From assembly GCA_022841905.1 (NCBI GenBank), contig JALHQO010000003.1:108236-172235 (forward strand): a DNA stretch of 64,000 nt, in the 5' to 3' direction. This document shows, piece by piece, positions 1 to 64,000 of this stretch; the first letter of the stretch is position 1; each line of letters begins with the position of its first letter. The notes beneath the pieces are model-generated. The model made no database searches. It was not told the origin of the DNA and was given only the letters and a program-made list of their open reading frames with translations. This DNA comes from Hyphomonadaceae bacterium (GTDB lineage Bacteria; Pseudomonadota; Alphaproteobacteria; Caulobacterales; Aquidulcibacteraceae). The translations under genes were made by a program, and so were the position numbers.

Positions 1-1
1 G

Positions 2-562
2 TTTCCGCGGCTCGATTCATTCGCCGCCGATCAGGGCCTCGAACTCGATCACTACGTCGTCTCGTCCGGCACCGAGGAGATGATTGAAGGGTGCTCGATC
101 TATCCGCACTTCAAGCGCGTCTTCGCCTCGCGCTTTATCTATAACGAGAAGGGCGAGGCGGTGTGGCCGGCGGTGGCGGTGAACTACACCAACAAGACCC
201 AGTTCTTGTTCCGCATCAACAAAGGCATCGACAACGTCTGGGATACGCAAGCGATCAATCGCTGGATGCGCCCGGAAGAACGGCCGCTGCCGTTCGAGCG
301 CATGATCTTCATCGGCGACGGCGACACCGATATCCCCTCGATGAAAATGGTCACCGACCAAGGCGGCACGGCTGTCGCGGTGCTCGATCCGGATCGCTGG
401 AACGATCCGCTCAAGGTCAGCCACATCCACTTGCTGATCGCGGAAGATCGCGTGAACTACGTGGCGCCGGCCGACTACCTTCCCGGCAGTCAGCTCGACG
501 TGATCGTGAAAGGCGCACTGCAACGCATTGCGCTGCGTGCAGGCTTGCCGATCGCCTCTTAG
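2..562 (+). CDS. HAD-superfamily hydrolase, 5' end cut by window
   Basis: The reading frame is open from base 2, so the gene starts upstream of the window; 186 residues remain. Two HAD-fold motifs are visible: a motif-II-like SSGT at about residues 21-24, and a motif IV, FIGDGDTDIPSMKM, near residues 102-115, whose acidic residues bind Mg2+. The nucleophile DxD motif I must lie before the window. The general family reaction is phosphoester hydrolysis, and phosphoserine-phosphatase-like members share this architecture. The substrate cannot be told. Its stop codon directly abuts the convergent DUF6491 gene. Confidence 0.8.
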   Translation, partial: FPRLDSFAADQGLELDHYVVSSGTEEMIEGCSIYPHFKRVFASRFIYNEKGEAVWPAVAVNYTNKTQFLFRINKGIDNVWDTQAINRWMRPEERPLPFERMIFIGDGDTDIPSMKMVTDQGGTAVAVLDPDRWNDPLKVSHIHLLIAEDRVNYVAPADYLPGSQLDVIVKGALQRIALRAGLPIAS

Positions 563-916
563 TCAGCTGCCTGGCGTCGGGTCAGGCGCGCGAGCGACCG
601 CCTGCACGGGGTAGGTACGCTGCGGATCGCCGCCGATGATCTCAACGCCCAAGCCGTTGCCGGTGCAGATCGAGCTGGTCGTGGAGCGGATCGCTATCGC
701 TTGCGTCCAATCAAGATCGCGGGCGTTGAAGAGTGTGGTCAGCAGATAACGCCGCGAACCGGCGCGCACTTGCACCGTGCGTTCGTCGACAACGTCATAG
801 CCGCTGACCTGGTTGGCGAAGAAGCAATCGCGCGCGTCAGCCGCGGTTTGATCGCTTGAATCCGTCGCACAGGAGGCGAGCGCGAGCGCGGCGGCGAGGG
901 CCAGGAGAACGCGCAT
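563..916 (-). CDS. DUF6491-like exported lipoprotein, copy A
   Basis: 117 aa. The N-terminus is a lipoprotein signal with the lipobox LASC (Cys at about residue 16). The body matches my memory of the DUF6491 pattern: CF at the start, GY.VVDERTVQV, a LDWTQAIAI stretch, an ICTG cysteine motif, and a final V.A..P. It is a tandem paralogue of the next gene (920-1273), 3 bp apart and equal in length, so the two are probably co-transcribed. Function is unknown; a periplasmic or outer-membrane-anchored location is inferred from the signal. The family name is from memory and not from a search. Confidence 0.75.
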   Translation of the reverse strand: MRVLLALAAALALASCATDSSDQTAADARDCFFANQVSGYDVVDERTVQVRAGSRRYLLTTLFNARDLDWTQAIAIRSTTSSICTGNGLGVEIIGGDPQRTYPVQAVARAPDPTPGS

Positions 917-919
917 GGC

Positions 920-1273
920 TTAGCTTCCCTGCGCGGGTTCGGGCGCGCGCGTCACCGACCGCACCAGGAAGCTTCGGCGCTCGCGGCCGCCAAACAGTTG
1001 AACGCCGCTGCCACTGCCGGTGCAGACAAAATTGCCCGGAGCATCAAGGGCAATTGCCGACGACCAATCGAGCGCGCGATCCACGTTCTCGACAGTTTCC
1101 AGCAGGTAGCGCCGGTCGTCGCTGATGCGGACGAGCACCGTGCGGTCGTCGACAACCTCATAGCCGCGGACGCTGCGGATGGTGAAGCAGTCGCGGTCGT
1201 CGCTGGTCTGTGCGTTTGCGCAGCCAGCCAGTGTCAGGACGGCGGCGACCGCCAGTAAGCCATTGCGGATCAT
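920..1273 (-). CDS. DUF6491-like exported protein, copy B
   Basis: 117 aa when started at the Met of MIRNGLLAV; an upstream in-frame Met at 1288 would add five residues that are not signal-like. It has a lipoprotein signal with lipobox LAGC. It aligns along its whole length with copy A (CF..RSVRGYEVVDDRTV, LDWSSAIAL, VCTG, VRSVTRAPEP), so the pair arose by local duplication. It is the upstream gene of a two-gene unit and is divergent from murB (about 106 bp between starts). Function is unknown. Confidence 0.75.
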   Translation of the reverse strand: MIRNGLLAVAAVLTLAGCANAQTSDDRDCFTIRSVRGYEVVDDRTVLVRISDDRRYLLETVENVDRALDWSSAIALDAPGNFVCTGSGSGVQLFGGRERRSFLVRSVTRAPEPAQGS

Positions 1274-1379
1274 GGGTCGGAGCTCCAACTTCGGTGACCC
1301 TAGTATGGGCCGGGGATATAGGCGTGACGAGCGGCAGCGGCTTTTTCATCCGCTGAAAGCATGACATAGCCATTCAACA

Positions 1380-2297
1380 ATGAGTGATCTCGACCTGCCG
1401 CCGGTGCGCGGCCAGCTTCTTAAGGGCGAAAGCCTTGCACCGTTCACTTGGTTCCGCGTCGGCGGGCCAGCGGACGCGCTTTTCCTGCCGGCCGACGCCG
1501 AAGACCTCGCTGCGTTCCTACGCGCGCTTCCAGAGGACGTGCCTGTCACCGTCCTCGGCGTCGGCTCGAACGTTATCGTGCGCGACGGCGGCGTGCCGGG
1601 TGTTGTCATCAGGCTCGCCGGTCGTCAGTTCGCGCAGATCCATATTGAGGAGGACACCTGCCGCGTTATCGCGGGCGCTGGCGCGCTCGATTCGATGGTC
1701 GCAAAAGCTGCGGCGAAGGCTGGCATTGGCGGACTTGAGTTTTTCGCCGGCATTCCCGGCACCATCGGCGGCGCGCTCACCATGAACGCCGGCTGCTATG
1801 GCAGCGAGACCAAGGACGTGCTGGTATCCGCTTGGGGCTATGACCGCTCCGGCGAGACGCCGCGCGTGTTCGATAACGCCGACTTCGGCTTCACATATCG
1901 CCGCAACGCGATCGAAGGTCAGATCATTTGGCAGCAGGCGGTCTTTCAAGGCGTGCGCTCGACGCCGGAAGAGGTCACCGCGCGCATGGGCGAGATCACG
2001 TCAAAGCGCGAAGCCTCGCAGCCGATCCGCGAAAAGACTGGCGGCTCGACATTCAAGAACCCGGTCGGCGCCGATGGTGAAAAGCTCTCCGCCTGGAAGC
2101 TCAACGATGAAGCCGGCATGCGCGGTTACAAACGCGGCGGCGCGCAGGTGAGCGAAAAGCACGCCAACTTCCTGATCAATACGGGCGAGGCGACGGCGGC
2201 CGATATCGAGGGTCTCGGCGAAGATGTCCGCGCCGCCGTCAAGGCCAAGCACGGCATCGAACTCGAGTGGGAAATCAAGCGGATCGGGCGGCCATAG
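1380..2297 (+). CDS. murB: UDP-N-acetylmuramate dehydrogenase MurB
   Basis: 305 aa. MurB reduces UDP-GlcNAc-enolpyruvate to UDP-MurNAc with NADPH and FAD, in the cytosolic part of peptidoglycan synthesis. Seen: [10 protein letters not shown] at about residues 22-31, the FAD-domain motif [14 protein letters not shown] at about 59-72, [18 protein letters not shown] at about 125-142, and the type I C-terminal region with [27 protein letters not shown] and a catalytic-Glu context near GIELEWE. Length is normal. In many relatives murB sits just upstream of ddl-ftsQ-ftsA; here about 4.3 kb of other genes intervene. No clear Shine-Dalgarno precedes the ATG. Confidence 0.97.
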
Positions 2298-2378
2298 GCC
2301 CCGAGCGGTCAATTTGCGGCGCCAGCTTAGCGCTCCCGGATATGGCTTTTCGGCGCGCGGGCCTCTACACCCCGGCCC

Positions 2379-3746
2379 ATGAAGCTGAAGCCCAATATCC
2401 TCGCCGCCATCGGCAACACGCCGCTCGTCAAGCTCAACAAGCTGGTGCCGGAAGGCTCCGCCGAGGTGTGGGTTAAGTGCGAGTATCTGAACCCGGCGGG
2501 TTCGATCAAAGACCGCATGGCCGTTTACATCATCGAAAAAGCCGAAGCCGCCGGCGTGCTGAAGCCGGGCGGGCTGATCGTTGAGAACACCTCGGGCAAT
2601 ACCGGCCAGGGGCTCGCCATGGCTGCGGCCGTGAAAGGCTATCGCTGCATCTTCACGATGCCGGACAAGATGTCGAAGGAAAAGCAGGACTCGTTGCGCG
2701 CGTACGGCGCCGAAGTCATCATCACGCCGACAGACGTGCCGGGCGATTCACCCGAGCACTACGTCAACGTCGCCAAGAAGATCGCCGAGGACACGCCGGG
2801 CTCGTTCTATGTCGATCAATACCATTCGCAGTGGAATATCGAGGCGCACTACCACTCCACCGGCAAGGAAATCTTCGAGGACACGGACGGCGGCAAGTTC
2901 GACGCCTTTGTTGGCGGCACCGGCACGGGCGGCACCGTCTCCGGCGTCGGCCGCTATTTCAAAGAGCACGCGCCGCACGTGAAGATCATCGGCGCCGACC
3001 CGCTGGGCTCGGTGCACTACCATCTCTTCCACACCAAGACGCTGCCGACGGCGCACGTCTATATGGTCGAAGGCATCGGCGAAGATATCGAATGCCGCGC
3101 CATGGACTTCTCAGTGGTTGACGATATGCGCCAGGTGAATGATCGCGACAGCTTCGTCACGGCGCGTCGTCTCGTGCGCGAAGAGGGCATGTTCGTCGGC
3201 GGCTCGTCCGGCTCGAACGTCTTCGTGGCGCTGCAGATCGCCAAGGAGCTTGGGCCCGGCAAGAAAGTGCTCACCGTGTTGCCGGATCACGGCAACCGCT
3301 ACGTCTCCAAATTCCTCTCCGACGCCTGGATGAAGCAACACGGCTTCACCGAAACCGAGCGCGAACTCGGCTTCGTGGAGGAATTGCTCAAGGGCCTGAA
3401 GACCCAGCCGATCACCGCCGATGCCGATGCGCCGCTGCGCAATGTCGTCAATCTCATGCGCGAACATGGCGTAAGCCAGATCCCGCTGATCGAACGCGGC
3501 AAGCTCAACGCCATCGTGCACGAAAGCGACGTGCTCTCGAAGATGCAGAAGCGCGATTTCAATCTCGACGCGCCGGCGAAATCGGCGGCCTCGCCGATCG
3601 GCGGCCTCATCTATCCGAAAGCGCGCATCGAAGAGCTCTTCCACATCTTCGCCGCCGACAACGTCGCCGTCGTGGTGGATTCGTCCAACGTCGTCGGCGT
3701 CATCTCCAAGATCGATTTGATCGAATATCTCGCCGGTAGGCGCTAA
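2379..3746 (+). CDS. cystathionine beta-synthase (PLP domain + CBS pair)
   Basis: 455 aa. It condenses homocysteine with serine (or O-acetylserine) to cystathionine. The PLP fold-type II core covers about residues 1-320: the lysine in PAGSIKDRMA binds PLP, TSGNTGQGLA contacts the cofactor, and GGTGTGGTVSG forms the phosphate loop. A C-terminal pair of CBS domains (about residues 340-455, with QIPLIERGKL and VAVVVDSSNVVGVISK) is the regulatory module that separates this protein from CysK/CysM. It lies 10 bp upstream of a gamma-family PLP enzyme, so the pair forms a reverse-transsulfuration operon from homocysteine to cysteine. Confidence 0.93.
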   Translation: MKLKPNILAAIGNTPLVKLNKLVPEGSAEVWVKCEYLNPAGSIKDRMAVYIIEKAEAAGVLKPGGLIVENTSGNTGQGLAMAAAVKGYRCIFTMPDKMSKEKQDSLRAYGAEVIITPTDVPGDSPEHYVNVAKKIAEDTPGSFYVDQYHSQWNIEAHYHSTGKEIFEDTDGGKFDAFVGGTGTGGTVSGVGRYFKEHAPHVKIIGADPLGSVHYHLFHTKTLPTAHVYMVEGIGEDIECRAMDFSVVDDMRQVNDRDSFVTARRLVREEGMFVGGSSGSNVFVALQIAKELGPGKKVLTVLPDHGNRYVSKFLSDAWMKQHGFTETERELGFVEELLKGLKTQPITADADAPLRNVVNLMREHGVSQIPLIERGKLNAIVHESDVLSKMQKRDFNLDAPAKSAASPIGGLIYPKARIEELFHIFAADNVAVVVDSSNVVGVISKIDLIEYLAGRR

Positions 3747-3756
3747 GGGCAGCCCG

Positions 3757-4911
3757 ATGCATCACAATAAAGGCTTCGCCACCCGCTGCATCCATGCCGG
3801 CCAGCGCCCCGATCCGACGACGGGCGCGATCATGACGCCGGTCTACCAAACCTCGACCTACGTCCAGCAAAGCCCGGGCGTCATCATCGAGGATTATGAC
3901 TACGCGCGCTCCGCCAATCCCACACGCAAGGCGCTGGAAGAAAACATCGCTTCACTCGAAGGCGGCCGCCACGGCTTGATGTTCGCCTCCGGCCTTGCCG
4001 CGCTCGCCGCTTGCGTGCACTTGCTGCAAACGGGCGACCACGTCGTTTTGTGCGATGACGTTTACGGCGGCACATTCCGCACGCTCGACAAAGTATTCAA
4101 GCAATTTGGCATTACCTACACCCGCGTCGACATGACCGATTTGGATGCCACCGAAGCGGCGTTCACGGCCAAGACCAAACTCTGCTGGATCGAAACGCCG
4201 ACCAATCCGCTTCTGAAGATCATCGATATCGAAGCGGTCGCCCGCATCGCCAAAGCGAAGGGCTCCATTGTCGGTGTCGATAACACCTTCGCGTCGCCGG
4301 TGCTGCAGAACCCGCTGAAGCTCGGCGCCGACATCGTGCTGCACTCGTGCACGAAATATATCGGTGGCCATTCCGACGTGATCGGCGGTGTTCTGGTCGC
4401 CAACGACGATGACATCGCTCAGCGCCTCAAGTTCACGCAGAACGCCGTCGGCGCGGTCTCTGCGCCGTGGGATTGCTTCTTGCTGCTGCGCTCGACCAAG
4501 ACGCTGCATGTGCGCGTCCAGCGCCATTGTGAGAATGCGACGAAGATCGCGGACTTTCTCGCCGAGCAGCCGCAGATCGAGCAGGTCATCTATCCGGGTC
4601 GCGCTGATCACCCGCAGCACGCCATCGCCAAAAAGCAAATGATCGGCGGCTATGGCGGCATGATCACCGCGACGCTGAAGGGCGGGCTGCCCGCAGCGCG
4701 CTCATTCCTCGAACGCGTGAAGCTCTTCTCTCTGGCGGAATCGCTCGGCGGCGTGGAATCGCTCATCGAGCATCCCGCCATCATGACGCATGCTTCGATC
4801 GACAAGCCTTTGCGCGAAGCGCTCGGCATCACCGATGGCCTCGTCCGCTTCTCCGTCGGCATCGAAGACGTGGGCGATCTGATCGCCGATATCGCCGAAG
4901 CGCTCGACTAA
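3757..4911 (+). CDS. cystathionine gamma-lyase / gamma-synthase family PLP enzyme
   Basis: 384 aa, Cys/Met-metabolism PLP enzyme. Signatures: YARSANPTRKALEENIA near residues 49-65, the PLP-aldimine lysine in HSCTKYIGGHSDVIGG at about 197-212, and C-terminal GLVRFSVGIEDVGDLI. Family members either cleave cystathionine (gamma-lyase) or make it (gamma-synthase), and sequence alone does not separate them. The position 10 bp after cystathionine beta-synthase favours the lyase direction. Its stop overlaps the stop of the convergent TIR-like gene by 4 bp (CTAA). Confidence 0.93.
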   Translation: MHHNKGFATRCIHAGQRPDPTTGAIMTPVYQTSTYVQQSPGVIIEDYDYARSANPTRKALEENIASLEGGRHGLMFASGLAALAACVHLLQTGDHVVLCDDVYGGTFRTLDKVFKQFGITYTRVDMTDLDATEAAFTAKTKLCWIETPTNPLLKIIDIEAVARIAKAKGSIVGVDNTFASPVLQNPLKLGADIVLHSCTKYIGGHSDVIGGVLVANDDDIAQRLKFTQNAVGAVSAPWDCFLLLRSTKTLHVRVQRHCENATKIADFLAEQPQIEQVIYPGRADHPQHAIAKKQMIGGYGGMITATLKGGLPAARSFLERVKLFSLAESLGGVESLIEHPAIMTHASIDKPLREALGITDGLVRFSVGIEDVGDLIADIAEALD

Positions 4912-5525
4912 GGCGCGAGCGCAGCGACCTTGCTGGCTTCCGCATAGACGCGCGCCGCCGCGCCATCAATGCGCTCCGCCACCGCGGGCTCGCGATTATA
5001 GGCAAACGCCGTCGCGCCGATCGCGAGGAGCGTCAGCGTCAGCGCTATGGCGAAGCCCCGACTGTTCTTCTCTTTCATGTCCCCCAACTCCCGATGCTTA
5101 GGCGTCCCCACTGACACCGCCGCCACGTTTCGCCGCGCTCGTGGCTGCGCCTCCACTCTCTCACGCTTGCGCGTCACCGGCGCCGTCGCTGCCGTGCGCG
5201 GCTTCGGGTTGAGCAAGCGCCGCCATGTTGTGCGGTCGGCGCGTCCGCCCGGCAGCGGTGATACGCGTGCGCCGCTGACGGGCGGCGGCGCGCTGTCCAA
5301 GCGAATGCAAACGAGCTTGCCCGCCGCATGCGCACGACGCGCCGCCGCCCTGAGCGCAGGCGTCCCCCACGCCGCGCGTGACCACAGCATCACGACTTTG
5401 TCGGCCGCCTTCGGCCGCCCCCGCAGCCGATCAACCCGATAGCCAAGCCGGTCCAGGCGCGAGGCGAGGGCCCGCGCCTCGGCTTCAGCGGTGTCGGCGT
5501 AAGCGAGCACAATACGTGATGTCAT
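4908..5525 (-). CDS. TIR-like domain protein with C-terminal membrane anchor
   Basis: 205 aa when started at MTSRIVLAY; the 36 residues upstream in frame are Arg/Ala/Pro-rich and unlikely to be translated. Residues 1-85 look TIR-like: a first strand SRIVLAYADT, helices with repeated ARALASRL, then KVVMLWSRAAWGTPAL and a final strand KLVCIRLD. In active TIR NADases a Glu follows the SxxW motif; here that place appears to hold Ala (AAWGTPAL), so enzyme activity is doubtful. A Pro/Arg-rich linker leads to one transmembrane segment, FAIALTLTLLAIGATAFAY, near residues 155-175. The domain assignment is my inference. Confidence 0.6.
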   Translation of the reverse strand: MTSRIVLAYADTAEAEARALASRLDRLGYRVDRLRGRPKAADKVVMLWSRAAWGTPALRAAARRAHAAGKLVCIRLDSAPPPVSGARVSPLPGGRADRTTWRRLLNPKPRTAATAPVTRKRERVEAQPRARRNVAAVSVGTPKHRELGDMKEKNSRGFAIALTLTLLAIGATAFAYNREPAVAERIDGAAARVYAEASKVAALAP

Positions 5526-5623
5526 CGCCGCTAGTGCTGGCGGAGCGGGCAGTCTCCTCCAAGGCGCCGCAGCCGCCGCACCTCGGGATAAGCGCCAGGC
5601 GCCCAAAAGAGAGGCCGTGCGCC

Positions 5624-5660
5624 CAAAAAACAAACGCGCGCCAGTTGCCCGGCGCGCGTT
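5624..5660 (-). terminator. Rho-independent terminator, minus strand
   Basis: A perfect 10-bp stem, AACGCGCGCC (5633-5642) with GGCGCGCGTT (5651-5660), has an 8-nt loop. Read on the minus strand it is followed by TTGTTTTTT. It lies about 20 bp after the stop of the minus-strand lipoprotein gene at 5683, so it ends that transcript. Confidence 0.8.
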
Positions 5661-5682
5661 GCTCGTTTCGAAGTGGAGTTAT

Positions 5683-6192
5683 TTACACGCAGGTCTCCGG
5701 CGGGATTGGGTCAAGCCCAAGCGCCGGCCGCAGCGACGCCTCCTCGCCAGAGCTTGGAGAGGTTTCGTCGCCGACGTCGATCGCGGTGACGTTGGCGATG
5801 CGCCATTGGCCGTCAGCGCGCACGCACATGTCCCAGGTGAGGATCATGCCGCCGGGGAGGCCGGGATAGCTGAAGCGCGTCGAAATCTCGGCGTGACCTG
5901 GCTCCGCGTGCTGGCCCACGGCGTAGCGAATGTTTTCGACTTCGGAGTCGATCGCCCACGAGCGATAGTCCCAGTCGATGCGCGCATCCTCTGGCCCAGC
6001 GGCGTTGGCTGCGATCGCATTGGCCATTTCTTCAGTGAACCAGACGCTGAGATACTCCGCGTCTGTCGAGAGCGGACCGGAATCATAGAGACCAGCCACA
6101 ACCGGCATTGGTCCCATCGGATCGCTCGCCGGCGCCGCTGGTTGCGAACACGCCGCCATCAAACCCGCGCAAGCGAGTACAAAAATACGCAT
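5683..6192 (-). CDS. Hypothetical lipoprotein
   Basis: 169 aa starting at MRIFVLACAGL; a longer in-frame start at 6237 would put 15 extra residues before the signal. The lipobox MAAC places the lipidated Cys at about residue 15. The mature part begins with an Ala/Pro-rich linker and continues with a mixed alpha/beta region containing WFTEEMANAIAANA, a FSYPGLPGGMILTWDM stretch and GQWRIANVTAID. It resembles small calcium- or NTF2-like DUF3828-type exported domains in feel, but I cannot assign a family. It is single-gene with its own terminator. Confidence 0.65.
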   Translation of the reverse strand: MRIFVLACAGLMAACSQPAAPASDPMGPMPVVAGLYDSGPLSTDAEYLSVWFTEEMANAIAANAAGPEDARIDWDYRSWAIDSEVENIRYAVGQHAEPGHAEISTRFSYPGLPGGMILTWDMCVRADGQWRIANVTAIDVGDETSPSSGEEASLRPALGLDPIPPETCV

Positions 6193-6576
6193 AAATTCTC
6201 CCACCGCGCATGAGGCGCGTGCCGACGATCTGCGCATGTGCGCGTGTTGGAATTAAAGCGCGGCAACCTTGCTTAGCAAACGGTGTCACAGTTTACGGTA
6301 CGCCGCGCCGTGCATGCGAAATGCGCACGACGTGCAACGCTCTGTTGGCTCGCAGCGCTGACAATCGCGGCGATGTCCACACGTCACGCGTGCGTAAAGT
6401 CTTCATCGTAGTTAAGCGCGCGCAACACGTCTGAATGCAAATTTACTATAAAAATCAGCAACTAAAGGCGCCGTCATCACCATGCCTTAACCGTGGAGCG
6501 TGTCATATTGATACTCCGGAACGAGCACAGAAAATGTGTTTTCACCCGGGGTGGTGTTGGTTGGTGAGGCGTGCGC
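6193..6576. other. Intergenic region before ddl-ftsQ-ftsA
   Basis: About 380 bp without a supported gene, lying between the divergent starts of the lipoprotein and ddl. An unusually AT-rich patch at about 6432-6467 (including ACTATAAAAAT) stands out from the GC-rich background and could carry the promoter of the ddl-ftsQ-ftsA transcript. I could not pair it with a convincing -35 element. Confidence 0.4.
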
Positions 6577-7497
6577 ATGGCCCGTGTGGCGGTGCTTCTT
6601 GGGGGCTTGAGCCCCGAACGTCCAGTGAGCTTGAGCTCTGGACGCGGGTGCGCTGACGCGCTCCGCCGGCTCGGCCATGAGGTCATCGAAATCGATCCGC
6701 AGAATCCAGGCTGGATCGCGGAACTGAAAGACGCGCGCCCCGACAGCGTGTTCAACGCGCTGCACGGCGAGTGGGGCGAGGATGGCCGCACGCAAGGCGT
6801 GCTCGATTACCTTAAGCTCCCGTACACACATTCCGGCGTGCTCGCCTCGGCGCTCGCCATGGATAAAGACAAATCCAAAGCCGTGTTCGCGCAAGCCGGC
6901 CTGCCGCTCGCCAACGGCAAGCTGATGAACCGGTTGGACGCCGCGAAGGCGCATCCGATGCCAGCGCCCTACGTCGTGAAGCCGAACGCGCAAGGCTCGT
7001 CGGTCGGCATCTTCATTGTGCGCGAAGGCGCCAACCGCCCGCCCGAACAATTGCTCGATCCTGACTGGACCTTCGGTGAAGACGTGCTGGTCGAAGAATT
7101 CATCGACGGCAAAGAGTTGACCGTCGCCGTCATGCACGAACGCGGCGCGCTCGCCGTCACCGAGATTTTCGTCACCAGCGACGGCGATTGGTACGATTTC
7201 GACGCCAAATACGCCGAAGGCGGCTCGCGCCATGTCGTGCCCGCCGATATTCCCGCTGGCGTCGCCGAACAATGCATGCGCGCCGCTGAAGCCGCCCACC
7301 ACGCCCTCGGCTGCCGCGGCGTGACGCGCAGCGACTTTCGTTACGATCCCAAGCGCGACCGCCTGGCGCTCTTGGAAGTCAACACACAGCCCGGCATGAC
7401 GCCCACGTCGCTCGCGCCAGAACAAGCCGCTTATGTCGGCATGTCCTACGACGAACTCGTGGCCTGGATCCTGGAGGATGCATCATGGCCGCGGTAA
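6577..7497 (+). CDS. ddl: D-alanine--D-alanine ligase
   Basis: 306 aa. This ATP-grasp enzyme joins two D-alanines for the peptidoglycan pentapeptide. Seen: [16 protein letters not shown] at the N-terminus, [11 protein letters not shown] (residues about 66-76), [16 protein letters not shown], the ATP-binding [28 protein letters not shown], and the Mg-binding [19 protein letters not shown] at 6571 is an alternative start two codons earlier. It overlaps ftsQ by 13 bp, so translation is probably coupled within ddl-ftsQ-ftsA. Confidence 0.95.
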
Positions 7498-8447
7498 GAG
7501 CGCGACGTTCCGGCGGACGCGGCGGAGAGCCGCCGCGCGGCAAGCGCCGTAAGGCCAGCGCGAGCTACGGCCCGTCGCCGCACGAGGCGATGCCGCGCAT
7601 CGCCCGTATCAAACTCTCCGGTGGCCTCTCGCCGAACGACGTGCAGGTCACGCCCAAAAGCCTCGTCCTGGCGCTGACCGGTTTTGTACTCTTCATCGGC
7701 GCAGGCATTGCTGGCGCGGCTTGGCTCGGCTCGTCGTTGTTTGACGCACGCGAAGCGTTCGCGCGCGGCGCTGATGGCGCAGCGGCCAATGCAGGCTTTG
7801 CCATCGGCGACATCGAAGTCGCCGCCATGACGGGCGCCTCGACCATAACGCCCGCGCGCGCAGCTGAAGTGCGCGCGCTGATCGTGCCGGAAGGCCGCCA
7901 ATCGGTGCTGTCGCTGGATCCGCGCGACGTGCAAGCGCGTGTCGAAAGCCTCGACTGGGTCGCATCCGCGCGCGTGCGCCGCTTGTGGCCCTCGACGCTC
8001 GTCGTCGAAGTCGAGCGCCGTCAGGAATATGCGGTCTGGCAAGAAGACGGCGAAGTCTCCGTCATCGATGTCAATGGCGAGCGCTTGCTGGCCGAGCGCG
8101 CCGCCGACCATCCCGATCTGCCGCTGGTCGTCGGCCGCGGCGCAGGCCCTGCTGCCGAACCGCTTTTGCTGGCGCTCGAAAGCCTGCCGCACGTGCGCGA
8201 GCGCCTGCAATCGCTGACCCGTGTCAACGATCGCCGCTGGAATCTCGAACTGATGTCCGGCGCCACCGTCGCGCTGCCGGAAGAGGGCGCGCCTGAAGCG
8301 CTCGCCCGCCTCGAACGCCTGCAAGCCCAGCACGCTTTGCTCGATCGCCCGCTTACCACCATCGATCTGCGCGTCCCGCACCGCATGGCGATCCGCGTGC
8401 ATCCCTCGCTCGCTGGCGGCCCGCGTCTTCTGCTGGGAGGCGCATGA
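7485..8447 (+). CDS. ftsQ: Cell division protein FtsQ
   Basis: 320 aa bitopic divisome protein linking the early Z-ring to late septal synthases. A basic cytoplasmic tail (about residues 1-60, Arg/Lys-rich) is followed by one membrane segment, [22 protein letters not shown] (about 66-85). A POTRA-like domain follows ([17 protein letters not shown]... [24 protein letters not shown]), then the FtsQ beta domain with [19 protein letters not shown] and VIDVNGERL. It overlaps ddl upstream and ftsA downstream, as expected for the division cluster. Confidence 0.93.
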
Positions 8448-9778
8448 TGGCCGCCCCGCAAAAGCACGTCGCGCTCGAGCGCGAGGATGAGATCCTCGAA
8501 CTCAACACGCCGCTGCCCTTGATCGCCGCGCTCGATGTCGGCGTTTCGAAAACCGTTTGCCTCGCTACACGCCGCGACCCGGTGCTCGACATGCACCCGG
8601 ACCGTCCGCTGCGCGTGCTCGGCGTTGGCCACCAAACTGCGCCCGCCATCGCCAGCGGCAAACCTGCGGATTTCGACGCCTGCGCGCGCGCAATCGAGGT
8701 TGCTTTGGCCGAGGCCGCCGCCATGGCGGGCGCACCTATCACACGCGTCGTCGCGTCCTACTCCGGGCCCGGCATCAGCTCGCAAATCGTGCGCGGCGCT
8801 GTGCGCATCAAAGGCCCGGTCATCACAGGCCGCGATGTCGAAAATGCGCTGAACGCCGCCATGCAGGCCGCGCCGACGCCACAGCTCACCTTTCTGCACG
8901 TCGAGCCGTTGTTTTATGCGATCGATGACGGCGAACACATCGCCGATCCGCACGGTCATCCCGGAAAGCTGCTTGCGGTCGAAGCCTGCATCGTCACCGC
9001 GCCGACCGAAGCGATCAATGCGTTGCGCGCCTGCGTGCGTCAAGCCGGCGCCGACGTGGAAGAAATCATCGCCGCGCCGAAAGCCGCCGCACTTGCGGCC
9101 CTCACACCGGAAGAGCGCCAAGACGGCGCCGTCGTCATCGATCTCGGCGCCGGCACGACCGGCATCGCCGTGTTCGCCGAAGACACGCTCATCCATTGCG
9201 AAACGCTCGCCGTCGGCGGCGTGCGCTTGACGCGCGATCTGGCCGCCAAGCTGCAAACCACCTTCGCCGCAGCCGAGCGCGTGAAGCTCCACTTCGGCGC
9301 CGTCGCCAATGCATTCGATCCGCGTGAAGCCGTGTCCGCCCCCAGGCTCGGCGCTGACGGGCGCTTGGAAGCCTCAACCGCGCTGCGCGGCGCCATCGCC
9401 GATACGATGAGCCCGCGTCTCTACGAAATGCTGCTCATGGTGCGTGATCGTCTGGCCCGCGCCGGCCTTATGAGCGCCGACGGCCCGCAACGCGTCGTGC
9501 TGGTCGGCGGCGGCGCTATGATCCCGGGCGTCCGCGATCTCGCCGTTGAAGCGCTGGGCATGCCGGTCCGTTTAGGCCGCCCGTTTGAACTTTGCGGCTT
9601 CGATCACAGCGATGTCGGCCCCGACTACGCCACCAGCGCCGGCCTGCTGCGCCATCGCCTCGATGGCCCCGTTCTCGATCTCGTCGATGACGGCTTCCAC
9701 CCGTCCCTGGCGCAAGCCGCCGCGACCGTCCGCAACACGGTGCACGGCATGTGGAACTGGCTGCGCGAAAACTTCTGA
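8444..9778 (+). CDS. ftsA: Cell division protein FtsA
   Basis: 444 aa, actin-fold ATPase that tethers FtsZ to the membrane. Seen: ALDVGVSKTVCL phosphate-1 motif near residues 29-40, FTSQ-interaction 1C domain following, VVIDLGAGTTGIAVF phosphate-2 at about 229-243, VVLVGGGAMIPGV adenosine motif at about 351-363, and a C-terminal NTVHGMWNWLRENF that looks like the amphipathic membrane helix. A 4-bp overlap (ATGA) joins it to ftsQ. No ftsZ follows: the next gene is convergent rpoH, behind a strong terminator. Confidence 0.95.
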   Translation: MMAAPQKHVALEREDEILELNTPLPLIAALDVGVSKTVCLATRRDPVLDMHPDRPLRVLGVGHQTAPAIASGKPADFDACARAIEVALAEAAAMAGAPITRVVASYSGPGISSQIVRGAVRIKGPVITGRDVENALNAAMQAAPTPQLTFLHVEPLFYAIDDGEHIADPHGHPGKLLAVEACIVTAPTEAINALRACVRQAGADVEEIIAAPKAAALAALTPEERQDGAVVIDLGAGTTGIAVFAEDTLIHCETLAVGGVRLTRDLAAKLQTTFAAAERVKLHFGAVANAFDPREAVSAPRLGADGRLEASTALRGAIADTMSPRLYEMLLMVRDRLARAGLMSADGPQRVVLVGGGAMIPGVRDLAVEALGMPVRLGRPFELCGFDHSDVGPDYATSAGLLRHRLDGPVLDLVDDGFHPSLAQAAATVRNTVHGMWNWLRENF

Positions 9779-9788
9779 GCGCAAACAA

Positions 9789-9814
9789 AAACGCCGGCGT
9801 CTCCGCCGGCGTTT
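9789..9814. terminator. Bidirectional Rho-independent terminator between ftsA and rpoH
   Basis: An 11-bp perfect stem (9789-9799 with 9804-9814) closes a TCTC loop. It carries A-residues on the left and T-residues on the right, so it can stop both the ftsA transcript and the convergent rpoH transcript. It begins 10 bp after the ftsA stop and ends 22 bp before the rpoH stop. Confidence 0.85.
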
Positions 9815-9836
9815 CCGTATTCACGTCTGAAGCGGC

Positions 9837-10751
9837 TTAAGCCTCAGCGTCCGCCAGCAAGCCGCGCGACGCGGCTTGCTTTTTCATCGCCTTTTGCAGC
9901 TTCTCGAACGCGCGCACTTCGATTTGGCGCACGCGCTCGCGGCTGACGCCGTACTGCACCGAGAGCTCTTCCAGCGTGGAGGGCTCATCCTTCAAGCGAC
10001 GCTCCTGGATGATGTGGCGCTCACGCTCGTTCAGTTCGCCCATGGCTTCTTGCAGAAGCGTCATGCGTTCGCTGAATTCCTCGGTCTCGGCCAGACGCGT
10101 TTCTTGCGTGCCTTCGACCTTGTCGTCGGCCAGCCAATCCATCCACTCGGATTCGCCTTCGCCGCCGGCACCGCCGATCGGCGCGTTGAGCGAAGCGTCG
10201 CCGCCGCCGGAGAGGCGACGGTTCATCGAGATCACTTCTTCTTCCGTCACCGCGAGCTTGTGGGCGATTGTCGCCACGTTCTCGGGGCGCAGATCGCCTT
10301 CCTCGAGCGCTGCCATCTCGCCCTTCAGGCGGCGCAGATTGAAGAAGAGCTTTTTCTGCGCGGCGGTGGTGCCCATTTTCACGAGCGACCACGATCGCAG
10401 GATGTATTCTTGGATCGAGGCGCGGATCCACCACATGGCGTAGGTCGCCAAGCGGAAGCCCTTGTCCGGATCGAATTTCTTCACCGCCTGCATGAGGCCG
10501 ACATTGCCTTCGGAGATCACTTCTCCGATCGGCAAGCCATAGCCGCGGTAGCCCATCGCGATCTTCGCGACGAGACGCAGGTGTGACGTCACCAATTTAT
10601 GTGCGCTCTCGGTGTCCCCGTGTTCCTGCCAGCGTTTGGCTAGCATGAACTCATCTTCCTTGCTGAGCATGGGGAATTTGCGGATCTCCGAGAGATACCG
10701 TTGCAATCCCTGCTCGGGGGACAGAGCGAGCGTCAGCGCAGTTGAAGCCAT
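9837..10751 (-). CDS. rpoH: RNA polymerase heat-shock sigma factor RpoH (sigma-32)
   Basis: 304 aa. It directs RNA polymerase to heat-shock promoters. Sigma region 1.2/2 runs from LQRYLSEIRKFPMLSKEDE through LVTSHLRLVAKIAMGYRGYGLP, DLI-type ISEGNVGLMQAVKKFD and TYAMWWIRASIQEYILRSWSLVK. The RpoH box that marks this group is present as QKKLFFNLRRLK near residue 133. Region 4.2 has a helix-turn-helix, TLEELSVQYGVSRERVRQIE. A strong Shine-Dalgarno (AGGAGGGG) precedes the ATG. It is monocistronic between a terminator and a likely own promoter. Confidence 0.96.
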   Translation of the reverse strand: MASTALTLALSPEQGLQRYLSEIRKFPMLSKEDEFMLAKRWQEHGDTESAHKLVTSHLRLVAKIAMGYRGYGLPIGEVISEGNVGLMQAVKKFDPDKGFRLATYAMWWIRASIQEYILRSWSLVKMGTTAAQKKLFFNLRRLKGEMAALEEGDLRPENVATIAHKLAVTEEEVISMNRRLSGGGDASLNAPIGGAGGEGESEWMDWLADDKVEGTQETRLAETEEFSERMTLLQEAMGELNERERHIIQERRLKDEPSTLEELSVQYGVSRERVRQIEVRAFEKLQKAMKKQAASRGLLADAEA

Positions 10752-10905
10752 GTGTTTGAACCCCTCCTAGGGCGTCTCGAGTGCTGCCTTTGGATACGTC
10801 TCAAAGGCGGCTTCGGTTGCCCGTGAGCCTTAATATAGGAAGCCCTTCGCGGCCTTGCAGAGGCGTTCGCGAGACTAGTGGGTGACCGTGAACAAATCAA
10901 GAACT

Positions 10906-10934
10906 ATATAATTGCGGCGATGAAACGAAATCAA
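10906..10934 (-). promoter_or_regulatory. Candidate rpoH promoter
   Basis: On the minus strand, TTGATT (-35, 10929-10934) and TTATAT (-10, 10906-10911) are separated by 17 bp. The -35 is embedded in CTTGATT, so the site also partly matches a CTTG-type heat-shock -35. This is the only AT-rich stretch in the 220 bp upstream of rpoH. The leader to the ATG would be about 150 nt long and contains several short inverted repeats. Autoregulation is inference. Confidence 0.45.
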
Positions 10935-10971
10935 GCAATAGAATCAGCGCCGTGAACGCTTTGGCATTGGC

Positions 10972-11271
10972 CTATAGGTCTTGTGGTCGGCCAGTTTTGC
11001 CTACCCCTGGGCGCACCGTTTCGAGCACCGCCCAGAGGCACAGGCCAAAGGTTAAGCCGGCCAGGCCCCAGCGCAGGCCGAGATCGAACGCCGTCACATA
11101 AACCTGGTCGCTGGCGCCCCAGAGCGTCAGCGCAACGCTGTGGACGCGCCCGTCGCCCGGATCGGCGACGCGGGGCAGCCATTGAAACATGCGTACGTCG
11201 TTCAGCGCGAAAAGCGCCAAGCCGCCGACAGCCGCCAACACGCGCTCCGCGCCCGCGAAAACGCCCTGCAT
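10972..11271 (-). CDS. Small membrane protein, unknown function
   Basis: 99 aa when started at MQGVFAGAE; a GTG three codons earlier is possible. It has two hydrophobic stretches: AERVLAAVGGLALFAL near the N-terminus and LGLRWGLAGLTFGLCLWAVL near residues 68-87. Between them is a polar region with DVRMFQWLPRVADPGDGRVHSV and a WG dipeptide. I do not recognise the family. It precedes rpoH on the same strand but is about 220 bp from it. Confidence 0.55.
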   Translation of the reverse strand: MQGVFAGAERVLAAVGGLALFALNDVRMFQWLPRVADPGDGRVHSVALTLWGASDQVYVTAFDLGLRWGLAGLTFGLCLWAVLETVRPGVGKTGRPQDL

Positions 11272-11370
11272 GGAAAACACCGCCCGATAAAACTACAGCG
11301 CAGACAGATTAATCCGCGCCGCGTGGGCCGGGGAGGCGCCTGTTGCATGTTCCCGCGCGGAACTCAGGCC

Positions 11371-12012
11371 TCATTGCGAATGGCGCCGGCGCACGACGTC
11401 TTCTTCCCGGAAGGGCGGCGTCTCGCACGGCCCGCCCATATTGGCGTCGCGGCAGACTTCTTCCATCGAGCGCGTCGGCGGCGGCGGCGTGATGCCCATT
11501 GCCGCGCACACGCTCACACCCGCGCCGGCGCCGGGCGCGCCATCGCGCACACAACTCGGCATTACCAGCGTTTCCCGCTCGGCTTGCGTGTAGATGCGAT
11601 CGAGATCGGGCAGCGGCGGCACATAGTAATCGCCGCCAACCGGAAGCCGCGTGCGTGAGTCATCTGGATCAACCGGCGGATCGCGCGGGCACGTCGTCGG
11701 CCGCTGATTGCGGGGGCGCATGCAGGCGATCATGTTTGAGAGTGCAGCGTTATTTGCCGCTTCGCGCGCATCCACGGCAGCATCGCTCTCTTGCGGCGAA
11801 CCAGCTTGTGGCGCGCGCTGTGGCGGACGTTGGCGCGGCGTCTCAGCGCGCTCGCGTTCAACGATGGTCACATCAACGCCGCGCGCAGCTTCGCCAACCC
11901 ACGTTGTTGTGCGCGAAGACCAAACGAGCAGCACCAGAGCCGCGCCGACCACCAGCGTGCTCGCCGCAACGCTCAGCGCACGCCGCCGCGCCAGTGTCGA
12001 TCCCCCGCTCAT
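11371..12012 (-). CDS. Single-pass membrane protein, unknown function
   Basis: 213 aa. A short basic N-terminus (LARRRALSV) is followed by one transmembrane segment near residues 14-31 (AASTLVVGAALVLLVW). The outer part is Arg/Pro/Gln-rich (RQRPPQRAPQ) and then holds a cysteine-containing region: IACMRPRNQRPTTCPRDPP, VMPSCVRDG, SVCAAMGI, EEVCRDANMGGPCETPP. Six to seven cysteines suggest disulfides in the periplasm. No known domain is recognised. It lies 39 bp downstream of the pseudouridine synthase on the same strand. Confidence 0.65.
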   Translation of the reverse strand: MSGGSTLARRRALSVAASTLVVGAALVLLVWSSRTTTWVGEAARGVDVTIVERERAETPRQRPPQRAPQAGSPQESDAAVDAREAANNAALSNMIACMRPRNQRPTTCPRDPPVDPDDSRTRLPVGGDYYVPPLPDLDRIYTQAERETLVMPSCVRDGAPGAGAGVSVCAAMGITPPPPTRSMEEVCRDANMGGPCETPPFREEDVVRRRHSQ

Positions 12013-12051
12013 GGCGAGCGGCCGTGGCCGCGAATTGCGGCGAATTTCGAA

Positions 12052-13089
12052 CTAGAGGAGGCGTAGCGCGACGAGCAGCGCGTCCATGTCGGCAGGCAAT
12101 GCGCTTTCGAAGCGCAGCTCTTCGCCTGAGACGGGATGTTTGAAGCCCAACACCGCCGCATGCAGTGCTTGGCGCGGAAACGCTTCCACCACTGTCGCGA
12201 CTTCCTCGGCATGCAGGCCCTCGGCCTTGAACGCGCGCTGCTTGCCGTACAGCGGATCGCCGATCAGCGGCGCGCCGAGATGGGTGAGGTGGGCGCGGAT
12301 TTGGTGCGTGCGGCCAGTGTGCAAGCGGCACTCCAACAGAGCCGCCGCGGGCCGCCCAACCGAGGCGCCGGCTTGCTGGCCGAAACTCTCAACCGTCCAG
12401 TAATCCGTCACTGCGCGCTTGCCGGCTTCGCTATCGGGATTGCGCGCGACCACATATTTGCGCCGATCTTCGCCCGAGCGCACCAGCACGTTCTCGATCC
12501 GCGCGCTGCGCTCCTTCGGCGCCCCGCGCGTCACCGCGTAATAGACACGCTCCAAATCGTGCTTGGCAAACAGCTTGGCTAAACCTTGATGCGCCGCATC
12601 GTGCTTGGCGACGACGACGAGCCCGGTCGTGTCCTTGTCGATGCGATGCACGATGCCAGGTCGCGCCACGCCGCCAATGCCGGAGAGTGAATCGCCGCAA
12701 TGGGCGAGCAGGGCGTTGACCAACGTGCCGCGCATCGAGCCGGGTGCGGGATGCATCGCCATGCCTGAGGCTTTATCGACGACGATCAAGTCCGCGTCCT
12801 CATAGACGACGTTGATCGGCAGCGCTTCCGGTTGCGGCGCGGCGGGCTCAGCCGGCGGCAGTGTGAGCGCGTAGGTTGCGCCTGCGCGGGGCTTATCCTT
12901 CGCGTGCGTCACCGGCGCGCCATCAACCGTGAGCTTGCCCGCGCCGATCAGCCCTTGCACGCGCGAGCGCGACAGGTCCGGCCAGAGTTTCCCCAGCCAC
13001 GCGTCCACGCGATCGCCAGCGCCCTCCGGCGCGACCGCGCTACGGATTTCGCCGGGTGCTTCTTCCGTGGTTTCGTCGATATCGCTCAC
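12052..13089 (-). CDS. RluA-family 23S rRNA pseudouridine synthase (RluD-like)
   Basis: 345 aa. It isomerises uridine to pseudouridine in structured RNA. An N-terminal S4 RNA-binding domain (about residues 18-75: RVDAWLGKLWPDLSRSRVQGLIGAGKL) precedes the catalytic domain. The family signature PGIVHRIDKDTTGLVVVAK at about 143-161 contains the catalytic Asp in RIDKDT. Later come LLECRLHTGRTHQIRAHL and GDPLYG. The S4 domain favours RluD/RluC-like rRNA targets over RluA. The 5' end is divergent from the EEP-fold gene. Confidence 0.92.
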   Translation of the reverse strand: MSDIDETTEEAPGEIRSAVAPEGAGDRVDAWLGKLWPDLSRSRVQGLIGAGKLTVDGAPVTHAKDKPRAGATYALTLPPAEPAAPQPEALPINVVYEDADLIVVDKASGMAMHPAPGSMRGTLVNALLAHCGDSLSGIGGVARPGIVHRIDKDTTGLVVVAKHDAAHQGLAKLFAKHDLERVYYAVTRGAPKERSARIENVLVRSGEDRRKYVVARNPDSEAGKRAVTDYWTVESFGQQAGASVGRPAAALLECRLHTGRTHQIRAHLTHLGAPLIGDPLYGKQRAFKAEGLHAEEVATVVEAFPRQALHAAVLGFKHPVSGEELRFESALPADMDALLVALRLL

Positions 13090-13142
13090 CGACGCGCTTC
13101 TATCGGCTTGTTTGCGCTTTGGCGACGTTGTTAGTGAGCGGC

Positions 13143-14168
13143 ATGAAGCGCGTGCTCATCACCTTGGCCGTCATTGCCGCCATCATCGCGGTCTATGTCG
13201 CGGCTTTCCTGACGGTGAACCATCAGGTCGCCGCAACCAGCGCGGACATCGAGCGCGAAGCAGGCACCGATTTACCGGCGGCGGGCGACACGCTCGACAT
13301 CTTGGTCTGGAATGTCGGCTATGGCGGCCTCGGCGCCGGCAGCGATTTCGTCGCCGATGGCGGCGAGCACATGTTTCCGCCCTCGCGCGAAGCGGTGCGC
13401 GCCAACGTCGCCGGCATCGAAGCGTTCCTCGCGCAGCACAACGACGCCGACATCGTTATCATGCAAGAGACAGCACGCGCCGGGCCGGTGAACTATTGGA
13501 TCAATGTGCGCGATCGCGCTGAGCACGCACTGCGCGATCGCGACAACACCTTTTTCGCCGATTTCCGCACGCGTCTGATGCCGTGGCCACTCAGGCTCGA
13601 TCACGGCCAGGCGCTTTACTCAGCGAACGCCGTCAGCGAAACCGGTCTCACGGCGCTGCCGGCGGAAGATAGCGGCATCTTCGGCGTGCGCCGTCGCTAC
13701 GCCTCGCCCTTCATCCGCCTCGCTGGCGACGACAACTGGACCATCGCCAGCGTCCATCTCGCCGCCTTCGACGAAGACGCCGCCGTGCGCACGCGCCAGC
13801 TGCGCGAGTTGATGGCGTGGGCCGAAGCCGAATACGCCAGCGGCCGCCGCGTCGTCATCGGCGGCGATTGGAATTTCCAGATCGCCGAAACGGATTTCCC
13901 GCACACGACCGACGAACGCTTCCTGTTCTGGCTCTTCCCATTCCCGCAGGACGCGCTGCCCGAAGGCTGGCGCATCGCAGCAGACGCGCGCATCCCCAGC
14001 GTCCGCACCAACCACAAGCCCTACGTCGCGGGCGAGAACTACGTCACCACCATCGACGGCTTCATCGTCTCGCCGAACGTCGAAGTGATCGACGTGCACG
14101 GCTACGATCTGGGCTTCGAACACACCGATCATCAGCCTGTGCGGTTGCGGGTGCGGGCAATCGACTAA
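13143..14168 (+). CDS. Endonuclease/exonuclease/phosphatase-fold protein, membrane-anchored
   Basis: 341 aa beginning at MKRVLITLAV. The N-terminal hydrophobic segment (VLITLAVIAAIIAVYVAAFL) is an uncleaved anchor or signal. The body is an EEP fold: LVWNVGYGGLG near residues 56-66, the metal-ligand Glu in VIMQET (about 108-113), GGDWNFQ at about 240, and the terminal catalytic His in TDHQPV. Family members hydrolyse phosphodiester or phosphoester bonds, including nucleic acids and sphingolipids; the substrate here is unknown. It lies 53 bp upstream of a PhoD-type phosphatase, which may be co-transcribed. Confidence 0.88.
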   Translation: MKRVLITLAVIAAIIAVYVAAFLTVNHQVAATSADIEREAGTDLPAAGDTLDILVWNVGYGGLGAGSDFVADGGEHMFPPSREAVRANVAGIEAFLAQHNDADIVIMQETARAGPVNYWINVRDRAEHALRDRDNTFFADFRTRLMPWPLRLDHGQALYSANAVSETGLTALPAEDSGIFGVRRRYASPFIRLAGDDNWTIASVHLAAFDEDAAVRTRQLRELMAWAEAEYASGRRVVIGGDWNFQIAETDFPHTTDERFLFWLFPFPQDALPEGWRIAADARIPSVRTNHKPYVAGENYVTTIDGFIVSPNVEVIDVHGYDLGFEHTDHQPVRLRVRAID

Positions 14169-14221
14169 GGGTGTTTGCGGGCGCCCGCGATTTGCGCTCT
14201 AACCGCGCGCGGAGGGACACG

Positions 14222-16072
14222 ATGCAAAAAGGTTGGACGCGCCGCGGCGCTTTGCTGGCGACCACGGGCGCGGTCGCGGCTTGCGGCGCGACGGACGTTG
14301 AAACGCCGGCTTATGAAGGCGATCTCGCCTTCAATCACGGCGTCGCCTCCGGCGATCCGCGCGCTGACCGCGTCGTCATCTGGACGCGCGTGTCGCCGGT
14401 CAATCCTGGCCCGGTGCCGGTGCGCTGGATCGTGGCGCGCAATCGCGAACTCACCGACGTCGTTAAAACCGGCGTGATCGAAACCAGCGAAGCGCGCGAC
14501 TATACGGTGAAGGCCGATGTCACCGGCCTGCGCGCCGGTGCGCCATACTTTTACGGCTTCCGCGCCGGTGCTGCCGAGAGCGCCACCGGCAAGACGCGCA
14601 CGCTGCCGCGCGGGCGCACCGAAGAGCTGAAGATCGCCGTCGTCTCCTGCGCCTCCTATTCACACGGCTTCTTCAACGCCTACGAAGCGCTGGCCGAGCG
14701 CGACGATCTCGCCGCCATCATCCATCTCGGCGATTACATCTACGAATACGGCCTGTCCGGTTATGGCGGCGACGTTGCGCTGCAATTGGGGCGCGTGCCG
14801 TCCCCGGAAGTGGAGTGCTTGCGGCTCGAAGACTATCGCGCCCGTCATGCGCAGTACAAAACCGAAGCTGAGCTGCAAGCGGCGCACGCCGCAGCGCCCT
14901 GGATCGTCGTCTGGGACGACCACGAAGTCGCCAATGACAGCTTCACCATGGGTGCGGAAAATCACGACGAAGGCGAGGGCGAATGGGCCAACCGCAAGCG
15001 CGCCGCGCTGCAAGCCTATTACGAATGGATGCCGATCCGCGAGCCCGAGGCCGGCCGCGCCTTCGAAGCGATCAATCGCAGCTTCCAGTTCGGCGATCTG
15101 TTCACGCTGATCATGGTGGAGTCGCGCTTGCTCGCGCGCACGCAAGCGCTCGACTACGCCACCGATCTGCCGATCGAGACGCAACGCTGGAATTTCACCA
15201 ATCCGGCGGCGCCCGTAGCGCTCCGCGAGCACGAAGCGGACGTGCCCGCGCAACAATTGCTGCCCGCCATCTACGAACAAGTCGGCGAAGAATTACGTCC
15301 GGTGCTTGATTGGCGGCGCGCCCAAGGGCTCGCCGCCGCCGCGCCAAATTTGCCGGCTGGCTTTTATCTCGCGCCGGATGTCGAGACGCTCAACGAAGCC
15401 TTGAACGCGCCGGACCGCCAATTGCTGGGCCCCGCGCAAGAAGATTGGCTCGCGCGCGAGATGCAGCGCTCCAAGAATGAGGGCACGCCGTGGCAAGTGA
15501 TCGGCAATCAGATCCTGATGGCGCCGCTGACCACGCCCGATCTCTCCGCCACGCCCGCGCCGCTTGCGGCCGCGCTCGAGCGCTTGCGCCCCGGCGTGAC
15601 GCAGCTCTTGAAGCTCACGCGCTTCCCGTTCCCGCTCAACACCGATGCGTGGGACGGTTATCCCGCCGCGCGCACGCGCGTACTCGCCGCCATTCGCGCC
15701 GCCGCCAACAATGCGATCGTGCTGACCGGCGATACGCACACGGCTTGGGCCAATGAGATTGAAGACGGGCAGGGCCGCGTCGCCGTCGAGTTCGGCACGA
15801 CGTCGATCACCTCGCCCAGTGACGCCTACTACTTCGCCGCCGCCGGCATCGATTTCGCCGCCGGCGTCCGCGCGCGCAATCCGCACATCAAGTGGAACGA
15901 CGCGCTCAGCCACGGCTTCATAGTGCTCACGCTAACGCCAGCGCAAGCGACGGCGGAGTTTTTCGCGGTCTCAAACATCTTGGCCAAGCAATACGAAATC
16001 GCGCGGGTGGCTGCGTTCACGGTGGCGGCGGACGCAGGCTCTGGCGTCGGCGCGATTGCGGAAGCGGAATAA
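14222..16072 (+). CDS. PhoD-like alkaline phosphatase, Tat lipoprotein
   Basis: 616 aa. The start at 14222 is chosen because it begins a signal with a twin-arginine TRRGALLATTGAVAAC and a lipobox VAAC (Cys about residue 20); the open frame upstream belongs to the preceding gene's shadow. The PhoD N-terminal domain starts FNHGVASGDPRADRVVIWTRV. Metallophosphatase motifs: LGDYIYEYG, WDDHEVANDS and TGDTHTAW, with a late EFGTTSIT. Family members hydrolyse phosphodiesters and monoesters using Ca/Fe. An exported location and phosphate scavenging are inferred. Confidence 0.93.
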   Translation: MQKGWTRRGALLATTGAVAACGATDVETPAYEGDLAFNHGVASGDPRADRVVIWTRVSPVNPGPVPVRWIVARNRELTDVVKTGVIETSEARDYTVKADVTGLRAGAPYFYGFRAGAAESATGKTRTLPRGRTEELKIAVVSCASYSHGFFNAYEALAERDDLAAIIHLGDYIYEYGLSGYGGDVALQLGRVPSPEVECLRLEDYRARHAQYKTEAELQAAHAAAPWIVVWDDHEVANDSFTMGAENHDEGEGEWANRKRAALQAYYEWMPIREPEAGRAFEAINRSFQFGDLFTLIMVESRLLARTQALDYATDLPIETQRWNFTNPAAPVALREHEADVPAQQLLPAIYEQVGEELRPVLDWRRAQGLAAAAPNLPAGFYLAPDVETLNEALNAPDRQLLGPAQEDWLAREMQRSKNEGTPWQVIGNQILMAPLTTPDLSATPAPLAAALERLRPGVTQLLKLTRFPFPLNTDAWDGYPAARTRVLAAIRAAANNAIVLTGDTHTAWANEIEDGQGRVAVEFGTTSITSPSDAYYFAAAGIDFAAGVRARNPHIKWNDALSHGFIVLTLTPAQATAEFFAVSNILAKQYEIARVAAFTVAADAGSGVGAIAEAE

Positions 16073-16089
16073 CTTGTGGGTAGATCGGC

Positions 16090-16251
16090 CTAGTTCTGAG
16101 GCTCGTCTTCCTCTTCACCGCACAGCTCGATCTCGATCGCGCGCATCAGCATGTCGTGCACGAAGAGGTTGGACGCGTTGAGGTCGCGGCCTGAGTGTTG
16201 CGCGAAGGAGCGCAGCGTATCGGCCAGGGTCAGGAATTGCTCTGCGTTCAT
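16090..16251 (-). CDS. Small acidic protein, 53 aa, unknown function
   Basis: Reads MNAEQFLTLADTLRSFAQ at the start, then a central SNLFVHDMLMRAIEIEL helix-like stretch and an acidic tail GEEEDEPQN. Evidence that it is real: a complete frame, codon use like the neighbours, a sensible amphipathic helical pattern and no competing gene. It lies 61 bp upstream of the next minus-strand start. There is one Cys, no signal and no membrane segment. I do not recognise the family; a small adaptor or regulator is possible. Confidence 0.55.
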   Translation of the reverse strand: MNAEQFLTLADTLRSFAQHSGRDLNASNLFVHDMLMRAIEIELCGEEEDEPQN

Positions 16252-16311
16252 GGGCCTCGTATCGCGTGATTCCGCGACACGTTCGTGACTCGGATGCGAC
16301 GGGAATGTGGC

Positions 16312-17415
16312 CTAACTCTTAACGGAGCCTAACCTGTTCACGTCGCCCCGTCGCGACAGTCCGAACGCCTCCAGTTCCGGCGACGGTTTGCCGTTCAGCC
16401 ATTCTTCCGCCAATTCGCCGAACACCGGCGCATATTTGAAGCCATGCCCGGAGCAGGCGGAGAACATCAGCACGCGCTCGTGCGCCGCGCTCGGCGCGAT
16501 GAGGAAATGCTCATCCGGCGTCACCGTGTAGAGGCAGCGCGCCATGCGCACAGGTACCGGATCGTGCTTCGGCAACAGCATCTCGACCTGTTCGCCCAAT
16601 TGCGCCGCATCGTCATCGTCCGGCTCGCGCACGTTGTCGGGATCGGTTGCGCCGCCGACGGAGTGCAGGCCCAATTTGTACAAGCCGCGCGGCGAAGGCA
16701 TGCCATAGACGCCGACTTCATTGTCGACGCAAATCACTGGCAAAAGCCGCGGGTTCTCGGTTTTGAACCACCCCACCACGCGCCGCTTCACCGCAAGCCG
16801 GCCCGCAAACTCCGGCAACAGCCGCGCGCCCCAAGCGCCGCCCGCGACAATTACCGCATCGAAGTCGCGCTTATCGCCATTGATCACAAGCGATGGGCCA
16901 TCGATGGAACCCTCGATCTTCAAGCCATGATACAATTTCGCGCCCCAGCGCGGCGCCCGGCGCAATAGAAACGCGCGCGTTGCATCGGCTGCGATGACGC
17001 CGCTATCTTCTTGCCGGAACGCGTCCCAATCGTAGGGGAGCGCGATGTAGCCGCGCGTGAGCGGGTGGATCGCATCGCCCCGCAGCGCCGCTGCCGGCCG
17101 CTTGCTCATGCGCACACACGCTTCCACGAACGGCGAGCCTTGCGGCCCCGCCATCAGCCCGCCCGTCCACTCGATCAGTGGCTGGCCGGCCAAGCCCTCC
17201 CAGGTGCGCCAGAGATCGCCCGCGCGCCGCGCCAGCTTCACGTAAACGTCGCCTTCGCCGGGCGTCATGCGCATGATGCGCGTGTCGCCGTGCGAGGAGC
17301 CGTGCGTGTGCATCGGCTCGAACTGCTCGAACCCGAACACCTCGTGCCCAGCCAAAGCCAGCCGCGCGCAAATGCTCAAGCCAGCGACGCCCAGACCGAC
17401 AACAGCGACCTTCAT
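16312..17415 (-). CDS. FAD-dependent oxidoreductase, MSOX/MTOX (sarcosine/N-methyltryptophan oxidase) family
   Basis: 367 aa from MKVAVVGLG. The Rossmann motif VGLGVAGLSICARLALAG is at the N-terminus, followed by FEQFEPMHTHGSSHGDTRIMR, characteristic of monomeric sarcosine oxidase relatives. The Cys in RCLYTVTPDEHFLIA corresponds to the covalent 8a-S-cysteinyl-FAD site, and FSACSGHGFKYAPVFGELAEEWL closes the fold. The family oxidises secondary amines to imines with H2O2 release; which N-methyl amine is used is unknown. It is divergent from DUF817, 56 bp apart. Confidence 0.88.
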   Translation of the reverse strand: MKVAVVGLGVAGLSICARLALAGHEVFGFEQFEPMHTHGSSHGDTRIMRMTPGEGDVYVKLARRAGDLWRTWEGLAGQPLIEWTGGLMAGPQGSPFVEACVRMSKRPAAALRGDAIHPLTRGYIALPYDWDAFRQEDSGVIAADATRAFLLRRAPRWGAKLYHGLKIEGSIDGPSLVINGDKRDFDAVIVAGGAWGARLLPEFAGRLAVKRRVVGWFKTENPRLLPVICVDNEVGVYGMPSPRGLYKLGLHSVGGATDPDNVREPDDDDAAQLGEQVEMLLPKHDPVPVRMARCLYTVTPDEHFLIAPSAAHERVLMFSACSGHGFKYAPVFGELAEEWLNGKPSPELEAFGLSRRGDVNRLGSVKS

Positions 17416-17471
17416 CGAGGCCCTCATACGCGGGATTACGCCTCTCTGGAAACCGGCTAGCGTCGCGGCCG

Positions 17472-18395
17472 ATGAGTCTCAAGGACAAGATCAAAGCCCA
17501 GGTTGCGCGCTTCGACGCTTGGGCGCGTCCGTGGGCGCAACGATCTAAGTGGCATGGCTGGGCCTATGAGTTCCTGCTCTTTGGTCTGAAGCAGGCGTGG
17601 GCGTGCCTGTTTGGCGGCGCGATGATCGCGCTCTTGGTCGGCACGCATCTCTTCTGGCCCGATGACGCGCCGGTTGCGCGCTACGATTTCCTCGTGCTGG
17701 CAGCCATCGCTATCCAAGGCGCGCTGCTGCTCACAAAGCTCGAGCGTTGGGACGAAGCCGTCGTCATTTTGATTTTCCACGTCGTCGGCACGATCATGGA
17801 GATTTTTAAGACCGCGCAGGGCTCTTGGATCTATCCGGAGGAGAGCTTGCTGCGCATCGGCGGGGTGCCGCTCTTTTCCGGCTTCATGTACGCCTGCGTC
17901 GGCTCCTACATCGCCCGCGCCATTCGTCTGTTCGAGATCAAATATCTCAACTACCCGCCGCTCTGGACCACATGGGCGCTGGCGCTCTTGGCCTACATCA
18001 ACTTCTTCACGCACCATTACACGATCGATATTCGCCTCGGCTTGTTCGCCTTCAGCGCGCTCATTTTCTGGCGCACCTGGTTTGTGTTCATGCCCGACCA
18101 AAAGCCGCGCCGAATGCCGATGCTGGTCGGTCTGCTGCTCGTGTCGTTCTTCATCTGGATCGCGGAAAACGCCGGCACTTTCGCTGCCGCCTGGGTCTAT
18201 CCCAGCCAGCGCGACGGCTGGCACATGGTCTCGTTCGAGAAAATGGGCGCCTGGTATCTGCTGATGCTGCTGAGCTTCGTGCTGGTGACGCTGGTGCACA
18301 AGCCGGAAGCGGCAATGGACCGCCGGCGTCCCACCGGCCAGAGCCAGCCTCTGCAATCAACAGCGACGGCCGGCGAGGACGCCGGCGGTCCATAA
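17472..18395 (+). CDS. DUF817 family integral membrane protein
   Basis: 307 aa. It has about seven to eight membrane segments, for example AWACLFGGAMIALLVGTHLF, FLVLAAIAIQGALLLT, AVVILIFHVVGTIMEIF, LVGLLLVSFFIWIAENAGTF and WYLLMLLSFVLVTLV. Conserved-looking polar motifs are GTIMEIFKTAQGSWIYPE, IKYLNYPP and WYLLML; these match my recollection of DUF817. Function is unknown. The last 25 or so codons (from about 18317) are encoded by a REP-like inverted repeat and add a hydrophilic tail (MDRRRPTGQSQ...) not expected in the family. Confidence 0.82.
   Translation: MSLKDKIKAQVARFDAWARPWAQRSKWHGWAYEFLLFGLKQAWACLFGGAMIALLVGTHLFWPDDAPVARYDFLVLAAIAIQGALLLTKLERWDEAVVILIFHVVGTIMEIFKTAQGSWIYPEESLLRIGGVPLFSGFMYACVGSYIARAIRLFEIKYLNYPPLWTTWALALLAYINFFTHHYTIDIRLGLFAFSALIFWRTWFVFMPDQKPRRMPMLVGLLLVSFFIWIAENAGTFAAAWVYPSQRDGWHMVSFEKMGAWYLLMLLSFVLVTLVHKPEAAMDRRRPTGQSQPLQSTATAGEDAGGP
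18317..18391. repeat. REP-like inverted repeat inside the DUF817 3' end
   Basis: A perfect 15-bp inverted pair, GGACCGCCGGCGTCC (18317-18331) and its reverse complement (18377-18391), encloses about 45 bp. The core GGACCGCCGGC recurs at 41878 (short form, GGACCGCC with GCCGGCGGTCC) and at 44958-45052. The element overlaps the final codons and nearly reaches the stop of the DUF817 gene. Confidence 0.7.
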
Positions 18396-18397
18396 AA

Positions 18398-19012
18398 TCA
18401 GCCGTAACCCGCCAGCTTCAGAAACCTGTTCCGCAATTCCGCGTCGTCCTTGAACGCGCCGGTGAATTGCGTGGTGATCGTGGTCACGTCCTTGTGGTGG
18501 ACGCCGCGCGTGCTCATGCACTGGTGCTCGGCGTCGATCAGCACGGCGACGCCGCGCGGCTTGAGCGTGTCCTCGATCGAGTGTGCAATCTGCGACGTCA
18601 TCGTTTCTTGCGTCTGCAGGCGCTTGGCGAAAATCTCGACCACGCGCGCGATCTTGGAAATGCCGACCACCGCATCCGTCGGCAGATAGGCGACGTACGC
18701 CTTGCCGAGGAACGGCGCCATGTGGTGCTCGCAATGGCTCTCCACATCGATCTTCTTCAGCATGACGATGTCGTCATAGCCGCTGACTTCCTCGAACACG
18801 CGGCTCAGCTCATCGGCCGGGCATTCGTCGTAACCGCGAAACCATTCGCGATAGGCGTCGACGACGCGCTTGGGCGTATCTTTCAGCCCTTCGCGTTCCG
18901 GGTCATCACCGGCCCAGGCGATCAGGGTCTTGACCGCGTCCATGGCGGCTTCGCGCGACGGTCTCGTCTGCGCAGCCTCAGCAGGCGAGCGCCACTTCAG
19001 TATTTCACTCAT
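18398..19012 (-). CDS. folE: GTP cyclohydrolase I
   Basis: 204 aa from MSEILKW; an in-frame Met at 19075 would add 21 residues that do not look conserved. It converts GTP to dihydroneopterin triphosphate, the first step of folate/tetrahydrobiopterin synthesis. Seen: the zinc and catalytic region [42 protein letters not shown], the zinc Cys and acceptor in EAQHQCM-like [12 protein letters not shown], and a C-terminal TTQFTGAF. It is convergent with DUF817 (2 bp between stops). Confidence 0.95.
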
Positions 19013-19198
19013 GAGAATTGACGGTCCTTGGTCTGAGGGACGGAGGTCGAGCCAGGAGGGTTCTTGAAGGCTCATACGAGCCAGTCAGACACCCGGACTT
19101 AACGCCCGCCCGAAAAACACCCTCAGGCGACGGGACTACGCTGTCGGCCCCGATTGGATATGGAGTGTAGCACAAGGCGCCGCTAGAACCCAACCGCC

Positions 19199-20575
19199 AT
19201 GAAAATCCAGCTGACCAACACGTTGACGCGGCGCAAAGAGCCGTTTGTCCCTGCCGATCCGGCCCGGGTGACGATGTATGTCTGCGGGCCCACCGTTTAT
19301 AGTTATGCCCATATCGGCAATATGCGCCCGCCGGTGGTGTTCGACGTGCTTTTCCGGCTGCTGCGCCATGTCTATGGCGAAAAGGCCGTGCTCTACGCGC
19401 GCAACTATACCGATATCGACGATCGCATCATTAACGCCGCCATCGAGAGCCGCCAGCCGATTGGCGCCATAACGGCTGAGTTCGAGCGCGCCTACGAGGC
19501 CGACACCGCAGCGCTCGGCGTGCTGGCGCCCACATTCAAGCCGCGCGCAACCGAGCACGTCGCCGGCATGATCGCGCTGATCGAAAAACTGATCGCCCAA
19601 GGCGCGGCCTACAAAGTCGCCACCGGCGTTTACTTCTCCGTCTCCGCCGACGCCGATTACGGCAAGCTCTCCGGCCGCGCGCAGGAGGACATGCAAGCGG
19701 GCGCCCGCGTCGAAGGCGAGGACGATAAGCGCCACCCATCCGACTTCGCGCTCTGGAAAGCGGCCAAGCCCGGCGAGCCGCAATGGGAAGCGCCGTTCGG
19801 CGCTGGCCGCCCCGGCTGGCATATTGAATGCTCGGCCATGATCGAAGCCGAACTCGGCTCACCGATCGACATTCATGGCGGCGGCATCGATCTCATCTTC
19901 CCGCACCACGAAAACGAAATCGCCCAGAGCGAGTCCGCGCACAACCATCCGCTCGCCCGCCTGTGGATGCACAACGGCTTTCTCACCATGGACACGACCA
20001 AGATGTCCAAATCGCTCGGCAATGTCATCACGCCGCGCGAATTGCTGAGCCATGGCTGGCAAGGCGAGACGTTGCGCTGGGCGCTGCTCAGCGCGCACTA
20101 CAAAGCGCCGCTCGATTTCAACGAAGATATGATGCGCGCCGCGCAAGCCTCGCTCGATCGCCTCTATGGCGCCGTGCTGCGCTTGAAGGATCTCGAGGCC
20201 GCCGACGTCGAGCCGCCCAAGGCCTTTATCGAAGCGCTGGCTGACGATCTGAACACGCCGGAAGCCATCGCCGAACTCTACGCGCTGGCCACTGCCGCCA
20301 ACATTGCCAAGAAGCCCGCCGATCAAGCCAAAGCCAAAGGCGAGTTGCTAGCCGCGGCAAAACTGTTCGGCGTGTTGCAGGACGATCCCGAACATTGGTT
20401 TCGCGCCAGCTTCGGCGAAGCCGCCGCCGAGATCGACAAGCTCGTCGCCGAACGTGTCGCCGCGCGCGCTGCCAAGAACTACGCCGAAAGTGATCGCCTC
20501 CGTGACGAACTCGCGGCGCGCGGCGTCGAAGTCATGGATAACGCCAGCAGCAGCACTTGGCGGCGGAAGGGGTAG
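19199..20575 (+). CDS. cysS: Cysteinyl-tRNA synthetase
   Basis: 458 aa class I synthetase charging tRNA-Cys. Signatures: MYVCGPTVYSYAHIGNMRP (zinc Cys plus the HIGH-type motif) at about residues 22-40, the second zinc region GWHIECSAM, PHHENEIAQSE, and KMSKSLGN at about 262-269. C-terminal helices contain the DALR-like anticodon-binding region ending RDELAARGVEVMD. Length is normal. It is monocistronic, with 186 bp upstream to the divergent folE. Confidence 0.97.
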   Translation: MKIQLTNTLTRRKEPFVPADPARVTMYVCGPTVYSYAHIGNMRPPVVFDVLFRLLRHVYGEKAVLYARNYTDIDDRIINAAIESRQPIGAITAEFERAYEADTAALGVLAPTFKPRATEHVAGMIALIEKLIAQGAAYKVATGVYFSVSADADYGKLSGRAQEDMQAGARVEGEDDKRHPSDFALWKAAKPGEPQWEAPFGAGRPGWHIECSAMIEAELGSPIDIHGGGIDLIFPHHENEIAQSESAHNHPLARLWMHNGFLTMDTTKMSKSLGNVITPRELLSHGWQGETLRWALLSAHYKAPLDFNEDMMRAAQASLDRLYGAVLRLKDLEAADVEPPKAFIEALADDLNTPEAIAELYALATAANIAKKPADQAKAKGELLAAAKLFGVLQDDPEHWFRASFGEAAAEIDKLVAERVAARAAKNYAESDRLRDELAARGVEVMDNASSSTWRRKG

Positions 20576-20680
20576 GGCTAGGTCTGGCTCTTTCCTATCG
20601 AGATTTCCGCTCCGGGGACCTGAACGGCGCTCCGCTCGTTCCTCGAAACAGCCGCGTCCGCCGCGCGCCCGAAAGTTCCC

Positions 20681-21931
20681 ATGCTTGATCCGTACATAGC
20701 TTTTCTGTTGGGCCTCGGAATCGTCGTGCTTTTGGTGGCGTGGCTGCCGTTGGCTCTGAAGTCGGTCCCGCTTTCGCTGTCGATCGTGTGCGTAGCACTC
20801 GGCGCTGGTTTTTTCGGGCTCGGCTGGCTCGAATTCGATCCTGACCCGCGCACCTACGACACCATCGTCGAAAAGCTTTGCGAGGCGGTCGTCATCATCT
20901 CGCTGATGGGCGCAGGGCTGAAGATCGATCGCAAGATCGGCCTGCGCGCCTGGGCGACGACCTGGCGCCTGCTCGGCATCGCCATGCCGCTCACCATCCT
21001 CGCCGTTACGCTCGTCGGCGTTTACGGCCTCGGCCTACCCATCGCGATGGCGCTGTTGCTGGGCGCGGCGCTGGCGCCAACGGACCCGGTTCTGGCGTCG
21101 GACGTGCAAGTCGGCAAACCGGGTTCCGGCGAAGAAGACGAAGTGCGCTTTTCGCTCACCTCCGAAGCCGGCCTCAATGATGGGCTGGCGTTCCCGTTCG
21201 TGCATCTCGCTTTGGTGTTCGGATTGGCGGCATCGACGTCCGGCGGCGTCTGGCCGGATATCTCTGCGCTAGGCGGCTGGTTCGTGGGCGACGTAGTGTG
21301 GCGCGTCGGCGCCGGCATCGGCATCGGTTGGCTGGTGGGGCGTGGCTTGGGCTGGCTCACCTTCGGCCGCTCGCGCTCAAAATTGTCCGGCACGCGCGAC
21401 GGGCTCGTCGCCATCGGCGCCACGCTCGTCGCTTACGCAAGCGCCGAAGTTTGCCACGGCTACGGCTTTCTCGCTGTCTTCGTCGCCGCGCTCGTGTTGC
21501 GCGATACCGAGCGCAATCACGAATACCACGAAGCCCTGCATGATTTTTCCGAGCAGATCGAACGGCTGCTGATGATGCTGGTGCTCGTCTTGTTCGGTGG
21601 CGCGATCGTGATGACCGGCTTGTTCGCCAATCTGACGTGGACCGACATACTTGCCGCCCTCGCCATCGTCTTCCTGATCCGGCCTTTAGCGGGTTGGATC
21701 GCGCTCATCGGATCTGGGCATCCCGCCGGGGAACGCGGCCTCATCTCCTTTTTCGGCATTCGCGGCATCGGCTCGTTCTATTACCTCGCCTACGGCGTCA
21801 ATCACGGCGAGTTTGGATCGAGCGAGCGTTTATGGGCGATCGCTGGTCTGGTCGTGCTCATCTCCATCGTCGTGCACGGCATAAGCGCAACCCCCGCCAT
21901 GCGCTGGCTCGATCGCGCACGCGCTGAATAA
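20681..21931 (+). CDS. Sodium/proton antiporter, CPA family
   Basis: 416 aa, about 12 membrane segments. The family exchanges Na+ (or K+) for protons. Seen: GLGIVVLLVAWLPL, an acidic membrane motif in LAPTDPVLASDVQVG (TDPV is the CPA1 ion-binding signature, around residues 129-143), EAGLNDGLAFPFV (the ND pair), and RGIGSFYYLAYGVNH near the C-terminus. No long cytosolic tail is present. It is single-gene, with 105 bp after cysS. Confidence 0.92.
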   Translation: MLDPYIAFLLGLGIVVLLVAWLPLALKSVPLSLSIVCVALGAGFFGLGWLEFDPDPRTYDTIVEKLCEAVVIISLMGAGLKIDRKIGLRAWATTWRLLGIAMPLTILAVTLVGVYGLGLPIAMALLLGAALAPTDPVLASDVQVGKPGSGEEDEVRFSLTSEAGLNDGLAFPFVHLALVFGLAASTSGGVWPDISALGGWFVGDVVWRVGAGIGIGWLVGRGLGWLTFGRSRSKLSGTRDGLVAIGATLVAYASAEVCHGYGFLAVFVAALVLRDTERNHEYHEALHDFSEQIERLLMMLVLVLFGGAIVMTGLFANLTWTDILAALAIVFLIRPLAGWIALIGSGHPAGERGLISFFGIRGIGSFYYLAYGVNHGEFGSSERLWAIAGLVVLISIVVHGISATPAMRWLDRARAE

Positions 21932-22159
21932 GCGCGCCGCAATTCGGAGGATAGATTCGGGCCGGGCGCTGCGCTGCGTGCTAGGCTGGCCCTTAGCCCG
22001 ATCATCCTCCGCACGCGGCGGTGTCGCGCCTGCTGCCTTGAGTTGCGGCAATTCTTGATTATAGGACGAATGGGCGAGGGCTCGCTGCGGGTTGGCTGCA
22101 CTGGTGAGCTGTCGCGATGGCGACTGCTCGAGTCCGAGCAGAAAAGCTCGGAGGCTTCA

Positions 22160-22579
22160 ATGTTTAGATCGTTGATTGCGGTATCGCTGATCTTTTCGCC
22201 CTTGCTGGTGACGAGTTGTGCAACGTCCGCGACGGTGAGAGCGGCTGATGTGTCGGCTGGCCAATCGCAGGACTTTACGGGTTCCTATGATCTGGTAAGG
22301 GCGGCGGCGCTTCAGGCGGTGGAGCGCATGAACGTTGACGTACAGGGGAGCGATGAGACGCCAGAGCGTTTCCAAATCCGCTTCTCAAAACCCGTCAGCG
22401 CCTTCAGCTGGGGGGAGGTGGGCGTCGTCAACGTCGTTCGCGTCAACGAGACGACGACGCGCGTTTTCGTGAATTCGGAGAGGCGCCATCAGCTTCAAGT
22501 GACGGGCACTTCTGAGCAACAGTTCGCAAACGAGATATTTGGAAACATCACTGAAGCGCTTGCGCAGCTACAACCGTGA
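22160..22579 (+). CDS. Hypothetical lipoprotein with a BamC/DUF-like single domain
   Basis: 139 aa from MFRSLIAVS, preceded by a GGAGG ribosome site at 22150-22154. The lipobox TSCA puts the Cys near residue 20. The mature part has an alpha-beta pattern, GSYDLVRAAALQAVERMNVDVQ, ERFQIRFSKPV, VNVVRVNETTTRVFVNSERR and FANEIFGNITEALAQL. A BamC/lipoprotein-C-like fold is only a guess. It ends overlapping the next gene's GTG by 4 bp. Confidence 0.65.
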   Translation: MFRSLIAVSLIFSPLLVTSCATSATVRAADVSAGQSQDFTGSYDLVRAAALQAVERMNVDVQGSDETPERFQIRFSKPVSAFSWGEVGVVNVVRVNETTTRVFVNSERRHQLQVTGTSEQQFANEIFGNITEALAQLQP

Positions 22580-22989
22580 GGGTGGCGCTGCTTCTTGCCG
22601 CTGCGGCCTTGAGCGCGTGCGCGCCGCTTCGCTCCGAACCACTGCCCGAGGTGGGGCCGCCCGAGTACGCGCGCGTCGTATCTCAACGTCCGCTCGACAT
22701 TCGCGCCGGCGAGACCGCCACTGACCGCGCCGCTTGGGCGCTCTTGACTCTCGATCCGCTCATCATCGCGACGGCGATTTTGGCTGTCGAAGACGAGCAT
22801 GGACGTTCGCAACTGACAGAGTACGACCTAGGCCTCATTGCTGGCGGCAACGCCACGGTTCGGAGCCGCTACGTCGTGGAAACGGGCCGCTGCGTGATGA
22901 TGCGCCGTCCAACCGGCGGCGGCCAAGTTGTTATCGTCACACAAGATGAGGCCCGTTGCGGCGCGGCTCAAGGAGAGGCGGGTCCGTGA
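22576..22989 (+). CDS. Hypothetical small lipoprotein
   Basis: 137 aa beginning with GTG, overlapping the previous gene's stop by 4 bp (GTGA), so probably translationally coupled. The lipobox is SACA with Cys about residue 15. The mature part contains YARVVSQRPLDI, a hydrophobic helix AWALLTLDPLIIATAILAVEDEHG, YDLGLIAGGNATVRSRYVVETG and a closing CVMMRRPTGGGQVVIVT stretch. No family is recognised. Confidence 0.6.
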   Translation: MRVALLLAAAALSACAPLRSEPLPEVGPPEYARVVSQRPLDIRAGETATDRAAWALLTLDPLIIATAILAVEDEHGRSQLTEYDLGLIAGGNATVRSRYVVETGRCVMMRRPTGGGQVVIVTQDEARCGAAQGEAGP

Positions 22990-23101
22990 GGTGGAGCGCG
23001 AAGGCGCGCCAGGTGCAAACTCGCCGCGAATTCGCACCCGCTTTGCGGGGGTAGATCGTTGCTTATCCTACCGGCTCTAAGCCGCGCTAAACTCACCCCG
23101 T

Positions 23102-23518
23102 CATCTTCGCAGGAGGGCAGTTGGATCCCTGTTCAGCCAACGCGGAGATGGTGTGATCGAGCGTGATGCGCCGGTGCTTCTCGCAAGAGAAGGCGAGCCA
23201 TCAGACGGACAGACCCCTTGGACGTTTTGGTGTTTCGTATCGCATCGGCCGCAGAAGCCCGCGGAGTTGTAACCGCGTGGAGTAAGTACAGAGGATCGTT
23301 GCCGAACAGCGACGACTCTCACGCCGCCGGCGGACCCGCCTCCGAGAGTGAAACATCTCTCGCGACGGGGCCGGTGAAGCAGATCACGGAGACGCGAAGG
23401 CAAGCGTCGGCGCGGGAAACCGCGCACTCGAAACTACAATCGGACGCAAGTCCCGCGTCTCCGCCCTCCGTTGGGAGGCAGACAAAAAGTCGAACCGGAT
23501 GCGCGATGCGCAGTCCGG
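23102..23518 (+). ncRNA. Candidate structured RNA of unknown class
   Basis: The 600 bp between genes ending at 22989 and 23588 has no convincing CDS but carries a dense series of hairpins on the plus strand. (1) A 9-bp helix 23102-23110/23142-23150 encloses GTTGG/CCAAC 23120-23124/23137-23141. (2) 23164-23171 with 23193-23203, carrying CTTCTC-GCAA-GAGAAG (23177-23192). (3) CGCGG/CCGCG 23260-23277. (4) CGTTGC/GCGACG 23297-23314. (5) ACTCTC/GAGAGT 23315-23349. (6) GACGC/GCGTC 23391-23408. (7) GCGCGG-GAAA-CCGCGC 23410-23425. (8) GACGC/GCGTC 23443-23459. (9) CCTCC/GGAGG 23465-23478. (10) CCGGA/TCCGG 23495-23518. Two loops are GNRA only when read on the plus strand. Not RNase P, tmRNA or 6S by any motif I know. 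Confidence 0.45.
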
Positions 23519-23538
23519 ATAAAATTGCGCGCAAACGA

Positions 23539-23568
23539 AAACGGCGGAGCCCGCGAGCTCCGCCGTTT
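23539..23568 (-). terminator. Rho-independent terminator, minus strand
   Basis: A 12-bp perfect stem (23539-23550 with 23557-23568) has a 6-nt loop. On the minus strand it is followed by TTTTCGTTT. It lies 20 bp past the stop of the Ala-rich exported protein gene. A second hairpin, 23495-23518, is followed on the minus strand by TTCGACTTTTT and could be a back-up terminator. Confidence 0.75.
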
Positions 23569-23587
23569 CACCATCGTCCGTCAGTTT

Positions 23588-24139
23588 TTAGCGCGAACCA
23601 ACGGGCCCTTGCAGCGCGGCGAGTTGCGCGCGGTTAAGGTCGTCGGTGGTGTAATCGCCGTCTTCCACGACATCTTGCACCGCGTCCGGCAGATCGGCGC
23701 TGGCGGTCATCGTGGCGTCGGCGCTTGCGCCGCTAGTGTCGGCGCTGGCCGTCGCGGCTGCGTCCGCTTCGGCGCTCGGCATGGCGCTGTCGGCGGTTGC
23801 TTCAGCGGTGTTCAGCGTGCGGTCGGTCGCAGCAGCGGCGGAATCGACCGCGCCATTCAGGTCTGGCGCAGTGGCTTCGCCCGTGGCTTCAGCGCTCACG
23901 CCCGGCACTTGCACTTCGCTCTCGGCGCTGGCCGTCGGCGTAACGGGAACCGGCGTATCGGTCACGGAATCAGTCGTGTCGCGCGTGGTTTGGCGCGCGT
24001 CATTCAACGGGTCGGTTGCAGTCTGCGTATCGACTTGCCCTTGGACCGTGCCGGTCACGTCGCCAACGACTTGCGCGTAGGCTGGTGCGGCCAATGCGAG
24101 TGCGGCGGTTGCTACGCTAGCGATCAAAACGTTTCTCAT
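23588..24139 (-). CDS. Exported low-complexity Ala/Asp/Thr-rich protein
   Basis: 183 aa from MRNVLIASV; the upstream in-frame Met at 24190 would precede the signal wrongly. The signal peptide MRNVLIASVATAALALAAPAYAQ has an AYA cleavage site. The mature protein is highly biased, rich in Ala, Thr, Asp, Ser and Val with repeated ATA/TADSA/ATASAD units, and has no Cys, Trp or Phe after the signal. It ends with DGDYTTDDLNRAQLAALQG. Likely an intrinsically disordered periplasmic or surface protein; function unknown. It has its own terminator. Confidence 0.7.
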   Translation of the reverse strand: MRNVLIASVATAALALAAPAYAQVVGDVTGTVQGQVDTQTATDPLNDARQTTRDTTDSVTDTPVPVTPTASAESEVQVPGVSAEATGEATAPDLNGAVDSAAAATDRTLNTAEATADSAMPSAEADAAATASADTSGASADATMTASADLPDAVQDVVEDGDYTTDDLNRAQLAALQGPVGSR

Positions 24140-24330
24140 GAAAATCTCCTGACATCGCCGGTGCGAGCCGGCTTGTGTCTGCAAACGCACGAACGCGGCG
24201 ATGGCTGCATTTCAATTTCGAAAGAGAGGAACTGCGGCGCGTTTGCGGCGCGCTACGGCAAAGCGCGAATTTTCGCCTTCACTTCGCCGCACCGTGGTCC
24301 ATCATAAGAGACGAGGGCAGGAGGCATGAG

Positions 24331-25569
24331 ATGCATCGCCGCGCTTTACTTCTATCCGCCGCATGCGCGGCTGTTTCGGGTTGCGCCGCCAATGCCGGCG
24401 GCAGCGAACCAACGCCGCCCAGCGTCGAACCAACGCCCGCGCCAATTTTGACGCCCGGCGCTGATCCGTTCGATGTCGCGCTCTATCGCGCCGTCGCCAG
24501 CGCGCCCGGCAATCAGTTTGTATCGCCCTACAGCGTCGCCAGTGCGTTCGCGTTGCTCTATCCCGGCGCGCGCGGGCAAACCGCCGCCGAAATCGGCGCG
24601 ACACTTCGCTTCGATGCCGACATCGCCCGCGCCACCACACAAACGCGCGCCACCGCGCAAGCGATCGCGGCGCAAACCGGCGGCAGTGAGTTCACCGCCG
24701 CCAACGCCGCATGGGTCGAGCGCACCATGGCGCTGCGCGCCGAATACGCGCGCTCGCTCGAACAAGAGCTCGGCGCCACCATTGAACCGGTGCCGTTCAT
24801 CGCCAATCAAACCGCCGCACTGCGCACCATCAACGCCTGGGCCGCGCGCGAAACCCGCGACCGCATCCCAACCATCCTCACCGAACCGGATGAGAGCCGT
24901 CGCCTCGTGCTCACCAACGCCGTTTATTTCAAAGGTAAGTGGAGCGATCAGTTTAGCGCGAACGCGACGCAAGACGGCGATTTTTTCGCTCAGTCCGGCG
25001 CCGCAGAACGCGGGCGTCTCATGCACAAGGTCACACGCGCGCGGTACGTTGACGGCGAAGGCTTCCAAGCCGCTGAGTTCGACTATGACGACGGCGCCTT
25101 CGCGCTCTCCGTCTTCCTGCCCCGCGCCCGCGTCGGCTTGCCGGCGTTCGAGGCGCAACTTGCCGGCAATCGGCTCGATCGTTGGATGCAAGATCTCAGC
25201 GCTGCGCCGCAAGCGCGCCTCAGCGTGACGCTGCCAAAAGTCGAGATGAGCGCCCACTACAATCTCGTGCCACAACTGCGAGCGTTGGGCATGCGCCTGG
25301 CCTTTACCGATAGCGCCGATTTTTCCGGCATCACCGAACAAGCGGCGCTGGCCATCAGCGCCGTCATTCACAAAACCTTCCTCGCCATCGACGAGGAGGG
25401 CACGGAAGCGGCGGCCGTCACGGCCATCGATATGCGCGTCACCGCCGTACGGTTGCCTGAAGAGCCGCCAATCACATTCCGCGTTGATCACCCATTCTTC
25501 ATCGTGCTCCACCACAAGCCTACGCGCACACGCCTCTTCCTCGGCCGCATTGCGAGCGTGGCGACGTAA
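24331..25569 (+). CDS. Serpin-family protease inhibitor, exported lipoprotein
   Basis: 412 aa from the ATG at 24331, with AGGAGG nearby; the longer frame upstream is not signal-like. The lipoprotein signal has lipobox VSGC. The serpin fold is clear: NQFVSPYSVASAFALLYPGARGQTAAEI, VLTNAVYFKGKW, VDHPFFIVLHHKPT and FLGRIASV. The reactive-centre hinge EEGTEAAAVTA starts at about residue 355 and keeps the small residues needed for loop insertion, so an inhibitory serpin is likely. Counting from the hinge puts P1 near Thr371. It would inhibit serine or cysteine proteases outside the cytoplasm. Confidence 0.93.
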   Translation: MHRRALLLSAACAAVSGCAANAGGSEPTPPSVEPTPAPILTPGADPFDVALYRAVASAPGNQFVSPYSVASAFALLYPGARGQTAAEIGATLRFDADIARATTQTRATAQAIAAQTGGSEFTAANAAWVERTMALRAEYARSLEQELGATIEPVPFIANQTAALRTINAWAARETRDRIPTILTEPDESRRLVLTNAVYFKGKWSDQFSANATQDGDFFAQSGAAERGRLMHKVTRARYVDGEGFQAAEFDYDDGAFALSVFLPRARVGLPAFEAQLAGNRLDRWMQDLSAAPQARLSVTLPKVEMSAHYNLVPQLRALGMRLAFTDSADFSGITEQAALAISAVIHKTFLAIDEEGTEAAAVTAIDMRVTAVRLPEEPPITFRVDHPFFIVLHHKPTRTRLFLGRIASVAT

Positions 25570-25646
25570 GCGCGGATTTCACTTGCTTGCCTGGGCGCCA
25601 TCGCTTCCTATGCCGGTGAGGGACTTGAGCACTGGAGGCTTGTCGC

Positions 25647-26210
25647 ATGCGCTCGTTCGCTGCCGTCCTGTTTGCCGCTTTCGCTTTCGCCGCGCCGGCC
25701 TTTGCGGCGTGTGATCTGACGCCGATTATCGGCGCGCCCGCCACGGCGCGGAATGGTCAGGCCTTGATGATCACGCTCGCTGTCGAAAATCGCGGCGACA
25801 CCAATTGCCCTGGCACGATCGAAGCGCCGCCAGCCGCGAGCTACATGGTCGACATCTTCCTCTCGACCGACCGAAACGCGCCCGCAACATGGGCCGTTTA
25901 CAACGCAACATGGCGCGAAGACGTGCTGCTGCTCGGTGGCCGCGTGTCGCGCACCCATAGCGTCGGTCCGGGTGTTACAGCGCGGTACGGCGCGCCACGC
26001 TACGAGATCGGGCCTTTCACATTGCCGACCGGTATTCCGCCTGGCGACTATTTCTTGTGCGCCGGCGTCGATCTCGGTGGCCGCGTGGCGGAGTCGAACG
26101 AGCGCAACAATATCGCCTGCAACCCGATCCGCATTGTCGCGCTGCCGCGGCCGATCGATCCGCGCCGCGGACCGACGCCAAGACCGATGCCAACGCCGCA
26201 ACCGCACTAG
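25647..26210 (+). CDS. Exported CARDB-like beta-sandwich protein
   Basis: 187 aa. The signal peptide ends at PAFAA. The mature domain begins CDLTPIIGAPATARNGQALMITLAVENRGDTNCPG and closes with PPGDYFLCAGVDLGGRVAESNERNNIACN, the typical CARDB/APHP pattern of an Ig-like extracellular domain with V.E.NE.NN. A Pro/Arg-rich tail (DPRRGPTPRPMPTPQPH) follows. CARDB domains occur in cell-surface adhesion and peptidase proteins; the role here is unknown. Confidence 0.75.
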   Translation: MRSFAAVLFAAFAFAAPAFAACDLTPIIGAPATARNGQALMITLAVENRGDTNCPGTIEAPPAASYMVDIFLSTDRNAPATWAVYNATWREDVLLLGGRVSRTHSVGPGVTARYGAPRYEIGPFTLPTGIPPGDYFLCAGVDLGGRVAESNERNNIACNPIRIVALPRPIDPRRGPTPRPMPTPQPH

Positions 26211-26266
26211 GACGCCTTGAACCTGTCGTCCCGCCCGACTAAGCCAGCCTGGGGACGAGGAAACAC

Positions 26267-26719
26267 ATGCGCTTTGCGGGACTTATCGTGATTGCGGCCC
26301 TGGCCGCGTGCTCCACTGCTGGCGTGACAGGCGGCGGCGACGGCCTCGCGCCCTTGCCGTTTCCGGTCGAGCGCGGCTCGGCGCTGCCGCCGCCGGACGA
26401 AGCCGCGCGCGGGCAGACAGCACCGCTGCAAGGCGCGGGCCCCGGCGGCATCGATTTCGGCCAATGGCGCGCCGCCGATCCGGCGACGTATGCGCCGTCG
26501 TTCCAAGCGCAAATACGCACCCGCTATGCGGGCCAAGGCAATGACGCCATCCGCGCCGACCTCGAACGCAACGGCTTTGCCTGCGAAGAGGGCGGCCGCT
26601 TGGAGTGTCGCATCGAAATTATGGAGAACCAGTGCGCCGTCGATTGGTATGTCGTGCTCGAACGCAACCGCGCCGAACCGGTCGCGGGTTTCGACCGCAT
26701 GTGCCTCGGCGCACGTTAG
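26267..26719 (+). CDS. Small lipoprotein, paralogue 1 of 2
   Basis: 150 aa. The lipobox LAAC puts the Cys at about residue 15. After a Gly/Pro-rich linker, the C-terminal half has GGIDFGQWRAADPATYAPSFQAQIRTRYAG, IRADLERNGFACEEG, LECRIEIMENQCAVDWYVVLE and FDRMC. These positions line up with the next gene (LDLGDWRNATAPQT, RRQDFNC, VCRRTV, CTHTW, YDRRC), so this is an in-place duplication. Conserved Cys pairs suggest disulfides. Function is unknown; the genes are 9 bp apart. Confidence 0.65.
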   Translation: MRFAGLIVIAALAACSTAGVTGGGDGLAPLPFPVERGSALPPPDEAARGQTAPLQGAGPGGIDFGQWRAADPATYAPSFQAQIRTRYAGQGNDAIRADLERNGFACEEGGRLECRIEIMENQCAVDWYVVLERNRAEPVAGFDRMCLGAR

Positions 26720-26728
26720 GGGAGTGAG

Positions 26729-27175
26729 ATGAAACACCTCGTCGCTATCGCCGCCCTTGCAGCGCTCGCCGCCTGCGCGACAGGCGCAGTCACCAGCCCA
26801 AGCGCGCCGACGGGCTCAACCACCATTCCCTCGGCGCCACTCGATCTCGGCGATTGGCGCAACGCCACGGCGCCGCAAACGCTGAGCGCGTTCGAAGCCA
26901 ACGTGTCCGGGCGCTACGGCGTCGGCGTGGCTGTCAGCGATGCCACGGCCGATCTGCGCCGCCAGGATTTCAACTGCGCACCGGCGCCGCGCTCGGCCGA
27001 TGGACGCGGCGCGCCGCCGGCGCAAGTCTGCCGCCGCACTGTCACGGCCAATAGCTGCACCCATACCTGGCAGGTGCATGTCTTCGACGAAGCTGGCAAC
27101 GGCCGCATCGCGCGTACGCGCGGCCTCTACGATCGGCGTTGCGGCAATGAAGGCCTACTGGGTGGGCCCGGCTGA
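26729..27175 (+). CDS. Small lipoprotein, paralogue 2 of 2
   Basis: 148 aa. The lipobox LAAC is at about residue 16. It shares DLGDWRNATA, ADLRRQDFNC, CRRTV, NSCTHTWQVHVF and a closing DRRC with the preceding gene, so the two are tandem duplicates. Its 3' end overlaps the convergent SseB-like gene by 21 bp. No function is known. Confidence 0.65.
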   Translation: MKHLVAIAALAALAACATGAVTSPSAPTGSTTIPSAPLDLGDWRNATAPQTLSAFEANVSGRYGVGVAVSDATADLRRQDFNCAPAPRSADGRGAPPAQVCRRTVTANSCTHTWQVHVFDEAGNGRIARTRGLYDRRCGNEGLLGGPG

Positions 27176-27664
27176 GGCGTCGCCTGGCGGCTCGAGATAG
27201 CGCCTCACGTCGTCCGGCTCGAGCGTTAGCATCGGCACCAGCCGATAATTGATCACGACATTCTTGCCCTCGAGCCGCTCCAAAGCCGCGCGACCGTTGA
27301 TGACGATGCGCGGCGCATCGGCGCCCAGCACCTCATCGACGCGCTGCGCGCTGGTGAAAATCGCAACGGCTCGGAAATCGCCGCCGACATCGACTTCGAG
27401 CGGTGCGGCGTCTGGATCGGCCGAGACGGTCGCCAACACGACGTGGGTGTCGATCAGGTAGCGGCGAAAGATCGGGCGCATATCGGGTTCGGTCAGCGCC
27501 GAGACGAACGCATATTCCAACGCATTGACCGGTTCGATCGCGCGCGCGGCGGCAGGCGCGGGCGGTGGCGTCTCTGTTGGCGCAGGCGCGGCGGGCGTCG
27601 TTTGCGCCAATGCAGGCGTCGCGACGGCGGCAATCGCTGCTGATAGGAAAAGACGTCTGCGCAT
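27155..27664 (-). CDS. Exported SseB-N-terminal-domain protein
   Basis: 169 aa from MRRRLFLSA; the ORF can be extended to 27718, but only this start gives a clean signal peptide (SAAIAAVATPALAQ). The mature protein has a Pro/Ala linker, then the SseB N-terminal pattern: ALEYAFVSALTEPDMRPIFRRYLID, VVLATVSAD, AVAIFTSAQRVDEVLG and a closing VVINYRLVPMLTLEPDDVRRYL. SseB-like domains occur in small regulatory or secretion-linked proteins; the role of an exported version is unknown. Confidence 0.65.
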   Translation of the reverse strand: MRRRLFLSAAIAAVATPALAQTTPAAPAPTETPPPAPAAARAIEPVNALEYAFVSALTEPDMRPIFRRYLIDTHVVLATVSADPDAAPLEVDVGGDFRAVAIFTSAQRVDEVLGADAPRIVINGRAALERLEGKNVVINYRLVPMLTLEPDDVRRYLEPPGDASAGPTQ

Positions 27665-27728
27665 CGCCCACACTCCGTGGCCCAATCTGCCCGTTGCTTG
27701 GGCGGCAAGGAAGGCCACATAAAGGCGG

Positions 27729-28166
27729 ATGGACGACCTCTACCACCCACGCATCCTCGAACTCGCCGCTGACATGCCCCATGTCGGCCGGCTCGATGCG
27801 CCCGATGGGGCGGCCACCAAGGTCAGCCGCATCTGCGGCTCGGTGGTGACGGTGGAACTGAAGCTGGCGGACGGCAAAGTCTGCGCCATCGCCGTGCATC
27901 CGAAAGCCTGCGCGCTTGGCCAAGCCGCCACCGGCGTGTTGGCCATGAACGCAGTCGGCGCGACGCCGGATGAAATCCGCGACGCCCGCGAAGGCTTGCG
28001 CGCCATGCTGCGGGACGGTGCGCCCGCGCCCGCTGGCCGTTTCTGGGAACTCCGCCACCTCGTAGGCGTGCGCGACTATCCAGCGCGCCACGCCTCCACC
28101 ATGCTCGCCTTCGACGCCGCCGTCGAAGCGCTCGATCAGGCGCGCGCCAAAACCAGCGCAAAATAA
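27729..28166 (+). CDS. Iron-sulfur cluster scaffold-like (NifU-N/IscU-like) protein
   Basis: 145 aa. NifU N-terminal-like domain: YHPRILELAADM at the start, CGSVVTVELKLADGKVCAIAVHPKACALGQAATGVLA with three Cys-type positions, and ELRHLVGVRDYPARHASTMLAFDAAVEAL. It is divergent from the SseB-like gene. In many alphaproteobacteria a gene like this sits upstream of yidD-thrS; here about 3.4 kb of small genes and a fusion gene separate them. The cluster-scaffold role is inferred from family. Confidence 0.78.
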   Translation: MDDLYHPRILELAADMPHVGRLDAPDGAATKVSRICGSVVTVELKLADGKVCAIAVHPKACALGQAATGVLAMNAVGATPDEIRDAREGLRAMLRDGAPAPAGRFWELRHLVGVRDYPARHASTMLAFDAAVEALDQARAKTSAK

Positions 28167-28205
28167 TCTATCCTACAGGCAACCGTGCGCGTTTATGATG
28201 CGCGC

Positions 28206-28610
28206 ATGACCGCAACACCCCCTCTCAAACACGCCGACGCCAAAGCCTTGCGCAAATCCGCGCTCAAATATCCCGATACCGTGGAAGATTTTCCGTGGGG
28301 CCACATTGCGATGAAGGTCGCGGGCAAAAAGGCGTTCGTGTTCATGGGCGGCGCCGAGGATGGCGGTTTTTCGTGTTCGCTGAAGCTGCCGTTCCGCAAT
28401 GAAGAGGCGCTGAAGCTGAAGGGAGCCGCCCCCACCGGCTACGGCATGGCGAAATCCGGCTGGGTCACGTTCACATTCGGCCCCAAGGCCAAGCCGCCGA
28501 TGACAAAGCTTATCGATTATCTCGATGAAAGTTGGCGGGCCGTGGCGCCGAAGAAACTCTCAGCCGCATTCGCCCCGCCCCCGGCGCCCAAGCGCAAGAA
28601 AGCGACCTGA
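28206..28610 (+). CDS. MmcQ/YjbR-family protein
   Basis: 134 aa from the second Met, MTATPPLKH (an earlier GTG at 28185 would add seven residues). The YjbR fold is suggested by ALKYPDTVEDFPWGHIAMKVAGKKAFVFMG, LKLPFRNEEAL, GYGMAKSGWVTFTFG and LIDYLDESWRAVAPKKL. The family adopts a DNA-binding-like small alpha/beta fold of uncertain role. The tail is Lys/Pro-rich. It is 39 bp after the scaffold gene. Confidence 0.75.
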   Translation: MTATPPLKHADAKALRKSALKYPDTVEDFPWGHIAMKVAGKKAFVFMGGAEDGGFSCSLKLPFRNEEALKLKGAAPTGYGMAKSGWVTFTFGPKAKPPMTKLIDYLDESWRAVAPKKLSAAFAPPPAPKRKKAT

Positions 28611-28672
28611 AGCGCTTTGCGCGCCTCGCGCGCTAGGCTAGCGTCGGGGCAGGGGAACTAGGGAGAGACCCA

Positions 28673-28966
28673 ATGGTCAGGCTGATTTTGTTGCTGCTCA
28701 TCGTTGCTGGCGTCGCCGGTTACTTCACCAAACCCGATGAAGCCACGATGCGCGCGGGCGCCGATGCGGTGCTGAGCGATCCGGGCAGCATTTCCGAAGG
28801 TCTCGAAAGCGTCGGCGCCACCATCGCCGGCGATCGCGCCTACAACGATTATTACGTCGCCGCGAAATATGACGTGACGCTGGATGGCACGCCCGTTGTC
28901 AGCTGCTGGGGCGCGTTCCAGCAAGTGCAGTGCTCGCGGGTCGAAGACACGCGCACGGGCGGATAA
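28673..28966 (+). CDS. Small exported protein, paralogue 1 of 2
   Basis: 97 aa. The N-terminal hydrophobic signal (MVRLILLLLIVAGVAGYFTKP) is close to that of the next gene (MRLLLLLILAGVGAYFTVP). The C-terminal motif DYYVAAKYDVTLDGTPVVSCWGAFQQVQCS aligns with ESYYLASKYTLDLPGANYLECYGAYTLVRCS. The two genes are 3 bp apart: another tandem duplicate pair. Function is unknown. Confidence 0.65.
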   Translation: MVRLILLLLIVAGVAGYFTKPDEATMRAGADAVLSDPGSISEGLESVGATIAGDRAYNDYYVAAKYDVTLDGTPVVSCWGAFQQVQCSRVEDTRTGG

Positions 28967-28969
28967 GAG

Positions 28970-29305
28970 GTGCGCCTTTTACTTCTGCTGATCCTCGCCG
29001 GCGTCGGGGCGTATTTCACCGTCCCGACGCGTGAGGCCCACGAAGCAGCGGCGCGCGCTTATCTCGAACAACAAGCCGGCGCGCCCGCTGCTGCTGACGC
29101 GGGAGAGCAAGCGCCGCAAGAAAGCGCGCCGTTCTCGCTCGATAGCGTCGTCGATTTCGTCACGGGCATGGTGGCCGGGCAGGGGCGTTACGAGAGCTAT
29201 TATCTCGCCTCGAAATACACGCTCGATCTGCCGGGCGCGAACTATCTCGAATGCTACGGCGCGTATACGCTGGTGCGCTGCTCGGAAGCGTCGTCCTCGA
29301 CCTGA
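28970..29305 (+). CDS. Small exported protein, paralogue 2 of 2
   Basis: 111 aa, GTG start. It shares the signal and the YY.A.KY...C.GA....CS motif of the previous gene, but has an added Ala/Gln-rich insert (EQQAGAPAAADAGEQAPQE) after the signal. Its 3' end overlaps the convergent ATP-grasp/glutaminase gene by 52 bp, so the two coding ends are read on opposite strands. Confidence 0.65.
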   Translation: MRLLLLLILAGVGAYFTVPTREAHEAAARAYLEQQAGAPAAADAGEQAPQESAPFSLDSVVDFVTGMVAGQGRYESYYLASKYTLDLPGANYLECYGAYTLVRCSEASSST

Positions 29306-31380
29306 GGCAAGCTCGGCGGCGGCAGTGACTTGGCGCGCCGCTCTTCGGCGCGCGCATTGGCGGCGTCGACCAAGGCGCTGAACAGGCGCCGAAACGGTGC
29401 GCGGTAAATCAGAAATTCCGGATGGAATTGTACGCCGATCCAGAATGGCCGCGTCGGATCTTCGATGCCTTGCACGATCCCGTTCGGCTCGCGCGCACTC
29501 ACCGTGAGGCCAGCGCCTAGCCGATCGATAGCTTGGCTGTGGATCGCATTGACGTGGATGGATCCGCTGCAGCCGGTGATGTTCGCAAGCTTAGTCTTGT
29601 AGCGCAAACGCACCGGAAAGCGTTGAAAGAAGCGCCGAACGACGTTGTCGAACCGTTGGTGCTCGAAGCCCGACAAATCCTCGTGCAGCGTGCCGCCGGC
29701 GAGCACATTCAGCATCTGCGCGCCGCGGCAAACGCCGAGCACCGGCAAATCATGACGCCGCGCCGCAAGCGCCCATGACGCTTCCATGTCGCCGCGCGCC
29801 AGATCGTAGCGATAACCGGGTTTCGGCTCGCCTTGGTAGCGCTTGGGGTAAACATCCGCGCCGCCGCCAAAGATGAGCCCATCGACCGAACGCGGATCGC
29901 GCGGCGCACGCGCAGTCAGCTCAACCGGATCGCCGCCGGCCAGCCAAACCGCGAACTTCATCGCCAGAAACGCTAATGTGTCGCCACTCTCCGGTTTGGT
30001 GATGCCGATAATCGGCCGGTCACGCTTCGGCGGCGGCTCTTCGGTTTCTTCGCCGCCGTCCTCGGCCTTGTACGTCACCTCAGGCGGCAGCTTGCCGTGG
30101 CGGATCAGCGAGGAAATCACGAACAGCGCGCCGAGCCCGACAAGCGGATCTTTCGACTCGCTCAACTCGCTCGGCGCCTCTTTCAGATCGCTGATCGTGT
30201 CGCGCAGTTCGGAAAGCGCTTCGCCAATGCTGAGCGACTTGCCGACCGCCTTGCCGGCGTTCTCAATTGCCGCCAGCACTTCGCCGGATTTGATTTTGGC
30301 TTTGGCCTCGCGCCACGCTTCAGCGGCGGCGTTAAAATGCGCGTCGGACGCGGCGACATCGCCGATCGCCGCCAGCAGCCAAGCGCCGGACGTCTTGGTG
30401 GCGAGCCCAATCTCGGCTTGCGGCACTTCGTCTGGAGCCGCGCCGATGGTTTGCAGATAGAGCAGCCATGGAAAATCGACGCCCGACGCAATCGAGTGGA
30501 AAATTCCCGCCCAAAAGCGTGCATTCACTTCGATCAGCTTGGGTGCGTCAGCCTCATTGCCGCTCCAGCGGAAATCGAGCTGCGCGACGCCGTCCCACTT
30601 CGTCGCCGCCGCCAGCTTTTCCGCTTCCGCGCGAAACGGCTCGGCGTCCACGGTTTCGCGGACCGCGCCCGCGCCCGCTTCGCGCGGGAAGGTGGAGACG
30701 TTGCGATAGGCCATGATTGCTTTGAGTTCGCCGGCCTTGGCCAACACGGCGACGCAATAATCTTCGCCGTCGATGCATTCCTGGATCAGCGGCGGCGTGT
30801 CGAAGCCAAGCGTTTCAGCGTCGGCCACAGCTTCATCGATGCTGTTCACGCACGAAACGCCGCGTCCGCCCGCGCCATCGACCGGTTTCACGATCAACGG
30901 GAAAGAGAGCTTCGGCGCGAGTTTGCGCAAGGCGTCGGCGCTCTCCGGCCGCCAAGTCTCGGGAATGTCCAGATCATGCGCGCGCGCAAGCTCGGCCAAA
31001 TGATGCTTTGGCGTCACCAGTTGCACGCTCTTGATGCTTGGCGCTGCAACCTTGATTGCCGGCTCGAAGCGCGCGCGGTTGCGGGCGATGAGATCGATCT
31101 CGCGGAAGACCGGCATCAACACGTAAGGGCGACCATCAGTCGGCGCGTATTCGAGAACCGCCGCTTCCATGTCGAGCAGGAATTGCTCCGGGTTCGTATC
31201 CCAGGGCGCGACCGTGAACGTCTCTTTGACGTGCTTAGAAAAGCTGCACACGGTCATGCTGACGTCGTCGCAGGCGATCACCTCGACGCCGCGCTCGGCC
31301 AGCGAGCGGGCGATGACGAGCGCCATCAGGCTGCGGCCATAGGTGATGATCACCCGTCCGTTGGTTTTCCGATCGGTCAT
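29254..31380 (-). CDS. ATP-grasp / class I glutamine-amidotransferase-like fusion
   Basis: 708 aa from MTDRKTNGR (a start at 31452 would add 24 residues). N-terminal half, about residues 5-330: an ATP-grasp fold with PLIVKPVDGAGGRGVS (about 162-176), IDGEDYCVAVLAK and LIEVNARFW (about 282-290), preceded by a GYGRSLMALVIARSLAERGVEV-like Rossmann start. The linker (about 330-450) contains a hydrophobic LVGLGALFVISSLI. C-terminal half, about 456-680: peptidase-C26-type glutaminase fold with nucleophile LGVCRGAQM (Cys about 551) and GVQFHPEF (His/Glu about 653/655). It may be an ATP-dependent ligase fed by its own glutaminase; the substrate is unknown. Confidence 0.85.
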   Translation of the reverse strand: MTDRKTNGRVIITYGRSLMALVIARSLAERGVEVIACDDVSMTVCSFSKHVKETFTVAPWDTNPEQFLLDMEAAVLEYAPTDGRPYVLMPVFREIDLIARNRARFEPAIKVAAPSIKSVQLVTPKHHLAELARAHDLDIPETWRPESADALRKLAPKLSFPLIVKPVDGAGGRGVSCVNSIDEAVADAETLGFDTPPLIQECIDGEDYCVAVLAKAGELKAIMAYRNVSTFPREAGAGAVRETVDAEPFRAEAEKLAAATKWDGVAQLDFRWSGNEADAPKLIEVNARFWAGIFHSIASGVDFPWLLYLQTIGAAPDEVPQAEIGLATKTSGAWLLAAIGDVAASDAHFNAAAEAWREAKAKIKSGEVLAAIENAGKAVGKSLSIGEALSELRDTISDLKEAPSELSESKDPLVGLGALFVISSLIRHGKLPPEVTYKAEDGGEETEEPPPKRDRPIIGITKPESGDTLAFLAMKFAVWLAGGDPVELTARAPRDPRSVDGLIFGGGADVYPKRYQGEPKPGYRYDLARGDMEASWALAARRHDLPVLGVCRGAQMLNVLAGGTLHEDLSGFEHQRFDNVVRRFFQRFPVRLRYKTKLANITGCSGSIHVNAIHSQAIDRLGAGLTVSAREPNGIVQGIEDPTRPFWIGVQFHPEFLIYRAPFRRLFSALVDAANARAEERRAKSLPPPSLPQVEDDASEQRTSVYAP

Positions 31381-31577
31381 GCCGAGCCTAAATTCGCATC
31401 CCTGCTGACTGGTTCCCGCGCCTGGAACAGGTGGGCAAAGCGCGCGGCGCATGCTATGTGGGACGCATGCTTTGCCAAGTCACTACGACTACCTTCTAGA
31501 GCCGGCGGCGCGAGATCGGGCGCGTCGCAGCGGCAGCGTTGCGCCCCGGTCGTGAAACCCACAAATCGCCAGAACCG

Positions 31578-31907
31578 ATGTCGCCGAGCATTCCAGCCCG
31601 GGGCCTTTTGGGCCTCATCCAGCTTTATAAGTGGACGCTCTCGCCCCTGATCGGGCGTGGCTGCCGCTACTTGCCCACGTGTTCGTCCTACACGGCCGAC
31701 GCGATCCGCGCCCACGGCGCATGGGCTGGCAGCTGGATGGGCGCTGCCCGGATTTGCCGCTGCGCCCCCTGGGGCGGCCACGGCTACGACCCGGCGCCGC
31801 CGACGGTTCGCAAAAATTCCTGGTGGCGCCCCTGGCGCTACGGCGATTGGAAAGGCGGCTATCGCGCGCCGCCGGCTGACATCGAATTGCACGAGAAACA
31901 CCAATGA
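31578..31907 (+). CDS. yidD: Membrane protein insertion efficiency factor YidD
   Basis: 109 aa from MSPSIPARG (a TTG start at 31539 is possible). Hallmark motif: LGLIQLYKWTLSPLIGRGCRYLPTCSSY, followed by DAIRAHGAWAGSWMGAARICRCAPWGGHGYDPAPP. YidD helps YidC place proteins into the inner membrane. The C-terminal tail NSWWRPWRYGDWKGGY is Trp-rich. It overlaps thrS by 4 bp (ATGA), the usual alphaproteobacterial yidD-thrS arrangement. Confidence 0.92.
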   Translation: MSPSIPARGLLGLIQLYKWTLSPLIGRGCRYLPTCSSYTADAIRAHGAWAGSWMGAARICRCAPWGGHGYDPAPPTVRKNSWWRPWRYGDWKGGYRAPPADIELHEKHQ

Positions 31908-33838
31908 GCATCTCTCTCAAATTTCCCGACGGCGCCGAGCGATCGTACGACGATGGCGTGACGCCGCTCGCGGTCGCCGAAGGCATTTCCAAATCGCTGG
32001 CGAAGAAGGTCGTCGCCGCCAAGATCGATGGCGCGTGGTGGGACCTGACGCGTCCGCTTGAAGGCGGCGGCAAGTTCGAGCTTGTCATGCGCGATAGCGC
32101 CGATGGGCTCGAAGTGCTGCGCCATGATGCGGCGCACGTTTTGGCGCAGGCGGTGCAGGAGCTGTTTCCCGGCACGCAAGTCACGTTCGGTCCGGTGACG
32201 GAAGACGGCTTCTATTACGACTTCGCCCGCGACGAGCCGTTCTCGACGGACGATTTCGAGCGCATCGAAAAGCGCATGAAGGAGATCGTCGACGCCGATC
32301 TGCCGATCATCCGCAAGGTCTGGGAGAAAGAAGCGGCGATCGCACACTTCAAATCGATCGGTGAAATCTACAAAGCCGAGACGATCGATGAAGTGATCAA
32401 ACCCGGCGATGCGATCACGGTCTATAGCCACGGCGATAAATGGGGCGATCTTTGCCGCGGGCCGCATTTGCCCTCAACGGGCAAGCTCGGCAAAGCCTTC
32501 AAGCTGATGAAGCTCGCGGGCGCCTATTGGCGTGGCGATCAGAACAATCAGCAACTGCAACGCATCTACGGCACGGCCTGGGCCGATGAGAAGCAGCTCG
32601 AAGAATATTTGAAACGCCTCGAAGAAGCCGAGAAGCGCGATCACCGCAAACTCGGCCGCCAGATGGACCTCTTCCATATGCAGGAAGAGGGACGCGGCAT
32701 GGTGTTCTGGCACGAAAAGGGCCTGATGCTGTGGCGCACGATCGAAGCGTACATGCGCCGTCGCTTGGATGCGGCCGGTTATGTCGAGGTGCGAACGCCG
32801 CAAGTGCTTGACCGTGTGTTCTGGGAAAAGAGCGGCCACTGGGACAAGTATCGCCCCAACATGTTCGTCTGCGAGACGGTTGAGGGCGAGACGCTATCGC
32901 TGAAGCCGATGAACTGCCCTGGCCACGTGCAAATCTTTAAGTTCGGCCAGAAGAGCTATCGCGACTTGCCGCTGCGCATGGCCGAGTTCGGCGCTTGCCA
33001 CCGCTACGAGCCGTCAGGATCGCTGCACGGCCTCATGCGCGTGCGCGCGTTTACGCAAGACGATGCACACATCTTCTGCCGCGAGGATCAAATCGAGGAG
33101 GAGACGACGCGCTTCATCAAGCTCGCTGCTTCCATTCACGCGGATTTCGGTATGGCGAGCGACAAGATTGCGCTCGCCACGCGGCCAGAGGTGCGTGCCG
33201 GTAGCGATGAATTCTGGGACAAAGCCGAAGCGCAAATGCTGAACGCCGCGCGGGCGGCGGGCGTCGAGCCTGTGATTGCGGAGGGCGATGGCGCTTTCTA
33301 CGCGCCCAAGCTCGACTTCTCGGTGAAGGACGCCATCGGCCGCGAGTGGACGATTGGCACGATCCAGCTGGACTACGTGCTGCCCGATCGGCTCGACGCC
33401 GAATATGTCGGCGAGGACGGCGCCAAGCATCGTCCTGTGATGCTGCACCGCGCGATTCTCGGATCGCTGGAGCGCTTCATCGGCATCCTGATCGAAAACG
33501 TCGCGGGCGCCTTCCCGATGTGGCTGGCGCCTGTGCAGGTTGTCGTCGCGACGATTACGCAAGAGGCCGACGCTTATGCGCAGCAGGCGGCGGACGAAAT
33601 GCGCGCTGCCGGCCTTCGGGTCCAACTTGATCTGCGCAACGAGAAGGTCGGCTATAAAATCCGAGAGCACTCGCTGGCGAAAACGCCGGTGATCGCGGTC
33701 GTCGGTCGCAAGGAAGCGGAAGAACGCAAACTCGCGCTCCGCCGTTTCGGCAGCGATGCGCAGGACGTGGTTGGTCTGGATGCGGCAGTTGCCGCACTTG
33801 TCGCCGAAGCCACGCCGCCCGATCTAAAGCGTATGTAA
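31904..33838 (+). CDS. thrS: Threonyl-tRNA synthetase
   Basis: 644 aa class II synthetase with editing domain. The N-terminal TGS domain (about residues 1-60) is followed by the editing domain with HDAAHVLAQAVQELFPGT and YDFARDEPFS. The catalytic core has KPMNCPGH, FGACHRYEPSGSLHGLMRVRAFTQDDAHIFC and GTIQLDY. The anticodon-binding domain is from about residue 540 (QVVVATIT through ADEMRAAGLRVQLDLRNEKVGYKIREH). Full length and intact. Confidence 0.97.
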   Translation: MSISLKFPDGAERSYDDGVTPLAVAEGISKSLAKKVVAAKIDGAWWDLTRPLEGGGKFELVMRDSADGLEVLRHDAAHVLAQAVQELFPGTQVTFGPVTEDGFYYDFARDEPFSTDDFERIEKRMKEIVDADLPIIRKVWEKEAAIAHFKSIGEIYKAETIDEVIKPGDAITVYSHGDKWGDLCRGPHLPSTGKLGKAFKLMKLAGAYWRGDQNNQQLQRIYGTAWADEKQLEEYLKRLEEAEKRDHRKLGRQMDLFHMQEEGRGMVFWHEKGLMLWRTIEAYMRRRLDAAGYVEVRTPQVLDRVFWEKSGHWDKYRPNMFVCETVEGETLSLKPMNCPGHVQIFKFGQKSYRDLPLRMAEFGACHRYEPSGSLHGLMRVRAFTQDDAHIFCREDQIEEETTRFIKLAASIHADFGMASDKIALATRPEVRAGSDEFWDKAEAQMLNAARAAGVEPVIAEGDGAFYAPKLDFSVKDAIGREWTIGTIQLDYVLPDRLDAEYVGEDGAKHRPVMLHRAILGSLERFIGILIENVAGAFPMWLAPVQVVVATITQEADAYAQQAADEMRAAGLRVQLDLRNEKVGYKIREHSLAKTPVIAVVGRKEAEERKLALRRFGSDAQDVVGLDAAVAALVAEATPPDLKRM

Positions 33839-33899
33839 TGCGCTTCGTGTGCGCCGCGCCGGTCTTGTCCCCTGGACGAGGCTGGCGGGGCGCTACAGG

Positions 33900-34838
33900 A
33901 TGAGACTCGGGTTTCCGGGCGAGAGGAATTGGGTGGACAAGTTCCCATCACGCGAACGCACGTCTGCGACATCACTCGCGCCGCGCGTGTCCGCCGTGGT
34001 GGTGGTGCGCGACGTTCGCCCGCATCAGCCCAATTTCGCACCGCTCGATCTCAGTTTGCGCAGCGCGCTGGCTGAGCCGTGGATCGATGACCTCGTCATC
34101 GTCGATCACGGCAACGCGCCGGAAGTCTCTGCCGCTCTTCGCGCGCTGCAAGCCGATCGGCGAGATGTGAAGCTGGTTTCGGCGGCGCCGGAGCTCTCGA
34201 GCGCCGCGGCTGCTAATCAAGGCGCGAAATATGCGCTTGGACGTTGGCTACTGTTCCTCGCGCCGGACGTCGTGCTGCAACGTGGCGCGGTTGCGCGCAT
34301 GGCGGCGGCTGGCGGCGGCGCGCGTACGCCTTGGATCGTTGGCGGGCGTTTGACCGACACGGAGGGCCGCGAGCGCCGCGCCGTGCGTGCCGGTTCGCTT
34401 AACGCTTGGTCAGCCATCGCGATTGCGCTCGATTGGGCCAAAGCGCCCACGCCGCGCCGCAAGAAGATCGAGCAGGACGAGCCCGAGCCGTCGCTCGTGG
34501 CTGCCGTGTCGGGCGCGTTCATGCTGATCCCGCGCAGCGACTTCCAACAGCTGGGTGGGTTCGACGAAGGCTACGCGACCTACGCCGCTGATCTCGATCT
34601 TTGCCGTCGCGCCGCCGATGCAGGCGGCAGCATCCTGTTTCAGCCCGACGCGGCCGGCGTGCAGCTCTCGCGTCCGCAGCGTAGCCGGAAGCACCTGCAG
34701 GGGCTGGCGCTCTTCGTCGCCAAAAGCGCCAAGACGCCGTTCCAGCGCGCTTTCGCTGCGATCGCCATGCCGGCGCTTAGCGTGGTGTTGGGCTTGCGGG
34801 ATCTGGTGGCTGGCCGTCCGCCGCAGCCGCGCCGCTAG
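33900..34838 (+). CDS. Glycosyltransferase family 2 protein
   Basis: 312 aa from MRLGFPGERN (33849 is an alternative start). GT-A fold: VSAVVVVRDVRPHQPN start, DDLVIVDHGNAPEVSAAL, AAAANQGAKYALGRWLLFLAPDVVLQRGAVARM (acidic triad replaced by APD), VAAVSGAFMLIPRSDFQQLGGFDEGYATYAADLDLCRR (acceptor/metal end), and a hydrophobic tail. Such enzymes add sugars to cell-surface glycans. The 3' end overlaps the convergent ArnT-like gene by 62 bp. Confidence 0.85.
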   Translation: MRLGFPGERNWVDKFPSRERTSATSLAPRVSAVVVVRDVRPHQPNFAPLDLSLRSALAEPWIDDLVIVDHGNAPEVSAALRALQADRRDVKLVSAAPELSSAAAANQGAKYALGRWLLFLAPDVVLQRGAVARMAAAGGGARTPWIVGGRLTDTEGRERRAVRAGSLNAWSAIAIALDWAKAPTPRRKKIEQDEPEPSLVAAVSGAFMLIPRSDFQQLGGFDEGYATYAADLDLCRRAADAGGSILFQPDAAGVQLSRPQRSRKHLQGLALFVAKSAKTPFQRAFAAIAMPALSVVLGLRDLVAGRPPQPRR

Positions 34839-36531
34839 GCGCGATCCGGCCCACGAACAACGCGACCCGCTCGCCGCGACCCAGCGCATAGCCGCGCACC
34901 GGCGGCTCAGCCGGCGTGAAGACAAAATCCCGCAAAGCCAGTTCCGCCGCGACTTCCTGCAGCGCGCGGCCTTCGATCACCAGCGCGTCGCCCGGCTGCG
35001 CCCGCGCGCCCGCTTCGCGCGCCGAGACGAGCCGGATATCGGTGCGGGTCAGGAAGATCAGACTCGACTCGGTGTAGCCGACGACCCAGAGCGGGCGATC
35101 GTCGCGCGGCGTCAAACGCGCCCGCGTCAGCGCCGCAAGTGCGCCAGTTGAGACGTTGAACGCACGCGCCTCCGGCAAGATTCGCTCGCGCAAGCTGAAT
35201 GACAGCATGAGCGCGCATGCAACCAAGATCGCCGCGCGCACGGCAGGGCGGCGCAATAGGATGAGGCCGGCGACAGCCGCGCCGACGATAATCACGCCAA
35301 TCAACGCCGTTGAGATCGCGCGCCGCAAATCGGCGTTGAAATCGCCGAACATAAAGGTCGCGCTGGTGGCCATGATGGCGACGATGACGGCGCCGAACAC
35401 GGCAAAGAGCGCAACGCCAGTCGGATGCGTGGTCCGCCATGAGCGGGCAAGCATCGCCGTCAGTCCAGCGCCGCAGAGCAGGGCGATCGCGGGATAAGCT
35501 GGCAACGTGTAGTGCACGAGTTTTGTCGGCGCGAGTTCGAAGAACAGGAAAGTCGGCACGGCCCATGCGAGCAAGAAGCGATAGGGCGCGTGCGCATCGT
35601 CGTTGCGCGGCGCACGCAGTGTTTCCCAGCCGAGGCGCGCTGCGGCTGGCAGCGCGTAAGTCGCAGGAAAGATCAGTAAGGGCAGCAAAAAGAGATGATA
35701 GCCGGGCAGCGCGAAGTGACCTTCCTGTCCGCTGATCAGCTTCGGCGCGAGGTCGTGGAGCAGCATGTCGAACAGAAAGCGCCCGTCCGTTTCCATCGAG
35801 ATCGCGATGAACCACGGCGCGATCATCGCCGCCGCCATGATCGGCCCAGGCCACCAAAGCAGCGGCTTCATCCATGCGGCGCGGCGCTCCCAAACAAAGA
35901 GCGCGCCAAGCGTGAGCCCGACCACAAGCGGCGTCACCGGGCCTTTGATCAGCACGCCACATGCGAGCGCAAACCAAAAGAGGAGAGAGAGGAGCCTGGG
36001 TCTCTTCCCGTCGCCAAATCGCAAGCGCACTACAGCCGCGAGCGCCAATGTCGTGAAGCCGAGCAGCAACGCGTCGGTTTTCGCCGTCATGCCCTCGAAG
36101 CCAGCGAGCATGCCGGAAGCGAAAAGCGCAGAGCCGAAAAACGCTGGCCGTGGTCCGAGCAGAGCGGCGCCGGCCCAAAGCGTCGCGAGCGCGGCGAGCA
36201 CGAGCCCGAGCGCCGATGGCAAGCGGTGTGCCCAGATCGCATTGGTGCGTTCCGTCAGCGGCTCAAGCGCCTGCACGGCGGCGGCTTGCAGCCAGTGGAC
36301 GCCGATAGGCTTTCGGTTGCGCTCCGCGTCCTGGACGCGGATGTTCACATAGTCGCCGGTTTCGACCATCTGCCGGGTGGCCTGCGCAAAGCGCGCCTCG
36401 TCGGCGTCCATCACCTGCACGCGACCCGCTCCGAACTGGGCCGAGACCAGCGCGATCAGCGCGATCAGCACATAGCCGCGCCAGCCGCTGGCGAACTGGT
36501 CATAGAGGGCCGGGGAGACGGGCGAGCGCAC
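34777..36531 (-). CDS. ArnT-like integral membrane glycosyltransferase (GT39/GT83)
   Basis: 584 aa, GTG start. It has more than ten hydrophobic segments. The first periplasmic loop carries the family acidic motif MDADEARFAQATRQMVETGDYVNIRVQDAERNRKPIGVHWLQ (Asp-Glu catalytic region), typical of ArnT/PMT enzymes that transfer sugars from polyprenyl phosphate to lipid A or proteins at the outer face of the inner membrane. A C-terminal soluble region follows (residues about 440-584). Together with two GT2 enzymes it suggests a lipid-linked sugar pathway. Confidence 0.87.
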   Translation of the reverse strand: MRSPVSPALYDQFASGWRGYVLIALIALVSAQFGAGRVQVMDADEARFAQATRQMVETGDYVNIRVQDAERNRKPIGVHWLQAAAVQALEPLTERTNAIWAHRLPSALGLVLAALATLWAGAALLGPRPAFFGSALFASGMLAGFEGMTAKTDALLLGFTTLALAAVVRLRFGDGKRPRLLSLLFWFALACGVLIKGPVTPLVVGLTLGALFVWERRAAWMKPLLWWPGPIMAAAMIAPWFIAISMETDGRFLFDMLLHDLAPKLISGQEGHFALPGYHLFLLPLLIFPATYALPAAARLGWETLRAPRNDDAHAPYRFLLAWAVPTFLFFELAPTKLVHYTLPAYPAIALLCGAGLTAMLARSWRTTHPTGVALFAVFGAVIVAIMATSATFMFGDFNADLRRAISTALIGVIIVGAAVAGLILLRRPAVRAAILVACALMLSFSLRERILPEARAFNVSTGALAALTRARLTPRDDRPLWVVGYTESSLIFLTRTDIRLVSAREAGARAQPGDALVIEGRALQEVAAELALRDFVFTPAEPPVRGYALGRGERVALFVGRIAPSGAAAADGQPPDPASPTPR

Positions 36532-36665
36532 GGATGGGTGATACCGGGATTTGGCCCGCAGGGGTCAATCGCCTTGCAGGGCGTCCGGCCAGCGGGTTTG
36601 CCTGCTGGAAGCCGACGGCGCTAACCGCTATGAGGGCCGCCGCGACCCGGAAGAGAACCTGGAAC

Positions 36666-37397
36666 TTGGCCGACAGCATCGAATTCAGCGTGGTCGTGCC
36701 GGTGCATGACGAAGAGGGCAACGCGGCCAATCTGGCCCGTGAGATCGCCTCGGTGCTCGATGGGCGCTCCTACGAAATGATCTTCGTCGATGACGCCAGC
36801 CGCGATGATACGCGCGGCGAATTGGCGGCCCTGAAGGCGGAATTGCCGGCGCTGCGCATCGTCGGACACCGCAAGAACGCCGGTCAAAGCCGTGCCGTGC
36901 GCACTGGCGTGCTGGCCGCGCGCGCGCCGGTCGTGGGCACGCTCGACGGCGACGGCCAGAACGATCCGGCCGATCTGCCGCGGCTCCTGGCTAGGCTCAC
37001 CCGCGCCGAAGCGCCCACGGAACTGGGCATGGTGGCTGGCAAACGCACCAAGCGGCAGGATAATTGGAGCAAGCGCACAGCTTCGCGCATCGCCAACAAC
37101 ATTCGCAAAGCCGCCCTCAATGATGGCGCCGACGATAGCGGTTCAGGCGTCAAGGTGTTCAAACGGGAGGCTTTTTTGCGCCTGCCGTACTTCGATCACA
37201 TGCACCGTTTCATGGCCGCACTGATGCTGCGCGAAGGCTATGCAGTGGAGTTTTTGGAGGTTAATCATCGACAGCGTAGCGCTGGGCGCTCGAAGTACAC
37301 GAACCTCGGACGGTTGGCCGCCAACATGACGGACCTGTTTGGGGTAATGTGGCTTCGGAGCCGGGCGCGACTGCCAGGAGGCACGGACGAATTATGA
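36666..37397 (+). CDS. Glycosyltransferase family 2, dolichol/polyprenyl-phosphate type
   Basis: 243 aa from the TTG start that gives a typical GT2 N-terminus (ADSIEFSVVVPVHDEEGNAANL); ATG 36630 gives 12 more residues and is an alternative. GT2 motifs: FVDDASRDDTRGEL, HRKNAGQSRAVRTGVLAAR, GTLDGDGQNDPADLPRL (DxD), SGSGVKVFKREAF and EVNHRQRSAGRSKYTNLGRL, matching DPM1/ArnC-like polyprenyl-phosphate sugar transferases. It would supply lipid-linked sugar donors for the neighbouring ArnT-like enzyme. Divergent from that gene. Confidence 0.85.
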   Translation: MADSIEFSVVVPVHDEEGNAANLAREIASVLDGRSYEMIFVDDASRDDTRGELAALKAELPALRIVGHRKNAGQSRAVRTGVLAARAPVVGTLDGDGQNDPADLPRLLARLTRAEAPTELGMVAGKRTKRQDNWSKRTASRIANNIRKAALNDGADDSGSGVKVFKREAFLRLPYFDHMHRFMAALMLREGYAVEFLEVNHRQRSAGRSKYTNLGRLAANMTDLFGVMWLRSRARLPGGTDEL

Positions 37398-37486
37398 GCG
37401 GCCGAGGCGATTCAGGCGAACACATTGCACTTCACGCAGCAGCGACGCGGGGGCGTCGGTCACGCACGCAACAGCAGGGGGGCCCA

Positions 37487-37924
37487 ATGGGCGCTATTTT
37501 CAACGTTTTTCCGCTGATCCTCATCCCGGTCCTGACCTACAACATCTGGGCGTTCGGGGCGACGGCCGCAAATAGTGGCGACGGCGCCGGTGTTCGCACG
37601 CATTTGCTGGAGCCATGGGTCACGGTGCCGATGGCCTCGGGCGCCGAATGGATGATCACGTTCGGCGATGTGATGATGCTGCTCGCGCTCATTCTGCTCT
37701 TTGTCGAGCTGCTGAAATCAACCTCCACCGGCTCGGCCGCGATATTCAATCACGCGCTTTCGATGCTGGTGTTCATCATCTGCTTGGTCGAATTCCTTCT
37801 GCACCCGGCGTTCGCCACCAGCGTGTTCTTCATCATCCTGGTGATGGCGCTGCTGGACGTGCTCGCTGGCGTTGTCGTCACGATCATCTCTGCTCGCCGC
37901 GACGTTGAGTTTGCGGGACAGTAA
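37487..37924 (+). CDS. Small polytopic membrane protein
   Basis: 145 aa from MGAIFNVFPLI, with a G-rich ribosome site AGGGGGG just upstream; an ATG at 37394 overlapping the GT2 stop (ATGA) is an alternative start. Four membrane segments are seen: FPLILIPVLTYNIWAF, FGDVMMLLALILLFVELL, HALSMLVFIICLVEFLL and VFFIILVMALLDVLAGVVVTII. It has a short charged end RRDVEFAGQ. No family is recognised. It follows the GT2 gene on the same strand. Confidence 0.65.
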   Translation: MGAIFNVFPLILIPVLTYNIWAFGATAANSGDGAGVRTHLLEPWVTVPMASGAEWMITFGDVMMLLALILLFVELLKSTSTGSAAIFNHALSMLVFIICLVEFLLHPAFATSVFFIILVMALLDVLAGVVVTIISARRDVEFAGQ

Positions 37925-38012
37925 GACGGGACTCGGTTTTCGGGACTAGGGACGAGGGCGCGACTTAACGGTCGCGCCCTTTCTCGTCCCGCGTCCCTCA
38001 TCCCCAGTCCCT
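37924..38012. repeat. Cruciform-forming GGGACT/AGTCCC repeat
   Basis: The sequence holds nested inverted arms: GGGACT units at 37928-37933 and 37942-37947, GGGACGAG (37949-37956) with CTCGTCCC (37983-37990), and AGTCCC at 38006-38011. The inner stem is the terminator listed separately. The repeat style (short G-rich or C-rich units ending in TA or CT) resembles the block upstream of nudC (51317-51394). Confidence 0.5.
37955..37984 (+). terminator. Rho-independent terminator, plus strand
   Basis: AGGGCGCGAC (37955-37964) pairs perfectly with GTCGCGCCCT (37971-37980) around TTAACG and is followed by TTCTC. It ends the transcript of the small polytopic membrane protein and, upstream, the GT2 gene. 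Confidence 0.75.
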
Positions 38013-38142
38013 CAAAGGCACCAAACACCCAGCGCCAGCGTAATTGCGAAGTCGAGCCAGCGGGCGAATCGGGGAAAGATGGTTACGTCCATGACCACCG
38101 CCGTTTTGCACGAACGGCGCCGGTTGCAGGGTGGGTGTAAGA

Positions 38143-38481
38143 ATGTCGCTCTTTTTCGATGCTGACTGGTTCGATGCGAAACTTGCTGAACATGGGCTCG
38201 ACAGGGCGGCGCTAGCCATCGCCGCCGGCATCGAACGCGCAGACCTGCACGGCGTCTTCACCAACGAACGCGTCGCCAGCGCCGCTGAGTTAGAGACGTT
38301 CGCGCGCGTGCTGCACGCCGATCTCCTCGAAGTGACGCTGAAGAGCGGCGTCACTGTGCGCGAGCCGCCGCCCGCGGACGCCGAACCGAGTGACCGCATC
38401 GAAAGCATCGAAGCGCGCCTGGATGCGATCGATAGCTGGCTGGCGGAGTTCGAGGCGCAAAAGAAAAAAGCGGCGGGCTAG
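38143..38481 (+). CDS. Small helix-turn-helix-like protein
   Basis: 112 aa from MSLFFDADWF (a GTG at 38131 adds four residues). The N-terminal half reads as an XRE-type HTH: FDAKLAEHGLDRAALAIAAGIERADLHGVFTNERVASAAELETFARVL. The C-terminal third is acidic and coiled-coil prone (SDRIESIEARLDAIDSWLAEFEAQKKKAAG). It is likely a DNA-binding regulator that dimerises through the coil; the target is unknown. It shares a CTAG stop overlap with the next gene. Confidence 0.65.
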   Translation: MSLFFDADWFDAKLAEHGLDRAALAIAAGIERADLHGVFTNERVASAAELETFARVLHADLLEVTLKSGVTVREPPPADAEPSDRIESIEARLDAIDSWLAEFEAQKKKAAG

Positions 38482-38702
38482 GCCCGCACGTCGAACGCGA
38501 TACCGCTGCGAATGTTGCGCGGTTTCACATCGTAAGCACGCACATACACCGTCTCCGCTGGCGCAATCTGGTTGACCAATGTCGCCGCGAACAGCGGATC
38601 CAGCCACCGGCGCGGGGCGCGGCGGTCCGCGCCGCGGCGGTCGCCCTGACGGCTGCCGCCGGGTTCCTCAACGTAACGGAGCGGGATAGGGCCAGCGCTC
38701 AT
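38478..38702 (-). CDS. Hypothetical small protein
   Basis: 74 aa. The N-terminus is Arg/Gly-rich (EEPGGSRQGDRRGADRRAPRR); the C-terminal half LDPLFAATLVNQIAPAETVYVRAYDVKPR looks folded. It shares the stop overlap CTAG with the HTH-like gene, and its start is divergent from the amidase (80 bp), a gene-like context. The evidence is only the open frame, spacing and composition. No family is recognised. Confidence 0.5.
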   Translation of the reverse strand: MSAGPIPLRYVEEPGGSRQGDRRGADRRAPRRWLDPLFAATLVNQIAPAETVYVRAYDVKPRNIRSGIAFDVRA

Positions 38703-38782
38703 AAGCGCCGCGCTGCATCAGACGTGCCAAACGCGCATTAACCGCTTAACCTCTCTGCCAACGATAAGCGGGGAGACGCGCG

Positions 38783-40210
38783 ATGAGCTTCGCGGACTAT
38801 GCGGCGCATGACGGCTTGGGCTTAGCCGAACTGGTGCGCAAGAAGGACGTGACGCCGCTCGAGCTGCTCGACGCCGCCATCGAGCGCATCGAGCGCCACA
38901 ATGGCGCGCTCAACGCCGTCGTTCACAAAGCTTACGATGAAGCGCGCGAGACAGCGAAAAGCGCGCTGCCCGAGGGCCCGTTCAAAGGCGTGCCGTTTTT
39001 GATCAAGGATCTGGGCGTCAGGGTTAAGGGCTGGCCGCGCACATCGGGCAGCCGCTTTGCCTGCGTGGACGCCGACGCTCAAGATAGCGAACTGATCACA
39101 CGCTACCGCGCCAGCGGCGTCGTGCTCGCGGGCAAGACCAATACGCCGGAGTTTGGAATCCCCGGCGTCACCACGTCGGCGCGTCTTGGGCCCTGCCGCA
39201 ATCCGTGGAATCCGGATCACATCTCCGGCGGTTCGTCGGGTGGCGCGGCATCGGCCGTCGCTAGCGGCATGGTCCCGCTGGCGCATGCGAGCGACGGCCT
39301 GGGCTCAATCCGTATTCCCGCCGCGTGTTGCGGCCTCGTCGGCATGAAGACGACGCGCGACCGCAATCCCAACGGCCAGCACGACACCGATCGCGCCATC
39401 GGTTTCAGCGTCGATCACGTCGTCTCACGCACCGTGCGCGATAGCGCCGCGATGCTGGACGCCACCGGCTATCCTGAACCGGGCAGCCCGTTCGCGTATC
39501 CGCAGAAGGAGCGCCCCTACCTTGAAGAGGTCACGCGCGCGCCGGGCAAACTGCGCATCGCGTTTTCGAGCGAGACGCCGATGGTCAAGCCGGTCGATCC
39601 CGAAGTCCGCGCAGCACTGGAGCGCACGGCTGAAACGCTGAAAGCGCTCGGCCATGAGGTGCGCGAGGAGGGGCTCGGCATTGACTATCGCTTGCTCTAT
39701 CGCGCGCAGGGCATCGTCTCGGCCGCCAACTTTTCCGCCGGCATCAAGCGTTGGATCGAGATCAAGGGCCGCGAGCCGGGCGACGACATCGAAGGCTTGG
39801 CGCGCCGGGGCTACGAAGCCGGCAAGAAGCTCAGCGCACAAGATGCAGGCTGGGCTTGGCAGCAACTGCGGCTGATGAACCGGCAAATCCTTGGGCGCTT
39901 TGAAACCTGGGACGTGTGGTTGACGCCGGTGCTCTCCACCAACGTCCCGCGCGTCGATTATCTCGACACCCTGATGGATGACCTGAAAGAGTTCGATCGC
40001 CGCCAGGCCACGACGTTCGGCTTTACGCCGCCGTTCAATATGACAGGCCAGCCCTCGCTCTCGCTTCCGCTGCATCAAAGCGAGAGCAATCTGCCGATCG
40101 CGATGATGTTCACTGGCCGCTACGGCGATGAGGCCACGCTCTTTCGGTTGGCGGGGCAGCTAGAAAAAGAAATGCCATGGGCGGCCCGCAAGCCGCCGCA
40201 CTGGAACTAG
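38783..40210 (+). CDS. Amidase-signature family hydrolase
   Basis: 475 aa. It hydrolyses amide bonds using a Ser-cisSer-Lys triad. Seen: catalytic Lys in GVPFLIKDLGV (about residue 77), the glycine-rich GGSSGGAASAVASGMVPLAHASDGLGSIRIPAACCGLVG with both serines, and KPVDPEVRAAL... later. Length is normal for the family. It is unlike GatA in context, because no gatC/gatB are present, so the substrate is open (amides or nitrile-derived). It shares a CTAG stop overlap with the HxlR gene. Confidence 0.9.
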   Translation: MSFADYAAHDGLGLAELVRKKDVTPLELLDAAIERIERHNGALNAVVHKAYDEARETAKSALPEGPFKGVPFLIKDLGVRVKGWPRTSGSRFACVDADAQDSELITRYRASGVVLAGKTNTPEFGIPGVTTSARLGPCRNPWNPDHISGGSSGGAASAVASGMVPLAHASDGLGSIRIPAACCGLVGMKTTRDRNPNGQHDTDRAIGFSVDHVVSRTVRDSAAMLDATGYPEPGSPFAYPQKERPYLEEVTRAPGKLRIAFSSETPMVKPVDPEVRAALERTAETLKALGHEVREEGLGIDYRLLYRAQGIVSAANFSAGIKRWIEIKGREPGDDIEGLARRGYEAGKKLSAQDAGWAWQQLRLMNRQILGRFETWDVWLTPVLSTNVPRVDYLDTLMDDLKEFDRRQATTFGFTPPFNMTGQPSLSLPLHQSESNLPIAMMFTGRYGDEATLFRLAGQLEKEMPWAARKPPHWN

Positions 40211-40902
40211 CTCACCATCCGTTCGACCTTTGCGAGTCCGCTTAAGCCGAGCCACGTTTGCATCTTCGCCGCGAGTTCGGCGTCGCCAGTAAGGTGTATC
40301 CGACTTGCCTTGTCAGCTTGGCGGACGGTTTCGTAGCCCATCCAGATCGAAGTCATCGTGCGCAAATCGGTGCTGACATAGAGATCAACATCGAAGCCCG
40401 GATCGATTTGGCAGAGGTCGACGTTTTCGCCTGGCTTCACCACCAGCCACCAGGAACGCGATGCGGGCGCGAGTTCGGGATATTGGAATTGAATGACGCT
40501 GCGCCGCGCCGGCATCGGGTCGGGATTGAGGTTGCGGCGCATGTCCCACATCAGAAGCTGCGGATCGAGCTTCTTTAGCGATGCTTCCGTTTCAATCCAC
40601 TTTTGACCCCATTCGCCCAGTGCGAAGATCACCGGCCACAAATCGCGGCCCGATGCCGTCAGGTGATATTCTGAAATGCTAGGATCGCTCGGCGCGGGTT
40701 TGCGTTCGACGACGCCTGCGGCCTCCAAGTCCTTCAGGCGTTGCGACAGCAAAGCGGGCGACATCCGCAAGAGGCCGCGGCGCAAATCATTGAAGCGGGT
40801 GCTGCCACCGGCCAACTCGCGCATCAGAAGCGGCGTCCAGCGCGTGCATACGATCTCGGCCGCCATCGCAACCGGGCAAAATTGGCCATAGGATTGGGTC
40901 AT
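40207..40902 (-). CDS. HxlR-family regulator with SCP2-like C-terminal domain
   Basis: 231 aa. The winged-helix HxlR domain (residues about 1-100): CPVAMAAEIVCTRWTPLLMRELAGGSTRFNDLRRGL, SPALLSQRLKDLEAAGVVERK, SEYHLTASGRDLWPVI. The C-terminal part (about 130-231), ENVDLCQIDPGFDVDLYVSTDLRTM and ADKASRIHLTGDAELAAKMQTWL, resembles an SCP2 sterol-carrier-like fold, which may bind a hydrophobic ligand. Divergent from the adjacent methyltransferase (157 bp), the likely target. Confidence 0.85.
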   Translation of the reverse strand: MTQSYGQFCPVAMAAEIVCTRWTPLLMRELAGGSTRFNDLRRGLLRMSPALLSQRLKDLEAAGVVERKPAPSDPSISEYHLTASGRDLWPVIFALGEWGQKWIETEASLKKLDPQLLMWDMRRNLNPDPMPARRSVIQFQYPELAPASRSWWLVVKPGENVDLCQIDPGFDVDLYVSTDLRTMTSIWMGYETVRQADKASRIHLTGDAELAAKMQTWLGLSGLAKVERMVS

Positions 40903-41059
40903 GCGAAACGTCCTCCGCGTGAGGCGATCCTAGCTTAGTTCAGTTTCTGTATCAGGCCGATTCAACTTCTGAACTAGCGTGCCCGGCGTCACTGCCGCAA
41001 ACAGCCGTTCAGGGAGATAACCCGCCTGCCCCGCGCGGGCACATTGAGGAATTGGCATT

Positions 41060-41872
41060 ATGAATCCGAACAAAGCCCTCTGGGAAAAGGGCGATTTCAC
41101 CAAGATTGCCGCCACCATGCGTGAAAGCGGCGATGCGCTTGTCGCAAGCATCGGCGTCAAGCCCGGCATGAAAGTGCTCGATCTTGGTTGTGGCGACGGC
41201 ACCACGGCTTTGCCGGCGGCCCAACGCGGCGCCGATGTGCTGGGTGTCGATATTTCGAGCAATCTCGTCGCCGCCGGCAACAAGCGCGCGGCTGACGCTG
41301 GCTTGCGGAATCTGCGCTTCCAGGAGGGCGATGCTTCCAATCTTGAAGGCATCGGTGACGACCAGTTCGATCTCGTCGTCTCCATCTTCGGCGCGATGTT
41401 CGCGCCGAGACCCCATGACGTAGCTAAGGAAATGGTGCGGGTCGCCAAGCCGGGCGGACGCATCGTCATGGGCAACTGGATTCCCAATGATCCGACATTC
41501 ATCTCTTCGATCCTGAAAATCAGCGCCGCCTATTCTCCGCCGCCGCCCGAAGGTTTCGTCAGTCCGATATTGTGGGGCAGCGAGGACGCGGTGCGCGAAC
41601 GCTTCGCCGCCGCCGGGGTCTCGCACGACGCTATCTCGTTCCTGCGCGAGACCTACATGTTCAACTTCGCTGGCGCGCCGAGCGCGTTCGTCGACACCTA
41701 TCGCCGCTTCTATGGCCCGACCATGAACGCCTTCGCGGCGGCCGAGCAAAACGGCAAGCAGGACGCATTGCGGGAAGAATTGGAGGCGCTGTTTGCTGCG
41801 CAGAATAAAAGCGGGCGAGCCGATTTCACGTCCTGCCCCGCGACATTTCTGCGCGTTACGGTGCAGCTCTAA
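41060..41872 (+). CDS. Class I SAM-dependent methyltransferase
   Basis: 270 aa. The SAM-binding motif I VLDLGCGDGTTALPAAQRGADVLGVD (about residues 39-64) is followed by the acidic motif II-like VDISSNLVAAGNKR. Motif post I: EGDASNLEGIGDDQFDLVVSIFGAMFAPRPHDVAKEMVRVAKPGGRIVMGNWIPN. The substrate is unknown; it resembles UbiE/COQ5-type small-molecule methyltransferases. It is expressed divergently from the HxlR-SCP2 regulator, likely its controller. Confidence 0.87.
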   Translation: MNPNKALWEKGDFTKIAATMRESGDALVASIGVKPGMKVLDLGCGDGTTALPAAQRGADVLGVDISSNLVAAGNKRAADAGLRNLRFQEGDASNLEGIGDDQFDLVVSIFGAMFAPRPHDVAKEMVRVAKPGGRIVMGNWIPNDPTFISSILKISAAYSPPPPEGFVSPILWGSEDAVRERFAAAGVSHDAISFLRETYMFNFAGAPSAFVDTYRRFYGPTMNAFAAAEQNGKQDALREELEALFAAQNKSGRADFTSCPATFLRVTVQL

Positions 41873-41877
41873 ACGAA

Positions 41878-41908
41878 GAGGACCGCCAACTGTAAGCCGG
41901 CGGTCCTC
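41878..41908. repeat. Short REP-like hairpin between convergent genes
   Basis: GAGGACCGCC (41878-41887) and GGCGGTCCTC (41899-41908) pair perfectly with an 11-nt loop. It is the short form of the family seen at 18317-18391 and 44958-45052. It lies just after the methyltransferase stop and 16 bp before the phaR stop, so it could also act as a weak terminator. Confidence 0.65.
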
Positions 41909-41923
41909 GCAATGTCTTTAGAC

Positions 41924-42565
41924 TTAGCGCTTCGCCATCGCGTCGAGCTGCTTTTGCATCGCTTCCATCTGCTGGCGCAGCAAAGCGAGTTGCTCGTCTT
42001 TGTCTTCTTCGGCCGCCGCTGCTTTCGCAGCTGGCATGCCGGGGAAGCTGGAGGGGAACGACATGCCGGTTGCCGTGAACGGCGCCCAGGCTTGCAGCGC
42101 TTGTTGAAAGATCGCCATGTTGCGCTGCGCTTGTTCTTCGAACGCCGCCATTGGCGTCGTCGCGCCGAACGCGCGCGACATGTTCTCGCGCATCTTTTCT
42201 TGCGCCTTGGAGAAGCTCTCCATGCTCATTTCGAGATAGGGCGGCAGGAAGCCCTGCATCTGGTCGCCGTAAAAGCGGATCAGGCGCCGTAGGAACTGCA
42301 CCGGCAGCAGGTTCTGGCCCTTGCTCTCTTCTTCGAAGATGATCTGCGTCAGCACCGAGCGCGTGATGTCGTCGCCGCTCTTGGCGTCGAGCACGATGAA
42401 ATCGACGCCCTCGCGGACCATCTCTGACAAATTGTCGAGCGTGACGTAGGTCGACGCCGCCGTGTTGTAGAGCCGCCGATTGGCGTATTTTTTGATGATG
42501 ACGGCTTCGCCGCCGCCTTCAGCGCCGCCAGCGTCCCCCGCTGTCTGGCCGTTCGCATCCGCCAC
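41924..42565 (-). CDS. phaR: Polyhydroxyalkanoate synthesis regulator PhaR
   Basis: 213 aa from the GTG, with AGGGA upstream; this gives the usual PhaR N-terminus. The PHB/PHA accumulation regulator DNA-binding domain: IIKKYANRRLYNTAASTYVTLDNLSEMVREGVDFIVLDAKSGDDITRSVLTQIIFEEE. The central PHB-binding-like region, LLPVQFLRRLIRFYGDQMQGFLPPYLEMSMESF, is followed by a coiled-coil tail (LALLRQQMEAMQKQLDAMAKR). It represses phasin/PHA genes until granules titrate it. Divergent from phaA. Confidence 0.93.
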   Translation of the reverse strand: MADANGQTAGDAGGAEGGGEAVIIKKYANRRLYNTAASTYVTLDNLSEMVREGVDFIVLDAKSGDDITRSVLTQIIFEEESKGQNLLPVQFLRRLIRFYGDQMQGFLPPYLEMSMESFSKAQEKMRENMSRAFGATTPMAAFEEQAQRNMAIFQQALQAWAPFTATGMSFPSSFPGMPAAKAAAAEEDKDEQLALLRQQMEAMQKQLDAMAKR

Positions 42566-42668
42566 GATGGTGTCCCTTTCTTTGGGCGGTCCGCGCACCA
42601 GCGCTAACGCCTCTGATCTTGTGCGCCCGCGAAGGCGGGCTTTGGCGGGAGAATCCCGCGTCCTTGGG

Positions 42669-42678
42669 TGCAATGCAA
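42669..42678. promoter_or_regulatory. Candidate PhaR operator
   Basis: TGCAATGCAA lies in the phaR-phaA intergenic region, 104 bp upstream of the PhaR start and 125 bp upstream of PhaA. PhaR proteins are reported to bind TGC-rich, partly palindromic sites, so this is a reasonable but untested candidate. Confidence 0.25.
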
Positions 42679-42802
42679 GACAAAGCCGCTGTTTTGGTCT
42701 GCTGAATGCGACGGCCCGGCTTGGAATTGGCGCGCCGCTCGTGCGATAGGGGTTCCAAGACCTCTTTTTCTCCAACGCCTTGCAGCTTTGGGAGCGCACC
42801 CC

Positions 42803-43975
42803 ATGACCGATATCGTCATCGTCTCTGCCGCCCGGACCCCGGTCGGCTCATTCAACGGCAGCTTTGCTGCAGTGCCCGCCCATACGCTCGGCGCGACCGC
42901 GATCACAGCTGCGCTGCAACGCGCAAACGTGGACGCCAAGGACGTATCCGAAGTGGTGCTGGGGCATGTGCTCACGGCCAACCAAGGCATGAACCCGGCC
43001 CGCCAAGCCTCGCGCGCCGCCGGTGTGCCCGATGACAGCCCGGCCTGGTCGCTGAACCAAGTGTGCGGCTCCGGTCTGCGCGCTGTCGCCGTCGGCTACC
43101 AGCAGATCAAAGCGGGCGACGCGACCATCGTCGTCGCGGGCGGGCAGGAGAATATGAGCCTCTCGCCGCACGCCGCGCATCTGCGCAACGGCCAGAAGAT
43201 GGGCGATCTCTCGTTCAGCGACACGATGATCAAGGACGGTCTGACCGACGTGTTCAATGCCTACCACATGGGCATCACCGCCGAGAACGTCGCCGAGAAG
43301 TGGCAGATCACGCGCCAGCAGCAAGACGAGTTCGCCACCGCCTCGCAGCACAAGGCAAGCGCGGCCCAGAAGGCCGGCAAGTTCAAAGACGAGATCGTCG
43401 CCGTCACCGTGAAAGGCCGCAAGGGCGACACCGTCGTTGAGAACGACGAGTACATCAAACACGACGCCACGCTCGAAGGCGCCGCAGGCCTACGCGCTGC
43501 GTTCAAGAAAGATGGCACTGTTACAGCGGCGAATGCGTCGGGCATCAATGACGGGGCGGCAGCCCTTGTGCTGATGAGCGCTGATGAAGCCGCCAAGCGC
43601 GGCCTCACGCCGCTGGCGCGCATCGCCTCATGGGCCTCGCGCGGTGTCGATCCCTCCATCATGGGCACGGGGCCGATCCCGGCGTCGAAAGCGGCGTTGG
43701 AGAAGGCAGGCTGGAAAGTCGCCGATCTCGATCTGGTCGAAGCCAATGAAGCCTTTGCGGCGCAAGCTTGCGCGGTGAACAAGGACATGGGCTGGGACCC
43801 GTCGATCGTGAACGTAAACGGCGGCGCCATCGCCATCGGCCACCCGATCGGCGCCTCCGGCGCGCGCGTGCTGACGACGCTGCTCTACGAACTGCAACGC
43901 CGCGGCAAAAGCAAAGGCCTCGCCACGCTCTGCATCGGCGGCGGCATGGGCATCGCGCTCTGCGTCGAGCGGTGA
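42803..43975 (+). CDS. phaA: Acetyl-CoA C-acetyltransferase (thiolase)
   Basis: 390 aa from [10 protein letters not shown]. Thiolase motifs: catalytic Cys in [16 protein letters not shown] (about residue 88), [39 protein letters not shown], and the C-terminal [18 protein letters not shown] plus [10 protein letters not shown] with the second Cys. It condenses two acetyl-CoA to acetoacetyl-CoA for PHA synthesis. phaB lies 2.4 kb downstream, not adjacent; no phaC is in the window. Confidence 0.93.
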
Positions 43976-43999
43976 CGTGGGCGCGCGGAGAAATCGGTA

Positions 44000-44581
44000 A
44001 TGGGTGATCTGAACCAGTCGCTGTACTTGCAGAAGTTCGTGCCGAGCACGGACGGGCCAGTGCTTGAAGTCGGCAGCAAGGACTACGGCAACACAGCCTC
44101 GTTTCGCAGCGTCTATACCAACTCTGAATATGTCGGCGTCGATCTCGAGGCGGGCCCAGGCGTGGATGTGATCCACGATCTCGCCGAAGGCGTCGGCCCG
44201 CTGACGCCGGGCAAGTTCAAACTGATCGTCTGCTGTTCGGTGATGGAGCACTGCCCCAAGCCGTGGGCGCTGGCGAGCACGTTGCACTCACTGCTCGCGC
44301 CGGGCGGCGTCGTCTACATCAGCGTGCCGTGGGTCTGGCGCTATCACCCGTACCCGGACGACTATTTCCGCTTCTCGCATCGGGGCGTGATGTCGGTGTT
44401 TCCCGAAATGGAATGGTCGAACATGCTCTATTCGACCAACGTCATTGGTGAGTTCAAAGAAATCACCAGCGAGAAAAACGGCCCCGACAACAAGATGGCC
44501 GTGTTTCGCTGGACGCTGAAAGGCAAGCGCAAGCACCTGCCGTATCTGAACGTGAACATGCTTGGACGGAAGGCTGCTTAG
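44000..44581 (+). CDS. Class I SAM-dependent methyltransferase-like protein
   Basis: 193 aa. The SAM motif area is [40 protein letters not shown], with motif IV-like [41 protein letters not shown], a pattern common in glycan or lipid methyltransferases. It is shorter than most. It lies 24 bp after phaA and 1 bp before the DUF2200 gene, so they may be one transcript, though no functional link is evident. Confidence 0.78.
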
Positions 44582-44582
44582 C

Positions 44583-44951
44583 ATGGCCGCGCCGGCCAAG
44601 CCGCACCGCATCTATTCGATCAGCGTCGCCAGCGTGTATCCGCACTACATCACGAAAGCGGAGAAGAAGGGGCGCACCAAGGCGGAGGTCGATCAGATCA
44701 TCCTCTGGCTGACCGGCTACACGCAGGCGAAGCTCGACGCTCACCTGAAAAAGAAAACCACCTTCGAGGATTTCTTCGCCGCCGCCCCCAAGCTTAATCC
44801 CGCGCGCACACTCATCACTGGCGTGATTTGCGGGGTCCGCATCGAGGAGATCGAAGATCCGCTGATGAAGGAGCTTCGTTACCTCGACAAACTGATCGAC
44901 GAATTGGCCAAGGGCAGGCCGATGGAGAAAAACCCACGCAGCGCGTCGTGA
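44583..44951 (+). CDS. DUF2200 family protein
   Basis: 122 aa from the second Met (MAAPAKPHR). It matches my memory of the DUF2200 pattern: [94 protein letters not shown]. The family is cytosolic, of unknown role. It starts 1 bp after the methyltransferase stop. Confidence 0.85.
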
Positions 44952-44957
44952 AGCGCC

Positions 44958-45052
44958 GAGGACCGCCGGCTTCTAGCCGGCATTTTCTGGGTGATGCCTC
45001 GTGTGGCCGCGAGCGGCAAAAGAAACGTGCCCGCTGGAAGCCGGCGGTCCTC
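44958..45052. repeat. REP-like long inverted repeat element
   Basis: Left arm GAGGACCGCCGGCTTCTAGCCGGC (44958-44981) and right arm 45029-45052 are inverted copies with about 21 of 24 positions matching. Each arm also contains its own internal palindrome (GCCGGC units). The 95-bp unit fills nearly the whole gap between DUF2200 and the cyclase gene. The core GGACCGCC/GCCGGCGGTCC is shared with 18317-18391 and 41878-41908. Confidence 0.75.
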
Positions 45053-45071
45053 AGAGCTAGAACCGTCGCCA

Positions 45072-45794
45072 ATGTCCCAAGTCCAACGCAAACTCACTAC
45101 CATCCTCGCCGCCGACGCCGCTGGTTACAGCGGCAGCATGGAGGCTGACGAGGTGCGCACGGTGTCGGACCTCCGCGCTGCCCGCGCCGTGTTCACGCAA
45201 TTCATCGAGCGCCACCACGGCCGCATCGCCAACACGGCGGGCGATGGCCTGATCGCGGAGTTTCCCTCCGTCGTCGAAGCTGTGCAGTGCGCCATCGAAG
45301 TGCAGCGCGAACTCGGCGCCAATGCCGAAGGCGGCCTGCGCTTTCGCATCGGCGTGCATCTTGGCGACGTTATGGTCGACGGGGCCGATCTGTTGGGTGA
45401 GGGCGTCAATCTCGCGGCGCGTTTGCAGACGATGGCCGATCCCGGCGGCATCCTGATCTCGCAGCAAGTTTATGATCAGGTTCAAAAGAAGCTTTCAGTT
45501 GGCTTCCAGTACCTTGGCGAGAAGACGCCGAAGAATTTTGCCGAAAGCGTCGCGGTCTATAGTGTCGGCGGTAATGAGAGTGGTGGCGGCAAAGCCCGCG
45601 CAGCGCGCGCGGCGGCGCGCCCCAGCGAGAGCAAAGCGCAATTCTTCGCACGCGCCGGCCGTCTCGGCGCCATTTTGGCGGTGCTGTTCGTGATCGATTT
45701 CATGACCGGCGCCGGCTGGTGGGTGCAATGGCCCGCGCTCGGCTTCGCGCTCTGGCTGGCGTTCAAGTCGGGGCCGTTGTTTGAGCGGTCTTAA
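45072..45794 (+). CDS. Class III adenylate/guanylate cyclase domain protein with C-terminal 2TM
   Basis: 240 aa from MSQVQRKLT. The cyclase domain starts TTILAADAAGYSGSMEADE (first metal Asp in AADAAGYS) and includes RIANTAGDGLIAEFPSVVEAV (second metal Asp in GDG), RFRIGVHLGDVMVDG and GEGVNLAARLQTMADPGGILIS. Two C-terminal segments, GRLGAILAVLFVIDFMTGA and WWVQWPALGFALWLAFKSG, look like a membrane anchor. Whether it makes cAMP or cGMP cannot be told. Sensor input is not obvious. Confidence 0.85.
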   Translation: MSQVQRKLTTILAADAAGYSGSMEADEVRTVSDLRAARAVFTQFIERHHGRIANTAGDGLIAEFPSVVEAVQCAIEVQRELGANAEGGLRFRIGVHLGDVMVDGADLLGEGVNLAARLQTMADPGGILISQQVYDQVQKKLSVGFQYLGEKTPKNFAESVAVYSVGGNESGGGKARAARAAARPSESKAQFFARAGRLGAILAVLFVIDFMTGAGWWVQWPALGFALWLAFKSGPLFERS

Positions 45795-46222
45795 GCGATC
45801 CCCAACTCCCGTAACACTGCGCTTTGATCGAAGTACGGTCGCTCGCAGACGATTTTGTCGCTGCCCGGTTCGAACTCGAAGCTCGCGGCCATGCGCATGC
45901 GGAAGCTTTTTCCGGTGGGGTCGATCGTGCGATTGCCGATCTTCAAAGGCCCGAGATGCGTGCCTGTCAGCCAGAACTCCACCAGCACAGTATCGTCTGC
46001 ATGCGAAATCGCGATGATCTCGTTGCCTTGGTCGGGGAAGGGCGTGCGCGAAGCGGCGAAATAGGCGCGCACGGCCGCTTCGCCATCGAACACCTGGCCG
46101 CCGCCATGCATCTCGTAGCGTGGGTGCTTGAACGTCGCGATGACGGCGTCCCAGTCATGGGTCACCTCCAACGCCATGTGGTCGCGGACAGTTTGCAGGC
46201 GGCGGGCGGCGAGATCGGTCAT
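45791..46222 (-). CDS. SnoaL/NTF2-like fold protein
   Basis: 143 aa from MTDLAARRL. The small NTF2-like fold is suggested by DWDAVIATFKHPRYEMHGGGQVFDGEAAVRAYFAASRTPFPDQGNEIIAISHADDTVLVEFWLTGTHLGPL, typical of the SnoaL-like cluster. Such proteins act as isomerases, cyclases or ligand-binding regulators. The upstream frame can be extended far, but only this start fits the fold. It shares a TTAA stop overlap with the cyclase gene. Confidence 0.75.
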   Translation of the reverse strand: MTDLAARRLQTVRDHMALEVTHDWDAVIATFKHPRYEMHGGGQVFDGEAAVRAYFAASRTPFPDQGNEIIAISHADDTVLVEFWLTGTHLGPLKIGNRTIDPTGKSFRMRMAASFEFEPGSDKIVCERPYFDQSAVLRELGIA

Positions 46223-46378
46223 GGCGCCATCGTGAGCATGTACGGCGCGCCGGCGCCAGCATGACGTTCGCGGAAAGTGCGCTTGAGCCGATTTTCGGGC
46301 CGAACCGTTGCCAGCGGCGGCAACTCTTGCGAGTGTCGCCGCAACAATTCGCATCAGACGAATTTCGGGAGGAAGACT

Positions 46379-47101
46379 ATGACGCGCGTCGCATTTGTAA
46401 CCGGTGGCACTCGTGGGATCGGCAAGGCCATTTCGGCTCGGCTGAAGGCCGATGGCATGAAGGTCGCGGCCGGTTATTCGGGCAATGAGGAAGCCGCCAA
46501 GGCCACCGCCGCCGAACTCGGCGTCATGGTGGTGAAGGGCAATGTCGGTTCGTTCGAGGATTGCGTGAAAGCGGCGCAGGCGGTGGAGGCCGAGCTCGGG
46601 CCGATCGACGTGCTGGTCAACAATGCCGGCATCACACGCGACGGCTTCTTCCACAAGATGAGCCATGAGCAATGGTCGGAAGTGATCCGCGTCAACATGG
46701 ATTCCTGTTTCAACATGACGCGCCAAGTGATCGAAGGCATGCGCGCGCGCGGTTGGGGCCGCATCATCAACATCAGTTCGATCAACGGCCAAAAAGGCCA
46801 AGCCGGCCAAGTGAATTATTCCGCCGCGAAAGCCGGCATGATCGGTTTCACCAAAGCGTTGGCGCAAGAAGGCGCGAGCAAAGGCATCACCGTGAACTGT
46901 GTGTGCCCTGGCTACATCGACACCGAGATGGTCGCTGCTGTGCCAGAAGAGGTGTTGAAGAAAATCATCTCGACAATTCCGGTTGGCCGCCTCGGCAAGG
47001 CTGAGGAAATCGCGAGCACGGTGTCATTTCTTGCATCGGAAGGTTCCGGCTTCATGACCGGTTCCACGTTGACCATGAATGGCGCCCAATACATCGCGTA
47101 A
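46379..47101 (+). CDS. phaB: Acetoacetyl-CoA reductase
   Basis: 240 aa SDR from MTRVAFVTGG. Motifs: cofactor TGGTRGIGKAI, NNAGITRDGFFHKMS, the catalytic Ser in INISSINGQKGQAGQVNYSAAKAG (Tyr-Lys YSAAK), and CPGYIDTEM. The NNAGITRDGFFHKM stretch is typical of PhaB. It reduces acetoacetyl-CoA to (R)-3-hydroxybutyryl-CoA with NADPH. GGGAGGAAG is an adequate ribosome site upstream. phaA is 2.4 kb away. Confidence 0.93.
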   Translation: MTRVAFVTGGTRGIGKAISARLKADGMKVAAGYSGNEEAAKATAAELGVMVVKGNVGSFEDCVKAAQAVEAELGPIDVLVNNAGITRDGFFHKMSHEQWSEVIRVNMDSCFNMTRQVIEGMRARGWGRIINISSINGQKGQAGQVNYSAAKAGMIGFTKALAQEGASKGITVNCVCPGYIDTEMVAAVPEEVLKKIISTIPVGRLGKAEEIASTVSFLASEGSGFMTGSTLTMNGAQYIA

Positions 47102-47163
47102 CAGGAACTACTGCGCTTAGTCCGCGTTCTTTCTCCATTCCAAGAATTCAAAGGAGAAGTCTC

Positions 47164-47349
47164 ATGGACAAAGAGCATGTAAAAAGTGCGGCCGACAAAG
47201 CTTCGGGCGCTGTCAAAGAAACTGCCGGCAAGATGACGGGCAACGAAAAGCTCGAAGCTGAAGGCAAGTACGACAAGGCCAAGGGCGAAGTCCGCGAAGT
47301 CGTCGGCGACGTCAAAGACGCCGCGAAAAAGGCCGACAAGCCGAGCTAA
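47164..47349 (+). CDS. CsbD-family stress protein
   Basis: 61 aa. A charged helical protein: KEHVKSAADKASGAVKETAGKMTGNEKLEAEGKYDKAKGEVREVVGDVKDAAKKADK, the CsbD-like repeat pattern. The family is associated with general stress in bacteria. A good AGGAGA ribosome site lies 7 bp before the ATG. It has a strong terminator 22 bp later. Confidence 0.9.
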   Translation: MDKEHVKSAADKASGAVKETAGKMTGNEKLEAEGKYDKAKGEVREVVGDVKDAAKKADKPS

Positions 47350-47372
47350 ATCGGTTTGAACTGAAATAGAGG

Positions 47373-47400
47373 CGGCCCGCGTGAAAGCGCGGGCCGTTTT
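47373..47400 (+). terminator. Rho-independent terminator, plus strand
   Basis: CGGCCCGCG (47373-47381) pairs perfectly with CGCGGGCCG (47388-47396) around TGAAAG, then TTTT. It ends the CsbD transcript and faces the convergent VOC gene (stop at 47403). Confidence 0.85.
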
Positions 47401-47402
47401 CG

Positions 47403-47825
47403 TTATGGCTTGAAGACGTATTCCAGCTTTAGGCCATCTGGATCAGCGAAGAACACCGCATAGTAGCCAGCGCCATAGCGCGGATAATCTGCCGGCGCAT
47501 CGAGAATGGTCGCGCCCATGCTGAGGAGATGTGCGTGCATCGCATCGACATCCTCTCGGCTGGCGGCCGTCCAAGCGACGTGGTGCAAGCCTGGACTGTA
47601 ACGATCATGCATACGATCCGCATGCGCGCCGCGCGCGCTCAAGATGCCGATCGAGCAGAAATCATCGCCGTCGCGCAGATCGAAATCGAAACCCGTTTCA
47701 TCCGGCGCGAACGGATTGCCAGCACTCAGCCTGTAGCCCATGAAGCCGAGCACGCTCTCATAGAACGCGCGCGACGCATGCGCGTCCTTCACCGTCAGAT
47801 CGATGTGATGAATGCCGCCGCGCAT
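47403..47825 (-). CDS. VOC-family (glyoxalase/bleomycin-resistance-like) protein
   Basis: 140 aa from MRGGIHHIDL. The VOC metal-fold pattern: HHIDLTVKDAHASRAFYESVLGFMGYRL, a central SPGLHHVAWTAASREDVDAMHAHLLSMGATILDAP, and YYAVFFADPDGLKLEYVF. The His in HHID and the Glu in LEYVF are typical metal ligands. The reaction is unknown. It starts 1 bp inside the upstream gene's stop (TGATG), so it is translationally coupled to the adenosyltransferase. Confidence 0.85.
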   Translation of the reverse strand: MRGGIHHIDLTVKDAHASRAFYESVLGFMGYRLSAGNPFAPDETGFDFDLRDGDDFCSIGILSARGAHADRMHDRYSPGLHHVAWTAASREDVDAMHAHLLSMGATILDAPADYPRYGAGYYAVFFADPDGLKLEYVFKP

Positions 47826-48397
47826 CAGCGGTTCGCGCCTGGCTTCCACATCAGATCGGCGCGGCCTTCGTCATTGGCGTAGCGCGCGGCGACGAAGAGC
47901 AGATCCGAGAGGCGGTTGGCGTACTTGATTGCTTCCGGGGACGTGGTGGCGTCCACGTCCGATAGCGCCACGATGGCGCGTTCGGCGCGGCGCGCGATGG
48001 CGCGTGCGAGATGGAGATGCGCGGCGGCTGGTGTGCCGCCTGGCAAGATGAACGAGGTGAGGGGCGCGAGCTTGGCGTTGAGCTGCTCTACCTCCGCTTC
48101 GAGCCGATCAGTTTGACTTGCCTGGATGCGCAGTGGTTCGAACTTCAGCTCATCGCTGTGCGGGGTGGCGAGATCGGCGCCGAGATCGAATAGGTCGTTT
48201 TGAATGCGATCCAAAATCGGATCGAGCACAGCGTCGGCGCTGGTATGGAGCCGCGCCACGCCGATTGCGGAATTGGCTTCGTCCACCGCGCCATACGCTT
48301 CCACCCGCGCGCTGGCCTTGGACACTGGCTCGCCGGTCGCGAGCCTCGTCTTGCCGCCGTCGCCGGCTTTCGTGACGATTTTATCGAGCCTGACCAT
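47825..48397 (-). CDS. Cob(I)alamin adenosyltransferase, PduO type
   Basis: 190 aa from MVRLDKIVTKAGDGGKTRLATGEPVSKASARVEAYGAVDEANSAIG; this start gives the standard N-terminus. PduO motifs: TKAGDGGKTRLATG (ATP-binding), YGAVDEANSAIG, SFILPGGTPAAAHLHLARAIARRAERAIV and YANRLSDLLFVAARY. It adds the 5'-deoxyadenosyl group to Co(I)-corrinoid. No other B12 gene is adjacent. It lies 14 bp downstream of the twin-TM gene. Confidence 0.9.
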   Translation of the reverse strand: MVRLDKIVTKAGDGGKTRLATGEPVSKASARVEAYGAVDEANSAIGVARLHTSADAVLDPILDRIQNDLFDLGADLATPHSDELKFEPLRIQASQTDRLEAEVEQLNAKLAPLTSFILPGGTPAAAHLHLARAIARRAERAIVALSDVDATTSPEAIKYANRLSDLLFVAARYANDEGRADLMWKPGANR

Positions 48398-48411
48398 GAA
48401 GCGCCTCCGGC

Positions 48412-48612
48412 TTAGCCGTAGGTTTGCTTCCACCACAGCGCGCCAACCAGAACAAGCACGGCGACGAATTGCGCCAGCACGCGGAAGCGCATCGCCTTGT
48501 TCGACCAGGAGCGGCCAAAATCACCGCCCCGGAACATGGCGTAAATGCCGAAACACAGCACCAGAAACACCACGATCAGGGCGATCGGGATCAGGTAATC
48601 GAACGGGTTCAT
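48412..48612 (-). CDS. Twin-transmembrane (HIG1-like) small protein
   Basis: 66 aa with two membrane segments, LIPIALIVVFLVLCFGIYAM and VLAQFVAVLVLVGALWW, joined by a basic loop GGDFGRSWSNKAMRFR. Such small twin-TM proteins with a RSNKLMR-type loop commonly precede the PduO-type adenosyltransferase in alphaproteobacteria; here the order is the same. Function is unknown; HIG1 relation is from memory. Confidence 0.8.
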   Translation of the reverse strand: MNPFDYLIPIALIVVFLVLCFGIYAMFRGGDFGRSWSNKAMRFRVLAQFVAVLVLVGALWWKQTYG

Positions 48613-48713
48613 AGGCGGAACTTAGGCCTGCGCTCGGCCTTTCGCCATGCGCTAGATCAACCCTATACTGGCGAGGCATGTGGTCGGGTCCGGCAGACTG
48701 CTAGGCTCCCGAA

Positions 48714-50015
48714 ATGACCGAATCGATTCTGCTTTTGCTGGCCGTCGCCGCCATGGGCGCGGCCGCCTGGTTCGCCTACCGCTCCGCAGGCGTGGACCCG
48801 ATCCGCACCGAGCGCGACCGCGCCGTCTCCGAACTGGCGACGCTGCGTCAGGAGAACACCCGCCTCGCTACCGAGTTGGCTGCCGCGAAGGCCGCCACCG
48901 CCGGGCGTTCAGACTCTGAGGAGGCGCGTTTCGTCGAGATCGCCACCAAGGCGCTGCAAGCCTCGCAGCAAACCTTCATGGCGCTCGCCAACGAAACGTT
49001 CGAGAAGCACAAGCAGGCGGCGGCTGGCGGCGTCAAAGAAGTGATGGCGCCCGCGCAAGATGCCCTGACCAAGCTGGCGACGTCGGTTGAAGCGCTGGAA
49101 AAAGCGCGCCTGCAAGATAAGTCGGCGATGGGCGAACAAGTGCGCCAGATCGTCGACGCGGTGGGCTCGACCAACAAAACGACGACGCAATTGCTCTCGG
49201 CGCTGAAAGCCTCGCCCAAGATGCGCGGTCGTTGGGGCGAGCAGACCTTGCGCAACGTGCTCGAGCTTTCAGGCCTCGCACCGAACGTCGATTTCACCGA
49301 GCAGGTCAGCACCACCGACGGCGAGGGCTCGCGATTGCGCCCCGATGTCGTGATCAATCTGCCGGGCGGACGCTGCATCGTCGTGGACTCGAAAGTCGCG
49401 CTCTCCGGCTACATGGAGGCGATGGAAGCGACCGACGATATCGCGCGCGAAGCCAGCTTGAAGAAGCACGCGGCAGAATTGAAAGCGCATGTGCGCAATC
49501 TGGCTTCCAAGGATTATTGGAAGCACGTGCCGTCAACGGCGGATTTCGTCGTGCTGTTCGTGCCGGGCGAAAACTTCCTCGCCGCCGCCGCCGAACGCGA
49601 TCCGAATTTGTTCGACGATGCGTTCGCGTCGAAAGTGATCATCACCACGCCCAGCACCATGGTGGCGTTGGCGAAGTCGGTCGCATACGGCTGGCGCCAA
49701 GAGCAAAGCGCCAAGAATGCGCAGGAAATCGCCGATCTCGGCCGCGAGCTTTATCGGCGCATGGCGGTGATGGCCGATCACATGGGCAAAGTCGGCGACA
49801 GCCTCGGCCAGACCGTGACGCGCTATAACGCGCTGCTCGGTTCGGTCGAAAGCCGCGTCATGCCGCAAGCGCGCAAGTTCAAGGAATTGGGCGCGGGCGA
49901 TGCCGGCATCGATATCGCGACGCCCGCACAAATCGAAACCGCGCCACGCCTGCCCGCGCCGCCGGAGCAGCTGGAGCTAACCCCGCCGCCGATCGCGGCG
50001 AAGCGGGGGCGCTAG
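48714..50015 (+). CDS. rmuC: DNA recombination protein RmuC
   Basis: 433 aa. The N-terminal membrane segment ILLLLAVAAMGAAAWFAYR is followed by a coiled coil (about residues 30-150) and the RmuC domain: MRGRWGEQTLRNVLELSGLAPNVDFTEQVST, RPDVVINLPGGRCIVVDSKVAL, YWKHVPSTADFVVLFVPGENFL and VIITTPSTMVALAKSVAYGWRQE, a nuclease-like fold thought to limit DNA inversions. Full length. It is divergent from the twin-TM gene. Confidence 0.93.
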   Translation: MTESILLLLAVAAMGAAAWFAYRSAGVDPIRTERDRAVSELATLRQENTRLATELAAAKAATAGRSDSEEARFVEIATKALQASQQTFMALANETFEKHKQAAAGGVKEVMAPAQDALTKLATSVEALEKARLQDKSAMGEQVRQIVDAVGSTNKTTTQLLSALKASPKMRGRWGEQTLRNVLELSGLAPNVDFTEQVSTTDGEGSRLRPDVVINLPGGRCIVVDSKVALSGYMEAMEATDDIAREASLKKHAAELKAHVRNLASKDYWKHVPSTADFVVLFVPGENFLAAAAERDPNLFDDAFASKVIITTPSTMVALAKSVAYGWRQEQSAKNAQEIADLGRELYRRMAVMADHMGKVGDSLGQTVTRYNALLGSVESRVMPQARKFKELGAGDAGIDIATPAQIETAPRLPAPPEQLELTPPPIAAKRGR

Positions 50016-50020
50016 CAAGC

Positions 50021-50443
50021 TCAATCTTGATCGCGCACTTTTCCGCGTTTCGCTTTCACATCGCCCCGGCGCACTTTGCCTTCTAGGCGCTTCATCTTTT
50101 GCGCTTTCGGCACGCGCGTTTTGTGGCGCGGCTTTGGCCGATGCGCGGCTTGCTTCAGTAGGTTCACCAGCCGCGCTAAAGCTTCCGAGCGGTTGCGGTC
50201 CTGCGTGCGGTGTTCGTCGGCGCGGATGACGATCTCGCCGTCGAGCGTGAGGCGCCGGCCGGCGAGCGTTTCCAGCCGCGCGCGCATGTCGTCGGGCATC
50301 TCCGTATAGCCGCCGAGCCGGAACCGGAGTTCCACCGCCGTCGAGACCTTGTTGACGTTCTGCCCGCCCGGCCCCGCGGCGCGGATGAAGCGCTCTTCCA
50401 GGTCGCGCTCATCGAGGGCAATGGAGGGGGTCACCGGGATCAT
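50021..50443 (-). CDS. arfB: Alternative ribosome-rescue peptidyl-tRNA hydrolase ArfB
   Basis: 140 aa. The GGQ motif AAGPGGQNVNKVSTAVELRF hydrolyses peptidyl-tRNA on stalled ribosomes, and the basic C-terminal tail (RPKPRHKTRVPKAQKMKRLEGKVRRGDVKAKRGKVRDQD) enters the mRNA channel. This is the YaeJ/ICT1 pattern, shorter than RF1/RF2. Stop codons of rmuC and this gene are 5 bp apart and convergent. Confidence 0.93.
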   Translation of the reverse strand: MIPVTPSIALDERDLEERFIRAAGPGGQNVNKVSTAVELRFRLGGYTEMPDDMRARLETLAGRRLTLDGEIVIRADEHRTQDRNRSEALARLVNLLKQAAHRPKPRHKTRVPKAQKMKRLEGKVRRGDVKAKRGKVRDQD

Positions 50444-50539
50444 GGGCTCAGCCTATCGCATAGCGCTCGTCGCAGCTTCGTAAACGCGCTAACTGACAGC
50501 TGAAATCTGGCGCCTGAGACCTGATCTTTGGAGGGACAT

Positions 50540-51313
50540 ATGCGGAAACTTGTTATTGGCGCGGGACTCGCGCTTTTCATCGGCGCATGCGCGGGCGGCG
50601 CCGTACCGGGTTTGTTGATGACGGCGCCTGCGGAAGTGGGCGCCAGCGCGCCCTATATCGTCGCCGCCGTCGCTGATCCGCGCCGGCCGGAAGCCGACAC
50701 CACGCGCGACGCGCTGCGCCATCCGGCCGAAATCTTGGCGTTCGTCGGCGTCCAACCGGGTTGGCGCATCGCTGATGTCGGCCCGGGCGGCGGCTACTAT
50801 TCGCGCTTGTTCGCGGTGGCTGTTGGTGACGGCGGCCGCCTCTATGCCGTCGATCGCCCAGGCACGGCCGAACGCCCGCGCCCGATGTCGGCAGTGGCGC
50901 CGACTTACACCAACATCACGCACCTCACAGATGGCTATGCCGGCTGGAGCGCGGGCGAACCGCTCGACGCGATCTTCATTTCGCAAATCTATCACGACTT
51001 CTACTTGCCGCAGCTCAACATCGATATCGCGACCGCAAATCGCGCGATGTTCAATGCGCTGAAGCCGGGCGGTGTTTTGGTCATCATCGATCACGCGGCG
51101 CCGGACGGTAGCGACATTTCAGTGACGGAGTCGCTTCACCGCATCGATCAAGCGCAAGTCGTGCGCGACCTGGCGGCGGCGGGCTTCGTGTTGGATGCGG
51201 AGAGCCAGGTATTGCGCAATCCGGCTGACAACCGGTCGGTGCGCGTGTTCGAAGGCGACATACGCGGCCGCACCGATCAGTTCGTGCTCCGCTTTCGCAG
51301 GCCCGCGAACTAG
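50540..51313 (+). CDS. Exported SAM-dependent methyltransferase-like protein
   Basis: 257 aa from the ATG with GGAGGG at 50530-50535; a TTG four codons upstream is an alternative. It has an N-terminal lipoprotein-type signal with lipobox FIGACA. The body carries a SAM-fold pattern, GWRIADVGPGGGYYSRLFAVAVGDGGRLYAVD, SQIYHDFYLPQ and LKPGGVLVIIDHAAP. This matches COG4798-like predicted methyltransferases, whose members often carry signals. A SAM enzyme outside the cytoplasm would lack substrate, so its true activity is uncertain. Confidence 0.82.
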   Translation: MRKLVIGAGLALFIGACAGGAVPGLLMTAPAEVGASAPYIVAAVADPRRPEADTTRDALRHPAEILAFVGVQPGWRIADVGPGGGYYSRLFAVAVGDGGRLYAVDRPGTAERPRPMSAVAPTYTNITHLTDGYAGWSAGEPLDAIFISQIYHDFYLPQLNIDIATANRAMFNALKPGGVLVIIDHAAPDGSDISVTESLHRIDQAQVVRDLAAAGFVLDAESQVLRNPADNRSVRVFEGDIRGRTDQFVLRFRRPAN

Positions 51314-51316
51314 GGG

Positions 51317-51394
51317 TTAGGTTCTAGGGGTTGGGGATTAGGTCGTAGCGTCACCCGTTGCGCCCCTAATCCCTAACCCCTAATCCCTAATACC
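51317..51394. repeat. Long inverted repeat with TAGGGGTT-type units upstream of nudC
   Basis: GGGGTTGGGGATTAGG (51327-51342) and CCTAATCCCTAACCCC (51365-51380) form a 16-bp stem (one G-T pair) with a 22-nt loop. Flanking copies of the same units (GGGGTTAGG, TAATCCCTAA) allow further pairing. It fills the space between the methyltransferase stop and the nudC ATG, so it is the nudC leader and removes any usual ribosome site. Confidence 0.7.
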
Positions 51395-51395
51395 C

Positions 51396-52298
51396 ATGCT
51401 CAGCCCTGAAAATCCAAACGCCTTCACCCGCTCGCCGCTCGATCGCGCGGGGCATCATCGTGCTGACGCGGCGTGGCTTGAAGCGGCGTTGAATGCGGAG
51501 AATGCGCGGCTTGTGCCGTTCTATCAGCATCGCCCGTTCGCAACGGAAGAGGGCGGCGCTGTTGCGCCCGGTTGGCTGAACGGCGGCGCGCACAAGCATT
51601 TCGGCGCCAAGCGCACGCTCTTCTTGGGTCTCGACGTGCAAAGCGCGCCGCACTTTGCTTTCGAGGTCTCAGACGAAGCGCAGTTCGTCGATCTCGGCCG
51701 CTTCGACGATCTGCGTGCCCTCGGCCCGCGTCTGGCGCCGGACGATCTCGCCATGCTCGGCCCCGCGAAAAGCGTGTTCGAATGGCACGCCAAGAACGGC
51801 TATTGCGCCAATTGCGGGACCGAGAGCGTCATCGTTGAAGCCGGTTGGCGGCGCGATTGCCCGAGCTGCCGCACCGAACATTATCCGCGCGTCGACCCCG
51901 TCTGCATCATGGCGCCGACCTTCGGCGACAAAGTTCTACTCGGTCGCCAAAAGGCATGGCCGCGCGGCATGTTCTCGGCGCTCGCTGGATTTATCGAGCC
52001 GGGCGAAGCGATCGAAGAAGCGGTCGCGCGCGAGACATTGGAAGAGGCGGGGCTCGTGGTCACGCATGTGCGCATGCATTCGACGCAACCCTGGCCGTTT
52101 CCGCATTCGCTGATGATCGGCGTGTTGTGTGAAGTCGAACATGATCGCGAGACGGTCGACACCAAGGAGCTCGAAAGCTGCCGTTGGTTCACGCGCGCGG
52201 AAGCGCGGCTGTTGATCGAAGGCAAGCACGGCGAATGCTGGGCCCCGCCGCCATACGCGATCGCGCACCAGCTGCTGAAGACCTGGGCGTTTGAGTAG
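51396..52298 (+). CDS. nudC: NAD+ diphosphatase NudC
   Basis: 300 aa. It hydrolyses NAD(H) to NMN and AMP and can decap NAD-RNA. The zinc ribbon is CANCGTESV... CPSCRTEHYPRVDPVCI. The Nudix box is GFIEPGEAIEEAVARETLEEAGLV, with the NudC-specific QPWPFPHSLM downstream. Length fits the family. The start lacks a Shine-Dalgarno because the leader is the inverted repeat just upstream. Confidence 0.93.
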   Translation: MLSPENPNAFTRSPLDRAGHHRADAAWLEAALNAENARLVPFYQHRPFATEEGGAVAPGWLNGGAHKHFGAKRTLFLGLDVQSAPHFAFEVSDEAQFVDLGRFDDLRALGPRLAPDDLAMLGPAKSVFEWHAKNGYCANCGTESVIVEAGWRRDCPSCRTEHYPRVDPVCIMAPTFGDKVLLGRQKAWPRGMFSALAGFIEPGEAIEEAVARETLEEAGLVVTHVRMHSTQPWPFPHSLMIGVLCEVEHDRETVDTKELESCRWFTRAEARLLIEGKHGECWAPPPYAIAHQLLKTWAFE

Positions 52299-53222
52299 TC
52301 AGCAATCGGTACAATCGTCGCGCGCAGCCCGCTCGATCTGAATGGTGACGTGCTTGATGCCGAAGCGTTCGGCGATTTGATTAGAAAGCGTTGCGAGAAA
52401 CGCATCGTCGCCGCCATCGGGGCGCACCAGATGCGCCGTCAGCGCCGGCTTCGTCGCGCCCATGGCCCAGATGTGCAGATCATGCACGGCTGTCACGCCC
52501 GCTTGCGCCGACAAAAACTGGCGCACAGCGGGTACGTCGATATGCGCGGGCGCTGCATCGAGCGCGAGGTCCAATGATTCACGCAGCAACCCCCACGTTC
52601 CCCAAAGGATGAGCAGAACGACTGAGACCGAAATCGCCGGGTCGATCCAGTTAAAGCGCGTCAGCCAGATTGCGGCGCCAGCAACGATCACCGCCGCTGA
52701 AACGCCAGCGTCGGCCAGCATATGCAGATACGCGCCGCGCACGTTCACGTCCTCTTTGCGCCCGGCGAGGAAGAGCATGGCGGTCGCGCCATTGATGACG
52801 ACGCCGATCGCGGCCACCGCCATCACGAAGAGCGGTTGCGTTGCTTCCGGCGCGAAGAAGCGCGACGTCGCTTCCCACAGGATGCCGCCGCAGGCGATCA
52901 CCAGCACCAAGGCGTTCGCCAACGCCGCCAGAACGGTCGCTTTAGAGAAGCCGTAGGTGCGTTGCTCGCCGGCTTGGCGCTTCGCCAGCCAAGCCGCGCC
53001 GCCCGCGAGCGCTAGGCCCAGAACGTCGGAGAGGTTGTGGGCGGCGTCTGACAACAACGCCGTCGAATTCGCAAAAAAGCCCGCCGCCGCCTCGATGATG
53101 ACGAAGCCGAGGTTCAGCGCGATGGCGATGGTATAACGTTTGTCGGAGGGCGCGGGGTGGTGGTGCGCGTGATCATGGCCGTGATCGTGGCCCGCGTGCG
53201 CATGCCCGTGCATAACGCTCAT
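52299..53222 (-). CDS. Cation diffusion facilitator family metal transporter
   Basis: 307 aa. The N-terminus is extremely His-rich (MHGHAHAGHDHGHDHAHHH), a metal-sensing tail. The body has six segments with family motifs FIIEAAAGFFANSTALLSDAAHNLSDVLGLALAGGAAWLAKR (DxxHN...D metal site) and HMLADAGVSAAVIVAGAAIWL; the C-terminal domain has HDLHIWAMG. The family exports Zn2+ and related divalents by H+ exchange. Convergent with nudC (stops adjacent), divergent from the oxidase gene. Confidence 0.93.
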   Translation of the reverse strand: MSVMHGHAHAGHDHGHDHAHHHPAPSDKRYTIAIALNLGFVIIEAAAGFFANSTALLSDAAHNLSDVLGLALAGGAAWLAKRQAGEQRTYGFSKATVLAALANALVLVIACGGILWEATSRFFAPEATQPLFVMAVAAIGVVINGATAMLFLAGRKEDVNVRGAYLHMLADAGVSAAVIVAGAAIWLTRFNWIDPAISVSVVLLILWGTWGLLRESLDLALDAAPAHIDVPAVRQFLSAQAGVTAVHDLHIWAMGATKPALTAHLVRPDGGDDAFLATLSNQIAERFGIKHVTIQIERAARDDCTDC

Positions 53223-53299
53223 CTGGGCGAGAATCGCGCGATACGCAAGGGAGCGTTGACAGCGCGGCGAACACGTTTCTCATGCGCCTCCGAGGGATC

Positions 53300-54424
53300 A
53301 TGCACACACGACGGACACTGATGGCGCTGGGCGCAGCGGGTTTTGCCTCGTCCTGTGCCGCGACGCGCGGCTTTGGCGATGGACTGATGCGCGATATCGG
53401 GCGGCCGGACACGCGCACGCGGCTGCCGCCGGTGTTTGTGTCGGAAGACCGGATCATCCGCATCGATGTCGGCTTGCGTCCGTTCCGGCCGAGCGGCTTT
53501 CGCGTCGCGCGCGAAGCGTTGGGGGAAAAGACACTCGTCCATAATTACGGCCATGGCGGCGGCGGCATTACGCTGTCTTGGGGCACGGCCAAACTCGCCG
53601 TCGATCTTGGCTTCAATGCCGAGCAGCCCGATTGCGCTGTGCTTGGTTGCGGCGCTGTCGGCCTCGCCACGGCGCGGTTGCTTCAGGAGCGCGGCGCACG
53701 GGTGCGCATCTACGCGAAAGATCTGCCGCCGAACACCACGTCCAACGTCGCCGGCGCGCAATGGTGGCCGGCTTCGGTGTTCGACCGCGATCGCGTGACG
53801 CCGGCATTCATTGCGCAGCACTTCGAGGCTGCTCAGTTCGCCTTCCGGCGCTATCAGAGCATGGTCGGCGATGCTTACGGCATAAGCTGGGAGACCAATT
53901 ACAGCCTCTCGAATCGCGCCGCCTCATCTTACCCCGCCGCCGAAGACGATCCGATCCGAGCGCTCGTCGTCAACCAACACGATCTGACGCCGCTGGAGCA
54001 CAATTTCCCGCACCCATTCGTGCGCCGCTTCGACACGATGATGATCGAAACGCCGCTCTATCTGCGCCGCATGGAAGTGGATGTGCGTAATGCGGGCGCG
54101 GAGATTGTCGTGCGTGAATTTGCGGATATCGCGCAGGTGCAAGCGTTGCCGGAGCGGACGATTTTCAACTGCACCGGCCTCGGCGCCGGACGATTGTTCG
54201 GCGATACCGAGATCATGCCAGTGCGCGGACAACTCGCCATTCTGCTGCCGCAGCCGGAGGTCGACTACAACACCATCGCGCGCGAGGGCTACATGTTCGG
54301 CCGTCGCGACGGCATCGTGCTTGGTGGGACCTTCGAACGGGGAGAGTGGTCGCTTGAGCCCGATCCCGCCGCGATTCAGCGGATCATGGACGGGCATCGC
54401 GGCATTTTCAGCGCGATGGTTTAG
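53300..54424 (+). CDS. Exported D-amino-acid-oxidase-like flavoprotein, circularly permuted
   Basis: 374 aa from the second Met, with GAGGG upstream. Tat-type lipoprotein signal: [17 protein letters not shown]. The DAO/DASPO family fold is clear, but the order is changed. Residues about 55-105 hold [11 protein letters not shown] and [18 protein letters not shown], which in ordinary DAO form the C-terminus. Only then comes the Rossmann start [17 protein letters not shown] (about 112-128) and [12 protein letters not shown], and the protein ends with [14 protein letters not shown] and [10 protein letters not shown]. The DAO catalytic Arg context (GLRPFRP) is kept. Confidence 0.85.
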
Positions 54425-54885
54425 ATCGGCATGAAGAGAACGCGGCCGCCGCGTGCGTTCGCGAGCGTGCGCGCCAGGCGGCAATCGCTCTCCTCAGGCT
54501 GGACCGATGCATCGACGCCGTCGATCCAGGCGCGGCAATAACCCGGACGCGGAAGAGCGTTGGCGGGGACGCCGGTGAAATCGTTGCGGCCTTCGAAGGA
54601 GGCGCGTTCGACGACGCCCTCAAGCGAGCGTTCCAGTACTTGGCCGCCCCAGCGTTGCGCGACCCATTCAGCGTGTTCGCATTCCATCGCCGCCGGCTGC
54701 TTATCCAGCGCTTCATAGTGAATGCGGCACTGGCCCAGTTCGAGCTGATTAACGACCATTTCAGTGGCTGGTTGCGGCGCCATTTGCGCGCTGGCGTTGT
54801 CGGCGCGCATCGAGGCGACGCCTGCACCGCCAAGCGCGATTAGTGCGAGCGCTGTAGTGAAACCGGAGGCCGCTAATCGTTTCAT
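54421..54885 (-). CDS. Hypothetical exported protein
   Basis: 154 aa from MKRLAASG. A signal peptide ([16 protein letters not shown]) leads to a mature domain with six Cys: [38 protein letters not shown] and [22 protein letters not shown]. The even number and spacing suggest disulfides in the periplasm. No family is recognised. It shares a TTAG stop overlap with the permuted oxidase. Confidence 0.6.
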
Positions 54886-55018
54886 GTATCTCAAACTCAC
54901 AGCACGCACGCCCGTTCCTGAGTGCAGGATGAATATAGGCGCCCTGTGGTATTCAGGCCGTGACTTTGGTCATGCGAGGATTTCGCGTTGCGCGAGAAGT
55001 CAGGCGCTCGCCGCGATT

Positions 55019-55648
55019 TTATTGCGCGCGCCAGTTGCGCTGGATCAGCAGCACCGAGATGGCGGCGACCCAGACCACGATCAGCGACATGGTCACGCGC
55101 TCGAACAGGCCCTTCAGGTGATCCGGATTCACATAGTAAATCGGGCCGGAGATGATCCAGAGCGCCACGACTGCCCAGCAGAAAAATTTCCAGTTGCGAT
55201 GTACTTCGCCTAGGCCGCCGGCCAAGAGCAGCGCCGAAAGCGGAAACAGCACCGACATCGCATAGAGCAGCATCATGTGCAGGCCGAGATCGTCCGCGGC
55301 GTCGGGATCGTAGCCGTTCCAGACCGCCAGAAAGAAGATCGAGACGGCGCAGAGCGCCAATGAAATCGTGCCGTAGCGATAGGCTTTTCCGCCGAGCTTC
55401 CAATTGTGCAGCGCCCAAGCGATCGCGAGCATGCCAAACGCGAAAAGGCAGAGGCCGGCATCAACATGGATCGAATGGTCGCCCGCCGCGGTCCGGCTGA
55501 TCGAATCAGAGATGAGCGTCATGCCGTCGCGCAGCGCAACGGACGCGACATCGCCAGCCACAGCAGCAACGCACCCAATGAGCCCAACATACCCCGCCCA
55601 GGCGAAGGAGCGGGGGCGGTCAACTTCATGGATCGCTAAATCGGACAT
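55019..55648 (-). CDS. DUF998-family membrane protein
   Basis: 209 aa from MSDLAIHEVDRP. Six hydrophobic segments: AWAGYVGLIGCVAAVAGDVASVAL, HVDAGLCLFAFGMLAIAWAL, YGTISLALCAVSIFFLAVW, HMMLLYAMSVLFPLSALLLAGGL, FFCWAVVALWIISGPIYYV and VTMSLIVVWVAAISVLLI. The ISDSISRTAAGDHS motif is typical of DUF998. Function is unknown. Confidence 0.75.
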   Translation of the reverse strand: MSDLAIHEVDRPRSFAWAGYVGLIGCVAAVAGDVASVALRDGMTLISDSISRTAAGDHSIHVDAGLCLFAFGMLAIAWALHNWKLGGKAYRYGTISLALCAVSIFFLAVWNGYDPDAADDLGLHMMLLYAMSVLFPLSALLLAGGLGEVHRNWKFFCWAVVALWIISGPIYYVNPDHLKGLFERVTMSLIVVWVAAISVLLIQRNWRAQ

Positions 55649-55736
55649 CCGGTGGCAACGGTTCCCGCCGGTCAAGGTTCCTAGCCCCCTCCTGGATCAC
55701 CTAGCCGTCCTCGGCTGGTCACGGCTCAGCGTTGCC

Positions 55737-57656
55737 TCAAATCGTGACCTGTGTGCCGAGTTCTACGACGCGTGAAGTTGGGATGTGGAAGAACTCTGTC
55801 GCGCTGGAGGAATTGCGCGCGAGGAAAACGAAGAGCAGGTCTTGCCAGCGCGGCATGGCGCTCTTGGCCGTAGGCACCAGGGCGCGGCGGCTCAAGAAAA
55901 ACGATGTCGTCATGATGTCGAAGGCCAGTCCGCGCTCGCGCGCGAGCGTGAGGCCGCGAATGACGTTGGGCGTTTCCATGAAGCCGAAGCTCAGCGTCAC
56001 GATGCGGATGTCGTCGCGAACCGTCTCAATCGTCACGCGATCGGCGTCATTGACGCGCGGCGTCGGCGCCGTTTTGACGCAGAGTAGGATGATGTGCTCA
56101 TGCAGCACCTGGTTGTGCTTCAAATTGTGCATGAGCGCGGTGGGGGCGGCCTGGGGGTCGGCGGTGAGGAAGATCGCCGTGCCGCGCACCCGCTTGGGCG
56201 GCGAGACTTCAAGCGTCGCAAGCATCTGCTGAAGGCTGACGTCGCGCCGGGTTTGCTCATGGAGCAGCGCCGATCCGCGCACCCAGGTCCACATCAGAAT
56301 TGCGAAGCCGGCGGCGATGACGAGCGGGACGATGCCGCCGCTGAACACTTTGAGCAGGTTCGAGCCGGCGAAGATGAGTTCGATCAAAAGGAACGGCGAC
56401 ATCAGCGCGATGGCGAACCAAAGCGGGCGCTTGCCGACTTTCCAGATGGCGAGGATCGCAAGCAGCGACGAGGTCAGCATCGCGCCAATGACGGAGACGC
56501 CGTAGGCGCTGCCGAGCGCGCTCGATGAGCCGAACGAGAAGGTCATGAACAGGACGCCCAGCATGAGCAGGTAGTTCACTTGCGGCATGTAGATCTGGCC
56601 GTGGTGGCGCTCCGACGTTTGCAGGATTTGCATGCGCGGCAAGAGGCCGAGCTGGATGGCTTGCTGAGTGAGCGAATAGGCGCCGGAAATGACCGCTTGG
56701 CTCGCGATTATGGTGGCGGCGGTGGCGAGCACGACGAGCGCGGGGCGCCACGAATCAGGCGCCATGTAGAAGAACGGATTGCCGATCGTGCTCGGGTTGG
56801 CGATCACCATGGCCCCTTGGCCAAGATAGTTGAGCGCCAGCGCCGGGAAGACCAACCACAACCATGCGACAGAGATCGGCTTGCGGCCAAAGTGGCCCAT
56901 GTCGGCGTAAAGCGCTTCGGCGCCGGTAACGGTGAGGAAGACCGAGCCGAGCACGACGCAGCTCAAGGCCGAATGGTTGAGCAGGAATGAAACGGCGTAG
57001 AGCGGGTTAAACGCGGCGAGTACGCCGGGTTCTTCGCTGAGATGCATGAGGCCCAAGCCACCGAGCACCGTGAACCAAAGAATACAGATCGGTCCAAACC
57101 AAGCGCCGACGATGCTTGAGCCATGCCGCTGCACCAGGAAGAGCGCGATCAAAATGCCCAGTGTGATCGGCATGATAAACGGCTCGATGCGGCCAGTAAG
57201 GCCAGGCAGCACGGCAAGACCTTCGATCGCCGAAAGAACGGAGATCGCCGGCGTGAGCATGGCGTCGCCGTAGAAGAGGCCGGCGCCGGCAAGGCCGACG
57301 ATCAGGATGAACGGCGTTCGCTTGCCGAGCGTGCGCTGCACCAGCGCCATGAGCGAGAGCGTGCCGCCTTCGCCGCGATTGTCGAGGCGGAGCAGGATCA
57401 TCGTGTATTTGAGCGTTACGATTGAGATCAGCGCCCAAAGCATCAGCGAGATGACGCCGATGACTTCCGCGTTCGTGGCCGCGCCATTGCGTTCGACGAC
57501 GTGGCTGATCGATTCGCGGAAGGCGTAGAGCGGCGAGGTGCCGATGTCGCCATAGACGACGCCGATGGCGGTGAGGGTAAGCCCCCAGAAGCCGCGTTTG
57601 ACGTGATCGTTGGCGGCGGGATTCGAATTGGCCGGATCGGCGGGGAGCGTGGTCAT
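55737..57656 (-). CDS. kup: Low-affinity potassium uptake protein Kup
   Basis: 639 aa from MTTLPADPANS; the frame upstream to 58181 is antisense to the histidine kinase. It has about 12 membrane segments with the Kup signature GVVYGDIGTSPLYAFRESI near residue 34, and later YADMGHFGRKPI. It imports K+ with H+. The cytosolic C-terminal domain ends SRVVELGTQVTI. It is divergent from a kdpDE-like pair (77 bp between starts), suggesting local regulation. Confidence 0.95.
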   Translation of the reverse strand: MTTLPADPANSNPAANDHVKRGFWGLTLTAIGVVYGDIGTSPLYAFRESISHVVERNGAATNAEVIGVISLMLWALISIVTLKYTMILLRLDNRGEGGTLSLMALVQRTLGKRTPFILIVGLAGAGLFYGDAMLTPAISVLSAIEGLAVLPGLTGRIEPFIMPITLGILIALFLVQRHGSSIVGAWFGPICILWFTVLGGLGLMHLSEEPGVLAAFNPLYAVSFLLNHSALSCVVLGSVFLTVTGAEALYADMGHFGRKPISVAWLWLVFPALALNYLGQGAMVIANPSTIGNPFFYMAPDSWRPALVVLATAATIIASQAVISGAYSLTQQAIQLGLLPRMQILQTSERHHGQIYMPQVNYLLMLGVLFMTFSFGSSSALGSAYGVSVIGAMLTSSLLAILAIWKVGKRPLWFAIALMSPFLLIELIFAGSNLLKVFSGGIVPLVIAAGFAILMWTWVRGSALLHEQTRRDVSLQQMLATLEVSPPKRVRGTAIFLTADPQAAPTALMHNLKHNQVLHEHIILLCVKTAPTPRVNDADRVTIETVRDDIRIVTLSFGFMETPNVIRGLTLARERGLAFDIMTTSFFLSRRALVPTAKSAMPRWQDLLFVFLARNSSSATEFFHIPTSRVVELGTQVTI

Positions 57657-57732
57657 CGCCCGGACATGGGCGCGAGGCGCATAAAAATTCCATGTGGTTG
57701 CGCGGTGAGAGCGACGGGGCCAGATTCGGCCG

Positions 57733-58788
57733 GTGAGCAACACGCCGCGATCCGCCTCCTGGCCCACCTTGGTGCGTCCCGCCGTCCTGACCGCAGCGAT
57801 GGTGGCTCTGGCGACGCTTCTCGCGGGGCTTGGCGAGCAATGGCTCGATCCGCAAAGCCTGTCGCTTTTCTTTGTCGTGCCGATCGTCGTTGCAGCGATG
57901 CGCAATGGGCTAGGCCCGGCGCTTGGCGCATCGGTGCTCAGCGTCGCCGCCATCAATTTTTTGTTTGTGGAGCCGCGCTTCACGCTCGCAGTCGCGCGTC
58001 CGCAGGACTTGGGCGCGTTGCTGCTTTTTGTGGTTGTGGGCGTACTGGTGAGTTTTGTGGCCGCGCGCGCGCGCATGGCCGAGGCGGCGCGGCTTGAGGC
58101 GGCGCGCGAGCGGTTCAAGGCGGACTTGCTGGCTGGCGTGTCGCACGATTTGCGGACGCCGCTGGCGACGATCGTTTTCACGTTGCAGAGCTTGCAGAAG
58201 TTCGCGTTCGATCACGGCGTTGAAGCGCGGGCTGAGTTGTTGAACCTGGCGGAGAGCGAGGCGCGGCGATTGTCCGATCTGGTGGAAACGCTGCTCTCGG
58301 CCTCACGCATGGAGGCAGGGCAGACCCCGGTGCGGCTGGAGCCGGCGAGCGTGAGTGAAATCGTTGAGGCGGCCTTGGCGGATACGCGAACCGACGCCGA
58401 AATCAGCGTGCCAAGCAATCTGCCGCTTGTGTCGGCGGATGCCGCTCTGGCCACGCGCGCGCTGGCCAATGTGCTGTCGAACGCGGCCAAGTACGCGACC
58501 GGTGCGCCGATTGCGATTTCTGCGCGGCTGAACAATCACAACGTGACGATCGACGTGAGCGACCGCGGGCCTGGGCTTGGCGAGGCGCCCGAGCGTTTGT
58601 TCGAGAAGTTCGTGCGCGGCGTCGATGCTGACGGGCGCGCGCCGGGATTGGGGCTCGGCCTTGCACTGGCGCGGACGTTCATGGAGTCGCAGGGGGGCGC
58701 CTTGACGGCGGCCAATCGAGACGGCGGCGGCGCGGTGTTTAGCTTGACGTTCTCGTCCTGGGCGAAGGCTGAGCGCCATGGCGACTGA
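57733..58788 (+). CDS. KdpD-like sensor histidine kinase (short form)
   Basis: 351 aa, GTG start. It has the DUF4118/KdpD membrane region ([17 protein letters not shown]-like four segments, [48 protein letters not shown]), then HisKA with the H-box [21 protein letters not shown], and HATPase N- and G-boxes ([34 protein letters not shown]). It lacks the N-terminal KdpD sensor and Usp domains of full-length KdpD. The stop overlaps the response regulator by 11 bp. Confidence 0.9.
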
Positions 58789-59470
58789 GGCGACAATCCT
58801 TGTGGTCGAAGACGATGCGTCGTTGCGGCGTTCGCTCGAAATGACGTTGAAAGCGGCGGGCTATGCCGCCGTCGGCGCCGGAACGCTGGGCGAAGCGCGG
58901 CGGATGCGGGCCCATTACAAACCGCAAGCCATTTTGCTGGATCTCGGTTTGCCGGATGGCGATGGCTTGGCGTTTATCGACGCGGTGCGGTCATATGATC
59001 TGACGCCCATTGTTGTGCTGACCGCGCGTGATGCGGAGGCTTTAAAGGTGCGCGCGCTCGATGCCGGCGCCGATGATTATGTCACGAAGCCGTTTGGCCT
59101 GGAGGAATTGCTGGCGCGGCTGCGCGCAGCGTTGCGGCACGGTGTGCAGGCAGCGGGAAGTGTGCCGGTGGTGCACACAGGGCCGCTTGAGATCGATCTT
59201 GGCGCGCGCGTCGTGCGGCGCGGCGGGCGCGAGGTGGAGTTGTCGCCGAAGGAGTTCGAGATTTTGGCCGTGCTGGCGTCGCGGATTGGCAAGGTGGTTC
59301 GTCACCAGGATTTGCTCAAGGCGGTATGGGGCTCGGAGCGCGCCGATATTCAGTATTTGCGCGTCTATATCGGCCAATTGCGGGCAAAGCTCGAAGAGCA
59401 TCCGTCGCGCCCTGCATTGCTCGTGTCAGATCCTGGCGTGGGATACCGGTTGTTCGCCTCGGCGCAATAA
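58778..59470 (+). CDS. KdpE-like OmpR-family response regulator
   Basis: 230 aa. Receiver domain: [23 protein letters not shown], phospho-Asp in [32 protein letters not shown]. The winged-helix output domain: [67 protein letters not shown]. It forms a two-component pair with the kinase just upstream. No kdpFABC is in the window; kup is the adjacent K+ gene. Confidence 0.93.
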
Positions 59471-59474
59471 AGAA

Positions 59475-59500
59475 AAGCGCGGAGGTTTCCCTCCGCGCTT
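59475..59500. terminator. Bidirectional Rho-independent terminator
   Basis: An 11-bp perfect stem (59475-59485 with 59490-59500) with a TTTC loop. It stops the kdpE transcript; read on the minus strand it is followed by TTTTCTTT, so it also ends the convergent nrdA transcript (stop at 59527). Confidence 0.8.
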
Positions 59501-59526
59501 GAAGCGTTTCCAACCCAGTCAGCGTG

Positions 59527-61398
59527 CTACTGGCACGCGAGACATTCCTCGTAATCCGTTTTGTTCGCCGATGAGGAGTGAGCCTCAATGTCGGCCTTGT
59601 TGTCTTCGCCGGCGAAGCCCGCGCGCTGCACGCTCTTGGAGCGGCAATAGTACAAGCTCTTCACGCCGCGTTCCCACGCCATCCAATGCAGCATGTGCAG
59701 ATCCCACTTATCGACGTCGCCCGGGATGAACATGTTGAGCGATTGCGACTGGCAGATCAGCGGCGTGCGATCGGCGGCGAGTTCGATCACCCAGCGTTGA
59801 TCGATTTCGAAGGCCGTCTTGAAGATGCTCTTCTCGTCGTCGCTCAGGAAATCGAGGTGTTGCACCGAGCCTTCGTTCTTCAGGATCGACGACCACACGC
59901 TCTCAGTGTTCTTGCCTTTCTCTTCGAGCAATTGCTCGAGATAGGGGTTCTTCACCGCAAACGAGCCCGAGAGTGTCTTGTGCGTGTAGATGTTGGCCGG
60001 GATCGGCTCGATGCCGGCTGAGGTGCCGCCGCAGATGATCGAGATCGACGCCGTCGGCGCGATGGCGAGCTTGTGCGAGAAGCGCGCCATCACATTGTTC
60101 TCGGCCGCATCGGGGCAAGCGCCACGCTCTTGCGCGAGCTTCACCGAAGCTGCATCGGCGCCGCGGCGGATGTGGCGGAACAGCTTATTGTTCCACACCT
60201 TCGCCATCGCCGATTCCATCGACACGCCTTGCTTTTGCAGGAAGGAGTGGAAGCCCATCAGCCCCAAGCCGACGCTGCGTTCGCGCATGGCGGCGTACAC
60301 GGCGCGTTCCATTTCCGGCGGCGCGCGCTGGATGAAGTCTTCGAGCACGTTGTCCAGGAAGCGGAAGATGTCTTCCATGAACTGCTCTTCCTTCTCCCAT
60401 TCAAGGAAGGTCTCGGCGTTCAGCGACGAGAGGCAGCACACGGCGGTGCGTTCGCGGCCATTATGATCCATGCCGGTGTGCAGCATGATTTCCGAGCATA
60501 GGTTCGACTGGCGCACCTTGAGGCCGAGCTTCTTCTGGTGGCTCGGCATCTGCTTGTTCACGGTGTCGGAGAAGATGATGTAGGGCTCGCCCGTTTGCAG
60601 GCGGAGCTCCAGAATCTTCTGCCAAAGCTTGCGCGCGTTGACGTGCTTCAGCGCTTCTTGGTTCTTCGGGCTGCGCAGCGCGAACGGCAGGTCGTCACGC
60701 ACCGCGATCATGAATTCGTCGGTGAGGTTGAGCCCGTGATGCAGGTTCAAGCTCTTGCGGTTGAAATCGCCGGCGGCTTTGCGGATTTCGAGGAATTCCT
60801 CGATCTCCGGATGGTGGATGTCGAGATAGACCGCCGCCGAACCGCGGCGCAGCGAACCCTGGCTGATCGCGAGCGTGAGCGAGTCCATCACGCGGATGAA
60901 CGGGATGATGCCGCTGGTCTGACCGTTCTGGCCGACCTTTTCGCCGATGGAACGAACGCCGCCCCAATAGGTGCCGATGCCGCCGCCGTTGGAGGCAAGC
61001 CACACGTTTTCGTTCCACGTGTCCATGATGCCATCGAGTGAATCGCCGACAGCATTGAGGAAGCACGAGATCGGCAAGCCGCGCTCGGCGCCGCCATTAG
61101 AAAGGACAGGCGTCGCCGGCATGAACCAGAGCTTGGACATATAATCGTAGATGCGCTGCGCGTGGCCGATGTCGTCGGCGAACGCGGTCGCAACGCGCGC
61201 GAACATGTCTTGATAGGACTCGCCCTGCAGCAAGTAGCGATCGTTGAGCGTCGTCTTGCCGAATTCCGTCAGCAGCGCATCGCGGCTCGGATCCGTAACG
61301 ACCTTCTCGACAACCTTCAGCGGACGCAGCGGTTTGGGCTTGCCGCGATGGACCTCGCCCATGCGGTGGATCCCTGCTTTTTCCGCCCGTGCCTGCAT
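59527..61398 (-). CDS. nrdA: Ribonucleoside-diphosphate reductase alpha subunit (class I), no ATP-cone
   Basis: 623 aa. It reduces NDPs to dNDPs. Seen: the active-site Cys region GLPISCFLNAVGDSLDG, SGSLRRGSAAVYLDIHHPEI, the thiyl-Cys NLCSEIMLHTG, CCLSSLNAETF, PTASISIICGGTSAGIEP, and the C-terminal redox pair EECLACQ. No ATP-cone domain precedes the catalytic fold, so dATP inhibition may be absent. No nrdB follows on this strand. Likely controlled by NrdR through the box at 61485-61500. Confidence 0.95.
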   Translation of the reverse strand: MQARAEKAGIHRMGEVHRGKPKPLRPLKVVEKVVTDPSRDALLTEFGKTTLNDRYLLQGESYQDMFARVATAFADDIGHAQRIYDYMSKLWFMPATPVLSNGGAERGLPISCFLNAVGDSLDGIMDTWNENVWLASNGGGIGTYWGGVRSIGEKVGQNGQTSGIIPFIRVMDSLTLAISQGSLRRGSAAVYLDIHHPEIEEFLEIRKAAGDFNRKSLNLHHGLNLTDEFMIAVRDDLPFALRSPKNQEALKHVNARKLWQKILELRLQTGEPYIIFSDTVNKQMPSHQKKLGLKVRQSNLCSEIMLHTGMDHNGRERTAVCCLSSLNAETFLEWEKEEQFMEDIFRFLDNVLEDFIQRAPPEMERAVYAAMRERSVGLGLMGFHSFLQKQGVSMESAMAKVWNNKLFRHIRRGADAASVKLAQERGACPDAAENNVMARFSHKLAIAPTASISIICGGTSAGIEPIPANIYTHKTLSGSFAVKNPYLEQLLEEKGKNTESVWSSILKNEGSVQHLDFLSDDEKSIFKTAFEIDQRWVIELAADRTPLICQSQSLNMFIPGDVDKWDLHMLHWMAWERGVKSLYYCRSKSVQRAGFAGEDNKADIEAHSSSANKTDYEECLACQ

Positions 61399-61833
61399 TT
61401 TCTAGCCCCCAGATTTAGCTCTGTGTTAATCCGACTCGGTTCTGACCCAAACCACACGCTCTTGGGGTCCGCGTCGAACCATACCGCTATATATAGTGAT
61501 GACACCCGTTAATGCAGGGTCAATGGCGGAGCGCCTTCAGCTGCAATTTTTCTCTGTGCAAGCTGTGAGTATTGGGCCGGGTTCGGAGCTCCGTTAACCA
61601 TCTTTATCGACCCGGACCCGCACCGGCCCCGGTCGGAATTGGGTTTTTTCGGGGCCGCCAGAATAGGGGAATTAACGGCCACTGTTTCTGAACCGATCCA
61701 TGAAAACGCTTAAGCAGCCCCGATCCACCCCTGAGTCGGTCGTTTCGGCCGAATCGACACCCACAAGGTCGGCTGATTCCACTTGATCGCCCGCCTCGCC
61801 GAGATCAGGACCGGCGGCCTTGGAGGATGACGG
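61399..61833. other. Intergenic region with NrdR box and GANTC cluster
   Basis: About 435 bp between divergent nrdA and EamA genes. Besides the NrdR box it holds GANTC methylation sites at 61433-61437, 61733-61737, 61751-61755 and 61775-61779, and two TTAA half-sites near 61594-61600 and 61661-61670. I see no gene in it. Confidence 0.55.
61485..61500. promoter_or_regulatory. NrdR box upstream of nrdA
   Basis: CCGCTATATATAGTGA matches the NrdR consensus ACACWATATATWGTGT at 13 of 16 positions, including the central CTATATATAGTG core. A degenerate second copy may sit 31 bp away near 61454 (ACACGCTCTTGGGG), the usual double-box distance. Confidence 0.65.
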
Positions 61834-62715
61834 GTGCGGCTTGGCGGGGTAGCGGCGGTGGCGCTGGGCGGGGCGCTGATCGGTCTCGCGCCGATCGCCG
61901 TGCGCCTTTCCGAGGTCGGGCCGCTGGCGACCAACCTGTGGCGCTTCCTGTTCGCGCTCCCGATCCTGGCAATCTGGGCTGCGCGGAGCGCACCCACCGC
62001 CAGGCGCGACATCTTCTGGCTTCTGGCCGCGGGCGTCCTCTTCGGCATCGAACTCAATCTCTGGGCAATCGCGCTCACCAAGACGACCGTCGCCAATGCG
62101 ACACTGCTCGCCAACACCACGCCCGTCTTCGCGGCGGCCTTTGGTTGGTTCGTGTTCAAGGAGCGGTTGGGCGCGGGCGTGCTGCTGGGCGGGCTCTGCG
62201 CGATGATCGGCGCGGTGCTGCTGACGCTCGGCCGCGCGCAAACCGGTGTCGGGCCGGCGGGCGCGGAGCAAGGCTTGATCGGTGACGGCATGGGCCTCGC
62301 TGCTGCCGTTGGCTATGCTGGCTATCTGCTGATCGTGCGCTCGCTGGGTTCGCGCGTGAGTGTCGGCGCTGTGATGTTCTGGGCGGGCGTCAGCAGTGCG
62401 GCGTTGACGTTCGTGCTGTGCTTGATCACCGGCGAGCGATTGTTTCCGCACTCCGTGCAGGGCTGGGCGCTCTTGGTCGGGCTTGGCGCTTTCGTGCAAG
62501 TCGGCGGGCAGGGGCTGATTGCGTACGGCGTCGGCCGTTTGCCGATCGTGATCTCCACCGTGCTGCTCTGGACGCAGCCTCTGGCGGCTGCCGCACTCTC
62601 ATGGGTGCTGTTCAGCGAAGCCCTTGGCCCCGTCGCGCTGCTTGGCGCAGCGCTCGTGTTAGGCGGGCTCTATATCGTCCAACGCGCGCGTGCGCCTGCG
62701 CCGGTCCATCAATGA
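61834..62715 (+). CDS. EamA/DMT-family transporter
   Basis: 293 aa, GTG start. Ten predicted segments in two EamA halves: SEVGPLATNLWRFLFALPILAIWAA, TVANATLLANTTPVFAAAFGWFVFKERL (the EamA signature) and, in the second half, GLGAFVQVGGQGLIAYGVGRLPIVISTVLLWTQPLAAAALSWVLFSEALG. Substrates of the family are small metabolites; none can be named here. It overlaps lepB by 7 bp, convergently. Confidence 0.9.
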   Translation: MRLGGVAAVALGGALIGLAPIAVRLSEVGPLATNLWRFLFALPILAIWAARSAPTARRDIFWLLAAGVLFGIELNLWAIALTKTTVANATLLANTTPVFAAAFGWFVFKERLGAGVLLGGLCAMIGAVLLTLGRAQTGVGPAGAEQGLIGDGMGLAAAVGYAGYLLIVRSLGSRVSVGAVMFWAGVSSAALTFVLCLITGERLFPHSVQGWALLVGLGAFVQVGGQGLIAYGVGRLPIVISTVLLWTQPLAAAALSWVLFSEALGPVALLGAALVLGGLYIVQRARAPAPVHQ

Positions 62716-63449
62716 TGTAAGCGCCGCATCCAGCGCGGCATTGGGCACGCCACGGTGTGGTCGCGCTCGCATGAAGCGAAGTTGGTCGCATACACGATCT
62801 CGGCGCGGCCGATCAGGTTTTCCATCGGCACTGGCCCCATGCCGTCCCAGCGGCTGTCGAGCGAGTTGTCGCGATTGTCGCCCATGAAGAAGAGATGGCC
62901 TTCCGGGACCTGATAAGGGCCGAACGTATCGAAGCTACCGGCGTCGGTCAGATTGTGGACGCTATGGGTCACGCCATCCGGCAATGTCTCTTCGCTGCGC
63001 GCCGCATATTCGCGCCCGCGCGGATCGACGCGCCGCAACAGCATGACTGGCTCGGTTTGCGCCGCGCGCTCGCCATTGATCCACAACGCGCCCTCGATCA
63101 CTTCGATCGTATCGCCGGGTAGCCCGATCAAGCGCTTGATCATGGTCTCGCCGCTGACCGGATGGATGAACACGACGACGTCGCCACGGCGCGGCATGTT
63201 CTCGAACAAGCGATGCGCGCCGGCCGGCAACAGCAGCCCGGCATTGAACGGCAGCGAATGGCGGCTGTAGCCGTAGGCGAACTTCGACACGGTGACGCGG
63301 TCGCCCACCTCCAAGTGCGGGACCATGCTCTCAGACGGGATGCGATACTGCGCAAACGCCACCGTGGTGAAGGCGACATAGGCAAGGAACGCGCTGCCTA
63401 GGGTCTTCAGCCAATCGATTGACTCGGTGCGGAGGGCTTTGAAATCCAT
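62709..63449 (-). CDS. lepB: Signal peptidase I
   Basis: 246 aa. It cleaves N-terminal signal peptides of exported proteins. Seen: an N-terminal membrane segment, the catalytic Ser in YRIPSESMVPHLEVGDRVTVSKF, the catalytic Lys region RRGDVVVFIHPVSGETMIKRLIGLPGDTIEV, and the box E GHLFFMGDNRDNSLDSRWDGMGPV. The C-terminus holds Cys residues (CERDHTVACPMPRW). The many exported proteins in this window would be its clients. Confidence 0.94.
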   Translation of the reverse strand: MDFKALRTESIDWLKTLGSAFLAYVAFTTVAFAQYRIPSESMVPHLEVGDRVTVSKFAYGYSRHSLPFNAGLLLPAGAHRLFENMPRRGDVVVFIHPVSGETMIKRLIGLPGDTIEVIEGALWINGERAAQTEPVMLLRRVDPRGREYAARSEETLPDGVTHSVHNLTDAGSFDTFGPYQVPEGHLFFMGDNRDNSLDSRWDGMGPVPMENLIGRAEIVYATNFASCERDHTVACPMPRWMRRLHH

Positions 63450-63511
63450 GGGTCCAGCGTCGGGCGGCTTGGTCTTGGGGTCAAGCGGGCGCGCATGCTA
63501 GGAGCGTGGCC

Positions 63512-64000
63512 ATGCGACCAGCGACGCTCGCTGCCATTGCCGGCGGCATTAAAGATACATTTGGCGGCCGCCTCGGCGGCTTGGCGGCTCTGTGCTTCGT
63601 CGCGGCGGTGGCGGCGACCGCCATCGCCGCTTGGGCGGGCTTCCGCTTCCTCATTCCGCTGCTGCCCGAAGGCGAGGGCTGGACGGCCTATCTGTGGAAC
63701 GCGGCAGAGTTTCTCTCCGGCGCTGGCGTCGTCATCCTCGCCATCGTGCTGTCGCCGACCATTTCGATGATCGTGGGCTCGATGCTGTTCGACATCGCCG
63801 CCGAGCGCATCGAGAAAGATGTCGGCTTGCCGAAGGGCCGGATGGTGTCGATCGGCGAAGGCTTGCTGAACGGCTTTCGCATCGCTTGGCTGCCGCTGGT
63901 GCTCAACATCGTTACGCTGCCGCTGCTGTTCATTCCGGTCGTCAACATCGTTTGGTTCTTGAGCCTCAACGGCTATCTGATGGGCCGCGAATATTTCTCG
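63512..64000 (+). CDS. EI24-domain (CysZ-like) membrane protein, 3' end cut by window
   Basis: The frame opens with ATG 63512 and runs off the window without a stop; 163 residues are seen. Hydrophobic segments ALCFVAAVAATAIAAWAGFRFL, FLSGAGVVILAIVLSPTISMIVG, IAWLPLVLNIVTLPLLFI and VVNIVWFLSLNGYL are present, ending NGYLMGREYFS, a pattern typical of EI24/CysZ-like proteins. These are often sulfate- or stress-linked membrane proteins. Divergent from lepB. Confidence 0.75.
   Translation, partial: MRPATLAAIAGGIKDTFGGRLGGLAALCFVAAVAATAIAAWAGFRFLIPLLPEGEGWTAYLWNAAEFLSGAGVVILAIVLSPTISMIVGSMLFDIAAERIEKDVGLPKGRMVSIGEGLLNGFRIAWLPLVLNIVTLPLLFIPVVNIVWFLSLNGYLMGREYFS

Follow-up and report, generated by a model that had tools for sequence, protein, structure and literature searches.

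A probable naturally circularly permuted flavoenzyme of the D-amino-acid oxidase family with a Tat-like export leader

D-Amino-acid oxidase (DAO) is a textbook flavoenzyme, and descriptions of its chain put the FAD motif at the start. The gene at positions 53300 to 54424 of the window (the whole 64,000-nucleotide stretch of DNA analysed here) raises the question of whether such an enzyme can be naturally encoded with its two pieces in reversed order. We consider it very probable (roughly 85%) that the gene encodes a naturally circularly permuted FAD enzyme of the D-amino-acid oxidase/D-aspartate oxidase family, and the features on which this reading is based are collected in Table 1. The reading frame runs from the ATG at 53300 to the stop codon at 54422-54424; an alternative in-frame ATG at 53282, six codons upstream, is possible, and in two relatives (L003 and L009) the equivalent of 53300 is the sole start.

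Order of the pieces and layout of the chain

First, homology to the DAO family was found in two stretches with their order swapped. In a phmmer search against the PDB, the best match was human D-aspartate oxidase (DASPO, 6rkf), in which the core (query 112-362 on chain 15-263, i-E 2e-19) and the block (query 53-101 on chain 280-331, i-E 1e-6) were aligned separately. Both pieces were significant and swapped in 6rkf, fungal 7ct4, 8hy5 and human D-amino-acid oxidase (DAAO, 6kbp) among the five alignments printed, while with R. gracilis 1c0i the core matched and the block pieces were non-significant (i-E 790 and 5.3). A 17-row profile likewise gave two stretches on 17 DASPO/DAAO chain sequences, the best stretch of each being mostly core. 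The Pfam DAO profile scored 110.1 bits against a cut-off of 27.9, its best stretch (residues 111-366) covering model positions 1-293 with a second stretch present, and in the DNA of the genome itself model positions 295-353 (C3:161652-161843) directly precede positions 1-302 (C3:161865-162659). Judged from these alignments, the swapped piece order is far beyond chance. The homology extends over both the FAD and the substrate regions, as in the DAO family, but the canonical linear order (Rossmann first, Arg-Pro block last) is absent, which makes the protein a permuted variant and a non-canonical member. No chain in permuted order was seen in sequence searches of the PDB, where one may still exist, and PHROGs gave no match at E 0.001.

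Table 1. Coordinates of the features discussed (window positions unless a record is named)
Feature	Position	Strand	Basis
Coding sequence of the probable circularly permuted DAO-family flavoprotein, 374 aa	53300..54424	+	homology and dN/dS
Predicted twin-arginine leader, residues 1-19	53300..53356	+	RR at 4-5, lipobox-like ASSC ending in Cys19
Moved block corresponding to the DAO C-terminal segment (Arg-Pro strand, HNYGHGGGG, terminal helix), residues 48-106, now N-terminal	53441..53617	+	profiles, homology
Arg60, aligned with human DAAO Arg283	53477..53479	+	phmmer alignment; R in 67/67 permuted proteins
DAO core, residues 107-366, Rossmann GxGxxG to GGTFERGEW	53618..54397	+	
GCGAVG, residues 116-121, FAD-binding Rossmann motif	53645..53662	+	G116, G118 and G121 in 67/67
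New C-terminus, residues 367-374 and stop, end of last core helix	54398..54424	+	model helix 356-373
Thiamine-pyrophosphate (TPP) enzyme genes directly after permuted DAO genes	L033:7068-8774, L034:6990-8690, L035:7063-8679, L037:5034-6782		

Second, the layout of the chain agrees with this order. The initial annotation had placed the DAO terminal block ahead of the Rossmann motif and the end of the protein where DAO would enter that block, and both proposals were borne out: the stretch that begins with GLRPFRP lies at residues 58-95, ahead of GCGAVG, and 24 residues follow GGTFERGEW before the chain ends. As the alignments show, the segment that closes canonical chains, with its substrate-carboxylate Arg and GHGG flavin loop, is N-terminal here, its terminal helix runs into the Rossmann strand that forms the canonical N-terminus, and the new ends fall where a loop links the last core helix to the Arg-Pro strand. 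To compare piece order across loci, the 17-row alignment was divided into a block profile (48-106) and a core profile (107-366), and the class of each locus was defined by their order. Both pieces were found in one ORF in 82 distinct loci, with the block first (permuted) in 67 and last (canonical) in 15. In the canonical proteins, core and block are separated by seven residues in 13 of 15 (five and 25 in the remaining two), and the new termini fall inside this seven-residue stretch. Among the 67 permuted proteins, the junction of the old termini adds a median of 0 residues (range -2 to 36), tails of 5-36 residues extend past the core profile, and each ORF classed as permuted holds one block match and one core match; a second block copy in the same ORF was looked for among them and none was found. 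Taken together, this arrangement of junction and termini is, as far as aligned sequences tell, the anatomy of a clean circular permutation.

A predicted model of the protein (pTM 0.83) has strands at 52-62, 67-74 and 77-84 and a helix at 93-104 in the block region. Since Foldseek and VIA follow chain order, the block was left unaligned in the structure search; the evidence from the pTM and the core-only model for its putative placement in the three-dimensional position of the DAO C-terminal segment is indirect. A core-only model was of lower confidence along the whole core, for which its 9 alignment rows, compared with 17, may itself be a cause. The circular permutation proposed in the initial annotation is supported by out-of-order homology to DASPO and DAAO, by the 67 versus 15 loci and by what the model shows of secondary structure and core fold.

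Relatives, export leader and selection

The annotation had also called for full-length homologues with the same order, and this order recurs in the 67 loci. Scanning of genome contigs gave 16 loci whose best segments are 51-95% identical to the query; each match begins at query residue 1-42 and extends to 373-374. By record title, 13 belong to Alphaproteobacteria or subgroups, one (L014) to Bryobacterales and two (L015 and L016) to Verrucomicrobiales, and L009 is a complete chromosome. A match was present in 51 records of the plasmid collection, and the eight opened comprised five permuted (Niveispirillum, Rhizobium, Bradyrhizobium, Kozakia and the actinomycete Nonomuraea), two canonical (L038 and L039) and one frameshifted permuted copy (Mesorhizobium L037); four further records opened as controls were all canonical. 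In whole-genome searches, whose counts are lower bounds, above all for the canonical order, because the queries were permuted and only some first-look candidates per genome were scored, 28 of 398 genomes in the phylum of the window matched at E 0.001, and all 20 with a long match (own genome included) were permuted. The phylum of the L016 genome gave 45 matching genomes out of 240 (5 permuted, centre included, and 1 canonical), and that of the L014 genome 58 out of 247 (20 permuted, centre included, and 8 canonical), the remaining matches, G782 among them, being short and outside the classification. Duplicate records, namely L029 and L040 (window), L070 (L016) and L090 (L014), also read as permuted and are excluded from the 67.

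Some further loci deserve mention. The Mesorhizobium gene, considered as a natural split gene, was rejected as such: its first ORF corresponds to query 56-121, whereas its second begins at 116, and the locus reads as a frameshifted copy, kept outside both the 67 and the 15. In this copy (L037:3920-4983) the frame is lost near GxGxxG, and the annotation has two FAD-dependent oxidoreductases. G786, taken as a permuted candidate, proved canonical when read on its own strand. Among 34 pattern matches in viral contigs there was one relative (L145), with a stop codon inside the matched range. Four permuted copies (L095, L138, L139 and L140) occur in a single genome (G682) of the same phylum as that of L014. 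In the genome of the window, P0001 matched only itself at E 0.001 (4 of 10 first-look candidates scored), and another Pfam DAO protein of 371 aa with canonical order is encoded at window positions 16312-17427 (-).

The Tat lipoprotein signal proposed at the outset is likewise upheld by its predicted elements, although with Ala at the -3 residue the lipobox of the window protein is a weaker one. Across 17 sequences R4 and R5 are invariant and C19 is conserved in at least 90%. Using a regular-expression rule (twin Arg followed by an 11-residue uncharged hydrophobic stretch, with the lipobox scored additionally), a Tat-like leader was found in 60 of the 61 members of a large permuted clade, and 41 of the 61, the window protein among them, also carry a lipobox. 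The sole member without leader is L059, in which an in-frame stop precedes the block. A Tat lipoprotein-like leader, as predicted by this rule, is a conserved trait of the large clade. The rule was satisfied in one of six members of a small permuted clade (L056) and in none of the 15 canonical-order proteins. Because this sister clade is permuted with a leader in only one member, and the canonical proteins carry none, the permutation is not tied to export. Comparison of the window gene with five relatives gave dN/dS values of 0.06-0.17, and selection on the gene is strong.

Catalytic residues, gene neighbourhood and possible function

Human equivalents were numbered on the phmmer alignment. 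R60 matches Arg283 of human DAAO, which binds the substrate carboxylate, and Y331 matches Tyr228, the active-site Tyr. All 67 permuted proteins retain R60, P61, G84-H85-G86-G87, G89, W94, G95, the three Rossmann glycines, S148, D302 and G310; R63 is present in 66 and Y83 in 63, while the first Gly of GxRPxR is present in less than 85%. Tyr is found at Y323 in 65 of 67 and at Y331 in 41 of 67, and the equivalent of human Tyr224 is not conserved. Because of this variation at the Tyr228 and Tyr224 equivalents, the substrate may differ. According to PMC9844085, the active-site Tyr is not conserved, and GxRPxR and YGHGGxG are marks of bacterial DAAO which some glycine oxidases also carry. The window protein has this signature as GLRPFR and YGHGGGG.

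The gene neighbourhood was also compared. Among the 16 genome-contig relatives, a NUDIX gene (11/16), a cation-efflux gene (12/16) and a convergent 162-aa ORF (11/16) are kept, and as a clue to function these neighbours say little. In the window, the 162-aa ORF (54421-54909, -) overlaps the DAO gene by 4 bases and has no Pfam match at E 0.001. The idea that the exported clade has a conserved operon was rejected, as the common neighbours are confined to close relatives; beyond these, neighbours are mostly unrelated. In Kozakia, a cytochrome c gene lies directly downstream of the permuted DAO gene, and the plasmid region (L036:1852-9101) encodes an S9 peptidase, the permuted DAO, cytochrome c, a CocE-type hydrolase and a TonB receptor. 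A TPP enzyme gene directly follows the permuted DAO gene in Rhizobium, Bradyrhizobium, Nonomuraea and the frameshifted Mesorhizobium copy. These four records are of the mostly leaderless type and come from two phyla; the other small-clade members (L054, L056 and L074) are outside this count, and in the flanks L125 and L124, which belong to two of them, the ORFs after the gene were unscanned or on the other strand. From this linkage we infer that a 2-oxo acid may be handed on to the TPP enzyme.

It is a serious, if less favoured, possibility that the protein is permuted and DAO-like in fold and has another function, as a periplasmic dehydrogenase or an oxidase of other amines, with cytochrome c or quinone as acceptor. 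The Tat leader, the Kozakia cytochrome c gene and the variable Tyr228 equivalent all suit such a role, and profiles of ThiO and D-amino-acid dehydrogenase also match, below their own cut-offs. However, among solved structures the closest to it are D-aspartate and D-amino-acid oxidases, and the protein bears the bacterial DAAO marks, shared though these are with some glycine oxidases (PMC9844085). On the favoured reading, the permuted chain would still take up the DAO fold and bind FAD in the cytoplasm, the folded protein would be exported by the Tat system, and the lipidated Cys would tether it to the membrane. There, amino acids, most likely D-amino acids, would be oxidised to the imino acid and then the 2-oxo acid, with O2 or a respiratory carrier, for example a cytochrome c, receiving the electrons. 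A broader scheme, in which a single permutation founded an exported family in at least four bacterial phyla working as a periplasmic D-amino-acid dehydrogenase that feeds cytochrome c, while the mostly leaderless sister clade passes 2-oxo acids to its partner TPP enzyme, is offered tentatively and is less likely than not as a whole.

Origin of the permutation and comparison with known systems

In a core-only maximum-likelihood tree of 82 rows, one branch parts the permuted from the canonical proteins with an SH-aLRT of 99. The same split was obtained, with support of 100/100, in a 79-row tree that leaves out three long-branch canonical rows (L136, L134 and L075). Within the permuted side, 61 proteins form one clade (support 94) and 6 the other (support 98). 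The canonical order was taken as ancestral because the Rossmann motif comes first in the DAO superfamily, as it does in the Pfam profile. The permutation probably originated by a tandem duplication in which the first copy lost its front and the second its back, and it probably happened a single time, ahead of the split between the exported and the mostly leaderless clades. That it arose more than once, for example separately in these two clades, is improbable: the clades differ in leader and neighbours, the canonical set is small (15) and was gathered with permuted-order queries, and the core-only trees are unrooted, but the core-only tree shows a single order change, as do 100% of the 200 bootstrap trees, and the new ends lie in the same loop with short linkers in both clades (4 extra residues at the old-termini junction in 6/6 of the small clade). 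The readings of the gene as chimaeric or misassembled, or as decayed with its C-terminus lost and an unrelated N-terminal block, have nothing in their favour besides the unusual order and can be dismissed, since the same order recurs in 67 distinct loci from independent genomes, including the complete chromosome, which excludes the assembly error that the annotation had named as a refutation, and since the dN/dS values are low and functional residues are invariant in both pieces.

In conclusion, the circular permutation in the DAO family is in our assessment real and conserved, and most of the members read carry an export leader. No natural DAO permutation was found in the portions searched of the open PubMed Central literature, which is no proof of absence. 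In PMC12502724, a protein of the acetic acid bacterium Asaia bogorensis named D-amino acid oxidase (A0A060QKK3) is listed in the released fraction. We believe that a natural permutation with its catalytic residues kept can serve as a ready experiment on which fold connections matter for folding, FAD loading and Tat export, and it brings to light a family whose members are listed in databases as ordinary FAD-dependent oxidoreductases. The likely extracytoplasmic location suggests that free D-amino acids of cell-wall or environmental origin may be used.

Compared with known systems, the window protein differs from human DASPO (6rkf), which has the canonical piece order, in its swapped order, its Tat leader and its new termini. 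Relative to DAAO (human and pig enzymes; fungal 7ct4 and 1c0k), the order is again swapped and the Tyr224 equivalent is not conserved. The canonical-order bacterial DAAO-like proteins (15 loci) have GxGxxG, the Arg-Pro strand and the GHGG block in common with it, whereas their block is C-terminal and none satisfies the Tat rule. Glycine oxidase ThiO (4ysh and 1ng3) is of canonical order and more distant from the window protein.
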